Shown in pieces: positions 1 through 64,000 of a stretch of DNA of 64,000 nucleotides (positions are counted from its first letter, which is position 1; each line of letters begins with the position of its first letter). Origin of the DNA: Xestospongia bergquistia (taxonomy: Eukaryota > Porifera > Demospongiae > Haplosclerida > Petrosiidae); the NCBI GenBank assembly GCA_963965975.1, contig OZ014424.1, forward strand, positions 2,232,001 to 2,296,000, given 5' to 3'. The position numbers and the translations under genes are program-made. The notes below the pieces were generated by a model. The model was given only the letters and a program-made list of their open reading frames with translations. It did not search any database and was not told where the DNA came from.

Positions 1-175
1 TTGACAAATGCATAAAATTTGAAAAAGTAAACCTTACACAATTTTAATGATGTAATTTTTTCTTAGAACACACATAACCCTTAATTTAAACTATTCGATA
101 CCTACTATTTAATTCAATATCAGTACATAACAGACTTGCATGATTCAGCTACATAGAACCATTTGTGTAAAACCT

Positions 176-208
<33 letters not shown>

Positions 209-227
209 TGTGTGTGTGTGTGTGTAT
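176..227. repeat. TA/TG microsatellite
   Basis: An (AT)n run, interrupted once by AC, passes directly into a (TG)n run. It is simple sequence. A short open frame across it is low-complexity and not a gene. Confidence 0.9.
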
Positions 228-361
228 GCATATATCATTATAAAAAGTGATTGATTCAACCAATCTGTGATCAATTAGGTTAAAGGACTCATGAGATACT
301 AAAATAGAATACATAAAGCAGAATTAATTTTTTGTGGTAGAAGACACAAACTATCAATAAA

Positions 362-527
362 ATTGCTGTGTACTTTTACAGCTAGCCATATACTAGTAGC
401 TTTAGGCTCTATACTATGACATTGCTGTGTACTTTTACAGTTAACCATATACTGGTAGCTTTAGGCTCTATACTATGTGTACTTTTACAGTTAACCATAT
501 ATTGGTAGCTTTAGGCTCTCTACCATA
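362..527. repeat. Tandem minisatellite, three units of about 50-59 bp
   Basis: Three head-to-tail copies share the core TGTACTTTTACAG followed by CCATATAYTRGTAGCTTTAGG. Units begin near 362, 421 and 476; the second and third are slightly shorter than the first. It lies just beyond the poly(A) signal of the minus-strand 2A-Death-domain gene. No function is evident. Confidence 0.85.
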
Positions 528-725
528 TAAGCATAGAGTAAATTACTTTTTTAATTAGACTATATGATGTTTACATGTCATGAACAAGCATGTTTATATA
601 CACAATATATTAACATCATCAAGTGCACCCTTGTCACAGCTTGCATTCCTTATCATCATACATAACTTCACACATAACAGCTATAACAAGTAATCAATTA
701 GAAAAGCTCTTTACTATAGGTATTT

Positions 726-731
726 TTTATT
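726..731 (-). terminator. AATAAA poly(A) signal of the 2A-Death-domain gene
   Basis: AATAAA on the minus strand lies about 80 bp past the TAA stop of the last exon at 811. It is the nearest canonical signal downstream and fits a short 3' UTR. Confidence 0.6.
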
Positions 732-810
732 GATTAAAACATTTATAACAAAGAGAACAATATATCTGCATAACTTCACCACCAAAATATAGACTATCTA
801 TTGTTTTATA

Positions 811-2323
811 TTACTGACCTTGTCTTTTATCCTGTTGTATAAGATCATCACACGTAAGATCTAGTGAGATATCACATTTCTCTTTGACTTCATCAATCCA
901 GTCTTGACATAACTTTTGAGCAGCTAATTTCATTGGACCACCTTCACTGGAGAGGCAATGTAAGAAAATTCGACAATGTTTTTGTAACTTTGAAATGTCT
1001 TCCTTTATAAATTGCATTGTGTTTTCAAATTGATCGATGACACTGTGAACAGTTGGAGAAAGTCGGACTGATCTACTTATCAGATTATGGGAGTACATCT
1101 CTGTAGCAAACTGTTGGAGACTTGGTTTTAGCTGGTCACTTAAACGTGCAAAATGGCTTGTCAGTACACTCCTTAATACCTTATGAACTTCATGACCTCC
1201 CGACTGGTCACTTATTCTTTCTTTCTGCCTCTCTGTTAAACAAAAAGCAGAAGATAACAAGTCATCTGCGCCCATTTTTATTGGAGTAATAAAAGTTTGT
1301 AATGTATTTTACTGAACTGTTGTACTATATTGATCATTACTAGTAAAGATACTATTGTATAATGAATTATACATAGTCTATACCTTCATCTTTAGTACTA
1401 TCTACTTGTCTTTTCAGTGTAGTAGCTACATCCTTATCACCACAATTTTCAAGAGCGGAGATAAGTTTTTCCCAAGAAGGATCAGTACTATTTGTAATCC
1501 AAGATTGCAAACCTTCCTCTAAAGCAGAGTGGTAGTCTTGATCACTGCTGGCTATTTTCTTGAGTCTTATCACCTCCTCAGATGAGACACCAAGATCACC
1601 GATGAGTCCAATCCATTTATCTTTAACAATAAAACCGCTCTTAACAAGAAGTTGTAGAACATTATTAGATGTCAAGTCTGTTTGAAAAATAAGAAACATT
1701 GATTATGAGTTTCAAAATTTATTGACCTGTTTATATAATTATTTCTAAGTGTAATGAACCTTTACCTTTAACATCTAGTTGTCTTCTCATCACAGATGCT
1801 ATGTCCTCATCTCCACAGTATTCAACAGCTGAGATGAACTCTTCCCAAGAAGGAGCAGTACTGTTTGTAATCCACCATTGTAAACCTTCCTCTAAAGCAA
1901 AGTGGTAGTCTTGATTAGTGCTAGCCATTTTCATGAGTCTTCTCCTCTCCTCTAGTGATACACCTAGAAGACAAGTGAGTTTCATCCAATTTTTTTTAAC
2001 AACAAAACCACTTTTAACAAGAAGTCGCAGAGCATTACATGATGTCAACTCTAAATAAATTAAAACATCATCCCATCATTTATAGGTTATAATGTTTACT
2101 GACCAGTTTTTGGTCCAGGATTGAGTTCAACATCACCTGATAACTTCAGGAGAAGTACAAGAAACAAGACTAATGAGAATACCAAGGAATCACCACCACC
2201 CTCATTTACCAACATCAATAGTGACTTTACCCATACAGAGTTATCAGTGGTAGGAGTCTTTTTTGGTATCACATGACAATACCATAACCCAATCATAGTT
2301 CTCCATTGAATGATGTCAATCAT
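811..2323 (-). CDS. 2A-peptide protein with two Death domains (four exons)
   Basis: Predicted exons are 2323-2104, 2050-1766, 1677-1384 and 1265-811. Donors are GTCAGT, GTAAAG and GTATAG, acceptors TTATTTAG, TTCAAACAG and GGGCGCAG. Every intron is phase 1 and the joined frame is open (1254 nt, 417 aa). Residues 1-73: a short leader, a hydrophobic run (SLVFSLVLFLVLLL), then the 2A motif GDVELNPGP. Residues about 75-168 and 169-266: two Death-domain modules with the family pattern (W near helix 2, LGVS.EE, EEGLQ.WI, PSWE..I.A, GD.D.A). Residues 267-417: a helical region I do not recognise, containing GGPMKLAAQKL. If the 2A works as in known cases, the ribosome skips the Gly-Pro bond, giving a hydrophobic leader peptide and a separate cytosolic double-Death protein; without skipping the leader would act as a signal or anchor. 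An in-frame stop precedes the ATG. A sequence resembling a splice acceptor (TTTGTAG) just upstream leaves a 5' UTR exon possible. Cell-death or immune signalling is inferred from the domains. Confidence 0.82.
2111..2137 (-). other. 2A ribosome-skipping motif GDVELNPGP
   Basis: The nine codons read GGT GAT GTT GAA CTC AAT CCT GGA CCA on the minus strand, a perfect match to the 2A consensus D-V/I-E-x-N-P-G-P, preceded by LLLKLS. It lies seven bases before the exon 1 donor, so skipping would separate exon 1 from the Death-domain exons. 2A peptides are known from picornaviruses, some non-LTR elements and some invertebrate NLR-type proteins. No retroelement sequence lies beside this one. Confidence 0.9.
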
Positions 2324-2329
2324 AATGAC

Positions 2330-3470
2330 CTACAAACAATCCTTATATAAAAAGACAACTTTTTCTACATATTTAGTAACCTTTTGTTTCTGTCTGTACA
2401 CCACAATGTGAGACCGACACTTGTTATATAATCAACAGGAGACTATTAAAGACAACTGAATAGCTCGATAACCGAATCAATATGGCTATCAAGAAATAAA
2501 GCTAGGAAATAGGAAGTTTATAGCGATATCTCGGCGAAACTTCAACAATCTTTATAGGTTGCTATGGGTGGGGCAACGTTGTCTTGACATCAAAAATACG
2601 TCATCTGGTTTGCGTAGTTACAGAAAATGGCTAATAGTTGTAGTGAAAATAGACATGTAGTACGTTATCAGTATACAAACCCGTATATTTCCGTGGCTGA
2701 CTGACGCCCACGGAGTTAATTACAGTTTATGACACTCATAATAATTATACATATAATATTATCACAAAAAGCAACTGCACAACAGTGGAGATTGGCATTA
2801 AAAAGTTGAAGGAGTTGTCATTTAGTGGTCATTAATAAGCATTGAGTTGGTATTGTTCACTGATTGAAATAAAACTCCTGACTGTTTCCCAATGCAAGAA
2901 GTCCTTTAAATCAGGTTCTCTTTGGAATCTATATGTTTTGGAGCTCAAGATAGAGATAAACATCTTGATGAATTCTAGGTGAAGCATGTTGAGAACTTAA
3001 TTATCTAATAGATTAATAATAGTTTGTGGTCATTAACTAGTAAAGTGATAACAGTAGAATTGTGAGTAATTCTTAACAGCAGGCAGAATGTCATATAGGA
3101 GAAAAAGGATTAATACACAAGATGTCTGCACAAACATTTTGCTGTAATAGATATCAAGATTTGTTTTGTCATCAAATTATTGACAATTACACCATAAACT
3201 CCAGTATATGCTTCTGGTACCATTGACTACGTAATGATAAAGACAATATACTTTAAATAAACATAATAATATACATTGTTCATTGCTGATAAAAATGATT
3301 GAATCACTATTCAGAATTCACAGATGTAGCTGCTACTATTAATTTCATAGCTGCCATGAGATAAATTATGATTAGACACAATATTCACTATGAACACTAT
3401 AGAAAGTTTATACTACCTCATTGATAACAGTATGTGATGATTATATTTAACAAAGCAATGCGTGTTTTAT
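2330..3470. other. Intergenic, probable promoter side of the 2A-Death-domain gene
   Basis: No coding region is supported. The first 350 bases are less AT-rich than the rest and include a GGGTGGGGC box near 2570, consistent with the 5' flank of the minus-strand gene. The remainder is AT-rich with nothing recognisable. Confidence 0.4.
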
Positions 3471-3827
3471 ATTGATAATATATAATGAGTTAAGCATATT
3501 ATTATATTACATGTACAATAATGTATACCACTTCATTAGATGTAAACATCATACAATGTTATCTATGTGGGAGTGCATTTTTATCATTGCTTTAGGAAGT
3601 ATATATTGTCAGTTCACTCATAAGTTATGACAACAGCTGTGATAGGAAATCTACTGAGACAAAGTATAATAGAGTGGTCACTCAATTAAACAATCGGTTT
3701 AAACAGTGAATAGCCTAGTTTAGTGGTTCCCATAGAACAAAAGAAATGGTTCGGTGGTTCCCATAGTAACTAAAGAAATAATAGGTTGAAAGATTCTAGC
3801 TCCATCAGTTATAAAGTGCTTATAGTT
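3471..3827 (+). repeat. Upstream block, type 1 (copy before the DD exon relic)
   Basis: This block recurs before C1 (about 18420-18759) and F (about 43130-43509). Shared landmarks are an ATATTACATGTAYAATAATG stretch, TTCACTCATAAGTTATGA, AGGAAATCTACTGAGA and a twice-repeated GTGGTTCCCATAG. It ends at the first ATG of a Death-like exon in each case, so it is the ancestral 5' flank or promoter of one subfamily. Confidence 0.65.
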
Positions 3828-3975
3828 ATGTCAGTAGATTCTGCTATGTCTGTTAGACCAAAGTATGACCAGTTAATAGAATTACTAGATAGTCTAGACA
3901 ATTGGTAAATGTTTGGTACATTCTTACCTGGAATTAAGAGTGAGAGTGAACATATTCAAGTAATAGAATGTGAAA
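3828..3975 (+). pseudogene. Relic of the Death-like first exon
   Basis: From the ATG it aligns with the N-terminal half of the family's first exon (RPKYDQLIELLDSL, then GTFLPGIKSE, then HIQVIE). An in-frame TAA replaces the glutamine codon after NW, and the copy is cut off after the HIQVIE region, where the A/B repeat unit begins. It looks like the 5' end of a gene whose body was replaced by the adjacent copy A. Confidence 0.75.
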
Positions 3976-4158
3976 ATGTCATATGAGTGTCAGTCCAAAA
4001 CTATTCATGACAATTATTACCTTATAAAGTAAAATAACGTTATTCATTACATCAGTTGCCATTGACAAACATTATATTTACAAAAACAACAAATGTAAGT
4101 AAAGGAATCAAGTTGATAACAATTACTGCCATTAGAAAGAATATACTAGTAATTCACG

Positions 4159-6799
4159 ATGTCAGGAGATCCTGCTTTGTCTGATAGACCATAGTATGAC
4201 CAGTTAATAGAATTACTAGATAATTTAGTCAATTGGCTAAAAACGTTTGGTACTTTCTTAGCTGGTATTAAAAGTGAGCATATTCAAGTAATAGAACATG
4301 ACAAGAGAGAAAATGACCAACAAAAAGCTGCTCTTTTTACAAAATGGCTTCATATTCATCCTGATGCATCATGGAAGGATATACTGTCTGCATTGGAAAA
4401 GTCACAAGAATATGCTCTAGCTTCAAAAGTTTACCAAAAACTTAATACAACTTCATCTACAACTACATCTATTTCACAAGGTATTTCATAATGTAATAAT
4501 AATAATACAATTACTATGTGTAGGTTCTAGAACTTCACAAGAAAAAGTCAAAGTAGAAATTGAAGAGAAGGAAAAAGAAGTTTTGACTGCTTTACAAAGT
4601 TTACAAAGAGATTTTAGTAAGTTAATGGTAGCTGTTAGATCATCTTTTGATCATAAACTACAACATCAACAATTAGTACTAGTGGATGTGACTACATGGA
4701 TGAAGTATAGATTACACTGGGTTAAGGAACTATCTGACATTAACAAATGCAATGATTTAGATGAGCTTTTCACAATAGTACATCCATACTTTCACTTCTT
4801 AGACTGTGAACTAATTATGAATATCAGCAAAGAGTTTCTTAATGAGCAATGCTTTGAAAATAGCAAGAAAAACCTTGTCCATGAACTTAAAGAACATAGT
4901 GAGAAGGCAAAAACCCTACACTGTTTATCTACAGTAAAAGAACTTAAAGATCAATTGAAAACCATTTATTCCCCATATTTGACAAATTTATCAAACATGC
5001 CCCAAATTCAAATTGAGTTACACAATCAATGGAATGAAGCTAATATTCAAGCACTTTATCTACTAATAGGACACTTACTACCTTACAAGTCAAAACAATC
5101 AATTCTGAAGTACATTGAGATTGAGACAGGCTCAGTTCTTATTAAATACACTGTCCATGATTCAAATGCTGATTGTCTTATTGCTTATGCTCAAGGCAAG
5201 CTACAATTCATCCGTCTCATTGGTATATTTGCTCTAACAATCGACAGTCATCAAATTCTCAAAGAAGATGAGAATATAAACTTCTCTTTTGAGTCAGCTC
5301 TATTTGAAGCTGCAGAAGCTGGTCATAATGAAGCTGTACAATCTATTCTCAAATTAAGAGATGATGTAGACCACTGCAATGAAGAAGGCAGAACACCACT
5401 TATGGTAGGTAGTGAAGGTGGGCATGAACAAGTTGTACAAACACTAGTATCAGCTGGAACTAATGTTAACATACAAGATAATATAGGCAGGACAGCACTT
5501 ATGATAGCAAGCGAAAATGGTCATACCCAGGTCATTGAGCTACTACTTAGGGAGCATGCAGACATTAATATTAAGGAAGAAGATGGATGGACTGCCCTAA
5601 TGTTAGCCAGTCAAAATGGTCATATCCGTGTTGCTGAACTACTAGTCAAAGAGGATGCAGATATTAATATTCAGGAAGAAAGTGGATGGACTGCCCTAAT
5701 GCTAGCCAGCCAAAATGGTCATATTCACATTGCTAAACTACTAATAAAAGAGGATGCTGACATTAATATTCAGGAAGAAGATGGATATACTGCCCTAATT
5801 CTAGCATGTCAAAATGGTCATATCTATGTTGCTGACTTACTACTTAAACAGAATGCAGACATTGATACTCAAACAATAAATGGACGGACTGCCCTAATGC
5901 TAGCTAACCAAAATGGTCATACTCAGGTTGTAGAACTACTGCTTAAAGAGCATGCAGATGTTAACATTCAGGACAAAAATGAAGGGACTGCTCTAATGCT
6001 AGCCAGTCAAAACGGTCATGCTGAAGTTGTTGAATTACTACTCAAAGCGGATGCAGACGTTAACATTCAAGGAAAAAGTGGAGTCACTGCCTTAATGTTA
6101 GCCAGCCAAAATGGTCATACTGAGGTTGCAGAACTACTACTCAAAGATAACGCAGATGTTAACATCCAGAGGGAAAATGGAGTGACTGCCCTAATGCTAG
6201 CCAGTCTCTATGGTCATGCTCAGGTTGCTGAAGTACTACTCAAAGATGATGCAGACGTTAACATTCAGGAAGTAAAAGGAAGAACTGCCTTAATGCTAGC
6301 TAGTCGAAAAGGTCATATAGAGGTTGCTGGACTACTACTTAATGTGGATGCAGATGTTAACATTCAGGAAAAGAATGGAGTGACTGCTTTAATGCTAGCC
6401 AGTCAAAATGGTCATAGTCAAGTTACTGAACTATTACTCAAAGCAGATACAAATGTTAACATTCAGGCAAAGAATGGTGTTACTGCCCTAATGATAGCCA
6501 GTCAAAACAGTTATATCAAAGTTGCTGAACTACTACTCAAAGCAGATGCCGACGTGAACATTCAGGAAGAAGAAGGACGGACTGCCCTAATGCTAGCCAG
6601 TAAAAATGGTCATATCAAGATTACTGAACTACTGCTCAAAACAGATGCAGACATGAACATTCAGGCAAAGAATGGAGCAACAGCAGTAAAGCTAGCTAGT
6701 CAAAACGGTCATACCCAAATAGTTGAACTACTAGCAAATGAGCTTGTAGACAACGATGTTCAGGGAAAAACTGAATTGACTACCCTTTGTTCAATCTAG
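4159..6799 (+). CDS. DD-ANK paralogue A (long second exon intact, stop in first exon)
   Basis: Exon 1 is 4159-4480, a 43-bp intron is 4481-4523 (GTATTT...TGTAG, phase 1), and exon 2 is 4524-6799. Exon 1 encodes the Death-like module (LLDNLVNW, GTFLAGIKSEHIQVIE, ALFTKWLHIHPDASW, ASKVYQKL), but codon 12 is TAG where paralogues have AAG. Exon 2 is open throughout: a charged coiled-coil-like start, the conserved family domain (DELFTIVHPYF, NMPQIQIELHN, SILKYIEIETGS) and about 15 ankyrin repeats of 33 residues. It ends soon after the ELVD repeat and lacks the roughly 300-residue distal region and basic tail of copy G. It may be translated from an internal ATG near 4625, or be a recent pseudogene. 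A candidate AATAAA is at 6993. Confidence 0.7.
4481..4523 (+). other. 43-bp phase-1 intron of copy A
   Basis: CAAG before GTATTT at the donor and TGTGTAG at the acceptor are shared with B (8479-8521, 43 bp), and related introns are in C2 (45 bp), E and G (47 bp), H (48 bp) and I (51 bp). Reading through A's copy meets TAA after three codons, so splicing is needed here. Confidence 0.8.
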
Positions 6800-7978
6800 A
6801 GTCAAAAGCCAATACTCAAATGAATCTCAATTCAGACATGAATATCTCTAAAACTAAAACTAAAAGTTCATTATATCATTTAAAAGTACATGTATTGTTC
6901 TATTTCTACATAAAAAACATTCCCAATAGGCATTTATAGTTTCAGTATATTAGCCAATCCAGTTCGAGCTTTGTTGCTATTACGGTATTGTCAATAAAAT
7001 TATCATGATATCCTTCTCTTAAGTCCATATAAACTGATGAAACTGTTAATAAATGTAGTCATTAATTCAAAATCATTATTAAGATTATTCTTTGAATCAC
7101 TTTTTAAATTTTAAGTTATATTTGTCAACATATATTTCAATGTTATACTTATCACTGAAACAGAAAACAGTGGAGTAGTTAGTTTATTGGTTTAAATATT
7201 CCAGCTATTTTACTAACCTCACTGTTAAAATAGATTGGTTCTTCTAACAAATTCACATTCACTTAAGTTATATTGAAAACATCTACTGTTTTTATTTAGC
7301 ATTGCACAGTTTATATAACTCAACAAATAACTTATCAAAAAGGATATGTATGTGGTGTTCTATTATAAATGCAATAATGACAAAAATCACACATACAAGG
7401 TTTAGTATCTTTTTGACTAACCTTGAGAGATTAAACAGAATCTATATTGCCCTGACAATTAACTGCACAACTATTATTAGTATAAACTTGTCAATTAGTA
7501 TGTTATTTTAAAAATAAAACAGTGCGATGTATTCTATTTTCACAATCTCATGCATTATAATCAAACAATAGATTGGTTAAATCAACCAATTTACTTTTAC
7601 ATTTGCTCTTCATAATTATAATAACTTTATATGGAAAAAAATTTTGAGGTCTAAATTTTTATGATAATAATTGTGACCTGATCTACAATAAAGGATCACT
7701 TCTGTCAAAATGTTTAAATATATGGCTGTCCATAATGAATGAATATATAATTGTGTATTTGTTTGCAAACAGTGTTTTTTTTTCATAAATCAGGTTGCTA
7801 GAAGTGGTCCCTTATTGCAAATCAAGTCACGATTATATTCATGATATCAGACACTATTGTAAACATTTGACCATAACTTATAACGTTTCTACGTCATTGA
7901 CTATAATGAATGATATTGACCACATTTTACATAATATTTTAATAGTATTCAATGTTACCACAGTTATTAGCCAAAACA
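6800..7978. other. Intergenic between copies A and B
   Basis: AT-rich, about 1.2 kb. Short open frames at 7302-7511 and 7795-7986 lack any recognisable domain and look accidental. The right edge at about 7979 is the left boundary of a unit that also starts at 3979, so A and B are tandem copies offset by 4.0 kb. Confidence 0.5.
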
Positions 7979-8158
7979 TCATATGAGTGTCAGTCCAAAA
8001 CTATTCGTGACAATTATTACCTTATAAAGAAAAATAAGGTTATTCATTACATCAGTTGCCATTGACAAACATTATATTTAGAGAAACAACAAAAAATAAG
8101 TAAAGGATTAAGTTGCTAACAATTACTGTCATTAGAAAGAATATACTAGTAATTTACA

Positions 8159-11155
8159 ATGTCAGGATATCCTGCTTTGTCTGATAGACAAAGCAGGATA
8201 TAAGTAAAAAGCAGTATGATCAGTTAATAGAATTACTAGATACTCTAATTAATTGGCAAAAGTTTGGTACTTTCTTACCTGGTATTAAAGTGAGCATATT
8301 CAAGTAATAGAACGTGGCAAGAGAGAAAATGACCAACAAAAAGCTGCTCTTTTTATAAAATGGCTTCATGTTCATCCTGATGCATCATGGATACTGTCTA
8401 CTTTGGAAAATGCTCTAGCTTCAAAGGTTTACCAAAAACTTAATACAAAGTCATCTACAACTACATGTATTTCACAAGGTATTTCATAATGTAATAATAA
8501 TAATACAATTACTATGTGTAGGTTCTAAAACTTCACAAGAAAAAAGCAAAAGTAGAAAATGAAGAGAAGGAAAAAGAAGTTCTGACTGCTTTACAAAGTT
8601 TACAAAGAGATTTTAGTAAGTTAATGGTAGCTGTTAGATCATCTGTTCATCATAAACTACAAAATCAACAATTAGTACTAGTGGATGTGACTACATGGAT
8701 GAAGTATAGATTACATTGGGTTAAGGAACTATCTGACATTAATAAATGCAATGATTTAGATGAGCTTTTCAAAATACTACATCCATACTTTGACTTCTTA
8801 AACCGTGAATTAATCATGGTCCATGATTCATGGATATCAGTGAAGAGTTTCTCAATGAGGAATGCTTTGGAAATACCAAGAAAAAACTTGTCAGTGAACT
8901 AAAAGAACATACTGAGAAGGCAAAAACCCTACGTTGTTCGTCTACAGCAAAAGAACTGATTGAACTCAATTGAAAACTACATATTCTCCATATTTGACAA
9001 ATTTATCAAACATGCCCCAAATTCAAATTGAGTTACACAATCCATGGAATGAAGCTAATATTGAGGGACTTTATCTACTAATAGGGGGTGTACCTCACAG
9101 ATCAAAGAAGTCAATTTTAAAGTACATTGAAATTGAAACAGGTTCACTTTGTATTAAATACATTGTTCATGAATCATAAGCTGAATATCTCATAGCTTAT
9201 GCTTAAGGCAAACTACGGTTTACGCATCTCATTGGTATCTTTGGTCTAACAATTAATGATGAAGCTATCCTCAAAGAAGATGAGAATATGAACTTCACTT
9301 TTCAGTCAGCTCTTCTTGAAGCTACAAACAGTGGTCATGATGAAGCAGTACAATTTCTCCTTAAATTAACAGTTGATACAGAACATTGCAATGAAAAAGG
9401 CAGAACAGCACTTATGATAGCGAGTAATAATGGACGTGAAAAAGTTGTACAAACGCTAGTATCAACTGGCACTAATGTCAACCTACAAGATAATGAAGGG
9501 AGGACAGCACTAATAACAGCATGTGAACATGACTATGTTGCAATAGTGGATAACCTTATCCAAACAGGTGCTAATCAAAAATTTACAAACCTCAAATGGC
9601 TCAACTGCCCTAATGTTGGCAAGTTTTTATGGCTATTCAAATATTATAAAAGTGTTACTTAAACAAATAAAAAATTTTCAGAAAATTAACTATCAAAAAA
9701 AAACATGAAACAGTTGTAGACGTTAACATTCAAAAAGAAGATGCTTTAATGCTAGCTAGATAGTCATAATGGTCATACCAAGGTTGTTGAACTACTACTC
9801 AAAGAGGATCCAATGTAACCTAGTGGAAATGGTCATACTCAAATCGTTGTACAGCTCATCAAAGAGCATACAGACATTGATAATCAGGAAGAAGATGGAT
9901 AGACAGCCCTTATGCTAGCTAGTCAAAACAGTCATCTACAGACCATAGAACTACTATTCAAAGGGCATGCAAATATTGATATTCAAGCAAAAAGTAGAGT
10001 GACTGCTTTATGATAGCCAGCCAATATGGTCATATCCAGGTCGTTATACTACTACTCAAAGAGAATGCTGATGTTAATGTCAAGGAAAAGAAGATGGATG
10101 GACTGTCCTAATACTAGCTAGTCAAAATGGTCATATTAAGATAGCTGAATTACTTAAAGAGCATACAAATGTTAACATTCATGCTAATGATGACTGCACT
10201 GCCCTTATGATAGCTAGTCAAAATGGACATATCCAGGTCGTTAAACAACTACGAAAAAAACATGCAGATGTTAATAGTCATGCTGAAAATGGAGTAACAG
10301 CCCTAATGCTAGCTAGTATTAATGAACGTCTTGAATTAGCTGAGTGTTTACTACAATCATTTGCAGATCCTCATATATTAGCATACAATGGAGCAACAGC
10401 ATTTTCATTAGCAGCTTACAGTGGTAACAGAGTCCTTGTTAATATGCTCTTAGATAAAGCTGAATCCACTACTGATGAGATTGAAAAAGCAATAGTAACA
10501 TCATGTTATGATGCTCATCCTACTCTCATTACCTTCCTCTCAAACAAACTTCCAGACTTCACTAATGACCAGAGAGAAGTACTAAACTCATGTGTTAAAG
10601 GAGATTTACATACAGTCATAATGAAGATATTAAGTAGTTCAGATACTCCACTGGTACTTGGTCTTACTCCACTCATGGTAGCTTCATCGTATGGACATCT
10701 TGATATAGTGGATGCTCTCATTAACGCTGGAGCTAATGTCAATACACAAGTCATTTTGGATTCACTCCTTTTTTCTTTGCAGTGAAAGGAGGACAATCCT
10801 CTTTAATAGTAGAGACACTCTTAATGTATGGTGCCAGTCCAAATATTATTGGTATTACTAATGAAAGTCCATTGGATGTAGCTATTAGTGTTAGTAAGAC
10901 AATTGAAATAGATGCTGTTAGTGAGCTATTAATCAAATATGGAGATCAGACAGCATTATAATCACAGAGAAGAAACAAATCAGAACCAAAGTCAACATCT
11001 CTAACAGTTGATGAACAAAAAACCACACCTACATCATTACAAACAACACATGAAGCGGCAACTATAAAAACTTTCAGAGACAAAGGTGACACTATCAAGA
11101 GGATGACAAAGCAAGAAAGATAGGGTTTCTCATCATTTATTGATTTGCTCACTTA
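8159..11155 (+). pseudogene. DD-ANK paralogue B, multiply broken
   Basis: It follows the same plan as A. A Death-like exon from the ATG at 8159 carries a small insertion that repeats part of itself. A 43-bp intron is 8479-8521, followed by the central domain, ankyrin repeats and the distal region with the tail ending near TAA at 11153. Many frameshifts and stops leave open pieces only at 8624-8902, 8970-9179, 9288-9662 and 10207-10785. Unlike A it keeps the C-terminal part (TPLVLGLTPLMVASSYGH, then the remnant of the lysine-rich tail), so A was probably shortened after the duplication. Confidence 0.85.
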
Positions 11156-13270
11156 AACCACATTACTCATACATCTAGAGACATTAATGTACAACAAGAT
11201 AGCAATAAAGAAGTTACAAAGTATAATTGTTATACGTGTTGTCAATAAGAAATAATTATAAATTTGTTATCATATACTGTCATGTTTTATATCTTTTGCT
11301 AAATTTAATGTAATAATTTACCATATTTGCTTAACTAAAATATTCATCCTTAGTCAACCAGAAGGAAGGACAGACCAAGGAAGCTATTATTGAAGGATGA
11401 TATTTAAATATTTGAATAAAGAGTAACCCCAAGAGCTTTTGCATGATATTGAACTCTTAATCATTCAGCTCAGTGTGTAAACTATTGAGGTATCACTGCC
11501 TATTTAGGCAATAATAATCATGGCTTGGGTAGTGATAAAATGACTTTTGGGCAGTTATAACTAGCAGACTCTAATAATGTACTGCTTTACTTAATTTCCA
11601 ATATCTGGAGCTGTCAGTAATATTACATCACCAACACAATGTAAATCATTATCCAAAATCAGTGCATTAAGTAGAAGAATCAGTAGATGACTAAACATCA
11701 TCAATTGATGTTGTCATGTGTTTTAGTTGAAATAACCCCAACACAACAAACACACAAAATACACAAATATACTTTAGACAAGTGTTATATTTTATGTTCT
11801 GATTTAGCTTATGTATTTGTAATGTTAGAGAGGAAGTACAACATGTATTTTGGCTAAATGTTCATAGGTACTGTTTGCACTTTTATTAATTATCAATGAA
11901 CACTAATTTAATAAAAAATAAAGAGCTTTGCTATGACTGCTCTATAAACTATCAATGTCAATACAATGTTCAAGCACTTGATCTTTATTAACTGTACTAT
12001 AACTAGAACATTAAACTTTCAATAAATAATGTCTTTACAAAGCAAAGAACATCATGACTAGATTAGATATTGGAAACAAAGGTTTGGTCATCGTTAACAG
12101 TACTATTTGCATGATATAATAATTATATGTGTTTTGACAGAGTAACAACACACACACACAAAGGCAAACTTACTCCATAAACCTCATTCCACACATAGCA
12201 AGGTCATAAAAGAGTTACTGATCATAATACTACTTTAGTGACAGATCAATAGTTACAAAAATCAATTTATTGATGGCTAAAACTCCTAAGCTAGTAAACT
12301 AATAAAGTCTAATTTGTTACAGAATATAGCTATATAGTCTTATAGTTGATTATTTCAACATACTGTTTGATTTGCAAGTTTGTTATGTTTGTTAAAACAA
12401 GATGCATGAAAAGTGCAAGCTTAACAACTTCTATTACTTCCTTGAAATTTGCAAAAAGGTTGAGACAACTCATAAAAGCGTTACAGAAAAGCTTGATCTT
12501 TTCAGTGCTGAAGGATATCTGACATTCAAATTTATTTTTTTGCACAACCACAGCCACATTATCATAAATAAAATTGTGCAAACAATATTTCTTTTGATTA
12601 CTAGTTTTGGAATTTCAGCTGTCGAAAATTGTGTTATCTGACTTCTAGTATACGTCATTGAATTAAAGCTCATCCTTTTCAAATTTAGCTTATTCAATGC
12701 AAGAATGTCTGTTAAATAAAAGGCTAAACAAGCTACACACTACAATATATAAGGGATATGACCAATAATATAAACTGTATATAACACCATTGTGTTAATA
12801 TGAACACAGTGGAGTTAGGACTCTATAATTTGTCATGTAATATTACTGTTTAGGTAGGTATTAGGTGAAGTGGATCAGTTAATTTAATACACACAAAGTA
12901 TAGTAGTTTACAGAATACACAGAGTACTAATAAAGCATTTAGACTTAATAAAGTGACATCTGCACATCACTATATCCAGATACAATTAATGATGACATCA
13001 GGAGATGTGACATCACTTTGAACTTAGCTTTTATGGTATCTAGACACAAACATTGTATGGCACATGCACTATTTTTTGGTATATACAACCCTTAACATGT
13101 GTCATTGTCACAGAACACTGTACCTGTAATATAGTCATCATAATTGGGTTATAACCTATATTTGTACTTCCTACAAGCTAGACAAATAGCTACTACCAAT
13201 TATTAAGTGTGTAAAAAGTAGACATAGTCATCTCTTTCTATACAACAATAACAAGAACTAGAATATTGCT
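11156..13270 (+). repeat. Downstream flank unit after copy B
   Basis: Homologous to sequence after D (25832 on), E (36510 on), F (44536 on) and G (49156 on). Landmarks are ACTCATACATYTAGAGA right after the stop, AATAAA at 11415-11420, a CAACACAAACACACAAAATAC stretch, AGATGTGACATCACTTTGAA and GTCATCATAATTGGGTTATA. No gene is supported inside it; open frames at 12330-12697 overlap on both strands and are not conserved in the other copies. Confidence 0.7.
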
Positions 13271-13398
13271 TTTATACTTGAAGAAATTTAAAGAAGCTGA
13301 TTGTTACAATAAACATAATGTCAGAAAATTCCCAACAAGTAGAAAACATCACTGAAATGCTTAACCTACGGAAGCCGAAGGCGACCATGAATTTATAC

Positions 13399-13666
13399 TT
13401 CGTAATTTCATATTCTGCTTTGAATCTTTCTGAAAATATCCAATTATACTTTGTAGTTTTCCCATAAAATTCCAATTCTAATTCTATTTTCCATCCTTTG
13501 ATGGATTATTTAGCAACTAAAATCCTATACTCCCACCCTAACTGGAAACATGTCGCTCCGCTCCATTCTAAGAGACGGCTAGTTGTTAAATATTTCATCG
13601 AAGGATAGAATTGGAATTGGAATATTTTTGGAAAATTTCAAAGTACGTAGAATATGAAATTACGAA
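13399..13666. mobile_element. Fold-back / MITE-like inverted repeat
   Basis: The left arm from 13399 (TTCGTAATTTCATATTCT) is matched by the reverse complement of the right arm ending at 13666. Matching continues imperfectly inward (CCAATTCTAATTCTATYYTYC...) to a central 60-70-bp loop with ACATGTCGCTCCGCTCC. The total is about 268 bp with no coding capacity. Clear target-site duplications were not found, so class is uncertain. Confidence 0.6.
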
Positions 13667-13799
13667 TAGAATTGGATGGAGGTGTTTAGAAGTCTAACTC
13701 ATTTTTCAAGTGACTGAAAAGTTGCTCTTAAACAGTATTTTTAATGTTTTACTGTTATGTAAATAATTATGCTAAACGATCTTCAATATATAATTATAT

Positions 13800-14510
13800 A
13801 TGATTAACCTCGTTGGCGTGGGCGCATAGGGAGGGTTACTGTAGTCTGTCAGTGTGTGTCTGTTACCCGGGCAAATGGCTTTGAACTGCTTTAACTCGGC
13901 AATACGGCACTGGTAGCCACCAAACTATAGTGGACAGTAGCAAAAAGAGCGTCAAACGAACAAAAGCTTTAAAAGTCTGAAAAAACTTTGAAAAAAAAGC
14001 ACAGCTTTCAGTGAAGACTCCAGAACTCCATAAAAACCTCCTGCATACAGCTTATGACATTTTCCAACTTTTTAAACTGAGAATTTTGTCCAAAATACTT
14101 CTTAGGAAAGTTATGACAGTTTTATTAACTTTGGCAGTTATATTTGTCGATACATTGAGCGAGAACTAAAAATACTATCACCATAGCTGTCATTGGAGAA
14201 TCACTAACTTTTACTAAGAAGTTGGAAACTATTGGACCTTTTGTCAATTAGAGTGCAAAGTACCCAGTAGACACACTAAAAGGCAAAGTTTTTTTCCCTT
14301 TGATTGAGGAGAAATGCTGAGTTATCAATAATCATGTTGCGCATCAAGTACGATTACGTCACTTTAGAAGGCTAAAAAACAAACCTAATTTGTTACTATT
14401 AGATTGTACAATTTCAGGAAATGTCTTTACTTATTGACTATTAGCTGTTGGTGTTAACTCATGTTTGGCAATAAGCCAAAGTTATAGTAAATGTACATTT
14501 TTAACAATGT
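13800..14510. other. GC-richer non-coding island and fragment of an upstream block
   Basis: 13800-14370 has markedly more G and C than its neighbours (CCTCGTTGGCGTGGGCGCAT, TTACCCGGGCAAATGG) but no open frame; it may be part of an unrecognised repeat. About 14415-14505 (GGAAATGTCTTTACTTATTG... to CAATAAGCCAAAGTT) matches the block upstream of C1 at 18330-18400 and F at 43035-43115, so it is a detached piece of family flank. Confidence 0.45.
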
Positions 14511-14932
14511 ATGTATATGATGTAAAAAAGAAGAAAGTTTACCATTATTTGTCGAAATGTTCTATATTAGTGTTTATAGACAATGATTAGCACATATATA
14601 CTGCTTCATACTGCAAAAGTAAGGTTATGTTCAAACTAACTTATATGGTAGTTTTTAAATTAATATTTTTCTATTCTTATGATTTTGATATATTCCTCTG
14701 AAAGATGACACAGCAACTATTAAACTTCAAACTACAAATGATTTCTTTCTCATTAATTAAATTTATACAAAAGTGAGCATAATTTAAATTATTGAAAAAT
14801 CAATAAACCATAATTCAAAGATCAAACTAATTCTACAAAATGAAAGGGCTAAATACAATAGACAAAGATAAGAATCATAGTATAATTTATAGATATTATG
14901 TAATGAAAGAATGACATAATGGCATGTGCATG

Positions 14933-17308
14933 TTATATCTGACTGTCTTCTTTAAGTGTATGAGAGTTAGGGTCAACTGTGATTTCATTTCTCTTAAAGG
15001 TTGACATCTCGGTTTCAACACTTTTTCCTATGAAATTATCATATTCTTTTTTTACTAACCAACCCATAAAGGTGAGTAAAATAGCTGGAAATATTTGAGC
15101 CAATGAACTAACTACTCCACTCTTTTCTGTTCCAGCAAAAAGTATAACATTGAGATATATTCTGCCAAATATAACTAAAAATGTAACAAAAATGATACAT
15201 TGCACAATTCTTAAAATAATTTTAAAATAATCACTACATTGCTCAATATTTTCACTCATCTCATAGATATATGTGCAATTAAAGAGAAAATACAGGATGA
15301 TCATAACTGAAAAGACCATAGTAGCAAATGTTTGAATTGGATAAACTAATACTGCTAGTATAATACCACAGCCATGGAAACTCAATGCTAACATTGTTAA
15401 GAGTCCTGTCATAACAAATAGGAACTGGAAAAAAACAACAGTAACTGTTTTTTTGAAAGGAAGCAGGTTTGGCAATTCAATCAGTTCATTTCGTTTATAA
15501 CCTATTCGAGTGATGATAATAGCAATTATAAAATTAATTGTCACAATAAGAACAAGCCCTGGTAAAATTAGGTAATATAAAAATTTATTCTTGTCACTCC
15601 ACATTAAACCAAAGGTAATAATATGATGCAAATCAAAACCCGTTATGATGATCTCCAATATTAATAGTGTTGTAACTGTGGCCCACATAATGCTCTTGAA
15701 TCGAAATCTCTGGCCAGAATGCATGAGACCTTGTTTGGATTTTCTTTGGAAATAGTTATATGTTTTCCAAATATAAATTGGTGCAGTTAACTGACAAAAT
15801 ATAACCACTAACAGTATTGCAGCAACCATTTCATATACATAACGTTGATAGATGTCTTCTTTTTCAAAAACATAAAAATCTTCATTAAATATGTTGGGTT
15901 TATAAGAAGTGTACCCTTGCAGAACTGGATCTATTCCATCATAAAGAGTTGACCTTCTCTTAATGGTATATGATTTGAGCTGTAGTTATAGAATAGATGA
16001 TACAACTATACTTACTAGTGAAACAATAAACTGTTGGTGTTTTAAAAGATATTAAAGTTTAGAAATTTGGTCACGAGAAAAATGACATTTATTTTTATTA
16101 CAAAATTATGCATGATCTTTACAGATGTGTTTGTACCAAAATTAACTATCTAATTATTATCTAATTATCTCCTATATGGTTTAATAACAATTAATTCAAG
16201 GGTGTAGGCAAGGGTAAATGGAGTGGTTTTAAAGTCAAAATATTGATGTCCATCCAATTTTTGGAGTTTAAATTACTTTACGATAATTATGATAAAATTG
16301 GAACATTATATGGAAAATCAAAACCACTTAAGTTATGTAAAAATATGTAAATGACTAATATGTCACCATTTAATTCATTCGCTACTCATTAATTAATTAA
16401 TGATTATTGTTTTTACTTTTAAAAAACTAGTTAATATCATATTTATATGATATTAACTAGTTTTTAGTTCATATTTAAAAGAAACACAAAAGAAGGAAAT
16501 AATTAAATAGTGAATTGTCAACCACTCGAACAGGAATTGCTATATATTAATTGCATGAAAAAGACCCTATTAAATACTTAATTATATAATCATTATGTCC
16601 AGTGTGCTTTGGCCACTCTTTTTTAGCCCCTCAGTCCTAAAAATTGTCTATACCCTTGCATGATTAAGTACAATGAGGACACATCTAATACTAGGTGATG
16701 TCTGTCAATCTCAAACAACAAATTCGTTTGTTAAAACAACTATTTTTTATGGTGATATAACTTTATCTATATATGTACAAAAAATGTTTAATACACACTT
16801 GCACAATTTTATTTAAGTGATGAGTTTATACTACCTACTCATAACTTACCCATATAGTAGCCTCATTTAACAGGCCAAGAATATCAATTTTTGTGAGATT
16901 GTCACAAAATGTTTGTATGACCAGATGCACAATGTGATTCTCAATTGTTACAAAACGTAATGAAATACCTTCCAAGAGTCTAGGATGTACGTAAATAAGC
17001 ACTGGAGATGAGACCCAGAAGAAGACATAGTCCTCTCTACGTAAACTTTTAGCAGTGCGATCTTCTACAGGATGAGTTAGACTGGTTTCATTGTCATCTG
17101 TCATGTTCAAGTAATACTTCACTTCTACCCACAATGCAGGATACATATTAGCTGGATAAAAGCCTTTAGTAAGACTTCGTATATTATCATTATTGGAAAC
17201 AATAGAATTCTCAAGATCCACAAGAGAACTAATACAATCTTGTGTCCATACTACTGAAGGAAGACATGATAGGGTCAAGATAAGTAGAGAATATACGATG
17301 ATCATCAT
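14933..17308 (-). CDS. Uncharacterised seven-helix membrane protein with signal peptide (two exons)
   Basis: Exon 1 is 17308-16850, ending at a perfect GTAAGT donor (phase 0). Exon 2 is 15979-14933, after the acceptor ATAACTACAG. The joined frame is open, 501 aa. The first ATG after an upstream GTG was chosen because it starts a classic signal peptide (MMIIVYSLLILTLSCLPSV, then WTQ). An extracellular part of about 180 residues follows, with sequons NMT, NET and NLT and few cysteines. Seven hydrophobic segments begin at AAILLVVIFC, WATVTTLLIL, YLILPGLVLI, VVFFQFLFVM, ILAVLVYPIQ, IVQCIIFVTF and IFPAILLTFM; the cytoplasmic tail is short and charged. No DRY, NPxxY or other GPCR hallmark is visible, so it is a seven-helix protein of unknown class. 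It sits alone inside the DD-ANK array, on the opposite strand. Confidence 0.75.
16422..16465. repeat. Perfect 20-bp hairpin inside the seven-helix gene's intron
   Basis: AAAAACTAGTTAATATCATA at 16422-16441 and its exact reverse complement at 16446-16465 are separated by four bases. The roughly 870-bp intron around it (15980-16849) is AT-rich with nothing else recognisable. Confidence 0.85.
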
Positions 17309-17399
17309 AACTACAACTAGGGGCACTATCTAAATACCGGATGCAAATATAAAATATATGCCTGACGTAACTTCCTGTTGCGCATATGTGATACAATAG

Positions 17400-18060
17400 A
17401 CGTGGGTAACTTGTAACAAGTTTTAAATATCCTTTCTAACATGTCATATATGTATCTCTTGTGTTTACAGTGGTCACATATGAGCTTCCAACAGGTCTGT
17501 TTTATTAATAATGTGCTTTATACAATAATTTATGATTAAAAGTAAGATACATCACAGAAACCATAGTATAATGACTGTCATATTTGACATGTGATTAGGT
17601 CTCATCAATATTTGCAATTGTATACTGGTATGTCTTTTGTTACAAAATGTTCTAGCAATTATAATATATATAATAGCTTCTATGTAAGAACTTAATGTAC
17701 TTACTTATTGCACCTTTTTCTGCCATTTTGAGGAATTTTGGTAGTATTTACTGGTAGTACATGTGTTGTAGTGTGTATTGTTGATATTTTTTTGGAATAA
17801 ATATGTCAAGAAGAGTGAAAGAAGCTATGAAATTTTGATGTTTTCTGAAGAATAACTACAATTATGATGATGATGATGGCCTTGTTTTAATTCTGTTGAT
17901 GTATTATTTCTATCAACTATTTGATAGTTCTTTATGTTCATGTCAAAGCTAATTAGTGGAAAATCAGTCATTTGTTAACTCATTTGTATGAAGTAGCCAT
18001 CGTTACTCATAGTAATGTGGTCTAAAATATCTAAAGCACTTGTGCACATCCAGTTAAACA
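17400..18060. other. Intergenic, nothing recognised
   Basis: AT-rich sequence between the seven-helix gene and the upstream block of copy C1. A short GAT-rich run lies near 17865. No coding region or clear repeat. Confidence 0.4.
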
Positions 18061-18759
18061 GCGTCTTTCCCTTACCTTCCCCACCACCATATACTTCTCT
18101 GTTCCTCTCTTTTAAGACACATTCCTTCTTTTCTCTTTCTATAGAACAAGTCTCAGCAGATAGAAAACAACACTAAAATATTATATTTTGACATGTTGTA
18201 GCTAGTTGGGCTAAAAAAGCAACTAGTTAATAGTAGACTAGTTATTACTATAAATAATCCTTGGTAATTTGGGTATCCACAATAAAAATTGATGGACTAA
18301 TAGTAGTGGGGAAGCAATGAGATGACAGGAAATGTCTTTACTTATTATTAGCTGTTGATGTTAACGCATGATTGGCAATAAGCCAAAGTTGTGATACATG
18401 TACATTCCCTAGATCATATTATAACAGTACATGTATATGGTTTTATATGTAATAAGTTCAGGATATTATTATATTACATATATAATAATGTATACCATTG
18501 TATTAGAAGCATACTATTATCAATTACGAGTACAAGTGCTTTAAGTAGTAGTTATTATAAGTTCACTCATAAGTTATGACAACAGCTGTGATAGGAAATC
18601 TAATAAGACAGATTATAGTAGAGTGGTCATTCGATGGTTTGTTTAGAGGTTCCCACAGGAAGACAAGAAATAGTTTGGTGGTTCCCATAGCAACCAAAAG
18701 AAATAAAATGCTTCACAATTTGTAGCTCCATCAATTGCCTACATTATAAAGTTGTTAAT
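18060..18759 (+). repeat. Upstream block, type 1 (copy before C1)
   Basis: Aligns with about 42790-43509 before F (TTAAGACACATTCCTTCTTT, AAATTGATGGACTAAT, GGCAAYAAGYCAAAGTTGTG) and, in its 3' half, with 3471-3827. It carries the doubled GTGGTTCCCATAG-like motif just before the position where the first ATG should be. Confidence 0.65.
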
Positions 18760-20272
18760 AACGTCAGCAGTTCCTGCTGTATCTGTTAAGCCAAAGTATA
18801 ACCAGTTACTAGAAATTAGAATTACTGGATATTCAATTAGCCAATGCCTGAATCATTTCCTAGTAATAATTAAAGGTGTAGCTATACAGTTGAATATGTT
18901 CACTCATAATACCCGGTAAAAAAGTGCCAAACTTTTGCCAATTGACTAGTGTATCTAGTAATTCTATTAACTGGCTATACTTTGGTCTAATAGACAAAGC
19001 AGGATCTGCTGACATTATTAACAGTGACAAGAAAGAAAATGACAACAAAAAGCTACTCTTTTTGCAAAATGGCTTCATTTTCATGCTGAGGCATCATGGC
19101 AAGATGAACTGTCTGCATTGAAAAAGTCATAAGAATATGCTCTAGCTTCAAAAGTTTACCAAAAAGTTAAATCAACTCCATGTACCACTAAATCAATTTC
19201 ACAAAGTATTTCATACTGTAATAATAGTACAATTACTATGTGTAGGTTCTAGAACTTCACAAGAAAAATGTAAAAGAGGAAAAAGAAGAGAAGGAAAAGG
19301 AAGTTGTAACTGTTTTACAAAGTTTACAAAGAGATTTTAGTAAGTTAATGGTAGCTGTTCGATCAATTTTTTGATTATAAATTACATCAGCATGACTACA
19401 TTGATGAAGTATAGACTACACTGGGTTAAGGAACTATCTGACATCAACAAATGCAATGATTTAGATGAGCTTTTCAAAATACTACATCCATACTTTGACT
19501 TCTTAGACTGTGGATTAATCATGGATACGAGTGAAGAGTTTCTCAATGAGCAAAACTTTGGAAATAGCAAGAAAAACTTTGTCAGTGAAGTAAAAGGACA
19601 TAGTGAGAAAGCAAAAACCCTATGCTGTTCATTTACAGTAAAAGAACTTAAAGATCAATTGAAAACCATTTATTCCCTCTATTTGACAAATATATCAAAC
19701 ATGCCCCAAATTCAAATTGAGTTTACACAATCCATGGATTGAGGCTACTATTGAAGTACTTTATATACTAATACGATATTTATTACCTTACAAGTCGAAA
19801 CAATTGATTCTTAAATTCATTTGAGATTAAGATAGGCTCAGTTCGTATTAAATACATTGTCCAAGAGGCAAATGCTGATTGTCTTATTGCTTATGCTCAA
19901 GGCAAGCTACAATTCATTGGTATATTTGCTCTATATAGCAATCAACAGTAATGCCATTCTCAAACAAAATGAGAAAAAAAACTTCACTTTTGAGTCAGAA
20001 CTATTTGAAGCTGCAAATGCTGGTCATAATGAAGCTGTACAATTTATTATTAAATTAGGAGGTGATGTAGACCATTCAAGGCAGAACAGCACTTACAGTA
20101 GATAGCTAGTGAAGGTGGACATGAACAAGTTGTACAAACACAGTTATCAGCTAAAACTAATGTTAACATAGAAGATAATATAGGAAAGACAGCAATGATA
20201 GCAAGTGAAAATGGTCATACACAGGTAATTGAGCTACTAGTATGCAGACATTAATATTAAGGAAGAAGATGG
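18760..20272 (+). pseudogene. DD-ANK paralogue C1, broken and merged into C2
   Basis: The expected start codon is ACG (AATAACGTCAGCAG). The first exon is degenerate to about 18850, then interrupted by an inverted copy of its own 5' half, and resumes near 19017 (ACAAGAAAGAAAATGACAAC). A short intron with a TGTGTAG acceptor ends near 19246. The second exon retains central-domain pieces (open at 19371-19742) and early ankyrin repeats but has many frame changes. From about 20300 its ankyrin sequence runs in frame into copy C2. Confidence 0.8.
18890..19016 (-). repeat. Inverted first-exon segment within C1
   Basis: On the minus strand this reads ATG TCA GCA GAT CCT GCT and continues as the Death-like exon through QLIELLDTLVNW and FLPGI to the SEHIQ region, while sequence on the right (GTGACAAGAAAG) continues the exon on the plus strand. 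This is an inversion or inverted duplication of about 127 bp with one breakpoint inside the exon. Confidence 0.8.
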
Positions 20273-23200
20273 ATGGACTGCCCTAATGTTAAAACGTTTG
20301 ACACCAGTCAAAATGGTCATATCCATGTTGCTGAACTAATACTCAAAGAGGATGTAGATATTTATATTCAGGAAGAAAGTGGATGTACTGCCCTAATGGT
20401 TGTTAGACAAAATGGTCATATCCATGTTGCTAAACTACTGGTCAAAGAGGATGCTGACATTAATATTCAGGAAGAAGATGGATATACTGCCCTAATACTA
20501 GCATGTCAAAATGGTCTTTCTATAAAATGGCTTCATGTTCATCCTGATGCATCATGGCAAGATGTGCTGTCTGCTCTGGAAAAGTCACAAGAATATACTC
20601 TAGCTTCAAAAGTTTACCAAAAAATTAATACAACTTCATCTACAACTACATCTATTTCACAAGGTATTTCATATTGTAATAAGAAAACAATACAATTACT
20701 ATATGTAGGTTTTAGAATTTCACAAGAAAAAGTAAAAGTAGAAAGTGAAGAGAAAGAAAAAGAAGTTCTGACTGCTTCACAAAGTTTACAAAGAGATTTT
20801 AGTAAGTTAATGGTAGCTGTTCGATCATCTCTTGATCATAAACTACAACATCAACAATTAGTACTAGTGGATGTAACTACATGGATGAAGTATAGACTAC
20901 ATTGGGTTAAGGAACTATCTGACATTAATAAATGCAATGATTTAGATGACCTTTTCAAAACAGTACATCCATACTTTGATTTCTTAGACTGTGGATTAAT
21001 TGTGGATATGAGTGAAGAGTTTCTTAATGATGAAAGCTTTGGAAAAAACAAAAAAGACCTTGTTGGTGAATTTAAAGAATACATTGTGAAGGCAGAGAGC
21101 CTTCGCTATTCATCTACAGTAAAAGAACTTAAAGCTCAATTGAAAACTATATATTCTCCATATTTGACAAATTTATCAAACATGCCCCAAATTCAAATTG
21201 AGTTACACAATCCATGGAATAAAGCTAATATTGAAGGACTTTATCTGTTAATAGGACACTTACTACCTCACAGATCAAAGCAGTCAATTTTAAAGTACAT
21301 CGAAATTGAAACAGGTTCTGTTCGTATTAAATACATTGTCCATGAATCAAAAGCTGAATGTCTCATAGCTTATGCTAAAGGCAAACTACAGTTTATGCAT
21401 TTCATTGGTATCTTCAGTCTGACAATTAATGATGAAGCTATCCTCAAAGAAGATAAGAATATGAACTTCACTTTTGAGTCAGCTCTTCTTGAAGCTGCAA
21501 ACAGTGGTCATGATGAAGCAGTACAATTTCTCCTTAAATTAAGAGTTGATGCAGACCATTGCAATGAAAAAGGCAGAACAGCACTTATGATAGCTAGTAA
21601 AAATGGACATGAAAACGTTGTACAAACACTAGTATCAGCTGGCACTAATGTCAACATACAAGATAATGAAGGGAGGACAGCACTAACAACAGCATGTGAA
21701 CATGACTATGTTGCAATAGTGGATACCCTTATCCAAACAGGTGCTAATCCAAATTTACAGATCTCAGATGGCTCAACTGCCCTAATGGTGGCAAGTTTTT
21801 ATGGCTATTCAAATATTATTAAAGTGTTACTTAAAAAAATAACAAATTTTCAGAAAATTAACTACCCAAAACAACTAGAAGTGGGTGTAGACGTTAACAT
21901 TCAAAAAGAAGATGGATGGAATGCCTTAATACTAGCTAGTTATAATAATCATACCGAGATTGTTGAACTACTACTCAAAGAAAATGCAGATATTAATATT
22001 CAGGCTAAAAGTGGAGTGACTGCCCTAATGCAAGCCAGTGTAAATGGTCATACTCAAGTCGTTGAACAACTAATCCAAAAGCATGCAGATGTTAATATTC
22101 AGGAAGAAAATGGATGGACAGCTCTTATGTTAGCTAGTCTAAGCAGTTGTCTACAGACCATAGAACTGCTACTCAAAGGGCATGCAAATATTGATATTCA
22201 AGCAAAAAGTGGAAAGACTGCTTTAATGATAGCCAGCCAATATGGTCATATCCAGGTCGTTAAACTACTACTCAAAAAGCATGCAGATGTTAATATCCAG
22301 GAAGAAGATGGATGGACTGCCCTAATGTTCGCTAGTCAAAATGGTCATATTCAGGTAGTTGAATTACTTAAACACCATACAAATGTTAACATTCATGCTA
22401 ATGATGATTGCACTGCCCTTATGATAGCTAGTCAGAATGGACACACCCAGGTTGTTGAACAACTACTAAAACAACATGCAGATGTTAATATTCAGGCTGA
22501 AAATGGAGTAACTGCCTTAACGAAAGCTAGTCGAAATGGTCATCTTGAAGTAGCTGAGTGTTTACTACAATCACATGCAGATCCTCATATAATTGCATAC
22601 AATGGAGCAACAGCATTATCATCAGCAGCTCTTAGTGGTAACAGAGATCTTGTTAATATGCTCTTAGATAAAGCTGAACCTACTACTGCTGAGATTGAAA
22701 AAGCAGTAGTAACATCATGTTTAGGTGGTTTCCCTACTCTCATTACTTTTCTCTCAAACAAACTTACATACCTCACTAATGACCAGAGAGAACTACTAGA
22801 CGCATGTGTTAAAGGAGAAATAAACATAACAAGGACATTAGACCATCCAGATACTCCATTGGTACTTGGTCTTACTCCACTCATGGTAGCTTCATCATGT
22901 GGACATGTTGATATAGTGGATGCTCTTATACAAGCTGGAGCTGATGTCAATAAACAAGAAAGTTATTGGGGGTTCACTTCTTTGTTCTTTGCAGTAAGAA
23001 GTGGTAAATCAGCTTTGATAGTAAAGACACTTTTGAAGAGTGGAGCCAATCCTAATGTCATTGTTTACTTCAATACAGCATTAGATGTTGCTATCGAGGA
23101 TAAACAGGAAAATATGTGTGAGTTATTAACCAAATATGGAGGTCAGACGAAAACACAATTACAAGAAACAAATAAATCAGAAAGAACTTCATCATCTCTA

Positions 23201-23452
23201 ACATCAGGTGAAGTGACAATGGCAGTTAAACCTTTAGTAACTACAACCAACAGTGATTTGTCATACATAGATACACAATCGAACAAAGATTCGATTACTA
23301 AAAAGGCAAAGCAAAAGAAACTAAGATTACCAAATTTCAAGTCCATATTTAGCATACTTACTCCATACATTTTAAATCCTAGTCATGCATTTAGTGATAC
23401 CAGTGCCAAAAAAGACAACAAGAAAAAAGTAAAACAAGTTATCATTCTTTAG
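20273..23452 (+). CDS. DD-ANK paralogue C2, chimeric with C1 remains
   Basis: A continuous 1059-codon frame. The first roughly 80 residues are C1-type ankyrin repeats (GHIHVAELILKEDVDI). These join at about 20518 to the second half of the Death-like exon (IKWLHVHPDASWQDVLSALE); its first half is lost. The usual short intron (20664-20708, 45 bp, TATATGTAG acceptor) has length 3n and no in-frame stop, so the frame stays open with or without splicing. Next come the coiled-coil-like start, the conserved central domain (DDLFKTVHPYFDFLDCGLI, SILKYIEIETGS), about 13 ankyrin repeats (one interrupted by an insert around KKITNFQKINYPK), the distal region (TPLVLGLTPLMVASS) and a longer basic tail ending KKKVKQVIIL. 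A poly(A) candidate is at 23597-23602. It could be an expressed chimera or a gene that lost its promoter and start; no type 1 or type 2 upstream block adjoins it. Confidence 0.72.
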   Translation: MDCPNVKTFDTSQNGHIHVAELILKEDVDIYIQEESGCTALMVVRQNGHIHVAKLLVKEDADINIQEEDGYTALILACQNGLSIKWLHVHPDASWQDVLSALEKSQEYTLASKVYQKINTTSSTTTSISQGISYCNKKTIQLLYVGFRISQEKVKVESEEKEKEVLTASQSLQRDFSKLMVAVRSSLDHKLQHQQLVLVDVTTWMKYRLHWVKELSDINKCNDLDDLFKTVHPYFDFLDCGLIVDMSEEFLNDESFGKNKKDLVGEFKEYIVKAESLRYSSTVKELKAQLKTIYSPYLTNLSNMPQIQIELHNPWNKANIEGLYLLIGHLLPHRSKQSILKYIEIETGSVRIKYIVHESKAECLIAYAKGKLQFMHFIGIFSLTINDEAILKEDKNMNFTFESALLEAANSGHDEAVQFLLKLRVDADHCNEKGRTALMIASKNGHENVVQTLVSAGTNVNIQDNEGRTALTTACEHDYVAIVDTLIQTGANPNLQISDGSTALMVASFYGYSNIIKVLLKKITNFQKINYPKQLEVGVDVNIQKEDGWNALILASYNNHTEIVELLLKENADINIQAKSGVTALMQASVNGHTQVVEQLIQKHADVNIQEENGWTALMLASLSSCLQTIELLLKGHANIDIQAKSGKTALMIASQYGHIQVVKLLLKKHADVNIQEEDGWTALMFASQNGHIQVVELLKHHTNVNIHANDDCTALMIASQNGHTQVVEQLLKQHADVNIQAENGVTALTKASRNGHLEVAECLLQSHADPHIIAYNGATALSSAALSGNRDLVNMLLDKAEPTTAEIEKAVVTSCLGGFPTLITFLSNKLTYLTNDQRELLDACVKGEINITRTLDHPDTPLVLGLTPLMVASSCGHVDIVDALIQAGADVNKQESYWGFTSLFFAVRSGKSALIVKTLLKSGANPNVIVYFNTALDVAIEDKQENMCELLTKYGGQTKTQLQETNKSERTSSSLTSGEVTMAVKPLVTTTNSDLSYIDTQSNKDSITKKAKQKKLRLPNFKSIFSILTPYILNPSHAFSDTSAKKDNKKKVKQVIIL

Positions 23453-23596
23453 AAGCACATACTATTACTGCTGATAGTAAAATCATATTGGTTAATATGT
23501 TATAATGTATTATTTTGGTTAAATTAATGATTGAACAAAATATCTATGACAACATATACATATAGTACAGAGTGCAAAGATTCAAGACTTATTGTC

Positions 23597-23602
23597 AATA
23601 AA
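23597..23602 (+). terminator. Candidate AATAAA poly(A) signal of C2
   Basis: AATAAA about 145 bp after the TAG stop of C2. The C2 3' flank does not match the downstream unit found after B, E and G. Confidence 0.45.
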
Positions 23603-25419
23603 CATATACCATTACCTTCAGTTAAAACATGTATAATATGGGCAGGTGATTATAATTAGTATAGCCTTTATATATAATGTTTAGGAGCAAGTCTTGGGTT
23701 TAATTTAAATACTTGCTACACTACTCTAATAGTGATCTAAATTATGGAGTTTTACTAGGTGTTGTAACAGAGTACACAATAATCACTTACATTTCCATTA
23801 GTAGATATAGCGAAGGAATTGCCTGTGTTTTATTGATTATATTAGAAGTTAAAAGCATTATTTCACAGTGGTAAAAAAACACAACAGGTGTGATTAAATA
23901 ACTGATAAAGCACAAAGCACTTTATTAGCCATAAACGACATCTTTAATACTTTAAATTCTACAACACACTCTTATGGTAGCTACTTCATACTGTAGTTTT
24001 GGCAAACAGAAATTGCCTTCATAATTTTGTAAGGTATACTTGACAAATTATGACATTTTGACTTTGTGACAGTTGTAGATGCAAGAACAAAAGTTACAAA
24101 ATTATAACCTTGACCAATAATGCATTAGAAATGATGTAATTTGGTAGATGGAGTATAGACACATTTTTTTATTACACATTTATAATATGTTGATATTGTA
24201 CAAACTATGGAGTTTGAATTGCACAAACATGTTATACCGAAATGTCATGAATCAGAAAGAGTCCAGAAAGTTCATACAAATGGAAAAGCCTGTTAATATT
24301 GCAAATAGTTATGTTTTATTATATTTACTTACTACTAATAGTCTTCACAAACAAAGAAGACATGTAAGATGAATCTTGAATAGACATTTTTACTAAAGAT
24401 TCTCATTTGTTTGAATGGTATTTTGTTATCTATTGTACAATGGCTTAGATTAAATGATAAAACCAAAAAGCCAATGGTGAACCTTACAACACAAACCTTA
24501 TTTATAGAAAAACTCCAGTTTTGCCTATTCTTTACTAAATGTTCAAAAGAAGCATTTAAGATTTTGTCTTTTAGTTAGAATTTATTTAAAACACATTCAA
24601 AATTAATAAAAGTAATGAGCTATGATACATTAACAACTAATTTCTGAATTGTATTTGACACAAAATCACAGATATTGTGTTGTGAGAAGTATAGTCAAGT
24701 GAATTTGAACAAAACAAGAGCCATATTGGCTATACAGCTTTGAATTAATTCAATCAACTTTTATCAAAACAAGGGAGAATGTTTTCTTCAACTATTGCAT
24801 ATCTATCTACAACACAAAGTACAATGGTGCAGTTCCTGCTTTTAAATGAATATGAACATTCCTACCAGTATATGTAGTGTTATTAAAATGTTTGTTCTAT
24901 TTTAAGTTCATTCCCAAAATAGCAAATATGGCACTGTTAATGCCTTTGATCTGCACATACATGATATAACTCAGTAATTATAATTTCAAAACTCTACTGG
25001 ATATTCATACTGCACAGGACTTCAGTACATATTTTAATATAAAATTAATACATTTAAGTTCTAATGATTAAGGTTTAGGGTCTAAGGTATAACATTAATT
25101 TCTTATTGAGGTATGCACTCCTGTGCCATACCTATAGCCACTACATGCCTATTAAACTATTTACATGTATATTAATTCCTTTTCTAGTAATATTATGAAC
25201 CTTTTAATAATCCCTGACTCATTACAAAGAGGAGGATACTGACTGTGAAGAAACAATTATGTTACAATTTCCTGGTTAGTTAACAATTGCTAAATCAAAC
25301 GTTAAATGTCTATTAAATAAAAGGTTAGATAAGCTACATAGTATACTATACAAGGAACAGGACCAATAATATTATCTGTATATAATTAGCCTTAAAACAC
25401 AAATAGTATAATATAAACA
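23603..25419. other. Intergenic 3' of C2, with family flank at its right end
   Basis: Mostly unique AT-rich sequence; the open frame at 24148-24372 has no recognisable domain. From about 25290 (AATGTCTATTAAATAAAAGG to GACCAATAATAT) it matches flank pieces at 12700, 42280 and 50930, so a downstream unit has been joined directly to the D fragment. Confidence 0.5.
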
Positions 25420-25831
25420 TGGTCATGCCCAAGTGGTTGACCTTCTAGTGGAAGAGCTTGTAGACATTGATGCTCAGGAAAAAAGTGGTAGAACAGCCTT
25501 AATGCTAGCTACTATTAATGGACCTCTTCAAGTAGCTGAGTGTTTACTGCAATCACATGCAAGACATTAGTAAGACATTTGAAATAAATGCCATTAGTGA
25601 GCTATTAATCAAATATGGAGGTCAGACAACATTACAATCACAAGGAAGAAACAAATCACAACCAAAGACATCATTTCTAATATTGGATGAACTAGTAACC
25701 ACACCTAAATCATTACAAGCAACACATGAAGCAACAGTTATAAAATCCTTTAAAGATAAAGGTGATGTTATCAAGAGAAAGCCAAAGCAAGAAATATCAA
25801 GTTTCCAATCCTTTATTGATTTATTCACTTA
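25420..25831 (+). pseudogene. D: 3' fragment of a DD-ANK gene
   Basis: It starts abruptly inside an ankyrin repeat (GHAQVVDLLVEELVDIDAQE). After QSHA it jumps about 540 bp relative to copy E and resumes at the C-terminal region (SETFEINAISELLIKYGGQ), ending with the same tail (KRKPKQEISSF, then IDLFT and a stop). The tail is nearly identical to E's. It has no 5' part. Confidence 0.85.
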
Positions 25832-28800
25832 AACCACATTACTCATACATTTAGAGATATCAAAGAAGTATAATTGTTATATCTGCTGTCAATATTAACT
25901 AATTATATATTAGTTATTATCTATTGTCAATGTCTTGTATCATTTTTATAAATTAAAGGTAATGATTTACCATATTTTTTAACTTAGAGCTAAATCATCT
26001 ATTTCAACCTTAGTCAACCAGAAGGCAGATAGAGCAGAGAGGCTATTATTGATGGATGACATTTAAATATATGAATGAAAAATATCGCCAAGAACTATTA
26101 CATGATACAAACACTTAGTAATTTAGCAGTGTCTAAAATATTGCGGTATCACTGCTTATGTGGGCAATGATAACCATGGTTTGGGGTGTGAAAAAATTAC
26201 ATTTGGGCAGTTTTAACTATCAGATTTAATGTATGGATTTACTCAATTTTCAATATCAGGATCTGTCAGTAATATCACATAACCAACACAATGTGTCCAA
26301 AAATCAGTACATTCTTTAGAAGAATCGATAAATGGCTATACACCATCAATTGACAATATCATGTTTTTGTAGAAACAACATAAACACACAAAATACACAA
26401 ACATACCATAGAGAAGTGTTATATTTTAGATTCTGATTTAGCTCAAGTATTTGTGATGTTACAGAGAAAGCTGGTACATCTCCACAAACATCATTTGACA
26501 TTTATATTTATTTTGCATCTATTAGGGAAAAAAATCGTGTTTTTGTAACTTGTATCTTAGTCTAGTTTATTTGAATTTTTTTTGTCATACTACTAATAAT
26601 GTCATGACTATGTACAGTTTACGTGATGTTTATTTGAGGAAGTACAGATGTTTTTATCTTGCTAAATATTAACAACTACTTTTTGCACATTTATTAATTG
26701 TATCAATGCACACTAATTCAATAAAAAATAACATGTGACATGATACCATAAAATTTTATAGATGCTAATAAAGCATCTACACTTTATAAAGTGACATCAC
26801 ATCAATATATCCAGATATAATGATGACATCAGGAGATGTGACATCACTTTGAACTTAACTTTTATGATATCTAGTCACGAATACTGTATGGCTGGCACAT
26901 GCAATATTCTGCAATATATACAACCAATGAACCTGCTTTGTTGTCACAAGACATGTATGTACACAGTATCTGTAATAAGGTCATCATAATTGGGTTATAT
27001 ATGAGCTATTTTGGTACTTTCTGTAAACTAGACAAATAACAACCACCAATTTACAAAGTGTGTAAAATGTAAACATATTTGTCATCTTTCTATACAACAA
27101 GGACAAGAGCTATAACATTGCTTTTATAAGTTACATTTAATGCATCATTCATAGATACAGATTAGTTTTTAAAGTTGGACTGCAAGGGTACCAGAGTGAT
27201 AATAGTATATTTAAAACTATATACATGCAGTACTACACAAACAGAATTTTGGTTATAAATTGATAAGATAACTAAATATTGATATTACTTTAGTGCATAA
27301 ATTTAATATGTTTCATGTTATTTATTTTATCTACAACCTACAATATCATGATCATGTATAGTTGAAGTTATATATACAGCAAATCTAACATTTTGCTAAA
27401 CATTCTCTTAAGTTGCAGTATTGAGGCTGTTCATACCAAAGACAAAACATGATAAAGAACTATACTATCACTGGTCTCAGAACAAACTCTTTATTGACCT
27501 TGCTATGTGTGGAATAACATTTTATATAGTATGGTCGTCTCTGTTTGTGTGTTTTTGTTACTCTGCCAAAACACACTCAATTATTATATCCTGTTGTTGC
27601 AATAGCAAATCTTTGCAATCATGTGCTAATCTTTTCAACAATGATCTTTGCTTTGTAAAAAACATCACTGATTGAAACATCAATGTCATAGTTTCTTCTA
27701 AATGTTTATATAGTAGTTTTAATATATCAGAACTAATACTATGGATGGTATACAGCTAATAACAATCAATTGCTTCAACATTTTGTTAAGTTTTTCATAA
27801 AATAAATATTGTCAGTATACATGCACATCAGTTGGAAACTTTGTCTGTTAACTATGGCTACCATAATTAATTACTAATCACCTGAAATTATAATAAAGGT
27901 TTATGTGAGTCTCACAGTCCTTGCAAAACATTAGCTCTCACTATAACCTCTCATCTTAGTATAAGGTAGATATGAAAATATGTCTCATATTTTTCTTTCT
28001 TCTTTATGTTTATTACTTCAGTATTCAAAGCTAGGAGATCTGTAAAAAGAGCCAACTGATTATTTAGAAAGTAATTATAGGAACAAATAGACATGAGCTT
28101 TGCCTAAAATGATAGCTAAACATACAATAATGACGTCTTTGTACCGTTACAGAATTAATAAGACAAGCTCACCATCCTTACCACATTGATAGCATATATG
28201 CAAAATTAATAATGCCATTTTTAGTAGCAATGCATAATGTTATTAACTGTGCTATAATAATACTTCATATAATAATCATATCATTGATAAATTAAATATT
28301 CTAATGCATAATTTAGAGATAGCATCTTTAGAAAAAATAATGTACATGTGCATATATATATATAAATATTTCATATTTTGTGCTCAATTCAGAAATAAAG
28401 GATTTTTTGCTGTGTTTTTCAAAAAGTGTCACACTCAGTGACACTTTACAGTATACAACAATGCAGATATTTATCACATAATTAAAATTTAAAAGATATA
28501 CTAAAACAACTACTTCTAGTACTAATTATCACAATACTTATTATTACAAGACTAGTAAAAGTATTGCATTGTACACATGTGACATAATGAAGTAGACAAC
28601 AGATTTAAATTTAAAGATGCAGAAAATTGGTAGAAATTGCCTATGTGAGCCTTTTAGAGTCATCAATGCATGGAGATATTATTTGCATAATAAATTATGT
28701 TTTCGACCTTTTAATAATAAGAGACTAATGACTTCATTAATAATTCATACTTAATTTTGGCATAAAATAAACATTACTTATTAGTCATGAGAATGATGAC

Positions 28801-30690
28801 ATTTAGCAAGTTTGAAGACATAAAACTAGATACATAAGACACAAGTGACTTGTTATGTAGGTTCTTGTTTAATATTTGCATCTATTACAACAATCACATG
28901 ATAACTTCAGTCAGGAACCATTAGCCTAGCAAAGGAAGAAGGAGTATGCAACTGCCATTAAAAAGCTAGCACAATAACGTTAGAACCAAAAGATTGACTT
29001 CGTTGCTACAAATGTTTTGGCCTAACATGAAATTTTAATGCAAAAATTTTTTGCAAAATAGTATCTTACACTCTAACAAACTTATATCACACAATAATAA
29101 GTATGTATGTATTCTCAAGTAGACCTTTTCCTTGACATGGTTAAAATAAGAATAGTCTGTACAAATCTGGTTGAATTACTGAGCTTTTAATAACAAAATC
29201 CATGCATGTAGTTACTATTATTCTAATAATTATACTGTATCATCATAAATTTTCACTCCACACTAACAATCAGGCATTCACTAGTGAAATTTTCCAAAGT
29301 AAGAAGTTGCATCTAGTAGAAAAGTCTAATTTAGGTTTATCAACCTCAAAGTAGCTTGACAATGTATGCTGATGATGAGGAAACAAAAACACTAAAACTT
29401 CAAACAAAAGTTTCGTTATGCCCAGTCACTTTCAGATCTTGTTATAAAAACTTAGTTTCTTATTAACAAGACTAAAACAAACTTGACTGACTTTGCTATA
29501 AAAGTATTACTTATTCATTAATGTAACAACACCTATATTCATGTGACAAGCCAATTTTGATTGACCTGGAGTAAATTTTAAAAAAAAGAAATTACAATAT
29601 ATCTTTCCAGACTATTTTTCTTATATAAACACACTAGCACAGATATTCACTGGTACAAACTTTGTAATATAGCTAGCTATCATAATGACATTATGATATT
29701 AATGCTCACCTCTCTAGCTTCTATAGGCGGTCTTTATGACATCCATATTAACTAGATCGAGTCATGAACAGTCAACTGACAAAGTATAACAGAATATTTG
29801 GTGCAATAATACTTGACACTGAATGGGAAAACTGCTTATCTATAACATGTATGTCTTAACTCAACCTTCATGCTGAATTGTTTACTTTAAATCTTAAAAG
29901 AAGTTAAATCAAGCAGTATTCCTGATAATGTGATCAAAGACAACTGAAAAACATCCAAGAGCCAAACAGAGCAGAGAAAGAGAGAGAGAGAAGGAAGGAG
30001 AAACAGTGAGATTTGTTGTTAATATTGAACTAGTACTATTAATACAACCAACCTCAGAACGTGAGACCAGTAGACTTTCCCTATTAAGATTTCCAAACTC
30101 ATCTTCAGACTAGCAAACATCTCGTTAAGTAATCGAGGCAACAGCTGAGATCGATATCGAACACTATAAAGTGCTCTCACTAGGTAAGAAAACACCCTCA
30201 GTTAATCTCTTCTCTCAAGTTCACCAAGGTTTACGGTGTCTGAAATAATTTCGTTGCGTAGCAACGATCGGTGGGTATTAAATAGAACTACATAGCAATG
30301 CTGTAAGATCGTGAAAACAATTAGTACAGTAGTTACACCTGTAACAAAGTAATAATACATATTTGTAGGTAAGCCATAAGTATATATGCCATGGGATAAT
30401 TCATTGTAGCAATTTATAATAACAGATGTCAAATTTAATCTTGGTCATTGAGAGGGAAGTCTACCATTTATATTTAAGGTTGATGTACATATTAATTAGT
30501 AGTAGAGGCCAAAATTAAAATTGATTATGAATGTTTATAGTAAATTGTAGCTTAAGTAATAATATTAACTTTGATGAAATGGACTTTGCTAAGAGTTTAC
30601 ACACACTTTAATTATATATTCATTAATTAGTCATACATACTGTATAGTGGTAGTACATGTCCTAAATAACTGCATTGCAACAAAGATTAA
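25832..30690 (+). repeat. Downstream flank unit after D (segmental duplicate of 36510-42240)
   Basis: Co-linear with 36510-42240 over its whole length at high similarity, except for a roughly 650-bp insertion in that copy. More diverged counterparts lie at 49156-54190 and 11156-13270. It has no supported gene; the open frame at 27421-27675 is the reverse of a flank segment found in plus orientation at about 12040-12230 and 50150-50390. GA-rich low complexity lies at 29975-30003. Confidence 0.8.
30252..30266. promoter_or_regulatory. Conserved 15-bp palindrome (RFX X-box-like)
   Basis: CGTTGCGTAGCAACG, two 6-bp arms around GTA, is identical at 41779-41793 and 54140-54154, although neighbouring bases differ between copies. 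It resembles the GTTGC-N-GCAAC form of RFX sites. A regulatory role is inference. Confidence 0.4.
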
Positions 30691-32210
30691 TTAAAGAAAA
30701 CTATGACAAAGAGTCTTGCTCTATAGTTTTTCCCTTTGTTTTAGGTTTTTCTCTTATTTGTAATAATTATTTGATCAATATAACAAATTAACAATATTCA
30801 CCACAAAAATATTACTATGTAAATGGTACATGATACACTTAGCCAGTACAACATAATATATTAAACCTATGTGAATTAAAGATTTAGGGGCAGTCATAAT
30901 GAAGGCATTAGATTGGGAATGAAGGACATTCATTATATTCAAATTAAGGATAACATTTAAATAGACCAACACAAATTATAAAAGACTATCAATTGAAGAT
31001 CTTCCTAGAACAGTTTAAAATGTTAATGTACACTAAACACTAGTGTTTTGAACACTGCTTGTCTAGCAGGAAGAACAAAATAGCTAAGACGGGTTTTAGC
31101 TATGAAAAGCATTGAAGATTAATTAAAAACCAAACCTATATTCATAGTACTAGCACTGACAGAATTTGGTTGCTAAGTGTGCATCAGTGAATAACGGATG
31201 TGGTAATTTCATTTCTTATCTGATTTGTTGCATACAACAATAGAATAAAATGATACAAATGGACATAATTATAATGTATAATGTTACATTTTATAATATA
31301 CATATAGGCCTACATGGGGCCTACTATATTGTAAAATGATTATAGGACTATGTATGCTTCACATGCCAGGGAGAAAACATTTTCAATCTTGCTGATTGAT
31401 GATTAATAATTATTGAAGCTCAAAACTAATTAGTATTATAATAGATTTAACTTTGACAGTAGTTTAAGGCAAAAGTCACCAACATATATCAGTTGACTAA
31501 GAAATTTTAAAACCATGGCCATTTTATGACACTGTAGATATACTTTTAGTTATTTTGTCTATTAATTTACGATATTAGCAAAGCTAAAAGTTTTTATTTT
31601 GTAAGAAAGAACACAAAAGTATGTGATAAGCCTTCATTAACTCTAATTTTATTTAAGATTCACTTTAATAATTTCATGCATTAACTTGTACCATTATTGT
31701 ATCATTTTCAACTATTTTCATTTACTGCTTATAAAATCATTACAAGGTATAGTTTGAAAGTATTTCCATTTGTATTTAGCCTATAGACATGCTAAAACAA
31801 ATATTACATTTTGTTAACATTCTCTTGCAACATTTTAAGCAGAGAGGCTTCACATCTTCAACTTTAAAGTGATCATTATATGATTTGGAAATACAAATAT
31901 AGTTTTCAGGTGCTAATATTCATACTGCCATACCTACACTTAGGTTTTGTTTAAGTTCATTCCTACATTTGTAGAAATTCTTAAACAATTAGCTTTGTTT
32001 TTTATTTGAATTAATAATCAGTTAAATATATGTCCCCAATGTCAGTTTCTTTATTATAGATTGGATAAGTGAACTCATACATACTGCATATTATGTATGT
32101 ATATATCAGAAAGTATGATTTATGTGTAGATTTGTAATCAAGATAGATATAGTTACACTTTAAAGTATAGCTGTTTATTAGTACATGTACTAATGACAAT
32201 TGCAGCACAA
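30690..32210. other. Intergenic, nothing recognised
   Basis: AT-rich; the small open frames at 30775-30972 and 32011-32208 have no domain and low-complexity composition. At about 32213 homology to the upstream region of copy I (57003 on) begins. Confidence 0.4.
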
Positions 32211-32843
32211 TACTCTACCATATACTCCAATTGTTATTAGTATATGCACACATGTATCATATTAACTGCTTGTGTCAAACATCATATGTAATCAAGACAT
32301 GCAGCACTGAATAGAAAAAAATAGAATATTGAGAATCAGTTGAGAAAAAGAGTTCAAATGGTGTCAACAAACTTTGAATGAAAGCTATAGCCTTAATTAA
32401 TTGACTGCTTTATATAATCAACAAAAAACAAAAGTAAATATTGTATAATAGTTTTATGAAGACAGGCGTTCAATAAAAAAACACTTCATGAGATTTAAAT
32501 AAACATACCAGATAAAAAACCATAAGTAATTATATATACATTAACATGCACCTTACCAAACTTGTAAGTTATGCTCAACATTGAAAGGACATAAAGAAAA
32601 AGGGATTAAATTTTGTGCAAATTATTTATATTCCATTTGGTGCATTCCATTGTCCTGATGGACAGTTGAGTTATCTTCAGTGTTAATAATGTCCAAACCA
32701 ATGTTAACCTTGTACCCAGGCATTCAGTGAAAGGAGGGAATACCTGGAAAATAATATACTCTAACAATCCTCCATCAACTGTGACGTAGATCACATATAT
32801 ATCTTCAAAACGAGCAGGTCTTATTCGTTGAAGCTATATATGC

Positions 32844-32844
<1 letters not shown>

Positions 32845-32892
<48 letters not shown>
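32845..32892. repeat. (TA)n microsatellite
   Basis: About 24 uninterrupted AT dinucleotides. The equivalent place upstream of copy I (57505-57530) has a shorter TA/TG run. Confidence 0.95.
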
Positions 32893-32895
<3 letters not shown>

Positions 32896-33186
32896 GAACA
32901 ACTAACCAATTGCTTGAATGCCTCTAGCAATTAATTATTCTTGAAGCTCTTTCATTTTCAATTGTACTGAGAAAATGTATCTTTCTTTTCGCATGCACTA
33001 AATCTCTTCACAAACAACAAACTCGACTGTTTGAAGCCATGCTTAAACGCATGTAGTAAACAAAACGTCATAAACCTCGCCCATTGTTTGTCATTTCCAT
33101 TAAAATTTGAAATTACCGAGTGAAGTGTGACCAGTTACTAATAATTAAGGGGTGAGGCTAACTGTACAAAAGGAAGTTTACAGTGC

Positions 33187-33193
33187 TGACTCA
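33187..33193 (+). promoter_or_regulatory. AP-1-like site TGACTCA before copy E
   Basis: A perfect AP-1/TRE heptamer, conserved in position before G (45332-45338) and changed to TGACTCG before pseudogene I (57918-57924). Function is inferred from consensus and conservation only. Confidence 0.4.
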
Positions 33194-33227
33194 TTAGTGG
33201 CCCTTACTACTATATAGTTTGTTAATA

Positions 33228-36200
33228 ATGTCCAATCCTCCTTTGTCTATTAGACCAAAGTATGATCAGTTAATAGAATTACTAGATACTCTAGTCAATT
33301 GGCAAAAGTTTGGCACTTTCTTACCCGGAATTAAGAGTGAACATATTCAAGTAATAGAACGTGACAAGAAAGAAAATGACCAACAAAAAGCTACTCTTTT
33401 CTCAAAATGGCTCAGTGTTTGTCCAGAGGCTTCTTGGTATGACGTCATGTCAGCACTACAAAAGTCACAAGAATTAGCCCTTGAGTCATCAGTATATCAA
33501 AAACTCAATATATCCTCCTCAACAACTACTGGACAATTACCCTCTCCTCGAGGTAGAGTATTTAATTAATTGTAATAATGATATTATCTTTTCATGTAGC
33601 TCCTACCATTTTTCAAGAAAAGGTTACATTAGAAAATCAAGAAAAGGAAGAGGAACTACAAACATCATTAGAGAACCTACACAGACATTTTAGTAAATTA
33701 ATGGTAGTTGTTCGATCATCCTTAGATCATAAACTACAACATCAACAACTAGTACTAGTAGACTTTATTAGAGATTGAACATCAGATGAACTGGGTGGGA
33801 GAACTGAGTGATGTCACTGATTTAAATGATCTTTTCAAGAAACTACACCCATATTTTGACTTCATACAATGTAAATTAATTGTAGATACAAGTGAAGAGT
33901 TTCTTAATAATGAATGCTATGGGGAAGACAAGAAAAACCTTGTCAGTGAACTTAAAGAATACATGGTTAAGGCTAAGAGTCTTCGTTGTTCATCTACAGT
34001 AAAAGAACTTAAAGTTCAATTGAGAAACATTTATTCTCCATATTTAACTAATTTGTCAAACATGCCACAAATTCAAATTGAGTTACACAATCCATGGAAT
34101 GAAGCTACTATTGAACAACTTTATCTCTTAATAGGACATTTACTACCTTACAAGTCCAAACAATCAATTTTAAAGTACATTGAGATCGAGACAGGTTCAG
34201 TTCGTATTAAATACATTGTCCATGAATCAAAAGCTGATTGCCTCATACGTTATGCTCAAGACAAGATACAGTTTATGCGTCTCATTGGTGTCTTTGCTCT
34301 AACAATTAATGGTGAATCTATCCTTCAAGAAGATGAGAATATGAACTTCACTTTCAAATCAGCTCTTCTTAAAGCTGCAAAAGCTGGTCATAATGAAGCT
34401 ATACAATTTATCCTTAAATTAGGAGCTGATGTAGACTATTTCAATAACGAAGGCAGTACAGCTCTTATACTAGCTAGTGAAGGTGGACATGAACAAGTTG
34501 TACAAACACTAGTATCAGCTGGAACTAATGTTAACATTCAAGATAATATAGGCAGGACAGCACTAATGCTAGGTAGTCTTAATGGACATACCCGGATTGC
34601 TAAAATACTACTCAAAGAGAATGCAGACGTTAATATTCAGGAAGAAGATGGATATACAGCTCTAATGCTAGCTAGTCAAAAAGGTCATACTGAGGTTGCA
34701 GAAATACTACTCAAACAGAATGCAGAAGTTAACATTCAAACAAAAATTGGATCAACTGCCCTAATGCTAGCTATTCAAAATGGTCATATTGACATTGCTG
34801 AACTAATACTGAAAGCAAATGCAGATATTAACATTCAGAATAAAAATGGAGTGACAGCTCTAATGCTAGCTAGTCAAAATGGTGATACCCGGATTGCTGA
34901 AATACTACTCAAAGAGAAAGCAGACGTTAATGTTCAGGAAAAAGATGGATATACTGCGCTAATGCTAGCTAGTCAAAATGGTCATACTGACATTGCTGAA
35001 CTACTACTGAAAGCAAATGCAGATGTTAAGATTCAGAATAAAGATGGAGTGACAGCCCTAATCCTAGCTAGTCAAAGTGGTCATACCCGGATTGCTGAAA
35101 TACTACTCAAAGAGAGTGCAGTCATTAATATACAGGCAAAGAATGGAGGGACTGCCCTAATGATAGCTAGTCAAAATGGTCATACCCGGATTGCTGAAAT
35201 ACTACTTAAAGAGAATGCAGAGGTTAACATTCAGACAAAAATTGGATCAACTGCCCTAATGCTAGCTATTCAAAATGGTCATATTGACATTGCTGAACTA
35301 ATACTGAAAGCAAATGCAGATATTAACATTCAGAATAAAAATGGAGTGACAGCTCTAATGCTAGCTAGTCAAAATGGTGATACCCGGATTGCTGAAATAC
35401 TACTCAAAGAGAAAGCAGACGTTAATGTTCAGGAAAAAGATGGATATACTGCGCTAATACTAGCCAGTCAAAATGGTCATGCTAACATTGCTGAACTACT
35501 ACTGAAAGCAAATGCAGATGTTAACGTTCAGAAAATAAATGGAGTGACTGCACTAATGCTAGCAAGTCAAAATGGTCATGCCCAAGTGGTTGACCTTCTA
35601 GTGGAAGAGCTTGTAGACATTGATGCTCAGGAAAAAAGTGGAAAAACAGCCTTAATGCTAGCTAGTATTAATGGACATCTTCAAGTAGCTGAGTGTTTAC
35701 TACAATCACATGCAGATCCTCATGTATTAGCATATGATGGATCAATAGCATTTTCTTTAGCAGCTTATAGTGGTAATAGAGACCTTGTTAATATGCTCTT
35801 AGATAAAGCTGAACCCACTACTGATGAGATTGAAAAAGCAATAGTAACATCATGTTATGGTGGTCAACCTACTCTCATTACTTCACTCTCAAACAAACTT
35901 ACACACCTCACTAATGACCAAAGAGAACTACTAGACTCATGTGTTAAAGGAGATTTAGGTGCAGTTATATGGAAGACATTAGATAGTCCAGATACTCCAC
36001 TGGTACTTGGTCTTACTCCACTCATGGTAGCTTCATCATGTGGACATGTTGATATAGTGGATGCTCTTATACAAGCTGGAGCTGATGTCAATAAACAAGA
36101 AAGTCATTTAGGGTTCACTCCTTTGTTCTTTGCTGTCAAAGGAGGACAATCCTCTTTAATAGTGGAAACACTCTTAATGTATGGTGCCAATCCTAATATT

Positions 36201-36509
36201 ATTGCCACTACTAATGAAAGTCCATTAGATGTAGCTATTAGTGTTAGTGAGACATTTGAAATAAATGCCATTAGTGAGCTTTTAATCAAATATGGAGGTC
36301 AGACAACATTACAATCACAAGGAAGAAACAAATCACAACCAAAGACATCATTTCTAATATTGGATGAACTAGTAACCACACCTAAATCATTACAAGCAAC
36401 ACATGAAGCAACAGTTATAAAATCCTTTAAAGATAAAGGTGATGTTATCAAGAGAAAGCCAAAGCAAGAAATATTAAGTTTCTCATCCTTTATTGATTTA
36501 TTCACTTAA
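33228..36509 (+). pseudogene. DD-ANK paralogue E, near-intact with one apparent 2-bp loss
   Basis: Exon 1 is 33228-33552 (MSNPPLSIRPKYDQ..., Death-like), the 47-bp intron is 33553-33599, and exon 2 is 33600-36509. The only break seen is near 33770, where AGAGATTG stands for AGATGGATTG of G and F, shifting the frame between LVDFIR and the MNWVGELSD region. Downstream all 907 codons are open: central domain, about 16 regular ankyrin repeats, distal region and the tail KRKPKQEILSFSSF. It could be an assembly error, a polymorphism, or a true young pseudogene. Five repeats are internally duplicated (495-bp offset). Proximal upstream sequence matches G. Poly(A) signal at 36781. Confidence 0.75.
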
Positions 36510-36780
36510 ACCATATTACTCATACATTTAGAGATATCAGTGTAAAACAAGACAGCAAGAAAGAAGTCAAAGAAGTATAATTGTTATATGTGCTGTCAAT
36601 ATTAACTAATTATATATTAGTTATTACCTATTGTCAATGTCTTGTATCTTTTTTCTAAATTAAAGGTAATGATTTACCATATTTTTTAACTTAGAGCTAA
36701 ATCATCTATTTCAACCTTAGTCAACCAGAAGGCAGACAGACCAGAGAGGTTATTATTGATGGATGACATTTAAATATATG

Positions 36781-36786
36781 AATAAA
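36781..36786 (+). terminator. AATAAA poly(A) signal after E
   Basis: 272 bp after the stop, in the same position and context (ATATATG-AATAAA) as the signal 273 bp after G's stop. After D the corresponding site is altered to AATGAA. Confidence 0.55.
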
Positions 36787-37936
36787 AAATAGCACCAAGA
36801 AGTATTACATGATATGAACACATAGTAATTTAGCACAGTGCCTAAAATATTGCGGTATCACTGCTTATGTGGGCAATGATAACCATGGTTTGGGTTGTGA
36901 AAACATTACATTTGGGCAGTTTTAACTACATATTTTAATAACATATGGGTTTTAGAAGAATTGATAAATGGCTATACACCATCAATAATTATTGACAATA
37001 TCATATGTTTTTGTAGAAACAACACAAACACACAAAATACACAAACATACCATAGACAAGTGTTATATTTTAGGTTCTGATTTAGCTCAAGTATTTGTGA
37101 TGTTACAGAGAAAGCTTGTACATCTCCACAAACATCATTTGACATTTATATTTATTTTGCATCTATTAGGGGAAAAAATCATGTTTTTGTAACTTGTATC
37201 TTAGTCTAGTTTATTTGAATTTTTTTTTGTCATACTACTAATGATGTCATAACTATGTACAGTTTAGGTGATGTTTATTTGAGGAAGTACAATATGTTTT
37301 TATTTTTGCTAAATATTAACAACTACTGTTTGCACATTTATTAATTGTATCAATGTACACTAGTTTATAAAAAATGACATGTGACATGATACCATAAAAT
37401 TTCAAAGTGCTAATAAAGCATCTACACTTTTATAAAGTGACATTACATCACTATATCCAGATATAATCATGACATCAGAAGATGTGACATCACTTTGAAC
37501 TTAACTTTTATGATATCTAGTCACTAATATTGTATGGCTGGCACATGCAATATTCTGCAATATATACAACCCATGAACCTGCTTTGTCGTCACAAGACAT
37601 GTACACAGTATCTGTAATAAGGTCATCATAATTGGGTTATATATGAGCTATTTTGGTACTTTCTGTAAACTAGAAAAATAACAACCACCAATTCACAAAG
37701 TGTGTAAAATGTAAATATATTTGTCATCTTTCTATACAATAAGGACAAGAGCTATAACATTGCTTTTATAAGTTACATTTAATGCATCATTCATAGATAC
37801 AGATTAGTTTTTAAAGTTGGACTGCAAGGGTACCAGAGTGATAACAGTATATTTAAAACTATAGTACTACACAAACAGAATTTTGGTTATAAATTGACAA
37901 GATAACTAACTAGTGATATTACTTTAGTGCATAAAA

Positions 37937-38612
37937 TAAATATTCTAATGCATAATTTATAGAACACCTTTAGAAAAAATAAGATCACAGGACACTTCAA
38001 CTTTGATGTCACATTAACCTGTCTAAGAAGACAAAGCAATAGAACTTGGGGACACCAAACTCATTCTCCTTTATTGATTTAGAGGTATTCACTAAAACCC
38101 TATCTGCACATTTAGAGATACCAGTATAAAAGACAACAAAAACTATAATTTTGTTTATAATGTCATGTCTTATATCTTTTACTAAATTAAATGTAACAAT
38201 TTATCAATGACACCATATTCTTTTAAATTAGAGCTAAACCAGCTAAATTACAATCTTGGCAGGACTGTTACTTAAGCATACATATTACTTTAAAACATCC
38301 AACAAAGTGCTAAGAAATAATTGATTCTTTCCGATTAATTAGAGCTTCTAAATTAGGTATTATATGATAGCTTCAACTTTGACAGGATTTTAAATGAAAT
38401 GTTTAAACTATCTAACAATAACCAGCAAATGTATGTCATCATTTAGTCATACACTCAATTTCTCAAATAGTACAAATCATTATATCAACATTTATTTAGC
38501 CTATCTTTTTGTGATGTTTAAAAGTCAAATCCTAGCATTGCATCAAACATTGCACATCTACTCAAATTTCCTTTATTCTCTACTCACATCTACTTCAAAA
38601 ATTTTATGTTTT
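37937..38612 (+). repeat. Insertion of a diverged family 3' end and flank
   Basis: Absent from the copy after D. Around 38060-38130 it matches the family's last codons and 3' UTR (TCCTTTATTGATTTAGAGG..., CACATTTAGAGATACCAGT). From about 38350 it matches 51960-52130 downstream of G (TAGTCATACACTCAATTTCTC). It is a piece of another, otherwise lost, paralogue unit. Confidence 0.65.
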
Positions 38613-41530
38613 TAATATCATGATCATGTGTAGTTGAAGTTATATATACAGCAAATCTAACATTTTGCTAAACATTCTCTTAAGTTGCAGTATTGAGGCT
38701 GTTCATACCAAAGACAAAACATGCTAAAGAACTATACTATGACTGGTCTCAGAACAAACTCTTTATTGACCTTGCTATGTGTGGAATAACATTTTATATA
38801 GTATGGTCGTCTCTGTGTGTGTGTGTTTTTGTTACTCTGCCAAAACACATTCAATTATTATATCCTGTTGTTGCAATAGCAAATCTTTGCAATCATGTGC
38901 TAATCTTTTCAACAATGGTCTTTGCTTTGTAAAAAACATCACTGATTGAAACATCAATGTCATAATTTCTTCTAAATGTCTATATAGTAGTTTTAATATA
39001 TCAGAACTAATACTATGGATGGTCTACAGCTAATAACAATCAATTGCTTCAACGTTTTAATAAGTTTTTCATAAAATAAATATTGTCAGTATACATGCAT
39101 ATCAGTTGGAAACTTTGTCTGTTAACTATGGCTACCATAATTAATTACAAATCACCTGAAATTATAATAAAGGTTTATGTGAGTCTCACAGTCCTTGCAA
39201 AAAACTAGCTCTCACTATAACCTCTCATCTTAGTATAAGGTATATATCAAAATATGTCTCATATTTTTCTTTGTTCCTTATGTTTATTACTTCAGTATTC
39301 AAAGCTAGGAGATCTGTAAAAAGAGCCAACTGATTATTTAGAAAGTAATTATAGGAACAAATAGACATGAGCTTTGCCTAAAATGATAGCTAAACATACA
39401 ATAATGACGTCTTTGTACCATTACAGAATTAATAGGGCAAGCTCACCATCCTTACCACATTGATGACATATATACAAAATTAATAATGCCATTTTAGTAG
39501 CACTGCATAATGTTATTAACTGTGCTATATAATACTTCACATAATTATCATATCATTGATAAATTAAATATTCTAATGCATAATTTAGAGATAGTGTCTT
39601 TAGAAAAAATAGTACACATGTGCATATATATAAAAAATATTTGATATTTTATACTCAATTCAAAGAAATACAGGGTTTTTTACTGTGTTTTTCAAAAAGT
39701 GTCACACTCAGTGACACTTTACAGTATACAACAATGCAGATATTTATCACATAATTAAAATTTAAAAGATATACTAAAACAACTACTTCTAGTACTAATT
39801 ATCACATCATTATTATTACAAGACTAGTAAAAGTATTGCATTGTACACATGTGATATAATGAAATAGACAACAGATTTAAATTTAAAGATACAGAAAATT
39901 GGTAGGAATTGCCTATGTGAGCCTTAATTAGAGTCATTAATGAATGGAGATATTATGTGCATAATAAATTATGTTTTCGACCTTTTAATAATAAGAGACC
40001 AATGACTTTATTAATAATTCATACTTAATTTTGGCATAAAATAAACATTACTTATTAGTCATGAGAATGATGACATTTAGCAAGTTTGAAGACATAAAAC
40101 TAGATACATAAGACACAAGTGACTTGTTATGTAGGTTCTTGTTCATCTATTATAACAATCACATGATACCTTCAGTCAGGAACCAATAGCCTACAAAGGA
40201 AGAAGGAGTGTGCAACTGCCATTAAAAGCTAGCACAATAACGTTTGAACCAAAAGATTGACTTATTGATGTATTTAAACACTAGCATTATTTAGCTTGTC
40301 AGTGTTTTTTACCTTATTTCAAATTTTTCTTAGAATAATAATTCACTTGTGAATAAATCAAATAATATCATAGAATAGGGAACTTTTGTCACTATGCAAA
40401 AGTTTGATTGTTGAAGAATATGTGGTTTTAGAGTTATAGTCAAGTTGCTTTGCATAGGACACATAAACTATAACACACAAACAGAACTTTGTTACAAATG
40501 TTTTGGCCAAACATGAAATTTTAATGCACAAATGTTTGTAAATAGTAGCCTACACTCTAACAAACTTATATCCCACAATAATAAGTATGTATGTAGTCTC
40601 AAGTAGACCTTTTCCTTGACATGGTTAAAAGAAAAATAGTCTGTACAAATCTAGTAGAATTACTGAGCTTTTAATAACAAAATCCATGCATGTAGTTACA
40701 GTCTGCTATTCTAATAATTACTATATATCATCAATAAATTTTCACTCCACACTAACAATCAGGCATTCACTAGTAAAATTTTCCAAAGTAAGAAGTTGTA
40801 TCTAGTAGAAAAGTCAAATTAAGGTTTATCAACATGAAAGTAGCTTGACAATGTATGTTGTTGATGAGGAATCAAAAACACTAAAACTTCAAACAAAAGT
40901 TTCATTATGCCCAGTCACTTTCAGATCTTGTTATAAAAAATTAGTTTCTTATTAACATAACTAAAACAAACTTGACTAAATTTGCTATAAAAGTATTACT
41001 TATTCATTAATGTAACAACATCCATATTGATGTGACAAGCCAATTTTGATTGACCTGTAGGAAATTTCAAAAAAACAGAAATTACACATATCTTTCCAGA
41101 CCATTTCTCTTTATACAAACACACTAGCACAGATATTAACTAGTTCAAACTTTGTAATATAGCTAGCTATCATAATGACATCATGATATTAATGCTCACC
41201 TCTCTAGCTTCTATAGGCAGTCTTTATGACATCCATATTCACTAGATCGAGTCATGAACAGTCAACTGACAAAGTATAACAGAATATTTGTTACAATAAT
41301 ACTTGACACTGAATGGGAAAACTGCTTATCTATAACATGTATGTCTTAACTCAACCTTCATATTGAATTGTTTACTTCAAATCTTAAAAGAAGTTAACTC
41401 AAGCAGCATTCCTGATAATGTGATCAAAGACAACTGAAAAACATCCAAGAGCCAAACATAGCAGAGAAAGAGAGAGAGAGAGACAGATTGAAAGAGAGAG
41501 AGAAGGAAGGAGAAACAGTGAGAGTTGTTG

Positions 41531-41930
41531 TTAATATTGAACTAGTACTACTGAAACAACCAACCTCAGAACATGAGACCAATAGACCTTCCCTATTAAG
41601 ATTTCCAAACTCATCTTCAGACTAGCAAACATCTCGTTAAGTAATCGAGACAACAGCTGAGATCGATACCGAACACTATAAAGTACTCTCACTAGGTAAG
41701 AAAAGTTAGAAAACACCATCAATTAGTTAATCTCTTATCTCAAAGTTCAGCCAGGTATTACGGTGTTTGAAATATTTTCGTTGCGTAGCAACGATCGAGT
41801 GGGCATTAAATAGAACTACATAGCACGGATGTAAGATTGTAAAAACAATTATAACTGTAATTACACCTATAACAAAGTAATAATACATATTTGTAGGTAA
41901 GCCATAAGTATATGCCATAGGATAATTCAT
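41531..41930 (-). other. Possible small membrane-peptide exons, conserved between duplicates
   Basis: Two adjacent minus-strand open frames. The first (41930-41727) contains one hydrophobic helix (YYYFVIGVITVIIVFTIL), the second (41722-41531) a helical stretch (RYRSQLLSRLLNEMFASL). Both readings persist in the duplicate at about 29990-30432, and the second partly at 53935-54085. Young duplicates would look alike anyway, and an indel changes the frame between copies, so coding status is doubtful. Confidence 0.2.
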
Positions 41931-42240
41931 TGTAGCAATTTATAATAGCAGATGTCAATTTTAATCTTGGTCATTGAGAGGGAAGTCTACCATTTATATT
42001 TAAGGTTGATGTACGTATTAATTAGTAATAGAGGCCAAAATAAGAATTGATTCTGAATTTTTATAGTAAATTGTAGCTTAAGTAATAATATTAACTTTGA
42101 TGAAATGGAGCTTGATAAAGTAAGAGTTTACACACACTTTAATTATATATTCATTAATTAGTCATACATATAATAACTATACCTGGGTAGTGGTAGTACA
42201 TGTCCTAAATAAGTGCATTATAACAAAGATTAATTAAAGA

Positions 42241-42789
42241 AAAATCACTGGTTAGTTAAGGCTACTAAATCAAAGGTTAAATATCTCTTAAATAAAAGAT
42301 TAAAGACACCACATAATACACTATGTAAGTTATAGGACCAATAATATAATTTATATATAATTAACCCTAAAACACAACTATTCTAGAAGTCCTATGTGAT
42401 TTAGAAATAATTGGGGGTGTGGATCAGTTTAATACAAACTAATTAGAGTTGCATGGATTTCCTGCATGCTACACAAATAGCAACTACCTAATACATAATG
42501 TATAGTATATCATACCTCATAATATACTAATATATATAATATATGAACAATATCCTTTGTGTATTCTAAGTAATCTAGACTACAATACTTTAACCTGAAT
42601 TAAAATACAATAACAAATAAATTCATCAATCACATCATCATTTCTAGCTTTAGTTTCCTTGGCAACACAACCGTCCTTTCATTTAATACTGATCATGAAT
42701 ACAACCATTATTACTTTTCTTAAACTATACCCACAATTAATAAATATGAACTTACTTCTTTCTTTTAATCTGTTGTGATCTACATCATC
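42241..42789. other. Intergenic with scraps of family flank
   Basis: About 42250-42440 (AATATCTCTTAAATAAAAG, GACCAATAATATAATT) resembles flank sequence at 12700 and 50930. The rest is AT-rich without recognisable features. Confidence 0.4.
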
Positions 42790-43509
42790 TCACTTTCCCT
42801 CATGTTTCCCACTACCATATCCTTCTCTGTTCATGTGTTTTAAGACACATTCCTTCTTTTCTCTTTTATAGAACAATTTTCAGCTAATAAAAAACAACAC
42901 TTGACATACTAGGTGGACTAAAAAATGTAACTAGATATTGCTAAATAACCCTTGATAATTTGGACATCCACAGTAAAATTGATGGACTAATCCAATCTTC
43001 TATCATTATATTAATTGTACAAGCATCACAATGATGTAAAAAGTGTCCACTTGTTATTAGCTATTGTATGTTAACTCATCATTGGCAACAAGTCAAAGTT
43101 GTGATAAGTGTACACTCCCTAGATCATATTATAACACTACATGTATATGTCTTTTATATGTATTATGTTCAGTACATTATTATATTACATATATAATAAT
43201 GTATACCTCTTCATTAGATGTAAACATAGCATACCGTTATCTATAAGTGAGTACATTTTTGTCATTGTATGAACTAAGTTCACTCATAAGTTATGATAAC
43301 AGTTGTGACAGGAAATCTACTGAGAAATAGTATAGTAGACTGGACACTCAATTAAACAATCAGTTGTAACAGTGAATAGCTAGTATAGTGGTTTCCATAA
43401 AAAGATAAGAAATGCTTCAGTAGTTCCCATAGTAACAAAGGAAATAAAAGATTTGACAGTTCGTAGCTCTATCAGTTTTCTACTAAAAAAATACTTATAG
43501 TAGTTAACA
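42790..43509 (+). repeat. Upstream block, type 1 (copy before F)
   Basis: Aligned with 18060-18759 over about 700 bp and with 3471-3827 in its 3' part. It ends at the F start codon. Confidence 0.65.
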
Positions 43510-44535
43510 ATGTCAGCAGATCCTTCTTTGTCTGACAGACCAAAGTATGATCAGTTAATAGAATTACTAGACACTCTAGTCAATTGGCAAAAGTTTGGTG
43601 CTTTCTTACCTGGAATTAAGAGTGAGCATATTCAAGTATTAAACATGACAATAGAGGAAATGACCAACAAAAAACTGCTCTTTTCTCAAAATGGCTCAGT
43701 GTTTGTCCAGAGGCTTTTTGGCTGGATGTCATGTCAGCACTACAAAAGTCACAAGAATTAGCCCTTGAGTCATTAGTATATCAAAAACTCAATATAACCT
43801 CCTCAACAACTAATGGACAATTACCCACTCCTGAAGGTAGAGTATTTAATTAATTGTAGTAATGATATTATCTTTTCATTTAGACCCTACCATTTCTCAA
43901 AAAAAAGTTACATTAGAAAGTCAAGAAAAGGAAGAGGAACTACAAACATCATTAGAGAAGTTGCACAGAAATTTTAGTAAAATAATGGTAGTTGTTCGAT
44001 CAGCCCTAGATCATAAACTACAACAACAACAACTAGTACTAGTAGACTTTATTAGATGGATTGAACATCAAATGAACTGGGTGGGAGAACTGAGTGATGT
44101 CACTGATTTAAATGACCTTTTCAAGAAACTACACCCATATTTTGACTTCATACAATGTAAATTAATTGTGGACACAAGTGAAGAGTTTCTTAATAATGAA
44201 TGCTATGGGGAAGACAAAAAAAACCTTGTTAGTGAACTTAAAGAATACATGGTTAAGGCTAAGAGTCTTCGTTGTTCATCTACAGTAAAAGAACTTAAAG
44301 TTCAATTGAAAAGCATTTATTCTCCATATTTAACTAATTTGTCAAACATGCCCCAAATTCAAATTGAGTTACACAATACTTGGAATGAAGCTACTATTGA
44401 ACAACTTTATCTCTTAATAGGACATTTACTACCTTATAAGTCCAAGCAATCAATTTTAAAGTACATTGAGATCGAGACAGGTTCAGTTCGTATTAAATAC
44501 ATTGTCCATAAATCAAAAGCTGATTGTCTCAATAT
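43510..44535 (+). pseudogene. DD-ANK paralogue F, truncated by deletion
   Basis: Exon 1 starts at ATG 43510 (MSADPSLSDRPKYDQ) but loses frame at the HIQV region. The intron and exon 2 follow, open from 43862 to 44551 through the central domain (LFKKLHPYFDFIQCKLI, SILKYIEIETGS) to KADCL. There, at about 44530, the sequence joins directly to the family 3' flank (AATATAAGGATCTGTCAG), matching 49594 after G. All ankyrin repeats and the tail, about 3 kb, are gone. Confidence 0.88.
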
Positions 44536-45060
44536 AAGGATCTGTCAGTAATATCACATAACCAGCACAATGTGTCCAAAAATCAGTACATTCTTTAGAA
44601 GAATCAATAAATAGCTATACACCATCAATTGATATTGTCATATGTTTTTGTAAAAATAACACAAACACAACAAACACACAAAATACACAAACATACCATA
44701 ATTATATTTTATGTTCTAATTTAAGATTATGTATTTGTGATGTTACAGTATATCTCCACAAACATCATTCGACATTTATATCTATTTTTCATCTATTTGA
44801 AAAAAATCATGTTTTAACTTGGATCTTAGTCTAGTTTATTTGAATCTTTTTTGTCATATTGCTAATGATGTCATGATTATGTGCAGTTTGGGTGATGTTT
44901 ATTTGATGAAGTACAACATGTTTTTTTGCTAAATATTTGAAAGTACTATTTGCACATTTATTAATTGTATAATTTGTATCAATGAGCACTAATATAATAA
45001 AAAATAGAGAACTGTGCTACAACTGCTCTATAAACTATTAATTTTAAAATAATATTCAAG
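44536..45060 (+). repeat. Downstream flank after F
   Basis: Matches 49594-50120 after G closely, including TTTGATGAAGTACAACATG. It then passes into the type 2 upstream block of G, so F and G units abut. Confidence 0.7.
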
Positions 45061-45382
45061 TACTTGATCTTTTATTAACTATTAGCAATTATTCTCAAAG
45101 CTCTTTCATCTTCAATTGTACTGAGAAGTGTAACGTTCTTTTCGCATGTACTAAATCTCTGCACAGCAAAAAATCGACTGTTTGAAGCCATGCTTAAACG
45201 TATGTAGTATAATTCTTCAGTATAAGCCCAGCCCATTGTTCGATTAAAATTTGCAATTACAGAGTAAAGTGTGCCCAGTTACTAATTATTAAGGGGTGGG
45301 GCTATACTGCACAAAAGGAAGTTTATAGTGCTGACTCATTAGTGGCCCTTACTACTATAATAGTTTGCTACAGTTGTTAATA
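45061..45382 (+). promoter_or_regulatory. Upstream block, type 2, of copy G
   Basis: Shares with E and I: AGCTCTTTCATYTTCAATTG, TTCTTTTCGCATGYACTAAA, GAAGCCATGCTTAAACG, AAGGGGTGGGGCTATACT and ACAAAAGGAAGTTTAYAGTG. TGACTCA lies at 45332-45338, 45 bp before the ATG. This is the likely core promoter of the only intact gene copy. Confidence 0.6.
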
Positions 45383-48300
45383 ATGTCTGATCCTGCTTTG
45401 TCTGTTAGACCAAAGTATGACCAGTTAATAGAATTACTAGATACTCTAGTAAATTGGCAAAAGTTTGGCACTTTCTTACCTGGTAATATTAAGAGTGAAC
45501 ATATTCAAGTAATAGAACGTGACAATAGAGGAAATGACCAACAAAAAGCTGCTCTTTTCTCAAAATGGCTCAGTGTTTGTCCGGAGGCTTCTTGGCAGGA
45601 TGTCATGTCAGCACTACAAAAGTCACAAGAATTAGCCCTTGAGTCATTAGTATATCAAAAACTCAATATATCCTCCTCAATAACTAATGGACAATTACCC
45701 ATTCCTCAAGGTAAAGTATTTAATTAATTGTAGTAATGATATTATCTTTTCATGTAGCTCCTACCATTTCTCAAGAAAAACTTACATTAGAAAATCTAGA
45801 AAAAGAAGAGGAACTACAAACATCATTAAAAAACCTACACAGACATTTTAGTAAATTAATGGTAGTTGTTCGATCATCCCTAGATCATAAACTACAACAT
45901 CAACAACTAGTACTAGTAGACTTTATTAGATGGATTGAACATCAAATGAATTGGGTGGGAGAACTGAGTGACGTTACTGATTTAAATTACCTTTTCAAGA
46001 AACTACATCCATATTTTGACTTCATACAATGTGAATTAATTGTAGATACAAGTGAAGAGTTTCTTAATAATGAATGCTATGGGGAAGACAAGAAAAACCT
46101 TGTCAGTGAACTTAAAGAATACATGGTTAAAGCTAAGAGTCTTCGTTGTTCATCTATAGTAAAAGAACTTAAAGTTCAATTGAAAAAAATTTATTCTCCA
46201 TATTTAACAAATTTGTCAAACATGCCACAAATTCAAATTGAGTTACACAATCCATGGAATGAAGCTACAATTGAACAACTTTATCTCTTAATAGGACATT
46301 TACTACCTTACAAGTCCAAGCAATCAATTTTAAAGTACATTGAGATTGAGACTGGCTCAGTTCGTATTAAATACATTGTCCATGATTCAAAAGCTGATTG
46401 TCTCATAGCTTATGCTCAAGACAAGCTACAGTTCATGCGTCTCATTGGTATCTTTGGTCTAACAATTAATGGTCAAACTATCCTCAAAGAGGATGAGAAT
46501 ATGAACTTCACATTTGAGTCAGCTCTTCTTAAAGCTGCAAAAGCTGGTCATAATGAAGCTGTACAATTTCTCCTTAAATTAGTAGCTGATGTAGACTATT
46601 TCAATAACAAAGGCAGTACAGCTCTTATACTAGCTAGTGAAGGTGGACATGAACAAGTTGTACAAACACTAGTATCAGCTGGAGCTAATGTTAACATTCA
46701 AGATAACATAGGCTGGACAGCACTAATGATAGCTAGTCATAATGGTCATACCCACATTGCTGAAATACTACTCAAAGAGAATGCAAACGTTAATATTCAG
46801 GAAGTAGATGGATATACAGCGCTAATGCTAGCTAGTCATAATGGTTATACTGAGGTTGCTGAAGTACTACTCAAAGAGAATGCAGACATTAATATTCAGG
46901 CAAAGAATGGATATACAACCCTAATGCTAGCTAGTCAAAATGGACATTCCCGAATTGTTGAAATACTACTCAAAGAGAATGCAGACATTAATATTCAGGA
47001 AGTAAATGGATATACAGCACTAATGCTAGCTAGTCAAAATGGTCATACCATGATTGCTGAAATACTACTCAAAGACAATGCAGAGGTTAGTATTCAGGAA
47101 GTAGATGGATGTACAGCACTAATGCTAGCTAGTCAAAATGGTCATACCGAGATTGCTGAAGTACTACTCAAAGAGAATGCAGACATTAATATTCAGTCAA
47201 AGAATGGATATACTGCACTAATGCTAGCTAGTCAAAATGGACATACCCGAATTGCTGAAATACTACTCAAAGAGAATGCAGACATTAATATTCAGGAAGT
47301 AGATGGATATACAGCACTAATGCTAGCTAGTGAAAATGGTCATACCCGAATTGCTGAAGTACTACTCAAAGAGAATGCAGATATTAATATGCAGGCAAAG
47401 AATGGATATACAGCACTAATGCTAGCTAGTCAAAATGGTCATACCAAGATTGCTAAAGTACTACTCAAAGAGAATGCAGAAGTTAACGTTAAAACAAAAA
47501 TTGGATCAACTGCCCTAATGCTAGCTAGTCAAAATGGTCATACCAAGATTGCTAAAGTACTACTCAAAGAGAATGCAGAAGTTAACGTTAAAACAAAAAT
47601 TGGATCAACTGCCCTAATGCTAGCTAGTCAATATGGTCATACTGACATTGTTGAACTACTACTAAAAGCAAATGCAGATATTAACATTCAGAATACAAAT
47701 GGAGTGACAGCACTAATGCTAGCTAGTCAAAATGTTCATACAATGATTGCGGAAATACTACTCAAAGACAATGCAGAGGTTAATATTCAAGAAGTAGATG
47801 GATATACAGCACTAATGGTAGCCAGTCAAAATGGTCATACCAAGATTGCTGAAATACTACTCAAAGAGAATGCAGACATTAATATTCAGGCAAAGAATGG
47901 ATGGACTGCCCTAATGCTAGCTGGTGAAAATGGTCATACCCGGATTGCTGAAATACTACTCAAAGAGAATGCAGAAGTTAATGTTCAAACAACAATTGGA
48001 TCAACTGCCCTAATGCTAGCTAGTCATAATGGTCATACTGACATTGCTGAACTACTACTGAAAGCAGATGCAGATGTTAACATTCAAAATAAATATGGAG
48101 TGACTGCCTTAATGCTAGCTAGTGAAAATGGTCATACCCAAATTGCTGAAATACTACTCAAAGAGAATGCCGACGTTAATATTCAGGCAAGGAATGGATG
48201 GACGGCTCTAATGATAGCTAGTCAAAATGGCCATACCCAAGTGGTTGACCTTCTAGTCGAAGAGCTTGTAGACATTGATGTTCAGGAAAAAAGTGGAAGA

Positions 48301-49155
48301 ACAGCCTTAATGTTAGCTAGTATTAATGGACATCTTCAAGTAGTTCAGTGTCTACTACAATCACATGCAGATCCTCATATACTAACATACAATGGAGGAA
48401 CAGCATTTTCATTAGCAGCTTATAATGGTAACAGAGATCTTGTCAATATGCTCTTAGATAAAGCTGAACCCACTACTGATGAGATTGAAAAAGCAGTACT
48501 AACATCATGTTATGGTGGTCACCCTACTCTCATTACCTTCCTCTCAAACAAACTTACTAATGTGCAGCAAGAACTACTAGATTCATGTGTTAAAGGAGAT
48601 TTAGGTGCAGTTATATGGAAGACGTTAGATAGTCCAGATACTCCACTGGTACTTGGTCTTACTCCACTCATGGTAGCTTCATCTTGTGGACATGTTGATA
48701 TAGTGGATGCTCTCATACAAGCTGGAGCTAATGTCAATAAACAAGAGAGTCATTTAGGGCTCACTCCTTTGTTCTTTGCAGTAAAAGGAGGACGATCCTC
48801 TTTAATAGTAGAGACACTCTTAATGTGTGGTGCCAGTCCTAATAATATTGCTGTTACTAATGAAACTCCATTAGATGTAGCTATTAGTGTTGGTGAGACA
48901 CTTGAAATGGATGCTATTACTGAACTATTAATCAAATATGGAGGTCTGATAACATTACAATCCCAAGAAAGAAAGAAATCAGATTCAAAGTCAACATCAT
49001 TGACATTTGATGAACTAAAAACCACACCTACATTATTACAAACAACACACAAAGCAACAGTTATAAAATCCTTTAAAGATAAAGGTGATGTTATCAAGAG
49101 GAAGCCAAAGCAAGAAATATCACATTTCTCATCCTTTATTAATTTATTCACTTAA
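45383..49155 (+). CDS. Intact Death-like / ankyrin-repeat protein, paralogue G
   Basis: Exon 1 45383-45710, 47-bp intron 45711-45757 (GTAAAG...CATGTAG, phase 1), exon 2 45758-49155; 1241 aa, no breaks. Residues 1-95: Death-like module (LIELLDTLVNWQKFGTFLPG, ALFSKWLSVCPEASWQDVMS). Residues 115-150: charged coiled-coil-like stretch. Residues 150-355: conserved domain I cannot name (LFKKLHPYFDFIQCELIVD, NMPQIQIELHNPW, SILKYIEIETGSVRIKYIV, MRLIGIFGLTI). Residues 360-980: about 18 regular 33-residue ankyrin repeats (TALMLASQNGHT.IAEILLKENAD). Residues 980-1170: irregular repeats (DTPLVLGLTPLMVASS). Tail to 1241: basic, with SFKDKGDVIKRKPKQEIS resembling a nuclear localisation signal. No signal peptide or membrane segment, so cytosolic or nuclear. 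A Death-fold adaptor or sensor role is inferred. Confidence 0.88.
47431..47628 (+). repeat. Exact tandem duplication of one 99-bp ankyrin unit in G
   Basis: 47431-47529 and 47530-47628 read as identical, both encoding QNGHTKIAKVLLKENAEV then NVKTKIGSTALMLAS. Other repeats in the gene differ at many positions, so this duplication is very young or recently converted. Confidence 0.85.
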
Positions 49156-49427
49156 ACCATATTACTCATACATTTAGAGATATCAATGTAAAACAAGACA
49201 GCAAGAAAGAAATCAAAGAAGTATAATTGTTATATGTGCTGTCAATATTAACTAATTATATATTAGTTATTATCTATTGTCAATGTCTTGTATCTTTTTT
49301 TCTAAATTAAAGGTAATGATTTACCATATTTTTTAACTTAGAGCTAAACCATCTATTTCAACCTCAGTCAACCAGAAGGCAGATAGAGCAGAGAAGCTAT
49401 TATTGATGGATGACATTTAAATATATG

Positions 49428-49433
49428 AATAAA
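49428..49433 (+). terminator. AATAAA poly(A) signal of G
   Basis: 273 bp after the TAA stop, conserved in place with the signal after E. Confidence 0.6.
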
Positions 49434-51735
49434 AAATAGCACCAAGAACTATTACATGATATGAACACTTGGTAATTTAGCACAATGCCTAAGATGTTGC
49501 AGTATCACTGCCTATATGGGCAATAATAACCATGGTTTGGGTTGTGAAAAAATTACATCAGATTTTAATAACGTATGGTTTATTCAATTTTCAATATAAG
49601 GATCTGTCAGTAATATCACATAACCAGCACAATGTGTCCAAAAATCAGTACATTTTTTAGAAGAATCAATAAATGGCTATACATCATCAATTGATATTGT
49701 CATATGTTTTTGTATAAATAACACAAACACAACAAACACAGAAAATACACTAACATACCATAAAGAAGTGTTAGTTCTGATTTAAGATTATGTATTTGTG
49801 ATGTTACAGAGAAAGCTTGTACATCTCCACAAACATCATTCGAAATTTATATCTATTTTTCATCTATTTGAAAAAATCATGTTTTAACTTGGATCTTGGT
49901 CTAGTTTATTTGAATCTTTTTTGTCATATTGCTAATGATGTCATGATTATGTGCAGTTTGGGTGATGTTTATTTGATGAAGTACAACATGTTTTTTTGCT
50001 AAATATTTGAAAGTACTATTTGCACATTTATTAATTGTATAATTTGTATCAATGAGCACTAATATAGAGAACTGTGCTACAACTGCTCTAAGAACTATTA
50101 ATTTTAAAATAATATTCAAGTACTTGATCTTTTATTAACTGTACTATTACTGGGACATCAATCAATAATGTCTTTACAAATTAAAGAACATCATGACCAG
50201 ATTAGCTATTGGAAACAAACATTTAGTCATTGTTAACAGTACTATTTACATAATATAATAATTAAATGTGTTTTGGCAGAGTAACAAAAACACATACACA
50301 CACACACACAGAGACACCTTTACTTCATAAACCTCATTCCACACTTAGCAAGGTCATAAAAGAGTTAGTGATCATAATCTTACTTTAACGAGAGAACAAT
50401 AATCACACAAATCAATTAATTGACAGCTATAACTCCTAAAGTAGTAAACAAATGAAGTCTAGTTTGTCACAATATATAGCTAGTCTTATATTTGATTATC
50501 CTTAAATGTATTGTTTGATTAGCAACTTTGTCATGTCTGACAAATCAAGATGTTGCATTTTTAACAATTCCATTATCTCTTTGAAATTTGTCAAAAAAAG
50601 TTGAGATGACTAGTAAAAAGAGTTACAACAAAACTCAAGTTTGGTCTATTCACTATTGGTCGATATCTGATATTCCATTCCTTGGACAACCACAGCCATA
50701 TCTTCATAAATGATATTGCGCAAGGTACTGCAAACAATATTTCACTAGCTTACTAATTACAGCTATCCAAAATAGTTTCATGTGACTTCCAGTACATGTC
50801 ATTGACTTAACACTCATTCTTTAGTTGGAGGAGTTTACTAAATGTGAAAAACCAATTTGCATACTAATTGTGTTAGTTAAGATTTCTCAACTTAATTAAA
50901 GATCAAGTCATCAAATATAAAAATGTCTGTTAAATAAAAGTCTAAACAAGCCATATAGTACACTATATAAGGAACAGGACCAAGAATATTATCTGCATAT
51001 AATCAACCTAAAATGCAACTGTTTTTATATAAACACAGTGGAATTAGAAGCCCGTACTTTGCCAAGTGATATCAACATTTACAAATAATTAAGGGTAAAG
51101 ATCAGTTTAATATACACTAAGTATACTTAGTACTTTATAACATGATAACTACAAAAGTTTAAAGTGCTGATAAGCATTTAATCTTAACAAAATGGTATCA
51201 CAGTACTGTATCCCAGTACAGTGAAGATATCAGGAGATGTGACATCACTTTGAACTTAATTGTTATCATATCTAGCCACAAATCCCGTATTACACATATA
51301 TTATTCTGTGATATATACAACCTGTGAACATGTGTTGTTATTACAAGACACAGTATTTATAATAAGGTCATCGTGGTTGGGTTATATATAACCTATATTC
51401 ATACTTCCTGGAAACTATAACAAATAGCAACCACTAATTATAAGTGTATAAAATGTAAACGTATTCTTCATCTTTCTATAGAACAAGGACAAAAGCTATA
51501 AAATAGGTTACATTTAAAACATCAAGTATAGATACAGATTAGTCTTTAAAGTAGGACTGCAAGGGTATTGGAGTGATAATAGTATATTTAAAACTACATG
51601 AGAATTTTATAGTCTATAGTATATAGTAAATCTATAGTAAAGTGTTGATATCACTGTGGTATACAAACAGGAACATGTTTACTAAATATATATAGAAAGT
51701 CGTCTTTTGATATTGGGATTGTTTGCAGGTAATTA

Positions 51736-51960
51736 CAATTGATGTCATTCAATGGAGAGCTATAATTGGATTATGGTATTGTTATCTGATACCATATACT
51801 GCTAAAAAGACTCTCTTTACAGTTGATACTGCAGGATAGATAAAGTCACTATTGAAGTCAGGAGATGAAGGTGGAAGTACCTTAGTATTCTCTTTAGTGT
51901 TGTTTCTTCTACTTCTCGTTTTATCAAGTGATATATTGAACTCAACAATGATCAATTAGC
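51736..51960 (+). pseudogene. Relic of the 2A-bearing first exon
   Basis: Reads IDVIQWRAIIGLWYCYLIP, then an in-frame TAG, then EGGSTLVFSLVLFLLLLVL and SSD, matching exon 1 of the 2A-Death-domain gene at 2104-2323 residue for residue in most places. The acceptor-like GATTGTTTGCAG before it matches GATTGTTTGTAG there. The start codon is lost and a 2-bp insertion after GAT shifts the 2A codons; the DNA still spells GAT-AT-ATTGAACTCAAC before diverging. It lies in plus orientation, 2.6 kb after copy G, with no Death-domain exon following. Confidence 0.8.
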
Positions 51961-52454
51961 TATTATATCATACCTTCAACTTTGATGGGGTTTTAAGAGA
52001 AAAATTAAACATTCTAGCAATAACCTGCAAATATATATCATCACTTAGTCATACACTCAATTTCTCAAACAGTGGAATTCATATATCGAGATTTATTTAG
52101 CTTATCTATTTATGATGGTTAAAAGTCTTATTTATAGAGAGGAAACCTAGCATTATATTAATCATGTGAATGATAACATTTAGAAAGTATAAAGACATAA
52201 AACTAGATACATATGACACAAGTGACTTGCTATATATGTTCCTGGTCAATAATTTGCATTCATTATATAACAATCACATGATAATTTCAGTCAGGAACCT
52301 ATAGCCTAGCATAAGAAGAAGAAGCATTGCAACTGCTGTTCAAAAGGTAGTACAGTAACTTTTCAACCAAATAATTGACTCATGTTACTTTGGTTATTTC
52401 CCTATTTTGTATTTATTTTAAACACCATATAGCATTTCAAAATGTTATATATAT

Positions 52455-52821
52455 ACATGGTATGATATCTGAGTTAAGGACATTTCAACCCGAAAGTCTT
52501 CATCAGCTCTAAAAGTATTCCCAATATCATCAATACAGACCAAGGAATACAGATAAATCCAACGTGGAACATTTTTATCCCCAGCTCATCCCACTCAAGG
52601 ATTGACCACACCCAACAAGATGTTAGTTGAACTATTAGCGTCTTATACCTAACTACAAGCACCATCTTTCTTGACTTAATCTGTCTATTGTGACGTCATC
52701 CATAAACACACCATATGCATGATCTAATTTTTAGTATATAAGTGAATGTAATTTCTCTGTTCTTGAAAGCTGACAAAGACCTTCAGGTTGAAACCTCCTT
52801 AACTCAGATATCATACCATGT
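52455..52821. mobile_element. Inverted-repeat (MITE-like) element, 367 bp
   Basis: Terminal inverted repeats of about 55 bp begin ACATGGTATGATATCTGAGT and contain TTTCAACCYGAARGTCTT. The interior has no real gene; an open frame at 52474-52665 is short and lacks a domain. A palindromic CRE, TGACGTCA, is at 52691-52698 and a TATATAA near 52736. It is absent from the duplicate flanks after D and E, so it inserted after duplication. Target-site duplication unclear. Confidence 0.7.
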
Positions 52822-54199
52822 TCTTAACACTGATATGTATATATATAACAATTTGAAATAATCAAACATGGTAAACAATCTATACAATATAACTATATAG
52901 CATTATTTAACTGATCAGTGTTTTAACTTTTTTTTCAAACTTTTCATATGACAATAACACGCTTGTAAATAGATCAGATAATAAAATAAAATAGGAAACT
53001 TTGGGCAATAAGCAAAATGTTTGGTTGTTTAACAATATGTGCTGTTAGAGTTGTAGCAATTTAAGGTGCTTTGCCAGGGACACACATATTCCAACCCACA
53101 AACTGAGCTGTCATACAAATGTTTTGGCAACTATTCTAATAATTATCGTATCATCAATGAATTTTCACTCCACACTAACAATCAGGCACTCACTAGTAAA
53201 ATTTTCTAAAGTAAGAAGTTGCATCTAGTAGAAAAGTCTAATTAAAGTTTATCAACATCAAAGTAGTTTGACAATGTATACTGTTGACAATGAAACAAAA
53301 ACATCAAAAATTCAAACAAAATTTCTTTATGCCTAGTCACTTTTAGATCTTAGTTTCTTATTAATATGACTAAAACAAACATGATTGACTTTGCTATAAA
53401 AATATTACTTATTTATTAACACGACAACACCTATATTCATGTGACAGGCCAATTGAGTGACCTACAGTAAATTTCTAAGAAACACAGAAATTACTGTGTA
53501 TATATTCAATCCATTTCCCTTTACACAAAATGCATTAGCACAAATTTTCACTATTGCAAACTTTACATTATAGTTAGCTATCATAATGACATTATGATAA
53601 TAATGCTCACCTCACCTGCTTCTATAGGCAGTCTTTATGGCATCCATATTCACTACATCCAGTAATGAACAGTCAATTGATAATGTATAACAGAATATTT
53701 GTTACAATAATACTTGACACTGAACAGTAAAATTACTTACTTATAACATGTAGGTCATAATCCAACCTGAATACTGAATTGTTTACTTCAAATTTTAAAA
53801 GTAGTTAACTCATGCAGCATTCCTGATAATGTGATCGAAGATGACTGAAAAACACCAAGAGCCAAACAGAGCAAAGAGAAGAAAGGAAAGAGATATCTAG
53901 AGAGTGAGAGAGAGACTTGTCGCTAATCTTGAACTAATACTACTAAAACAACCAACCTCAATACATGAGACTAGTAGATCTCTATTAAGATTTCTAAACT
54001 CATCTTCAGACCAGCAAACATGTCATTAAATGATCGAGAGAACAGCTGAGATCGGTAACAAACACTATAAAGTACTCTCATTAGGCAAGTAAACTTCGTC
54101 AGTTACTCTCTCCTGCTCTCAAAGTGTTTGAAATAATTTCGTTGCGTAGCAACGATCGATTTGGGTATTAAATAGAACTGCATAGCACGGATGCAGTTT

Positions 54200-56225
54200 C
54201 ATTTGTAGCAATAGTATTAGGACTATATAGCACCAAACATTAAGAGTGCCACCACTATTGAAGAGGATTGTCCTTTTACTGCAAAGAACAAAAGATCTAA
54301 CCCTAAATGACTTTCTTGTTTATTGACATCAGTTCCAGCTCGTATGAGAGCATCGGCACCATCCACTATATATCAACATGTCCACATGATGAAGCTACCA
54401 TTTTCTTGCTGAATGTTAATGTATGCATTTGCTTTGAGTAGTATTTCAGCAAACTGAGTATGACTATTTTGACTAGATAACATTAGGGCAGTGACCCCAT
54501 CTCTTCTTTGATTGTTAATTTCAGTTTGTTGCTCTTTCAGTACTGTAACAATATTATAATACCCTAACTTGCAGTTATGAGTGCATTTGAGCCATCTAAG
54601 ATCTGTAAATTTTGGTTAGTATCTGCCAGGAGGAGGGTACTGACAATTACATAATAATTGTTTTGACATGCTATAATCAATGCCGCATGTCGACCCTTCA
54701 TTATCCTGAATGTTAACATTAGCTCCACCTGATATAGTGTTTGTACAAATTGTTTATGCCCACCTTCACTAGCTATCATAGGTGCTGTGTTAGCTTTTTC
54801 ATTTCAGTTGTCTACATCACCTCCCAAATTAAAGAGAAATGGTACAGCTTCATTATGACCAGCTTTGGCTGCTTCTAGAAGAGCTGACTGAAAACCAAAG
54901 TTCGTGTTCTCATCTTCCGAGATAGATTTGCCATTAATTTTTAGACCAAAGATACCAATAAGATGCATAAACTATAGTTAGCTTTGACCATATGCCATGA
55001 GAAAATCGCCTATTTGATTCATGAACAATGTATTTAATACAAACTGAGCCTGTTGTGATCTCAATATACTTTAAAATTGACTGCATGTTTGGACTTATGA
55101 GGAAGTAAATGTCGTATTAGTAGCTTTGTTCACATTTATTATTCAACTCAATATAAATTTGGTTAATAAATTTGCTGCTAAGTGCGATAAATACACTGTA
55201 AAATTAATATGTCATTTTAACAAGTAATGTGTACTTTACATGGATGGATTACTATGGAATGTAGAATTTATATGAATTACTCACTGTATAATTTGTTGCT
55301 TTGTAAAAGTACAACATACCAACAAATTATACAGTGAGTAATTGACAAAAATACAATATTCCATAGTAATCCATCCATGCATGTCAGTTACAAATTTTTT
55401 GTTAAAATGATATATTAATTTTTATAGTGTAATTACTTTTCAGTTGATTTTTTTTTGAGATCTTTCACTGTAATTGAGCAACAAAGGGAGTCAGCATTAA
55501 TCACATGATCTTTAAGCTCGCTGACAAGACATTTGTAGTCATCTCTAAAACATTTATCATTAAGAAAACTCTCACTCATACCCATAATTAACTCACAGTC
55601 TAAGAAGTCAAAATATGGATGTAGTTTCTTAAAAAGATCATTTAAGTCAATGACATTACTAAGTTCTCCAACTCATTTCATTCTATATTCAATCCATCTA
55701 ATAAAGTCCACTAGTACTAGTTGTTGATGTTGTAGTTATGATCAAGAGATGATCAAATAATTTTCATTAAATCATGAAATTTTTAGTGAAGGTTTCCTAA
55801 AGTAATTTTAATTTTTTTGTCTTCCTCTTTATTTTCTAGTGTTATTGTTGTTACAAGTACTTGAGGAACTACATAAAGGAATAATAATTATCATTACTTT
55901 AATAGTATTATAATACCTTGAGAAATAGATGTTGTTGATGAGTTTTTGGTAGACTTTTGATGCTAGAGTATATTCTTGTGACTTTTCCAATGCAGACAGA
56001 ACATCTTGCCATATGATGCTTCAGGATGAACATGAAGCCATTTTGTAAAAAAGCAGTTTTTTGTTGGTCATTTTCCTTCTTGTCACGCTCAATTAATTGA
56101 ATGTGCTCACTTTTAATTCCAAGTAAGAACATACCAAACTTTTGCCAATTGACAAGAGTACCTAGTAATTCTATTAACTGATCATACTTTGTTTAACATG
56201 CAGACATAACAGGATCTGCTGACAT
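54200..56225 (-). pseudogene. DD-ANK paralogue H, inverted and broken
   Basis: The only family copy on the minus strand. It starts at ATG 56225-56223 (MSADPVMSAC, then a stop), continues through the Death-like exon (NWQKFGMFLLGIKSEHIQLIE), a 48-bp intron (55916-55869), the central domain, a few ankyrin repeats around 54564-54900 and remnants of the distal region to about 54200. Many frame breaks; most ankyrin repeats and the tail are missing. It is interrupted by a 240-bp hairpin element at 55192-55431. Confidence 0.85.
55192..55431. mobile_element. MITE with TA flanks inside pseudogene H, 240 bp
   Basis: An almost full-length hairpin: the left arm TACACTGTAAAATTAATATG... matches the reverse complement of the right end, through TCATTTTAACAA, CATGGATGGATTACTATGGAA and AATTACTCACTGTATAATTTG. 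The ends are TA-CACTRTAAAA, consistent with a TA target duplication and a Tc1/mariner-type non-autonomous element. The pseudogene's sequence continues on both sides. Confidence 0.85.
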
Positions 56226-56932
56226 TATTAATAACTATATAATACAGCAACTAATTACAACTTAATTCCTTGTTTTGTTGCTACTAAAAGCATTAGTTGT
56301 GCTGTCTTTATAAAGTAGGAGCTGTTTTAGTCAAACTGTAAGAAGGTCAATAAGTATTTCTCCAAAAATATATTTTACTTAACTGTTATATAATTGAACT
56401 TAGTATATAATTGTTATATAATTGAACTTAGATATTTCATTTTCCATTTAGTTTAGATTATGCTAAATTCTTAAACCCTATTTTAATAAGTGACTTCAAC
56501 ATAGATTTTTGTTTCCAATCTTTATACTTACAGTCTGAGATGTTTTCTCTCTAACACAGGCTGTTTTAATTGACTCTGTTCATGTTAGTCCTAGTGGAAA
56601 AATTCACTCATTGACCTTGTGTTTATGTCTTCTCTTGTATTTTATAATTTCCAAGTGTTGGAAACTTAAATCATCTTAGTCTTTATATCAAACTGAAGCC
56701 CATATGGAGATATACCAATTCTGACTTTGATTGAGCATGCCAATAGCTAGAGAACTTGGAGCTTGAATATACAGTTGATAACTTTGATGATTCAAAAGAT
56801 TGCAATAGAAAAAATCTTCATGACAGTTATGTTGGAGAGCTATTCTACCTCAATGAATAAATCAACCATGAGTGAATAAATACTCTTAATAGAGGAGTAT
56901 TATATTAATAATAATATATAACAGATGGTTCT
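56226..56932 (+). mobile_element. LINE endonuclease fragment at 56440-56840 within intergenic DNA
   Basis: A decayed plus-strand reading from about 56455 gives ILISDFNIDF, later LIDSVHVSPSGKIHSLTL, then GNLNHLSLYIKLKPIWRY and TNSDFD, followed by stops. This is the order of the GDFN, T-H-PSG and SDH motifs at the C-terminal end of the apurinic-type endonuclease of non-LTR retrotransposons, with the start of the linker to reverse transcriptase. It has stops and frame changes and no RT follows. The rest of the interval shows nothing. Confidence 0.6.
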
Positions 56933-57004
56933 TGGTGTAACTTGACTATGATGACATCTCATGACATGACACATAGTGATGTCATCATAGTACAAGTTAC
57001 ACCA
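56933..57004. repeat. Hairpin with about 25-bp arms
   Basis: TGGTGTAACTTGACTATGATG at the left pairs with CATCATAGTACAAGTTACACCA at the right around an 18-20-bp loop. It sits exactly where homology to the E upstream region starts, so it may mark a rearrangement joint. Confidence 0.75.
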
Positions 57005-57963
57005 CTCTACCATATGGTCCATTTGTTATTAGTATATGTACAAATAATATATCATAATTAACTGCCGGTATCTAACATCATATGTAATCAAGATATTCAG
57101 CGTTGACATAGAGAAAACAGAATGTTGAGAATCAGTTCAGAAAAAGAGTTGAAATGGTATCAACAAACTTAAGCTAGTCTAAATTAATTGGCTGCTTCAT
57201 ATCATCAAAAAACAACAAGTAACTGTTGAATAATAGTTTTATGAAAATGGACATTCAATAAACAAACACATCATGAGATCTAAATAGACATGCCAGATGA
57301 AAAAACAAGAGTAATTATAACTAATTTTAAAGCTTACTAAACTTGTAAGTTACTCTCGACATTATATTACAACGTTCAACTATCTACAATAGCTACCTAT
57401 ACTGCTGATAGTAACTTCACAAATGCTCTACTCTATACTCTAGAGCAACTAGGAAGACCAGATGTATCTCTTCAAAAAGATCAGCTCTTATTCATTGTGG
57501 CTATATATATACATATATATATATATGCATGCAGAACAACTAAGCCATTGCTTGAATGTCTTTAGGTCTGCAATAGACATCTCTAGAAACGAAGACATCT
57601 AATAGAGCAGTTATTCTTGAAGCTCTTTCATTTTCAATATTGTACTGAGAAGTGTATCCTTCTTTTCGCATGCACTAAATCTCTGCATAAACTACAAACT
57701 CGACTGCTTGAAGACATGCTTAAATGCATATAGTAAAGAAAACGTCTTCAGTATAAACCCATCTCATTGTTTGTCATTGCCATTAAAATTTGCAATTACG
57801 ATGTCATTATAGTATATTAATTACGCGCATACGCAGAACGCCTGGGTACGAGTAATGTGACCAGTTACTAATAATTAAGGGGTGGGGCTATACTACACAA
57901 AAGGAAGTTTACAGTGCTGACTCGTTGGGTGACCTTACTACTAGTTTGCTACAGTTGGTGATA
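57005..57963 (+). promoter_or_regulatory. Upstream block, type 2, of copy I
   Basis: Co-linear with 32213-33227 before E, with a few small insertions (one, near 57810-57850, is CG-containing: ATTACGCGCATACGCAG). The AP-1-like site reads TGACTCG here. Confidence 0.55.
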
Positions 57964-60710
57964 ATGTCTGATCCTGCTTTGTCTGTTAGACCAAAGTATG
58001 AGCAGTTAATAGAATTACTAGATATTCTAGTCAATTGGCAAAAGTTCAGTACATTCTTACCTGGAATTAAGAGTGAACATATTCAAGTAATAGAACGTGA
58101 CAAGAAGGAAAATAACCAACAAAAAGCTGCTCTTTTTACAAAATGGCTTCACGTTCATCCTGGGGCATCGTGGCAAGATGTGTTGTTTGTGCTAGAAAAG
58201 TCACAAGAATATTCTCTAGCTTCAAGAGTATATCAAAAACTTAACACAACTTTATCAACAGCTTCAACTATTTCTCAAGGTATATAATTGTAACAATTAC
58301 AAATGATGATGATGTCATCTCATCATGTAGATCCTCAAGATCTTGTTAAAACAGTTGTGTTAGAAAATGAAGAGAAAGAAAAAGAACTTCTAACCACATT
58401 AGAACACCTTGATAGAAACTTCAGTGTATTAATGGTAGCTGTTTGGTCATCTCTAAACTACAACATCAACAATTAGTACTAGTGGACTTTATTAGATGGA
58501 TTGAACATCGAATGAAATGGGTTGGGCAACTAAGTAGCATTATTGAGTTTGATGAAATTTTTCTAAGACTACACCCATATTTTGACTTCTTAGACTGTGG
58601 CTTGATTGTGGATATGAGTGAACAGTTTCTCAATGATAAACCATTTGGAGACAATCACCTTGTCACTGAACTTAAAGAACATAAAATTAAGGCCAATATT
58701 CTTCGTCTTTCATCTACAATCAAAAAACTTCAAACTCATTTGAAAAGTATATATTCTCCATATCTGAGAGATTTATCAAACATGCCACAAATTTAAATAG
58801 AGTTATATAATCCATGGAGCGAAGCTACTATTGAAGGACTTTATCTTTTAATATGGCATCTACTTCCTCACAGATCAAAACAATCTATTTTAAAGTATAT
58901 TGAGATCACAACAGGCTCAGTTCATATTAAATATATTGTCCACGAATCAAATACTGATTGTCTCATAGCTTATGCTCAAGGCAAGCTACAGTTTATGTGT
59001 CTTATTGGTATCTTTGGTCTAACTATTAATAGTGAACCCATCCTGGAAGAAGATGAGAATATGAACTTTACTTTTGAGTCTGCTCTTCTTAAAGCTGCAA
59101 ATATTGGCCATAATGAAGTTATACAATTTCTTCTCAAGTTAGGAGGTCATGTAGACCATTGCAATGAAGAAGGAATATCAGCACTTATGATAGCTAGTGA
59201 AAATGGACATGAAAAAGTTTTACAAACACTAATATTAGCTGGAACTAATGTTAACATTCAAGATAATGAAGGCTGGACAGCCCTAATGATAGCTTGTCAA
59301 AATGGTCATACCCAGGTCATTGAACAACTACTCAAAGAGCATGCATGTATTAATATTCAGACCAATGATGGATGGAGAGCCCTAATGATAGCTAGTCAAA
59401 GTAGCCATTCTGAAGTTGTTGAACAACTGCTCAAAGACCATGCAGAACTTAATATTCAGACCAATGATGGATGGACAGCCCTAATGATAGCTAGTCAAAA
59501 TGGCCACTCTCAGGTCATTGAACAACTACTCAAAGAGAATGCACACATTAACATTCAGACCATTGATGGATGGAGAGCCCTAATGATAGCTAGTCAAAAT
59601 TGTCATACCCAGGTCATTGAACAACTACTCAAAGAGCATGCAGATATTAACATTCAGAACAAAGATGGTCTGACTGCCTTAATGAAAGCTAGCAAAAAAG
59701 GTCATACCCAAGTTGTTGAACAGTTACTCAAAGAAGATGCAGATGTTAATATTCAAAACAAGAAAGGAGTAACTGCCCTAATGATAGCTAGTGCATATGG
59801 TCATACACAGGTTGTTGAACTATTAGCTAAAGAACTTGTAGACATTCATGTTCAGATGGAAGGTGGATGTACAGCTTTAATGTTAGCTTGTATATCTTGA
59901 AGCAGCTGAGTGTTTACTACAATCACATGCAGATCCTCACATAATAACACACAATGGTTCTACAGCATTTTCATTAGCAGCTTATAATGGTAACAGAGAT
60001 CATGCTAATATGCTCTTAGATAAAGCTGAACCCACTACTAATGAGATTGAAAAAGCAGTAGTAATATCATGTTGTGGTGGTCAACCTACTCTTATTACCT
60101 TCCTCTCAAACAAACTTCCACATCTTACTAATGATCAGAGAGAACTACTAGACTCGTGTGTTAAAGGAGATTTAGGAGCAGTCATAATGAAAGCATTAGA
60201 TAGTCCAGATACTCCATTGGTACTTGGTCTTACTCCACTCAAGGTAGCTTCATCATGTGGACATGTTGATATAGTAGATGCTCTTATACAAGCTGGAGCT
60301 AATGTTAATAAACAAGAGAGCCTTTTTGGGTTAACTCCTTTGTTCTTACAATAAGAGGTAGCAAATTGTCTTCAATAACAGAGACACTGTTAATGTATGG
60401 TGCTCATCCTAATGTCATTGCTGACAACAATACACCATTGGATGTAGCCAAAAAGATGAAAGAAAAATCCATTAGTGAGCTACTAATCAACTACGGAGGT
60501 CAAACCATATCACAGTTAAAGAAAGAAGAATACAAGCTTCAGTCATTGTTACCAACATTAGGTGAAGAAGCCATAGCCAAATCATTATTAACAAAAGATG
60601 ATATAACAATGTTTGAAGAGTCAAGATACACACTCAAGAGTATAATATTGTTTGATATGCTAACAATCAGATTCTTTAACATAACTCAATTCACAAAGTT
60701 AGACATTTAA
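57964..60710 (+). pseudogene. DD-ANK paralogue I, broken
   Basis: Exon 1 57964-58279 is intact (MSDPALSVRPKYEQ..., ALFTKWLHVHPGASW). The 51-bp intron is 58280-58330. In exon 2 an 8-bp loss near 58457 and a stop at NMPQI (near 58794) break the central domain; seven or eight ankyrin repeats are open at 58995-59900, then frame changes precede open pieces 60010-60354 and 60366-60710. Its repeats are enriched in the variant QTNDGWTALMIASQNGH and VIEQLLKEHA, closer to C2 than to G. The C-terminal tail (TMFEESRYTLKS...) is unlike other copies and ends about 150 bp from the Ty3/gypsy element. Confidence 0.85.
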
Positions 60711-60863
60711 AACACGAGGTCACACTTAATCACGTGACCAAATAATAATAATAATAATAATAAACATTACAACATCTCTCTTTCTCTCAAAATAAGATAA
60801 TAACTCAACTAACATAACAAAATATGTCACAAACACCAATGTAAATAACTCACACAATTGTTA
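60711..60863. other. Spacer with (AAT)n run and purine-rich tract
   Basis: (AAT)n lies at 60746-60763. On the minus strand a purine-rich tract (GAGAGAAAGAGAGATG) lies downstream of the retroelement's last codons, in a position fitting a polypurine tract before a 3' LTR. No LTR could be delimited from this window alone. Confidence 0.4.
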
Positions 60864-63800
60864 TCAATAATCGTAAATGTTCTGTCCATATCGTTGAACA
60901 CGTTTCCTGTTCCTCACAGGATACCTTGATTCATTTCCGTCTCTATCTTGTTCATTTCTGTCTTGCTCATCACTTTCTTGTTTATCTCCGTCATCTTCTA
61001 TATCATAATCACTATCTTCATCTGCTACATTTCCACTGACTTTAACTTTCTTTAACATTGATATGTTTCTCGTAATTTCCATTTCGAGTTACTGTTATCA
61101 TCGATCCTTTCACTCTCACTACTTTGAATGGAACTGGATCAAACTTTGTTGAAAATTTATTGATTTTCCTCTGCTTCATTAGTACCACATCGTCTACTTT
61201 CAACTCCAACACTTTGGCTCTTCTTCTATCTGCATCTTCTTTCATTTGTACTTTTTTTTCTTTATCTCTCTTTCTAACTGGATGATCTTGTTGCTTTACC
61301 AATTCTGGAAGTTTTGTATTTATGACTCTATTAAACAACAATTTAGATGGAGGTTCGTTTGTCGTCAAGTGAGGTGTAGCTCTATAATTTAGTAAAAATA
61401 CATTGACTTCTTTCTTCCAGTCCTTCTTCATTACATGAGCACTTTTTATTGCTTTTGACAATGGCTTCATAAAATTTTCTGCTTCGGAATTTGCTTGCGG
61501 CCACAATGGTGTCACTCTTCTATGATTGATTCCATATTCTTGCATGAACACTTTAAAATCTTGACTGTTAAAAGGAGGTCCATTGTCGCTTTTCAAAATT
61601 CTTGGAATACCATGAGTACAAAATATTTTTTCTAACTTCACGATTGTACTTTTAGCAGAGGTCGTCTGGACAATTTCGACTACAGGAAATCGTGAATACG
61701 CATCTATGGCAACTAATAGGTATTCACCAGTGGGGAAAGGTCCGCAAAAATCTACATGTACAGTATGCCATGGCTCTGGTGGCAACTCTGACATCTGTAA
61801 TGGACTTGGACATAAACTTGATGTGTTTGCTTGACATGGTGTACAATAGTCTATCACTTGTTTTACTTCTTTGTCAATTCCTGGGAACCATACTTTTTCT
61901 TTGATCAATTGCTTTGTCTTAACTAGTCCCTGATGTCCTTTATGAGCCAACTCCATTGCACGTTTTCTTAGTGCACTTGGTATCACAATTCGAGTTCCTC
62001 TGAGAATGATATTCGAATCACTGTGTATCGTCAATTCATCACGAACTTTGTGAAATAGCTTGAGTTCCTTTACATTGACTTCACCAGAAAAATCCCATTT
62101 TCCTGATCTAACACTTTGTACATACCTTTGTAATGTTTTATCCTCTTTTGTTGCTTTCTGTATGTCTGCTAGTGACATTGCCTTTGGAACTGCATTAATA
62201 CTGATGAATTTGACATATTCTTCCACAACTTTAACTTCGTCTTCAGTAACATTCTGGCTCGGATGTCGCGATAAGTAATCAGATGGATTTTTCTCTCCCT
62301 TTATGTGTCTAACTGAAAAATCATATTCTTGTAATAACATGTTCCACCTCTCAATTCTTGCCGATGCTTTCAACTTTTTATTCTCAAAAATGAATTGAAG
62401 TGGCTTGCAATCTGTGACTAACGTGAAATGACCACCAAACAAGTATATGTGTAGTCGCTTGATTGCCCAAACTATAGTAAGAGCTTCCTTTTCTGTCTGT
62501 GAATACTTCTGTTCTGTGGCTGATAACGATCTGCTCACATAAGCAACTATCCTTCGGTCATCTGTACCTGGTGTCTTTTGTGACAATATGGCTGACAATC
62601 CCCATGGTGAGGCATCTGTAGTGAGCTCCGTTTGCTTCGTTCCATCAAAATAAGCCATCACTGTGTCACTAGTCAACATTTGCTTAACTTGCTTGAATGA
62701 TTCTCTTTCTTTTTCTGTCCATTTAAAGTTGACATTTTTCTTTGTTAACTCCCGTAGTGGCCTTGTAATGTCACTGAAATTTGGAATAAACTTGGCACAG
62801 TAGGTTGCCATGCCGACAAAACTTCGTACTTCTGTGGTTGATGATGGCGGTTTTGCCTCTTGTATTGTCTTGACCTTTCGAGGATCTGGAGAAATGCCCT
62901 TTCTTGAGAAGACAAATCCGAAAAATTCAAGTGACTTTTTGTTAAATTCGCATTTTTCTTTGTTTATTGTTAATCCTACACTCAAGAGTCTTCTGAATAC
63001 TGCTTCCAGTGCTTCATCATGTTTCTCTTGAGTTTCGCCAAACACAATGATATCATCACTAATATTAATTACACCTTGAATGTCTCTGACTTGTTCATTA
63101 ATAGCATTCTGGAAAATCTCACTGGCTGAATTAGTTCCAAAATTCAGTCGTTTATACCTTTGTAATCCTTTGTGTGTTGCAAAAGTCGTGATATATCTAC
63201 TTTCAAAAGCTAAAGACAACTGGTGATATCCCGATCTCAAATCTAACTTGGAAAATACAGTTGCACCATTAAGAGAGTGCATCAAATCATCTACTGTGGG
63301 ACTGGGGTGCCATTCTCTAAGTATAGCTCTATTTGCCATCCGCATATCAATGCATAAACGAACTTCACCATTCCTTTTGGGAATAATTACTAATGGAGAA
63401 ATCCATGGAGTAGGACCGTCTACCTTTTTGATGATGTCTTGTTTCTCTAATCTTTCCAGCTCTATCTCAACCTGCTTCCTCATGTGAAATGGAATTTGTC
63501 GTGCCGGTTGTGCTACTGGAGTTACCGACTCATCTATGTGCAACATTACTTCGTAGTCCTTTAATTTACCAACTCCTTCAAATACTTCAGCATACTGTTC
63601 TGTCAACTGTTTGATGTTCATAGCACAAATATTAACCTTAATTAGTCCAAGTTCTCGGGCTGAAAGATAACTCATGAGAGAGCCATTTGTACCATGAAGT
63701 ACGTGGATTGTCGCTTTGATACTGCTATCTTTTGTTTGTACTTCTGCGTCAAATTGACCTAATACTTTTAAACACGACTGGGATCCATATGCACAAATTC

Positions 63801-64000
63801 GAGTGGATGAGTTTCGAAGGGTCACCTGTTTCCCTTTTGTTGATTGTCATCAATGCTGACTCATCAATAATGTTGATTAATGCTCCCGTGTCAATTGTGA
63901 CTTTAATTGGCACTCCATTTATTTTGACCATCATCTCTGGGACTTTGCCAGTATTATCACCAAGAGTATAAACGTATTCTTCCTCACTGCTACTTGGTGT
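60864..64000 (-). mobile_element. Ty3/gypsy LTR retrotransposon, pol region
   Basis: On the minus strand, in order from the window edge: aspartic protease (VTIDTGALINI), reverse transcriptase (FSKLDLRSGYHQL, SDDIIVFGE), RNase H (ELTTDASPWG), an integrase zinc-binding region (HKGHQGL, then CTPC), the integrase core (HVDFCGPFP, SDNGPPFN, WPQANSEAENFM), a GPY/F-like C-terminal part and an acidic-then-basic tail (RYPVRNRKRVQRYG). This domain order is Ty3/gypsy. The pol region looks largely whole, with about one or two frame changes, some of which could be the family's normal recoding. Gag and the 5' LTR lie outside the window. Its good preservation suggests a fairly young insertion. Confidence 0.9.

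Follow-up and report, generated by a model that had tools for sequence, protein, structure and literature searches.

Does a sponge gene whose first exon carries a 2A motif yield one protein or two, and is that exon peculiar to the gene or one of a family? 2A ribosome skipping is best known from viruses. The locus that raises the question lies near the start of the window, i.e., the whole 64,000-nucleotide stretch of Xestospongia bergquistia DNA that was analyzed, and is predicted to be a gene of four exons on the minus strand. The joined coding sequence is open and 1,221 nt long (406 residues plus a stop), and its introns of 53, 88, and 151 nt are all GT..AG and phase 1. The original prediction placed a hydrophobic run and then a perfect octapeptide, DVELNPGP, in the exon from 2323 to 2104, and both are present. 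It also joined this exon in frame to two Death exons, and the join is confirmed on the sequence, with splicing predicted from a phase 1 donor (ACTG/GTCAGT) at the end of exon 1 to an acceptor (TTTAG/AGTT) at 2050. It overlooked a fourth exon (1232 to 811) that belongs to the joined coding sequence, the family of related leaders, and the extended conserved stretch at the N terminus of the leader. The features are as follows.

2104 to 2323, minus strand: 2A leader exon (exon 1), 220 nt, ATG at 2323, phase 1 end
2141 to 2185, minus strand: hydrophobic run, leader residues 47 to 61, 15-residue Kyte-Doolittle mean of 2.93
2111 to 2134, minus strand: 2A/StopGo octapeptide DVELNPGP, preceded by the hexapeptide LLKLSG, with the skip expected at Gly70/Pro71
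2051 to 2103, minus strand: predicted intron 1, 53 nt, GT..AG, whose retention would lead to an in-frame stop
1766 to 2050, minus strand: Death domain exon (exon 2), phase 1-1, with at least 97 matching places in the genome
1384 to 1677, minus strand: second Death domain exon (exon 3), phase 1-1, 65% identical to exon 2
811 to 1232, minus strand: C-terminal (CT) exon (exon 4), stop TAA at 813 to 811, donor-like CAAG/GTCAGT across its end (819/818)
726 to 731, minus strand: AATAAA, a possible polyadenylation signal, 79 nt past the stop
51738 to 51935, plus strand: a decayed second leader exon, with TAG inside and an unreadable octapeptide

Exon 1 encodes a leader of 73 residues, consisting of an N-terminal part starting MIDIIQWRTMIGLWYC, the hydrophobic run, and SGDVELNPGP-KT. 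A skip at Gly70/Pro71 is predicted to divide the product of the gene after residue 70, separating the leader from a Death-Death-CT protein of 336 residues. The octapeptide conforms to D(V/I)ExNPGP, and the hexapeptide before it has the form of an upstream StopGo motif, being L-rich and ending in SG before a D at p12. The same layout recurs in 32 distinct leaders, all of which were chosen by presence of the octapeptide: the hexapeptide in front of the octapeptide is L-rich, with SG or AG at its end, in 32/32, and the best 15-residue hydropathy window is 2.85 to 3.72 in every one. The distance from the hydrophobic run to the skip Gly is nine residues in 28 leaders, eight in three, and seven in one, and the length to that Gly is 65 to 77 residues (70 in the window leader). 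By hydropathy, the leader thus has the arrangement of SpNLR2A, the 2A-bearing NLRs of the sea urchin Strongylocentrotus purpuratus, in which the 2A motif lies near the N terminus right after a hydrophobic stretch. A phase 1 GT directly follows the leader in all 32 cases, and because this donor is so constant the leader could be a module exchangeable between receptors. An acceptor of a Death exon was recognized by a narrow pattern after 16 of 35 leader places (a set that includes L039 and L040, outside the leader family), and 15 of the 16 introns so delimited contain an in-frame stop.

The motif is frequent in the 146-Mb genome. A DNA pattern for DVELNPGP has 57 matches, with none for the reversed control, and the wider pattern for D(V/I)ExNPGP has 161 matches, again with none for the reversed pattern; chance occurrence of the octapeptide is ruled out by the latter comparison. 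A protein search with the leader, in which 150 of 179 candidates were scored, found at least 148 places at an E value of ≤0.001, including the window leader, and 141 of these 148 are stop free. Of the 88 motif places on contigs C1 to C8, 24 do not coincide with any leader match. Divergence beyond the reach of a similarity search may have hidden some leaders among these 24; behind two of them (C1:13817856 and C1:27475124) lies either a family Death exon or a NACHT domain. No viral relative of the leader was confirmed among the 98 pattern stretches examined.

The leaders are found together with exons of receptor-like genes. A family Death exon follows within 2.5 kb on the same strand in 74 of the 148 cases and a NACHT domain within 8 kb on the same strand in 47, with both in 30 and neither found in 57. 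Counted from the other side, at least 95 places match the NACHT profile, and a leader lies within 8 kb upstream on the same strand for 48/95 and on the opposite strand for 1/95. The other 47 NACHT exons have no leader; 29 of these 47 are on C2, in a cluster at 8.83 to 9.15 Mb. In 17 of the 25 loci read, the first leader is followed by an ankyrin-type exon of 955 to 2,417 amino acids. The count relies on matching a plain repeat pattern, and for two of these 17 loci (L012 and L016), the ones also scanned with Pfam, ankyrin was confirmed. Of the leaders with neither Death nor NACHT found behind them, those of L003, L006 to L008, L012, L022, L025, L032, and L033 were read (L008 and L033 share one leader), and ankyrin exons are present in L012, L022, and L025.

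Individual loci differ in what follows the leader. L029 has a leader, a family Death exon, and a NACHT domain (2.3e-12). Its large exon has no LRR match by Pfam at an E value of ≤0.01 and a match to NLRC4_HD2 (0.0027) below the cut-off; it was the one NACHT gene scanned, and with the LRR scan covering L029 alone, the NACHT genes of the family are candidate NLRs. L030 has a leader, a Death exon, another Death exon that narrowly misses the cut-off (21.4 bits), and a NACHT domain with one internal stop, and the leader at C11:451324 has, by coordinates, two family Death exons before the NACHT domain. L031 combines a leader and a Death exon with later exons that look Death-like by eye and lack a Pfam match; the same applies to the next exons of L032 and L033, and a later exon of L033 matches Death at an E value of 0.001, below the cut-off.

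Against this background, the window gene is not a typical member. It has no NACHT match and no frame of ≥300 amino acids within 7.7 kb downstream, whereas a giant ankyrin exon occurs in 17 of the 25 loci read, and by the absence of NACHT it falls outside both the NLRs and SpNLR2A. Its Death exon is doubled, and the ankyrin exon of its C14 relatives is absent. The pairing of a 2A leader with a double Death protein had been singled out as the special point of the locus; this view is not supported by the genome-wide comparison, in which the window gene is an outlier among 148 leader matches, many of them heading Death-NACHT or Death-ankyrin genes. Nor is the doubling unique, as two Death exons also follow the leaders at C11:451324 and L030 (the second one in L030 just under the cut-off). 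The window gene is possibly a remnant; on the other hand, it has open exons, and its Death and CT exons have dN/dS values of 0.18 to 0.67 against paralogues.

The claim that the gene encodes two Death domains holds for exon 3 (Pfam Death E value, 3.9e-6; 27.4 bits against a cut-off of 22.6). Exon 2 alone stays below that cut-off (E values, 0.017 and 0.0095; 15.7 and 16.5 bits), despite its 65% identity to exon 3. When relatives of exons 2 and 3 were aligned, Death was found at an E value of ≤0.01 for 7 of 11 members. AlphaFold, run on the single sequence of exon 3, gave a model with six helices (pLDDT, 79.5), for which the 15 top-ranking PDB matches are all death domains, including those of FADD, Fas, TNFR1, and DR3 (TM, 0.66 to 0.74; lowest Foldseek E value, 0.059). 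A six-helix death fold is therefore predicted by this model for exon 3. PDB sequence searches with the two Death exons gave six matches and one match, all at E values of ≥0.13 and with no death domain among them. Exon 4 has scattered weak Pfam matches (Mating_N, 0.0093; ACDC in 12/18 members, best 0.0017; CARD in 1/18, 0.089), its PDB profile search gave four weak, unrelated matches and no classification, and its structure model is poor (pLDDT, 59.1).

The end of exon 4, CAAG/GTCAGTAA, is at once an in-frame stop and a donor-like site. Such an overlap between the stop of the CT exon and a donor, AAG/GTCAGTAA or GTCAGTGA, was seen in five genes (L009, which is the window gene, L010, L011, L014, and L026; L014 is the same gene in L028), each with AATAAA 79 to 81 nt past the stop. 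Four of the five continue into ankyrin exons, and the overlap possibly offers a choice between a short isoform and an ankyrin form.

Other loci in the window and elsewhere share parts of this anatomy. The neighboring gene on the opposite strand (window positions 4195 to 6799, plus strand) has a Death exon (Pfam E value, 8.3e-7), a long ankyrin-matching frame (C14:2237468), and a TAG just upstream of the frame of the Death exon; the leader protein search gave no match there. Two LINE-like elements, L038 (C4:8603800-8607200) and L039 (C1:10942000-10946000), combine a 2A octapeptide with a hydrophobic run and a PHD finger, and L039 also has a weak reverse transcriptase match. Ten 2A places with the L038-type DNA pattern lie on C4 at 8.60 to 8.91 Mb, of which one was read. 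At offset 793 of L040 (C7:5978300-5981500), a different, short 2A leader, CGDIESNPGPG, is followed by a donor-like phase 1 site, GTAAGA; this region has three motif places in 25 kb, and a frame about 2 kb downstream looks protein kinase-like by eye.

The closest functional precedent is the leader of a sea urchin NLR, which skips and acts as a signal when unskipped (Roulston et al. 2016; PMC4981915). The mechanism suggested in the original prediction, with a cytosolic product after a skip and entry into the secretory route otherwise, is the one given there for sea urchin NLRs, and for the sponge gene it is a hypothesis. In the part of that paper available to us, skipping in vitro is put at about 80%, as a qualitative estimate, and once the skip was disabled, a reporter in HeLa cells went chiefly to the Golgi. 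As in the sponge, the octapeptide of SpNLR2A lies at or near the N terminus of Death/NACHT innate immune receptors. However, the sea urchin leaders tabulated there have 26 amino acids, compared with 65 to 77 up to the skip Gly and a conserved N-terminal part here. The same part of the paper names two classes of 2A carrier, retrotransposons and NLRs, whereas ankyrin genes also carry the leader in the sponge and the window gene lacks NACHT. In the available text of a catalog of StopGo motifs (PMC12846837), the LLLLSG-like class comprises motifs 2 and 6, with D at p12, and a motif 6 example supported StopGo activity in vitro; in the F2A complex described there, the L-rich stretch clusters in the exit tunnel. 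Like the sponge leaders, these motifs have the form D(V/I)ExNPGP, with D at p12 behind an L-rich hexapeptide whose last two residues are SG or AG, but they were cataloged in RNA viruses, in contrast to the cellular receptor-like genes found here. The same text calls StopGo use in cellular genes rare, and a caution from another partly available source is that a match to D(V/I)ExNPGP does not guarantee skipping (PMC11512398).

Among sponge NLRs as far as they are described in the accessible text of PMC12909245, L029 and L030 are comparable in having a Death and a NACHT domain behind the leader, with no LRR detected in L029. The main text of that paper has no occurrence of “npgp” or “ribosom.” The literature matches listed included none that dealt with 2A leaders on receptors of sponges; an overview of 2A sequences from eukaryotes and viruses (Rao et al. 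2025; Cell Rep 44:115822), known here through its citation in PMC12846837, may include them, and an earlier report of 2A leaders on sponge receptors is possible.

We favor, with a probability of roughly 0.6, the reading that the exon is a StopGo leader that yields a peptide of about 70 amino acids and a cytosolic receptor when skipped and directs the unskipped product to membranes. An L-rich-class StopGo leader would stand at the 5′ end of a receptor-like gene family (Death with NACHT, ankyrin, or other exons) and would have spread together with these putative immune receptor genes as a phase 1 module. If the window gene is transcribed and spliced as predicted, a ribosome reaching Gly70/Pro71 would usually skip the bond, freeing the 70-amino-acid leader peptide and making the Death-Death-CT protein of 336 amino acids separately in the cytosol. 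The ribosomal exit tunnel holds about 30 residues or more. Because the hydrophobic run ends 7 to 9 residues before the skip Gly (about nine in the window leader), it should still be inside the tunnel when the skip is decided, and the sea urchin-type scheme would therefore apply, in which a skip means no signal and a failure means a signal. After a failed skip, the run would emerge joined to the receptor, which would take the endoplasmic reticulum/membrane route. At residues 47 to 61, the run is internal, where a classical signal peptide would be N-terminal, and its role may be confined to the tunnel.

One competing reading is that the run is a plain signal anchor or transmembrane segment, that NPGP does not cause skipping in this animal, and that the receptors are membrane proteins. 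The hydrophobic run in 32/32 leaders would fit such a role, as would the transmembrane NLRs reported for sponges in the accessible text of PMC12909245, but the fate of the octapeptide makes this reading improbable. Motif retention was counted on C1 to C8 only, for which all motif places were listed, on 72 of the 148 leaders, which had been sampled by protein similarity. The exact octapeptide is intact in 64 of the 72, one of which has an in-frame stop (C1:4066385), and it is lost mostly in broken copies, a pattern that a plain anchor leaves unexplained. The eight nonexact leaders comprise two with G at p12 and six that are broken, and four of the six have in-frame stops by similarity search alone; the motif of L036 is lost in its frame, and L037 has NPSP in a disrupted frame. 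The two G variants, L034 (C4:754000) and L035 (C4:785400), are open leaders with GVELNPGP, in which G replaces D at the first octapeptide position, and are natural variants, possibly with altered skipping. Octapeptide position 4 is L in 60 of the 64 and V, I, F, or R in one each, and position 2 is V or I, a variation conditioned by the definition of the 64 by the same consensus. The idea that the leader exon is a non-LTR retrotransposon fragment lying by chance beside Death exons is far less probable still. Reportedly, APE-type non-LTR retrotransposons bear 2A sequences (work attributed to Odon et al., 2013), with an octapeptide and a leucine-rich stretch as here, but the window gene has Death exons in place of retrotransposon domains, and its exons gave no Pfam match to reverse transcriptase, endonuclease, or PHD. 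The same genome does contain LINE-like elements, L038 and L039, in which DIELNPGP or DVESNPGP occurs together with a hydrophobic run and a PHD finger; nevertheless, the family leader resembles them, by eye, in run and motif only. The same-strand receptor exons behind many of the 148 leader matches and the phase 1 donor in 32/32 distinct leaders led us to reject a retrotransposon remnant as the whole story, and an old descent of the leader from a retrotransposon-type element is possible.

A different emphasis would make the freed leader the functional product itself, a tail-anchored membrane peptide with a cytosolic QWR..IG.W part, produced one-to-one with the receptor, the targeting of which would be secondary. 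The N-terminal part of the leader is under purifying selection: among ten representatives, its dN/dS is 0.38 (0.25 to 0.57), with 0.22 (0.11 to 0.38) for the hydrophobic part, and M1, I2, Q6, R8, and W14 are identical in all ten. (The low value of 0.09 for the 2A part is conditioned and is not evidence, because the 32 leaders used for dN/dS were found by the octapeptide.) A separate product would account for this conservation, for a run only 7 to 9 residues from the new C terminus of a 65- to 77-amino-acid peptide, and for the contrast with the tabulated 26-amino-acid leaders of the sea urchin (PMC4981915, as far as available). The N-terminal conservation could also serve signal-anchor topology or skipping itself, and we regard a mainly peptide-centered function as unlikely, though less so than either of the preceding readings. 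Under the preferred StopGo reading, too, frequent skipping would give the freed peptide a tail-anchor layout with its conserved N-terminal part facing the cytosol, because the run would lie at most nine residues from the new C terminus.

A broader proposal, which we hold only as a doubtful speculation, combines the two: a StopGo leader common to about half of the NACHT genes found and to the giant Death-ankyrin genes would cause their products to be translated in two pieces, the freed leader of 65 to 77 amino acids would be a conserved, tail-anchored peptide with one copy per receptor, and skipping would set both receptor location and membrane partner across the immune repertoire. As a guess, the published “transmembrane” sponge NLRs may in part be a misreading of such a leader.

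If the StopGo reading is true, about 148 leaders, many of them on receptor-like genes, would make StopGo a normal part of animal gene expression, and the sea urchin case would not be isolated. The family would then make it possible to test directly if partial skipping distributes receptors between the cytosol and membranes, and its many natural variants of one leader would provide material for measuring what tunes skipping.
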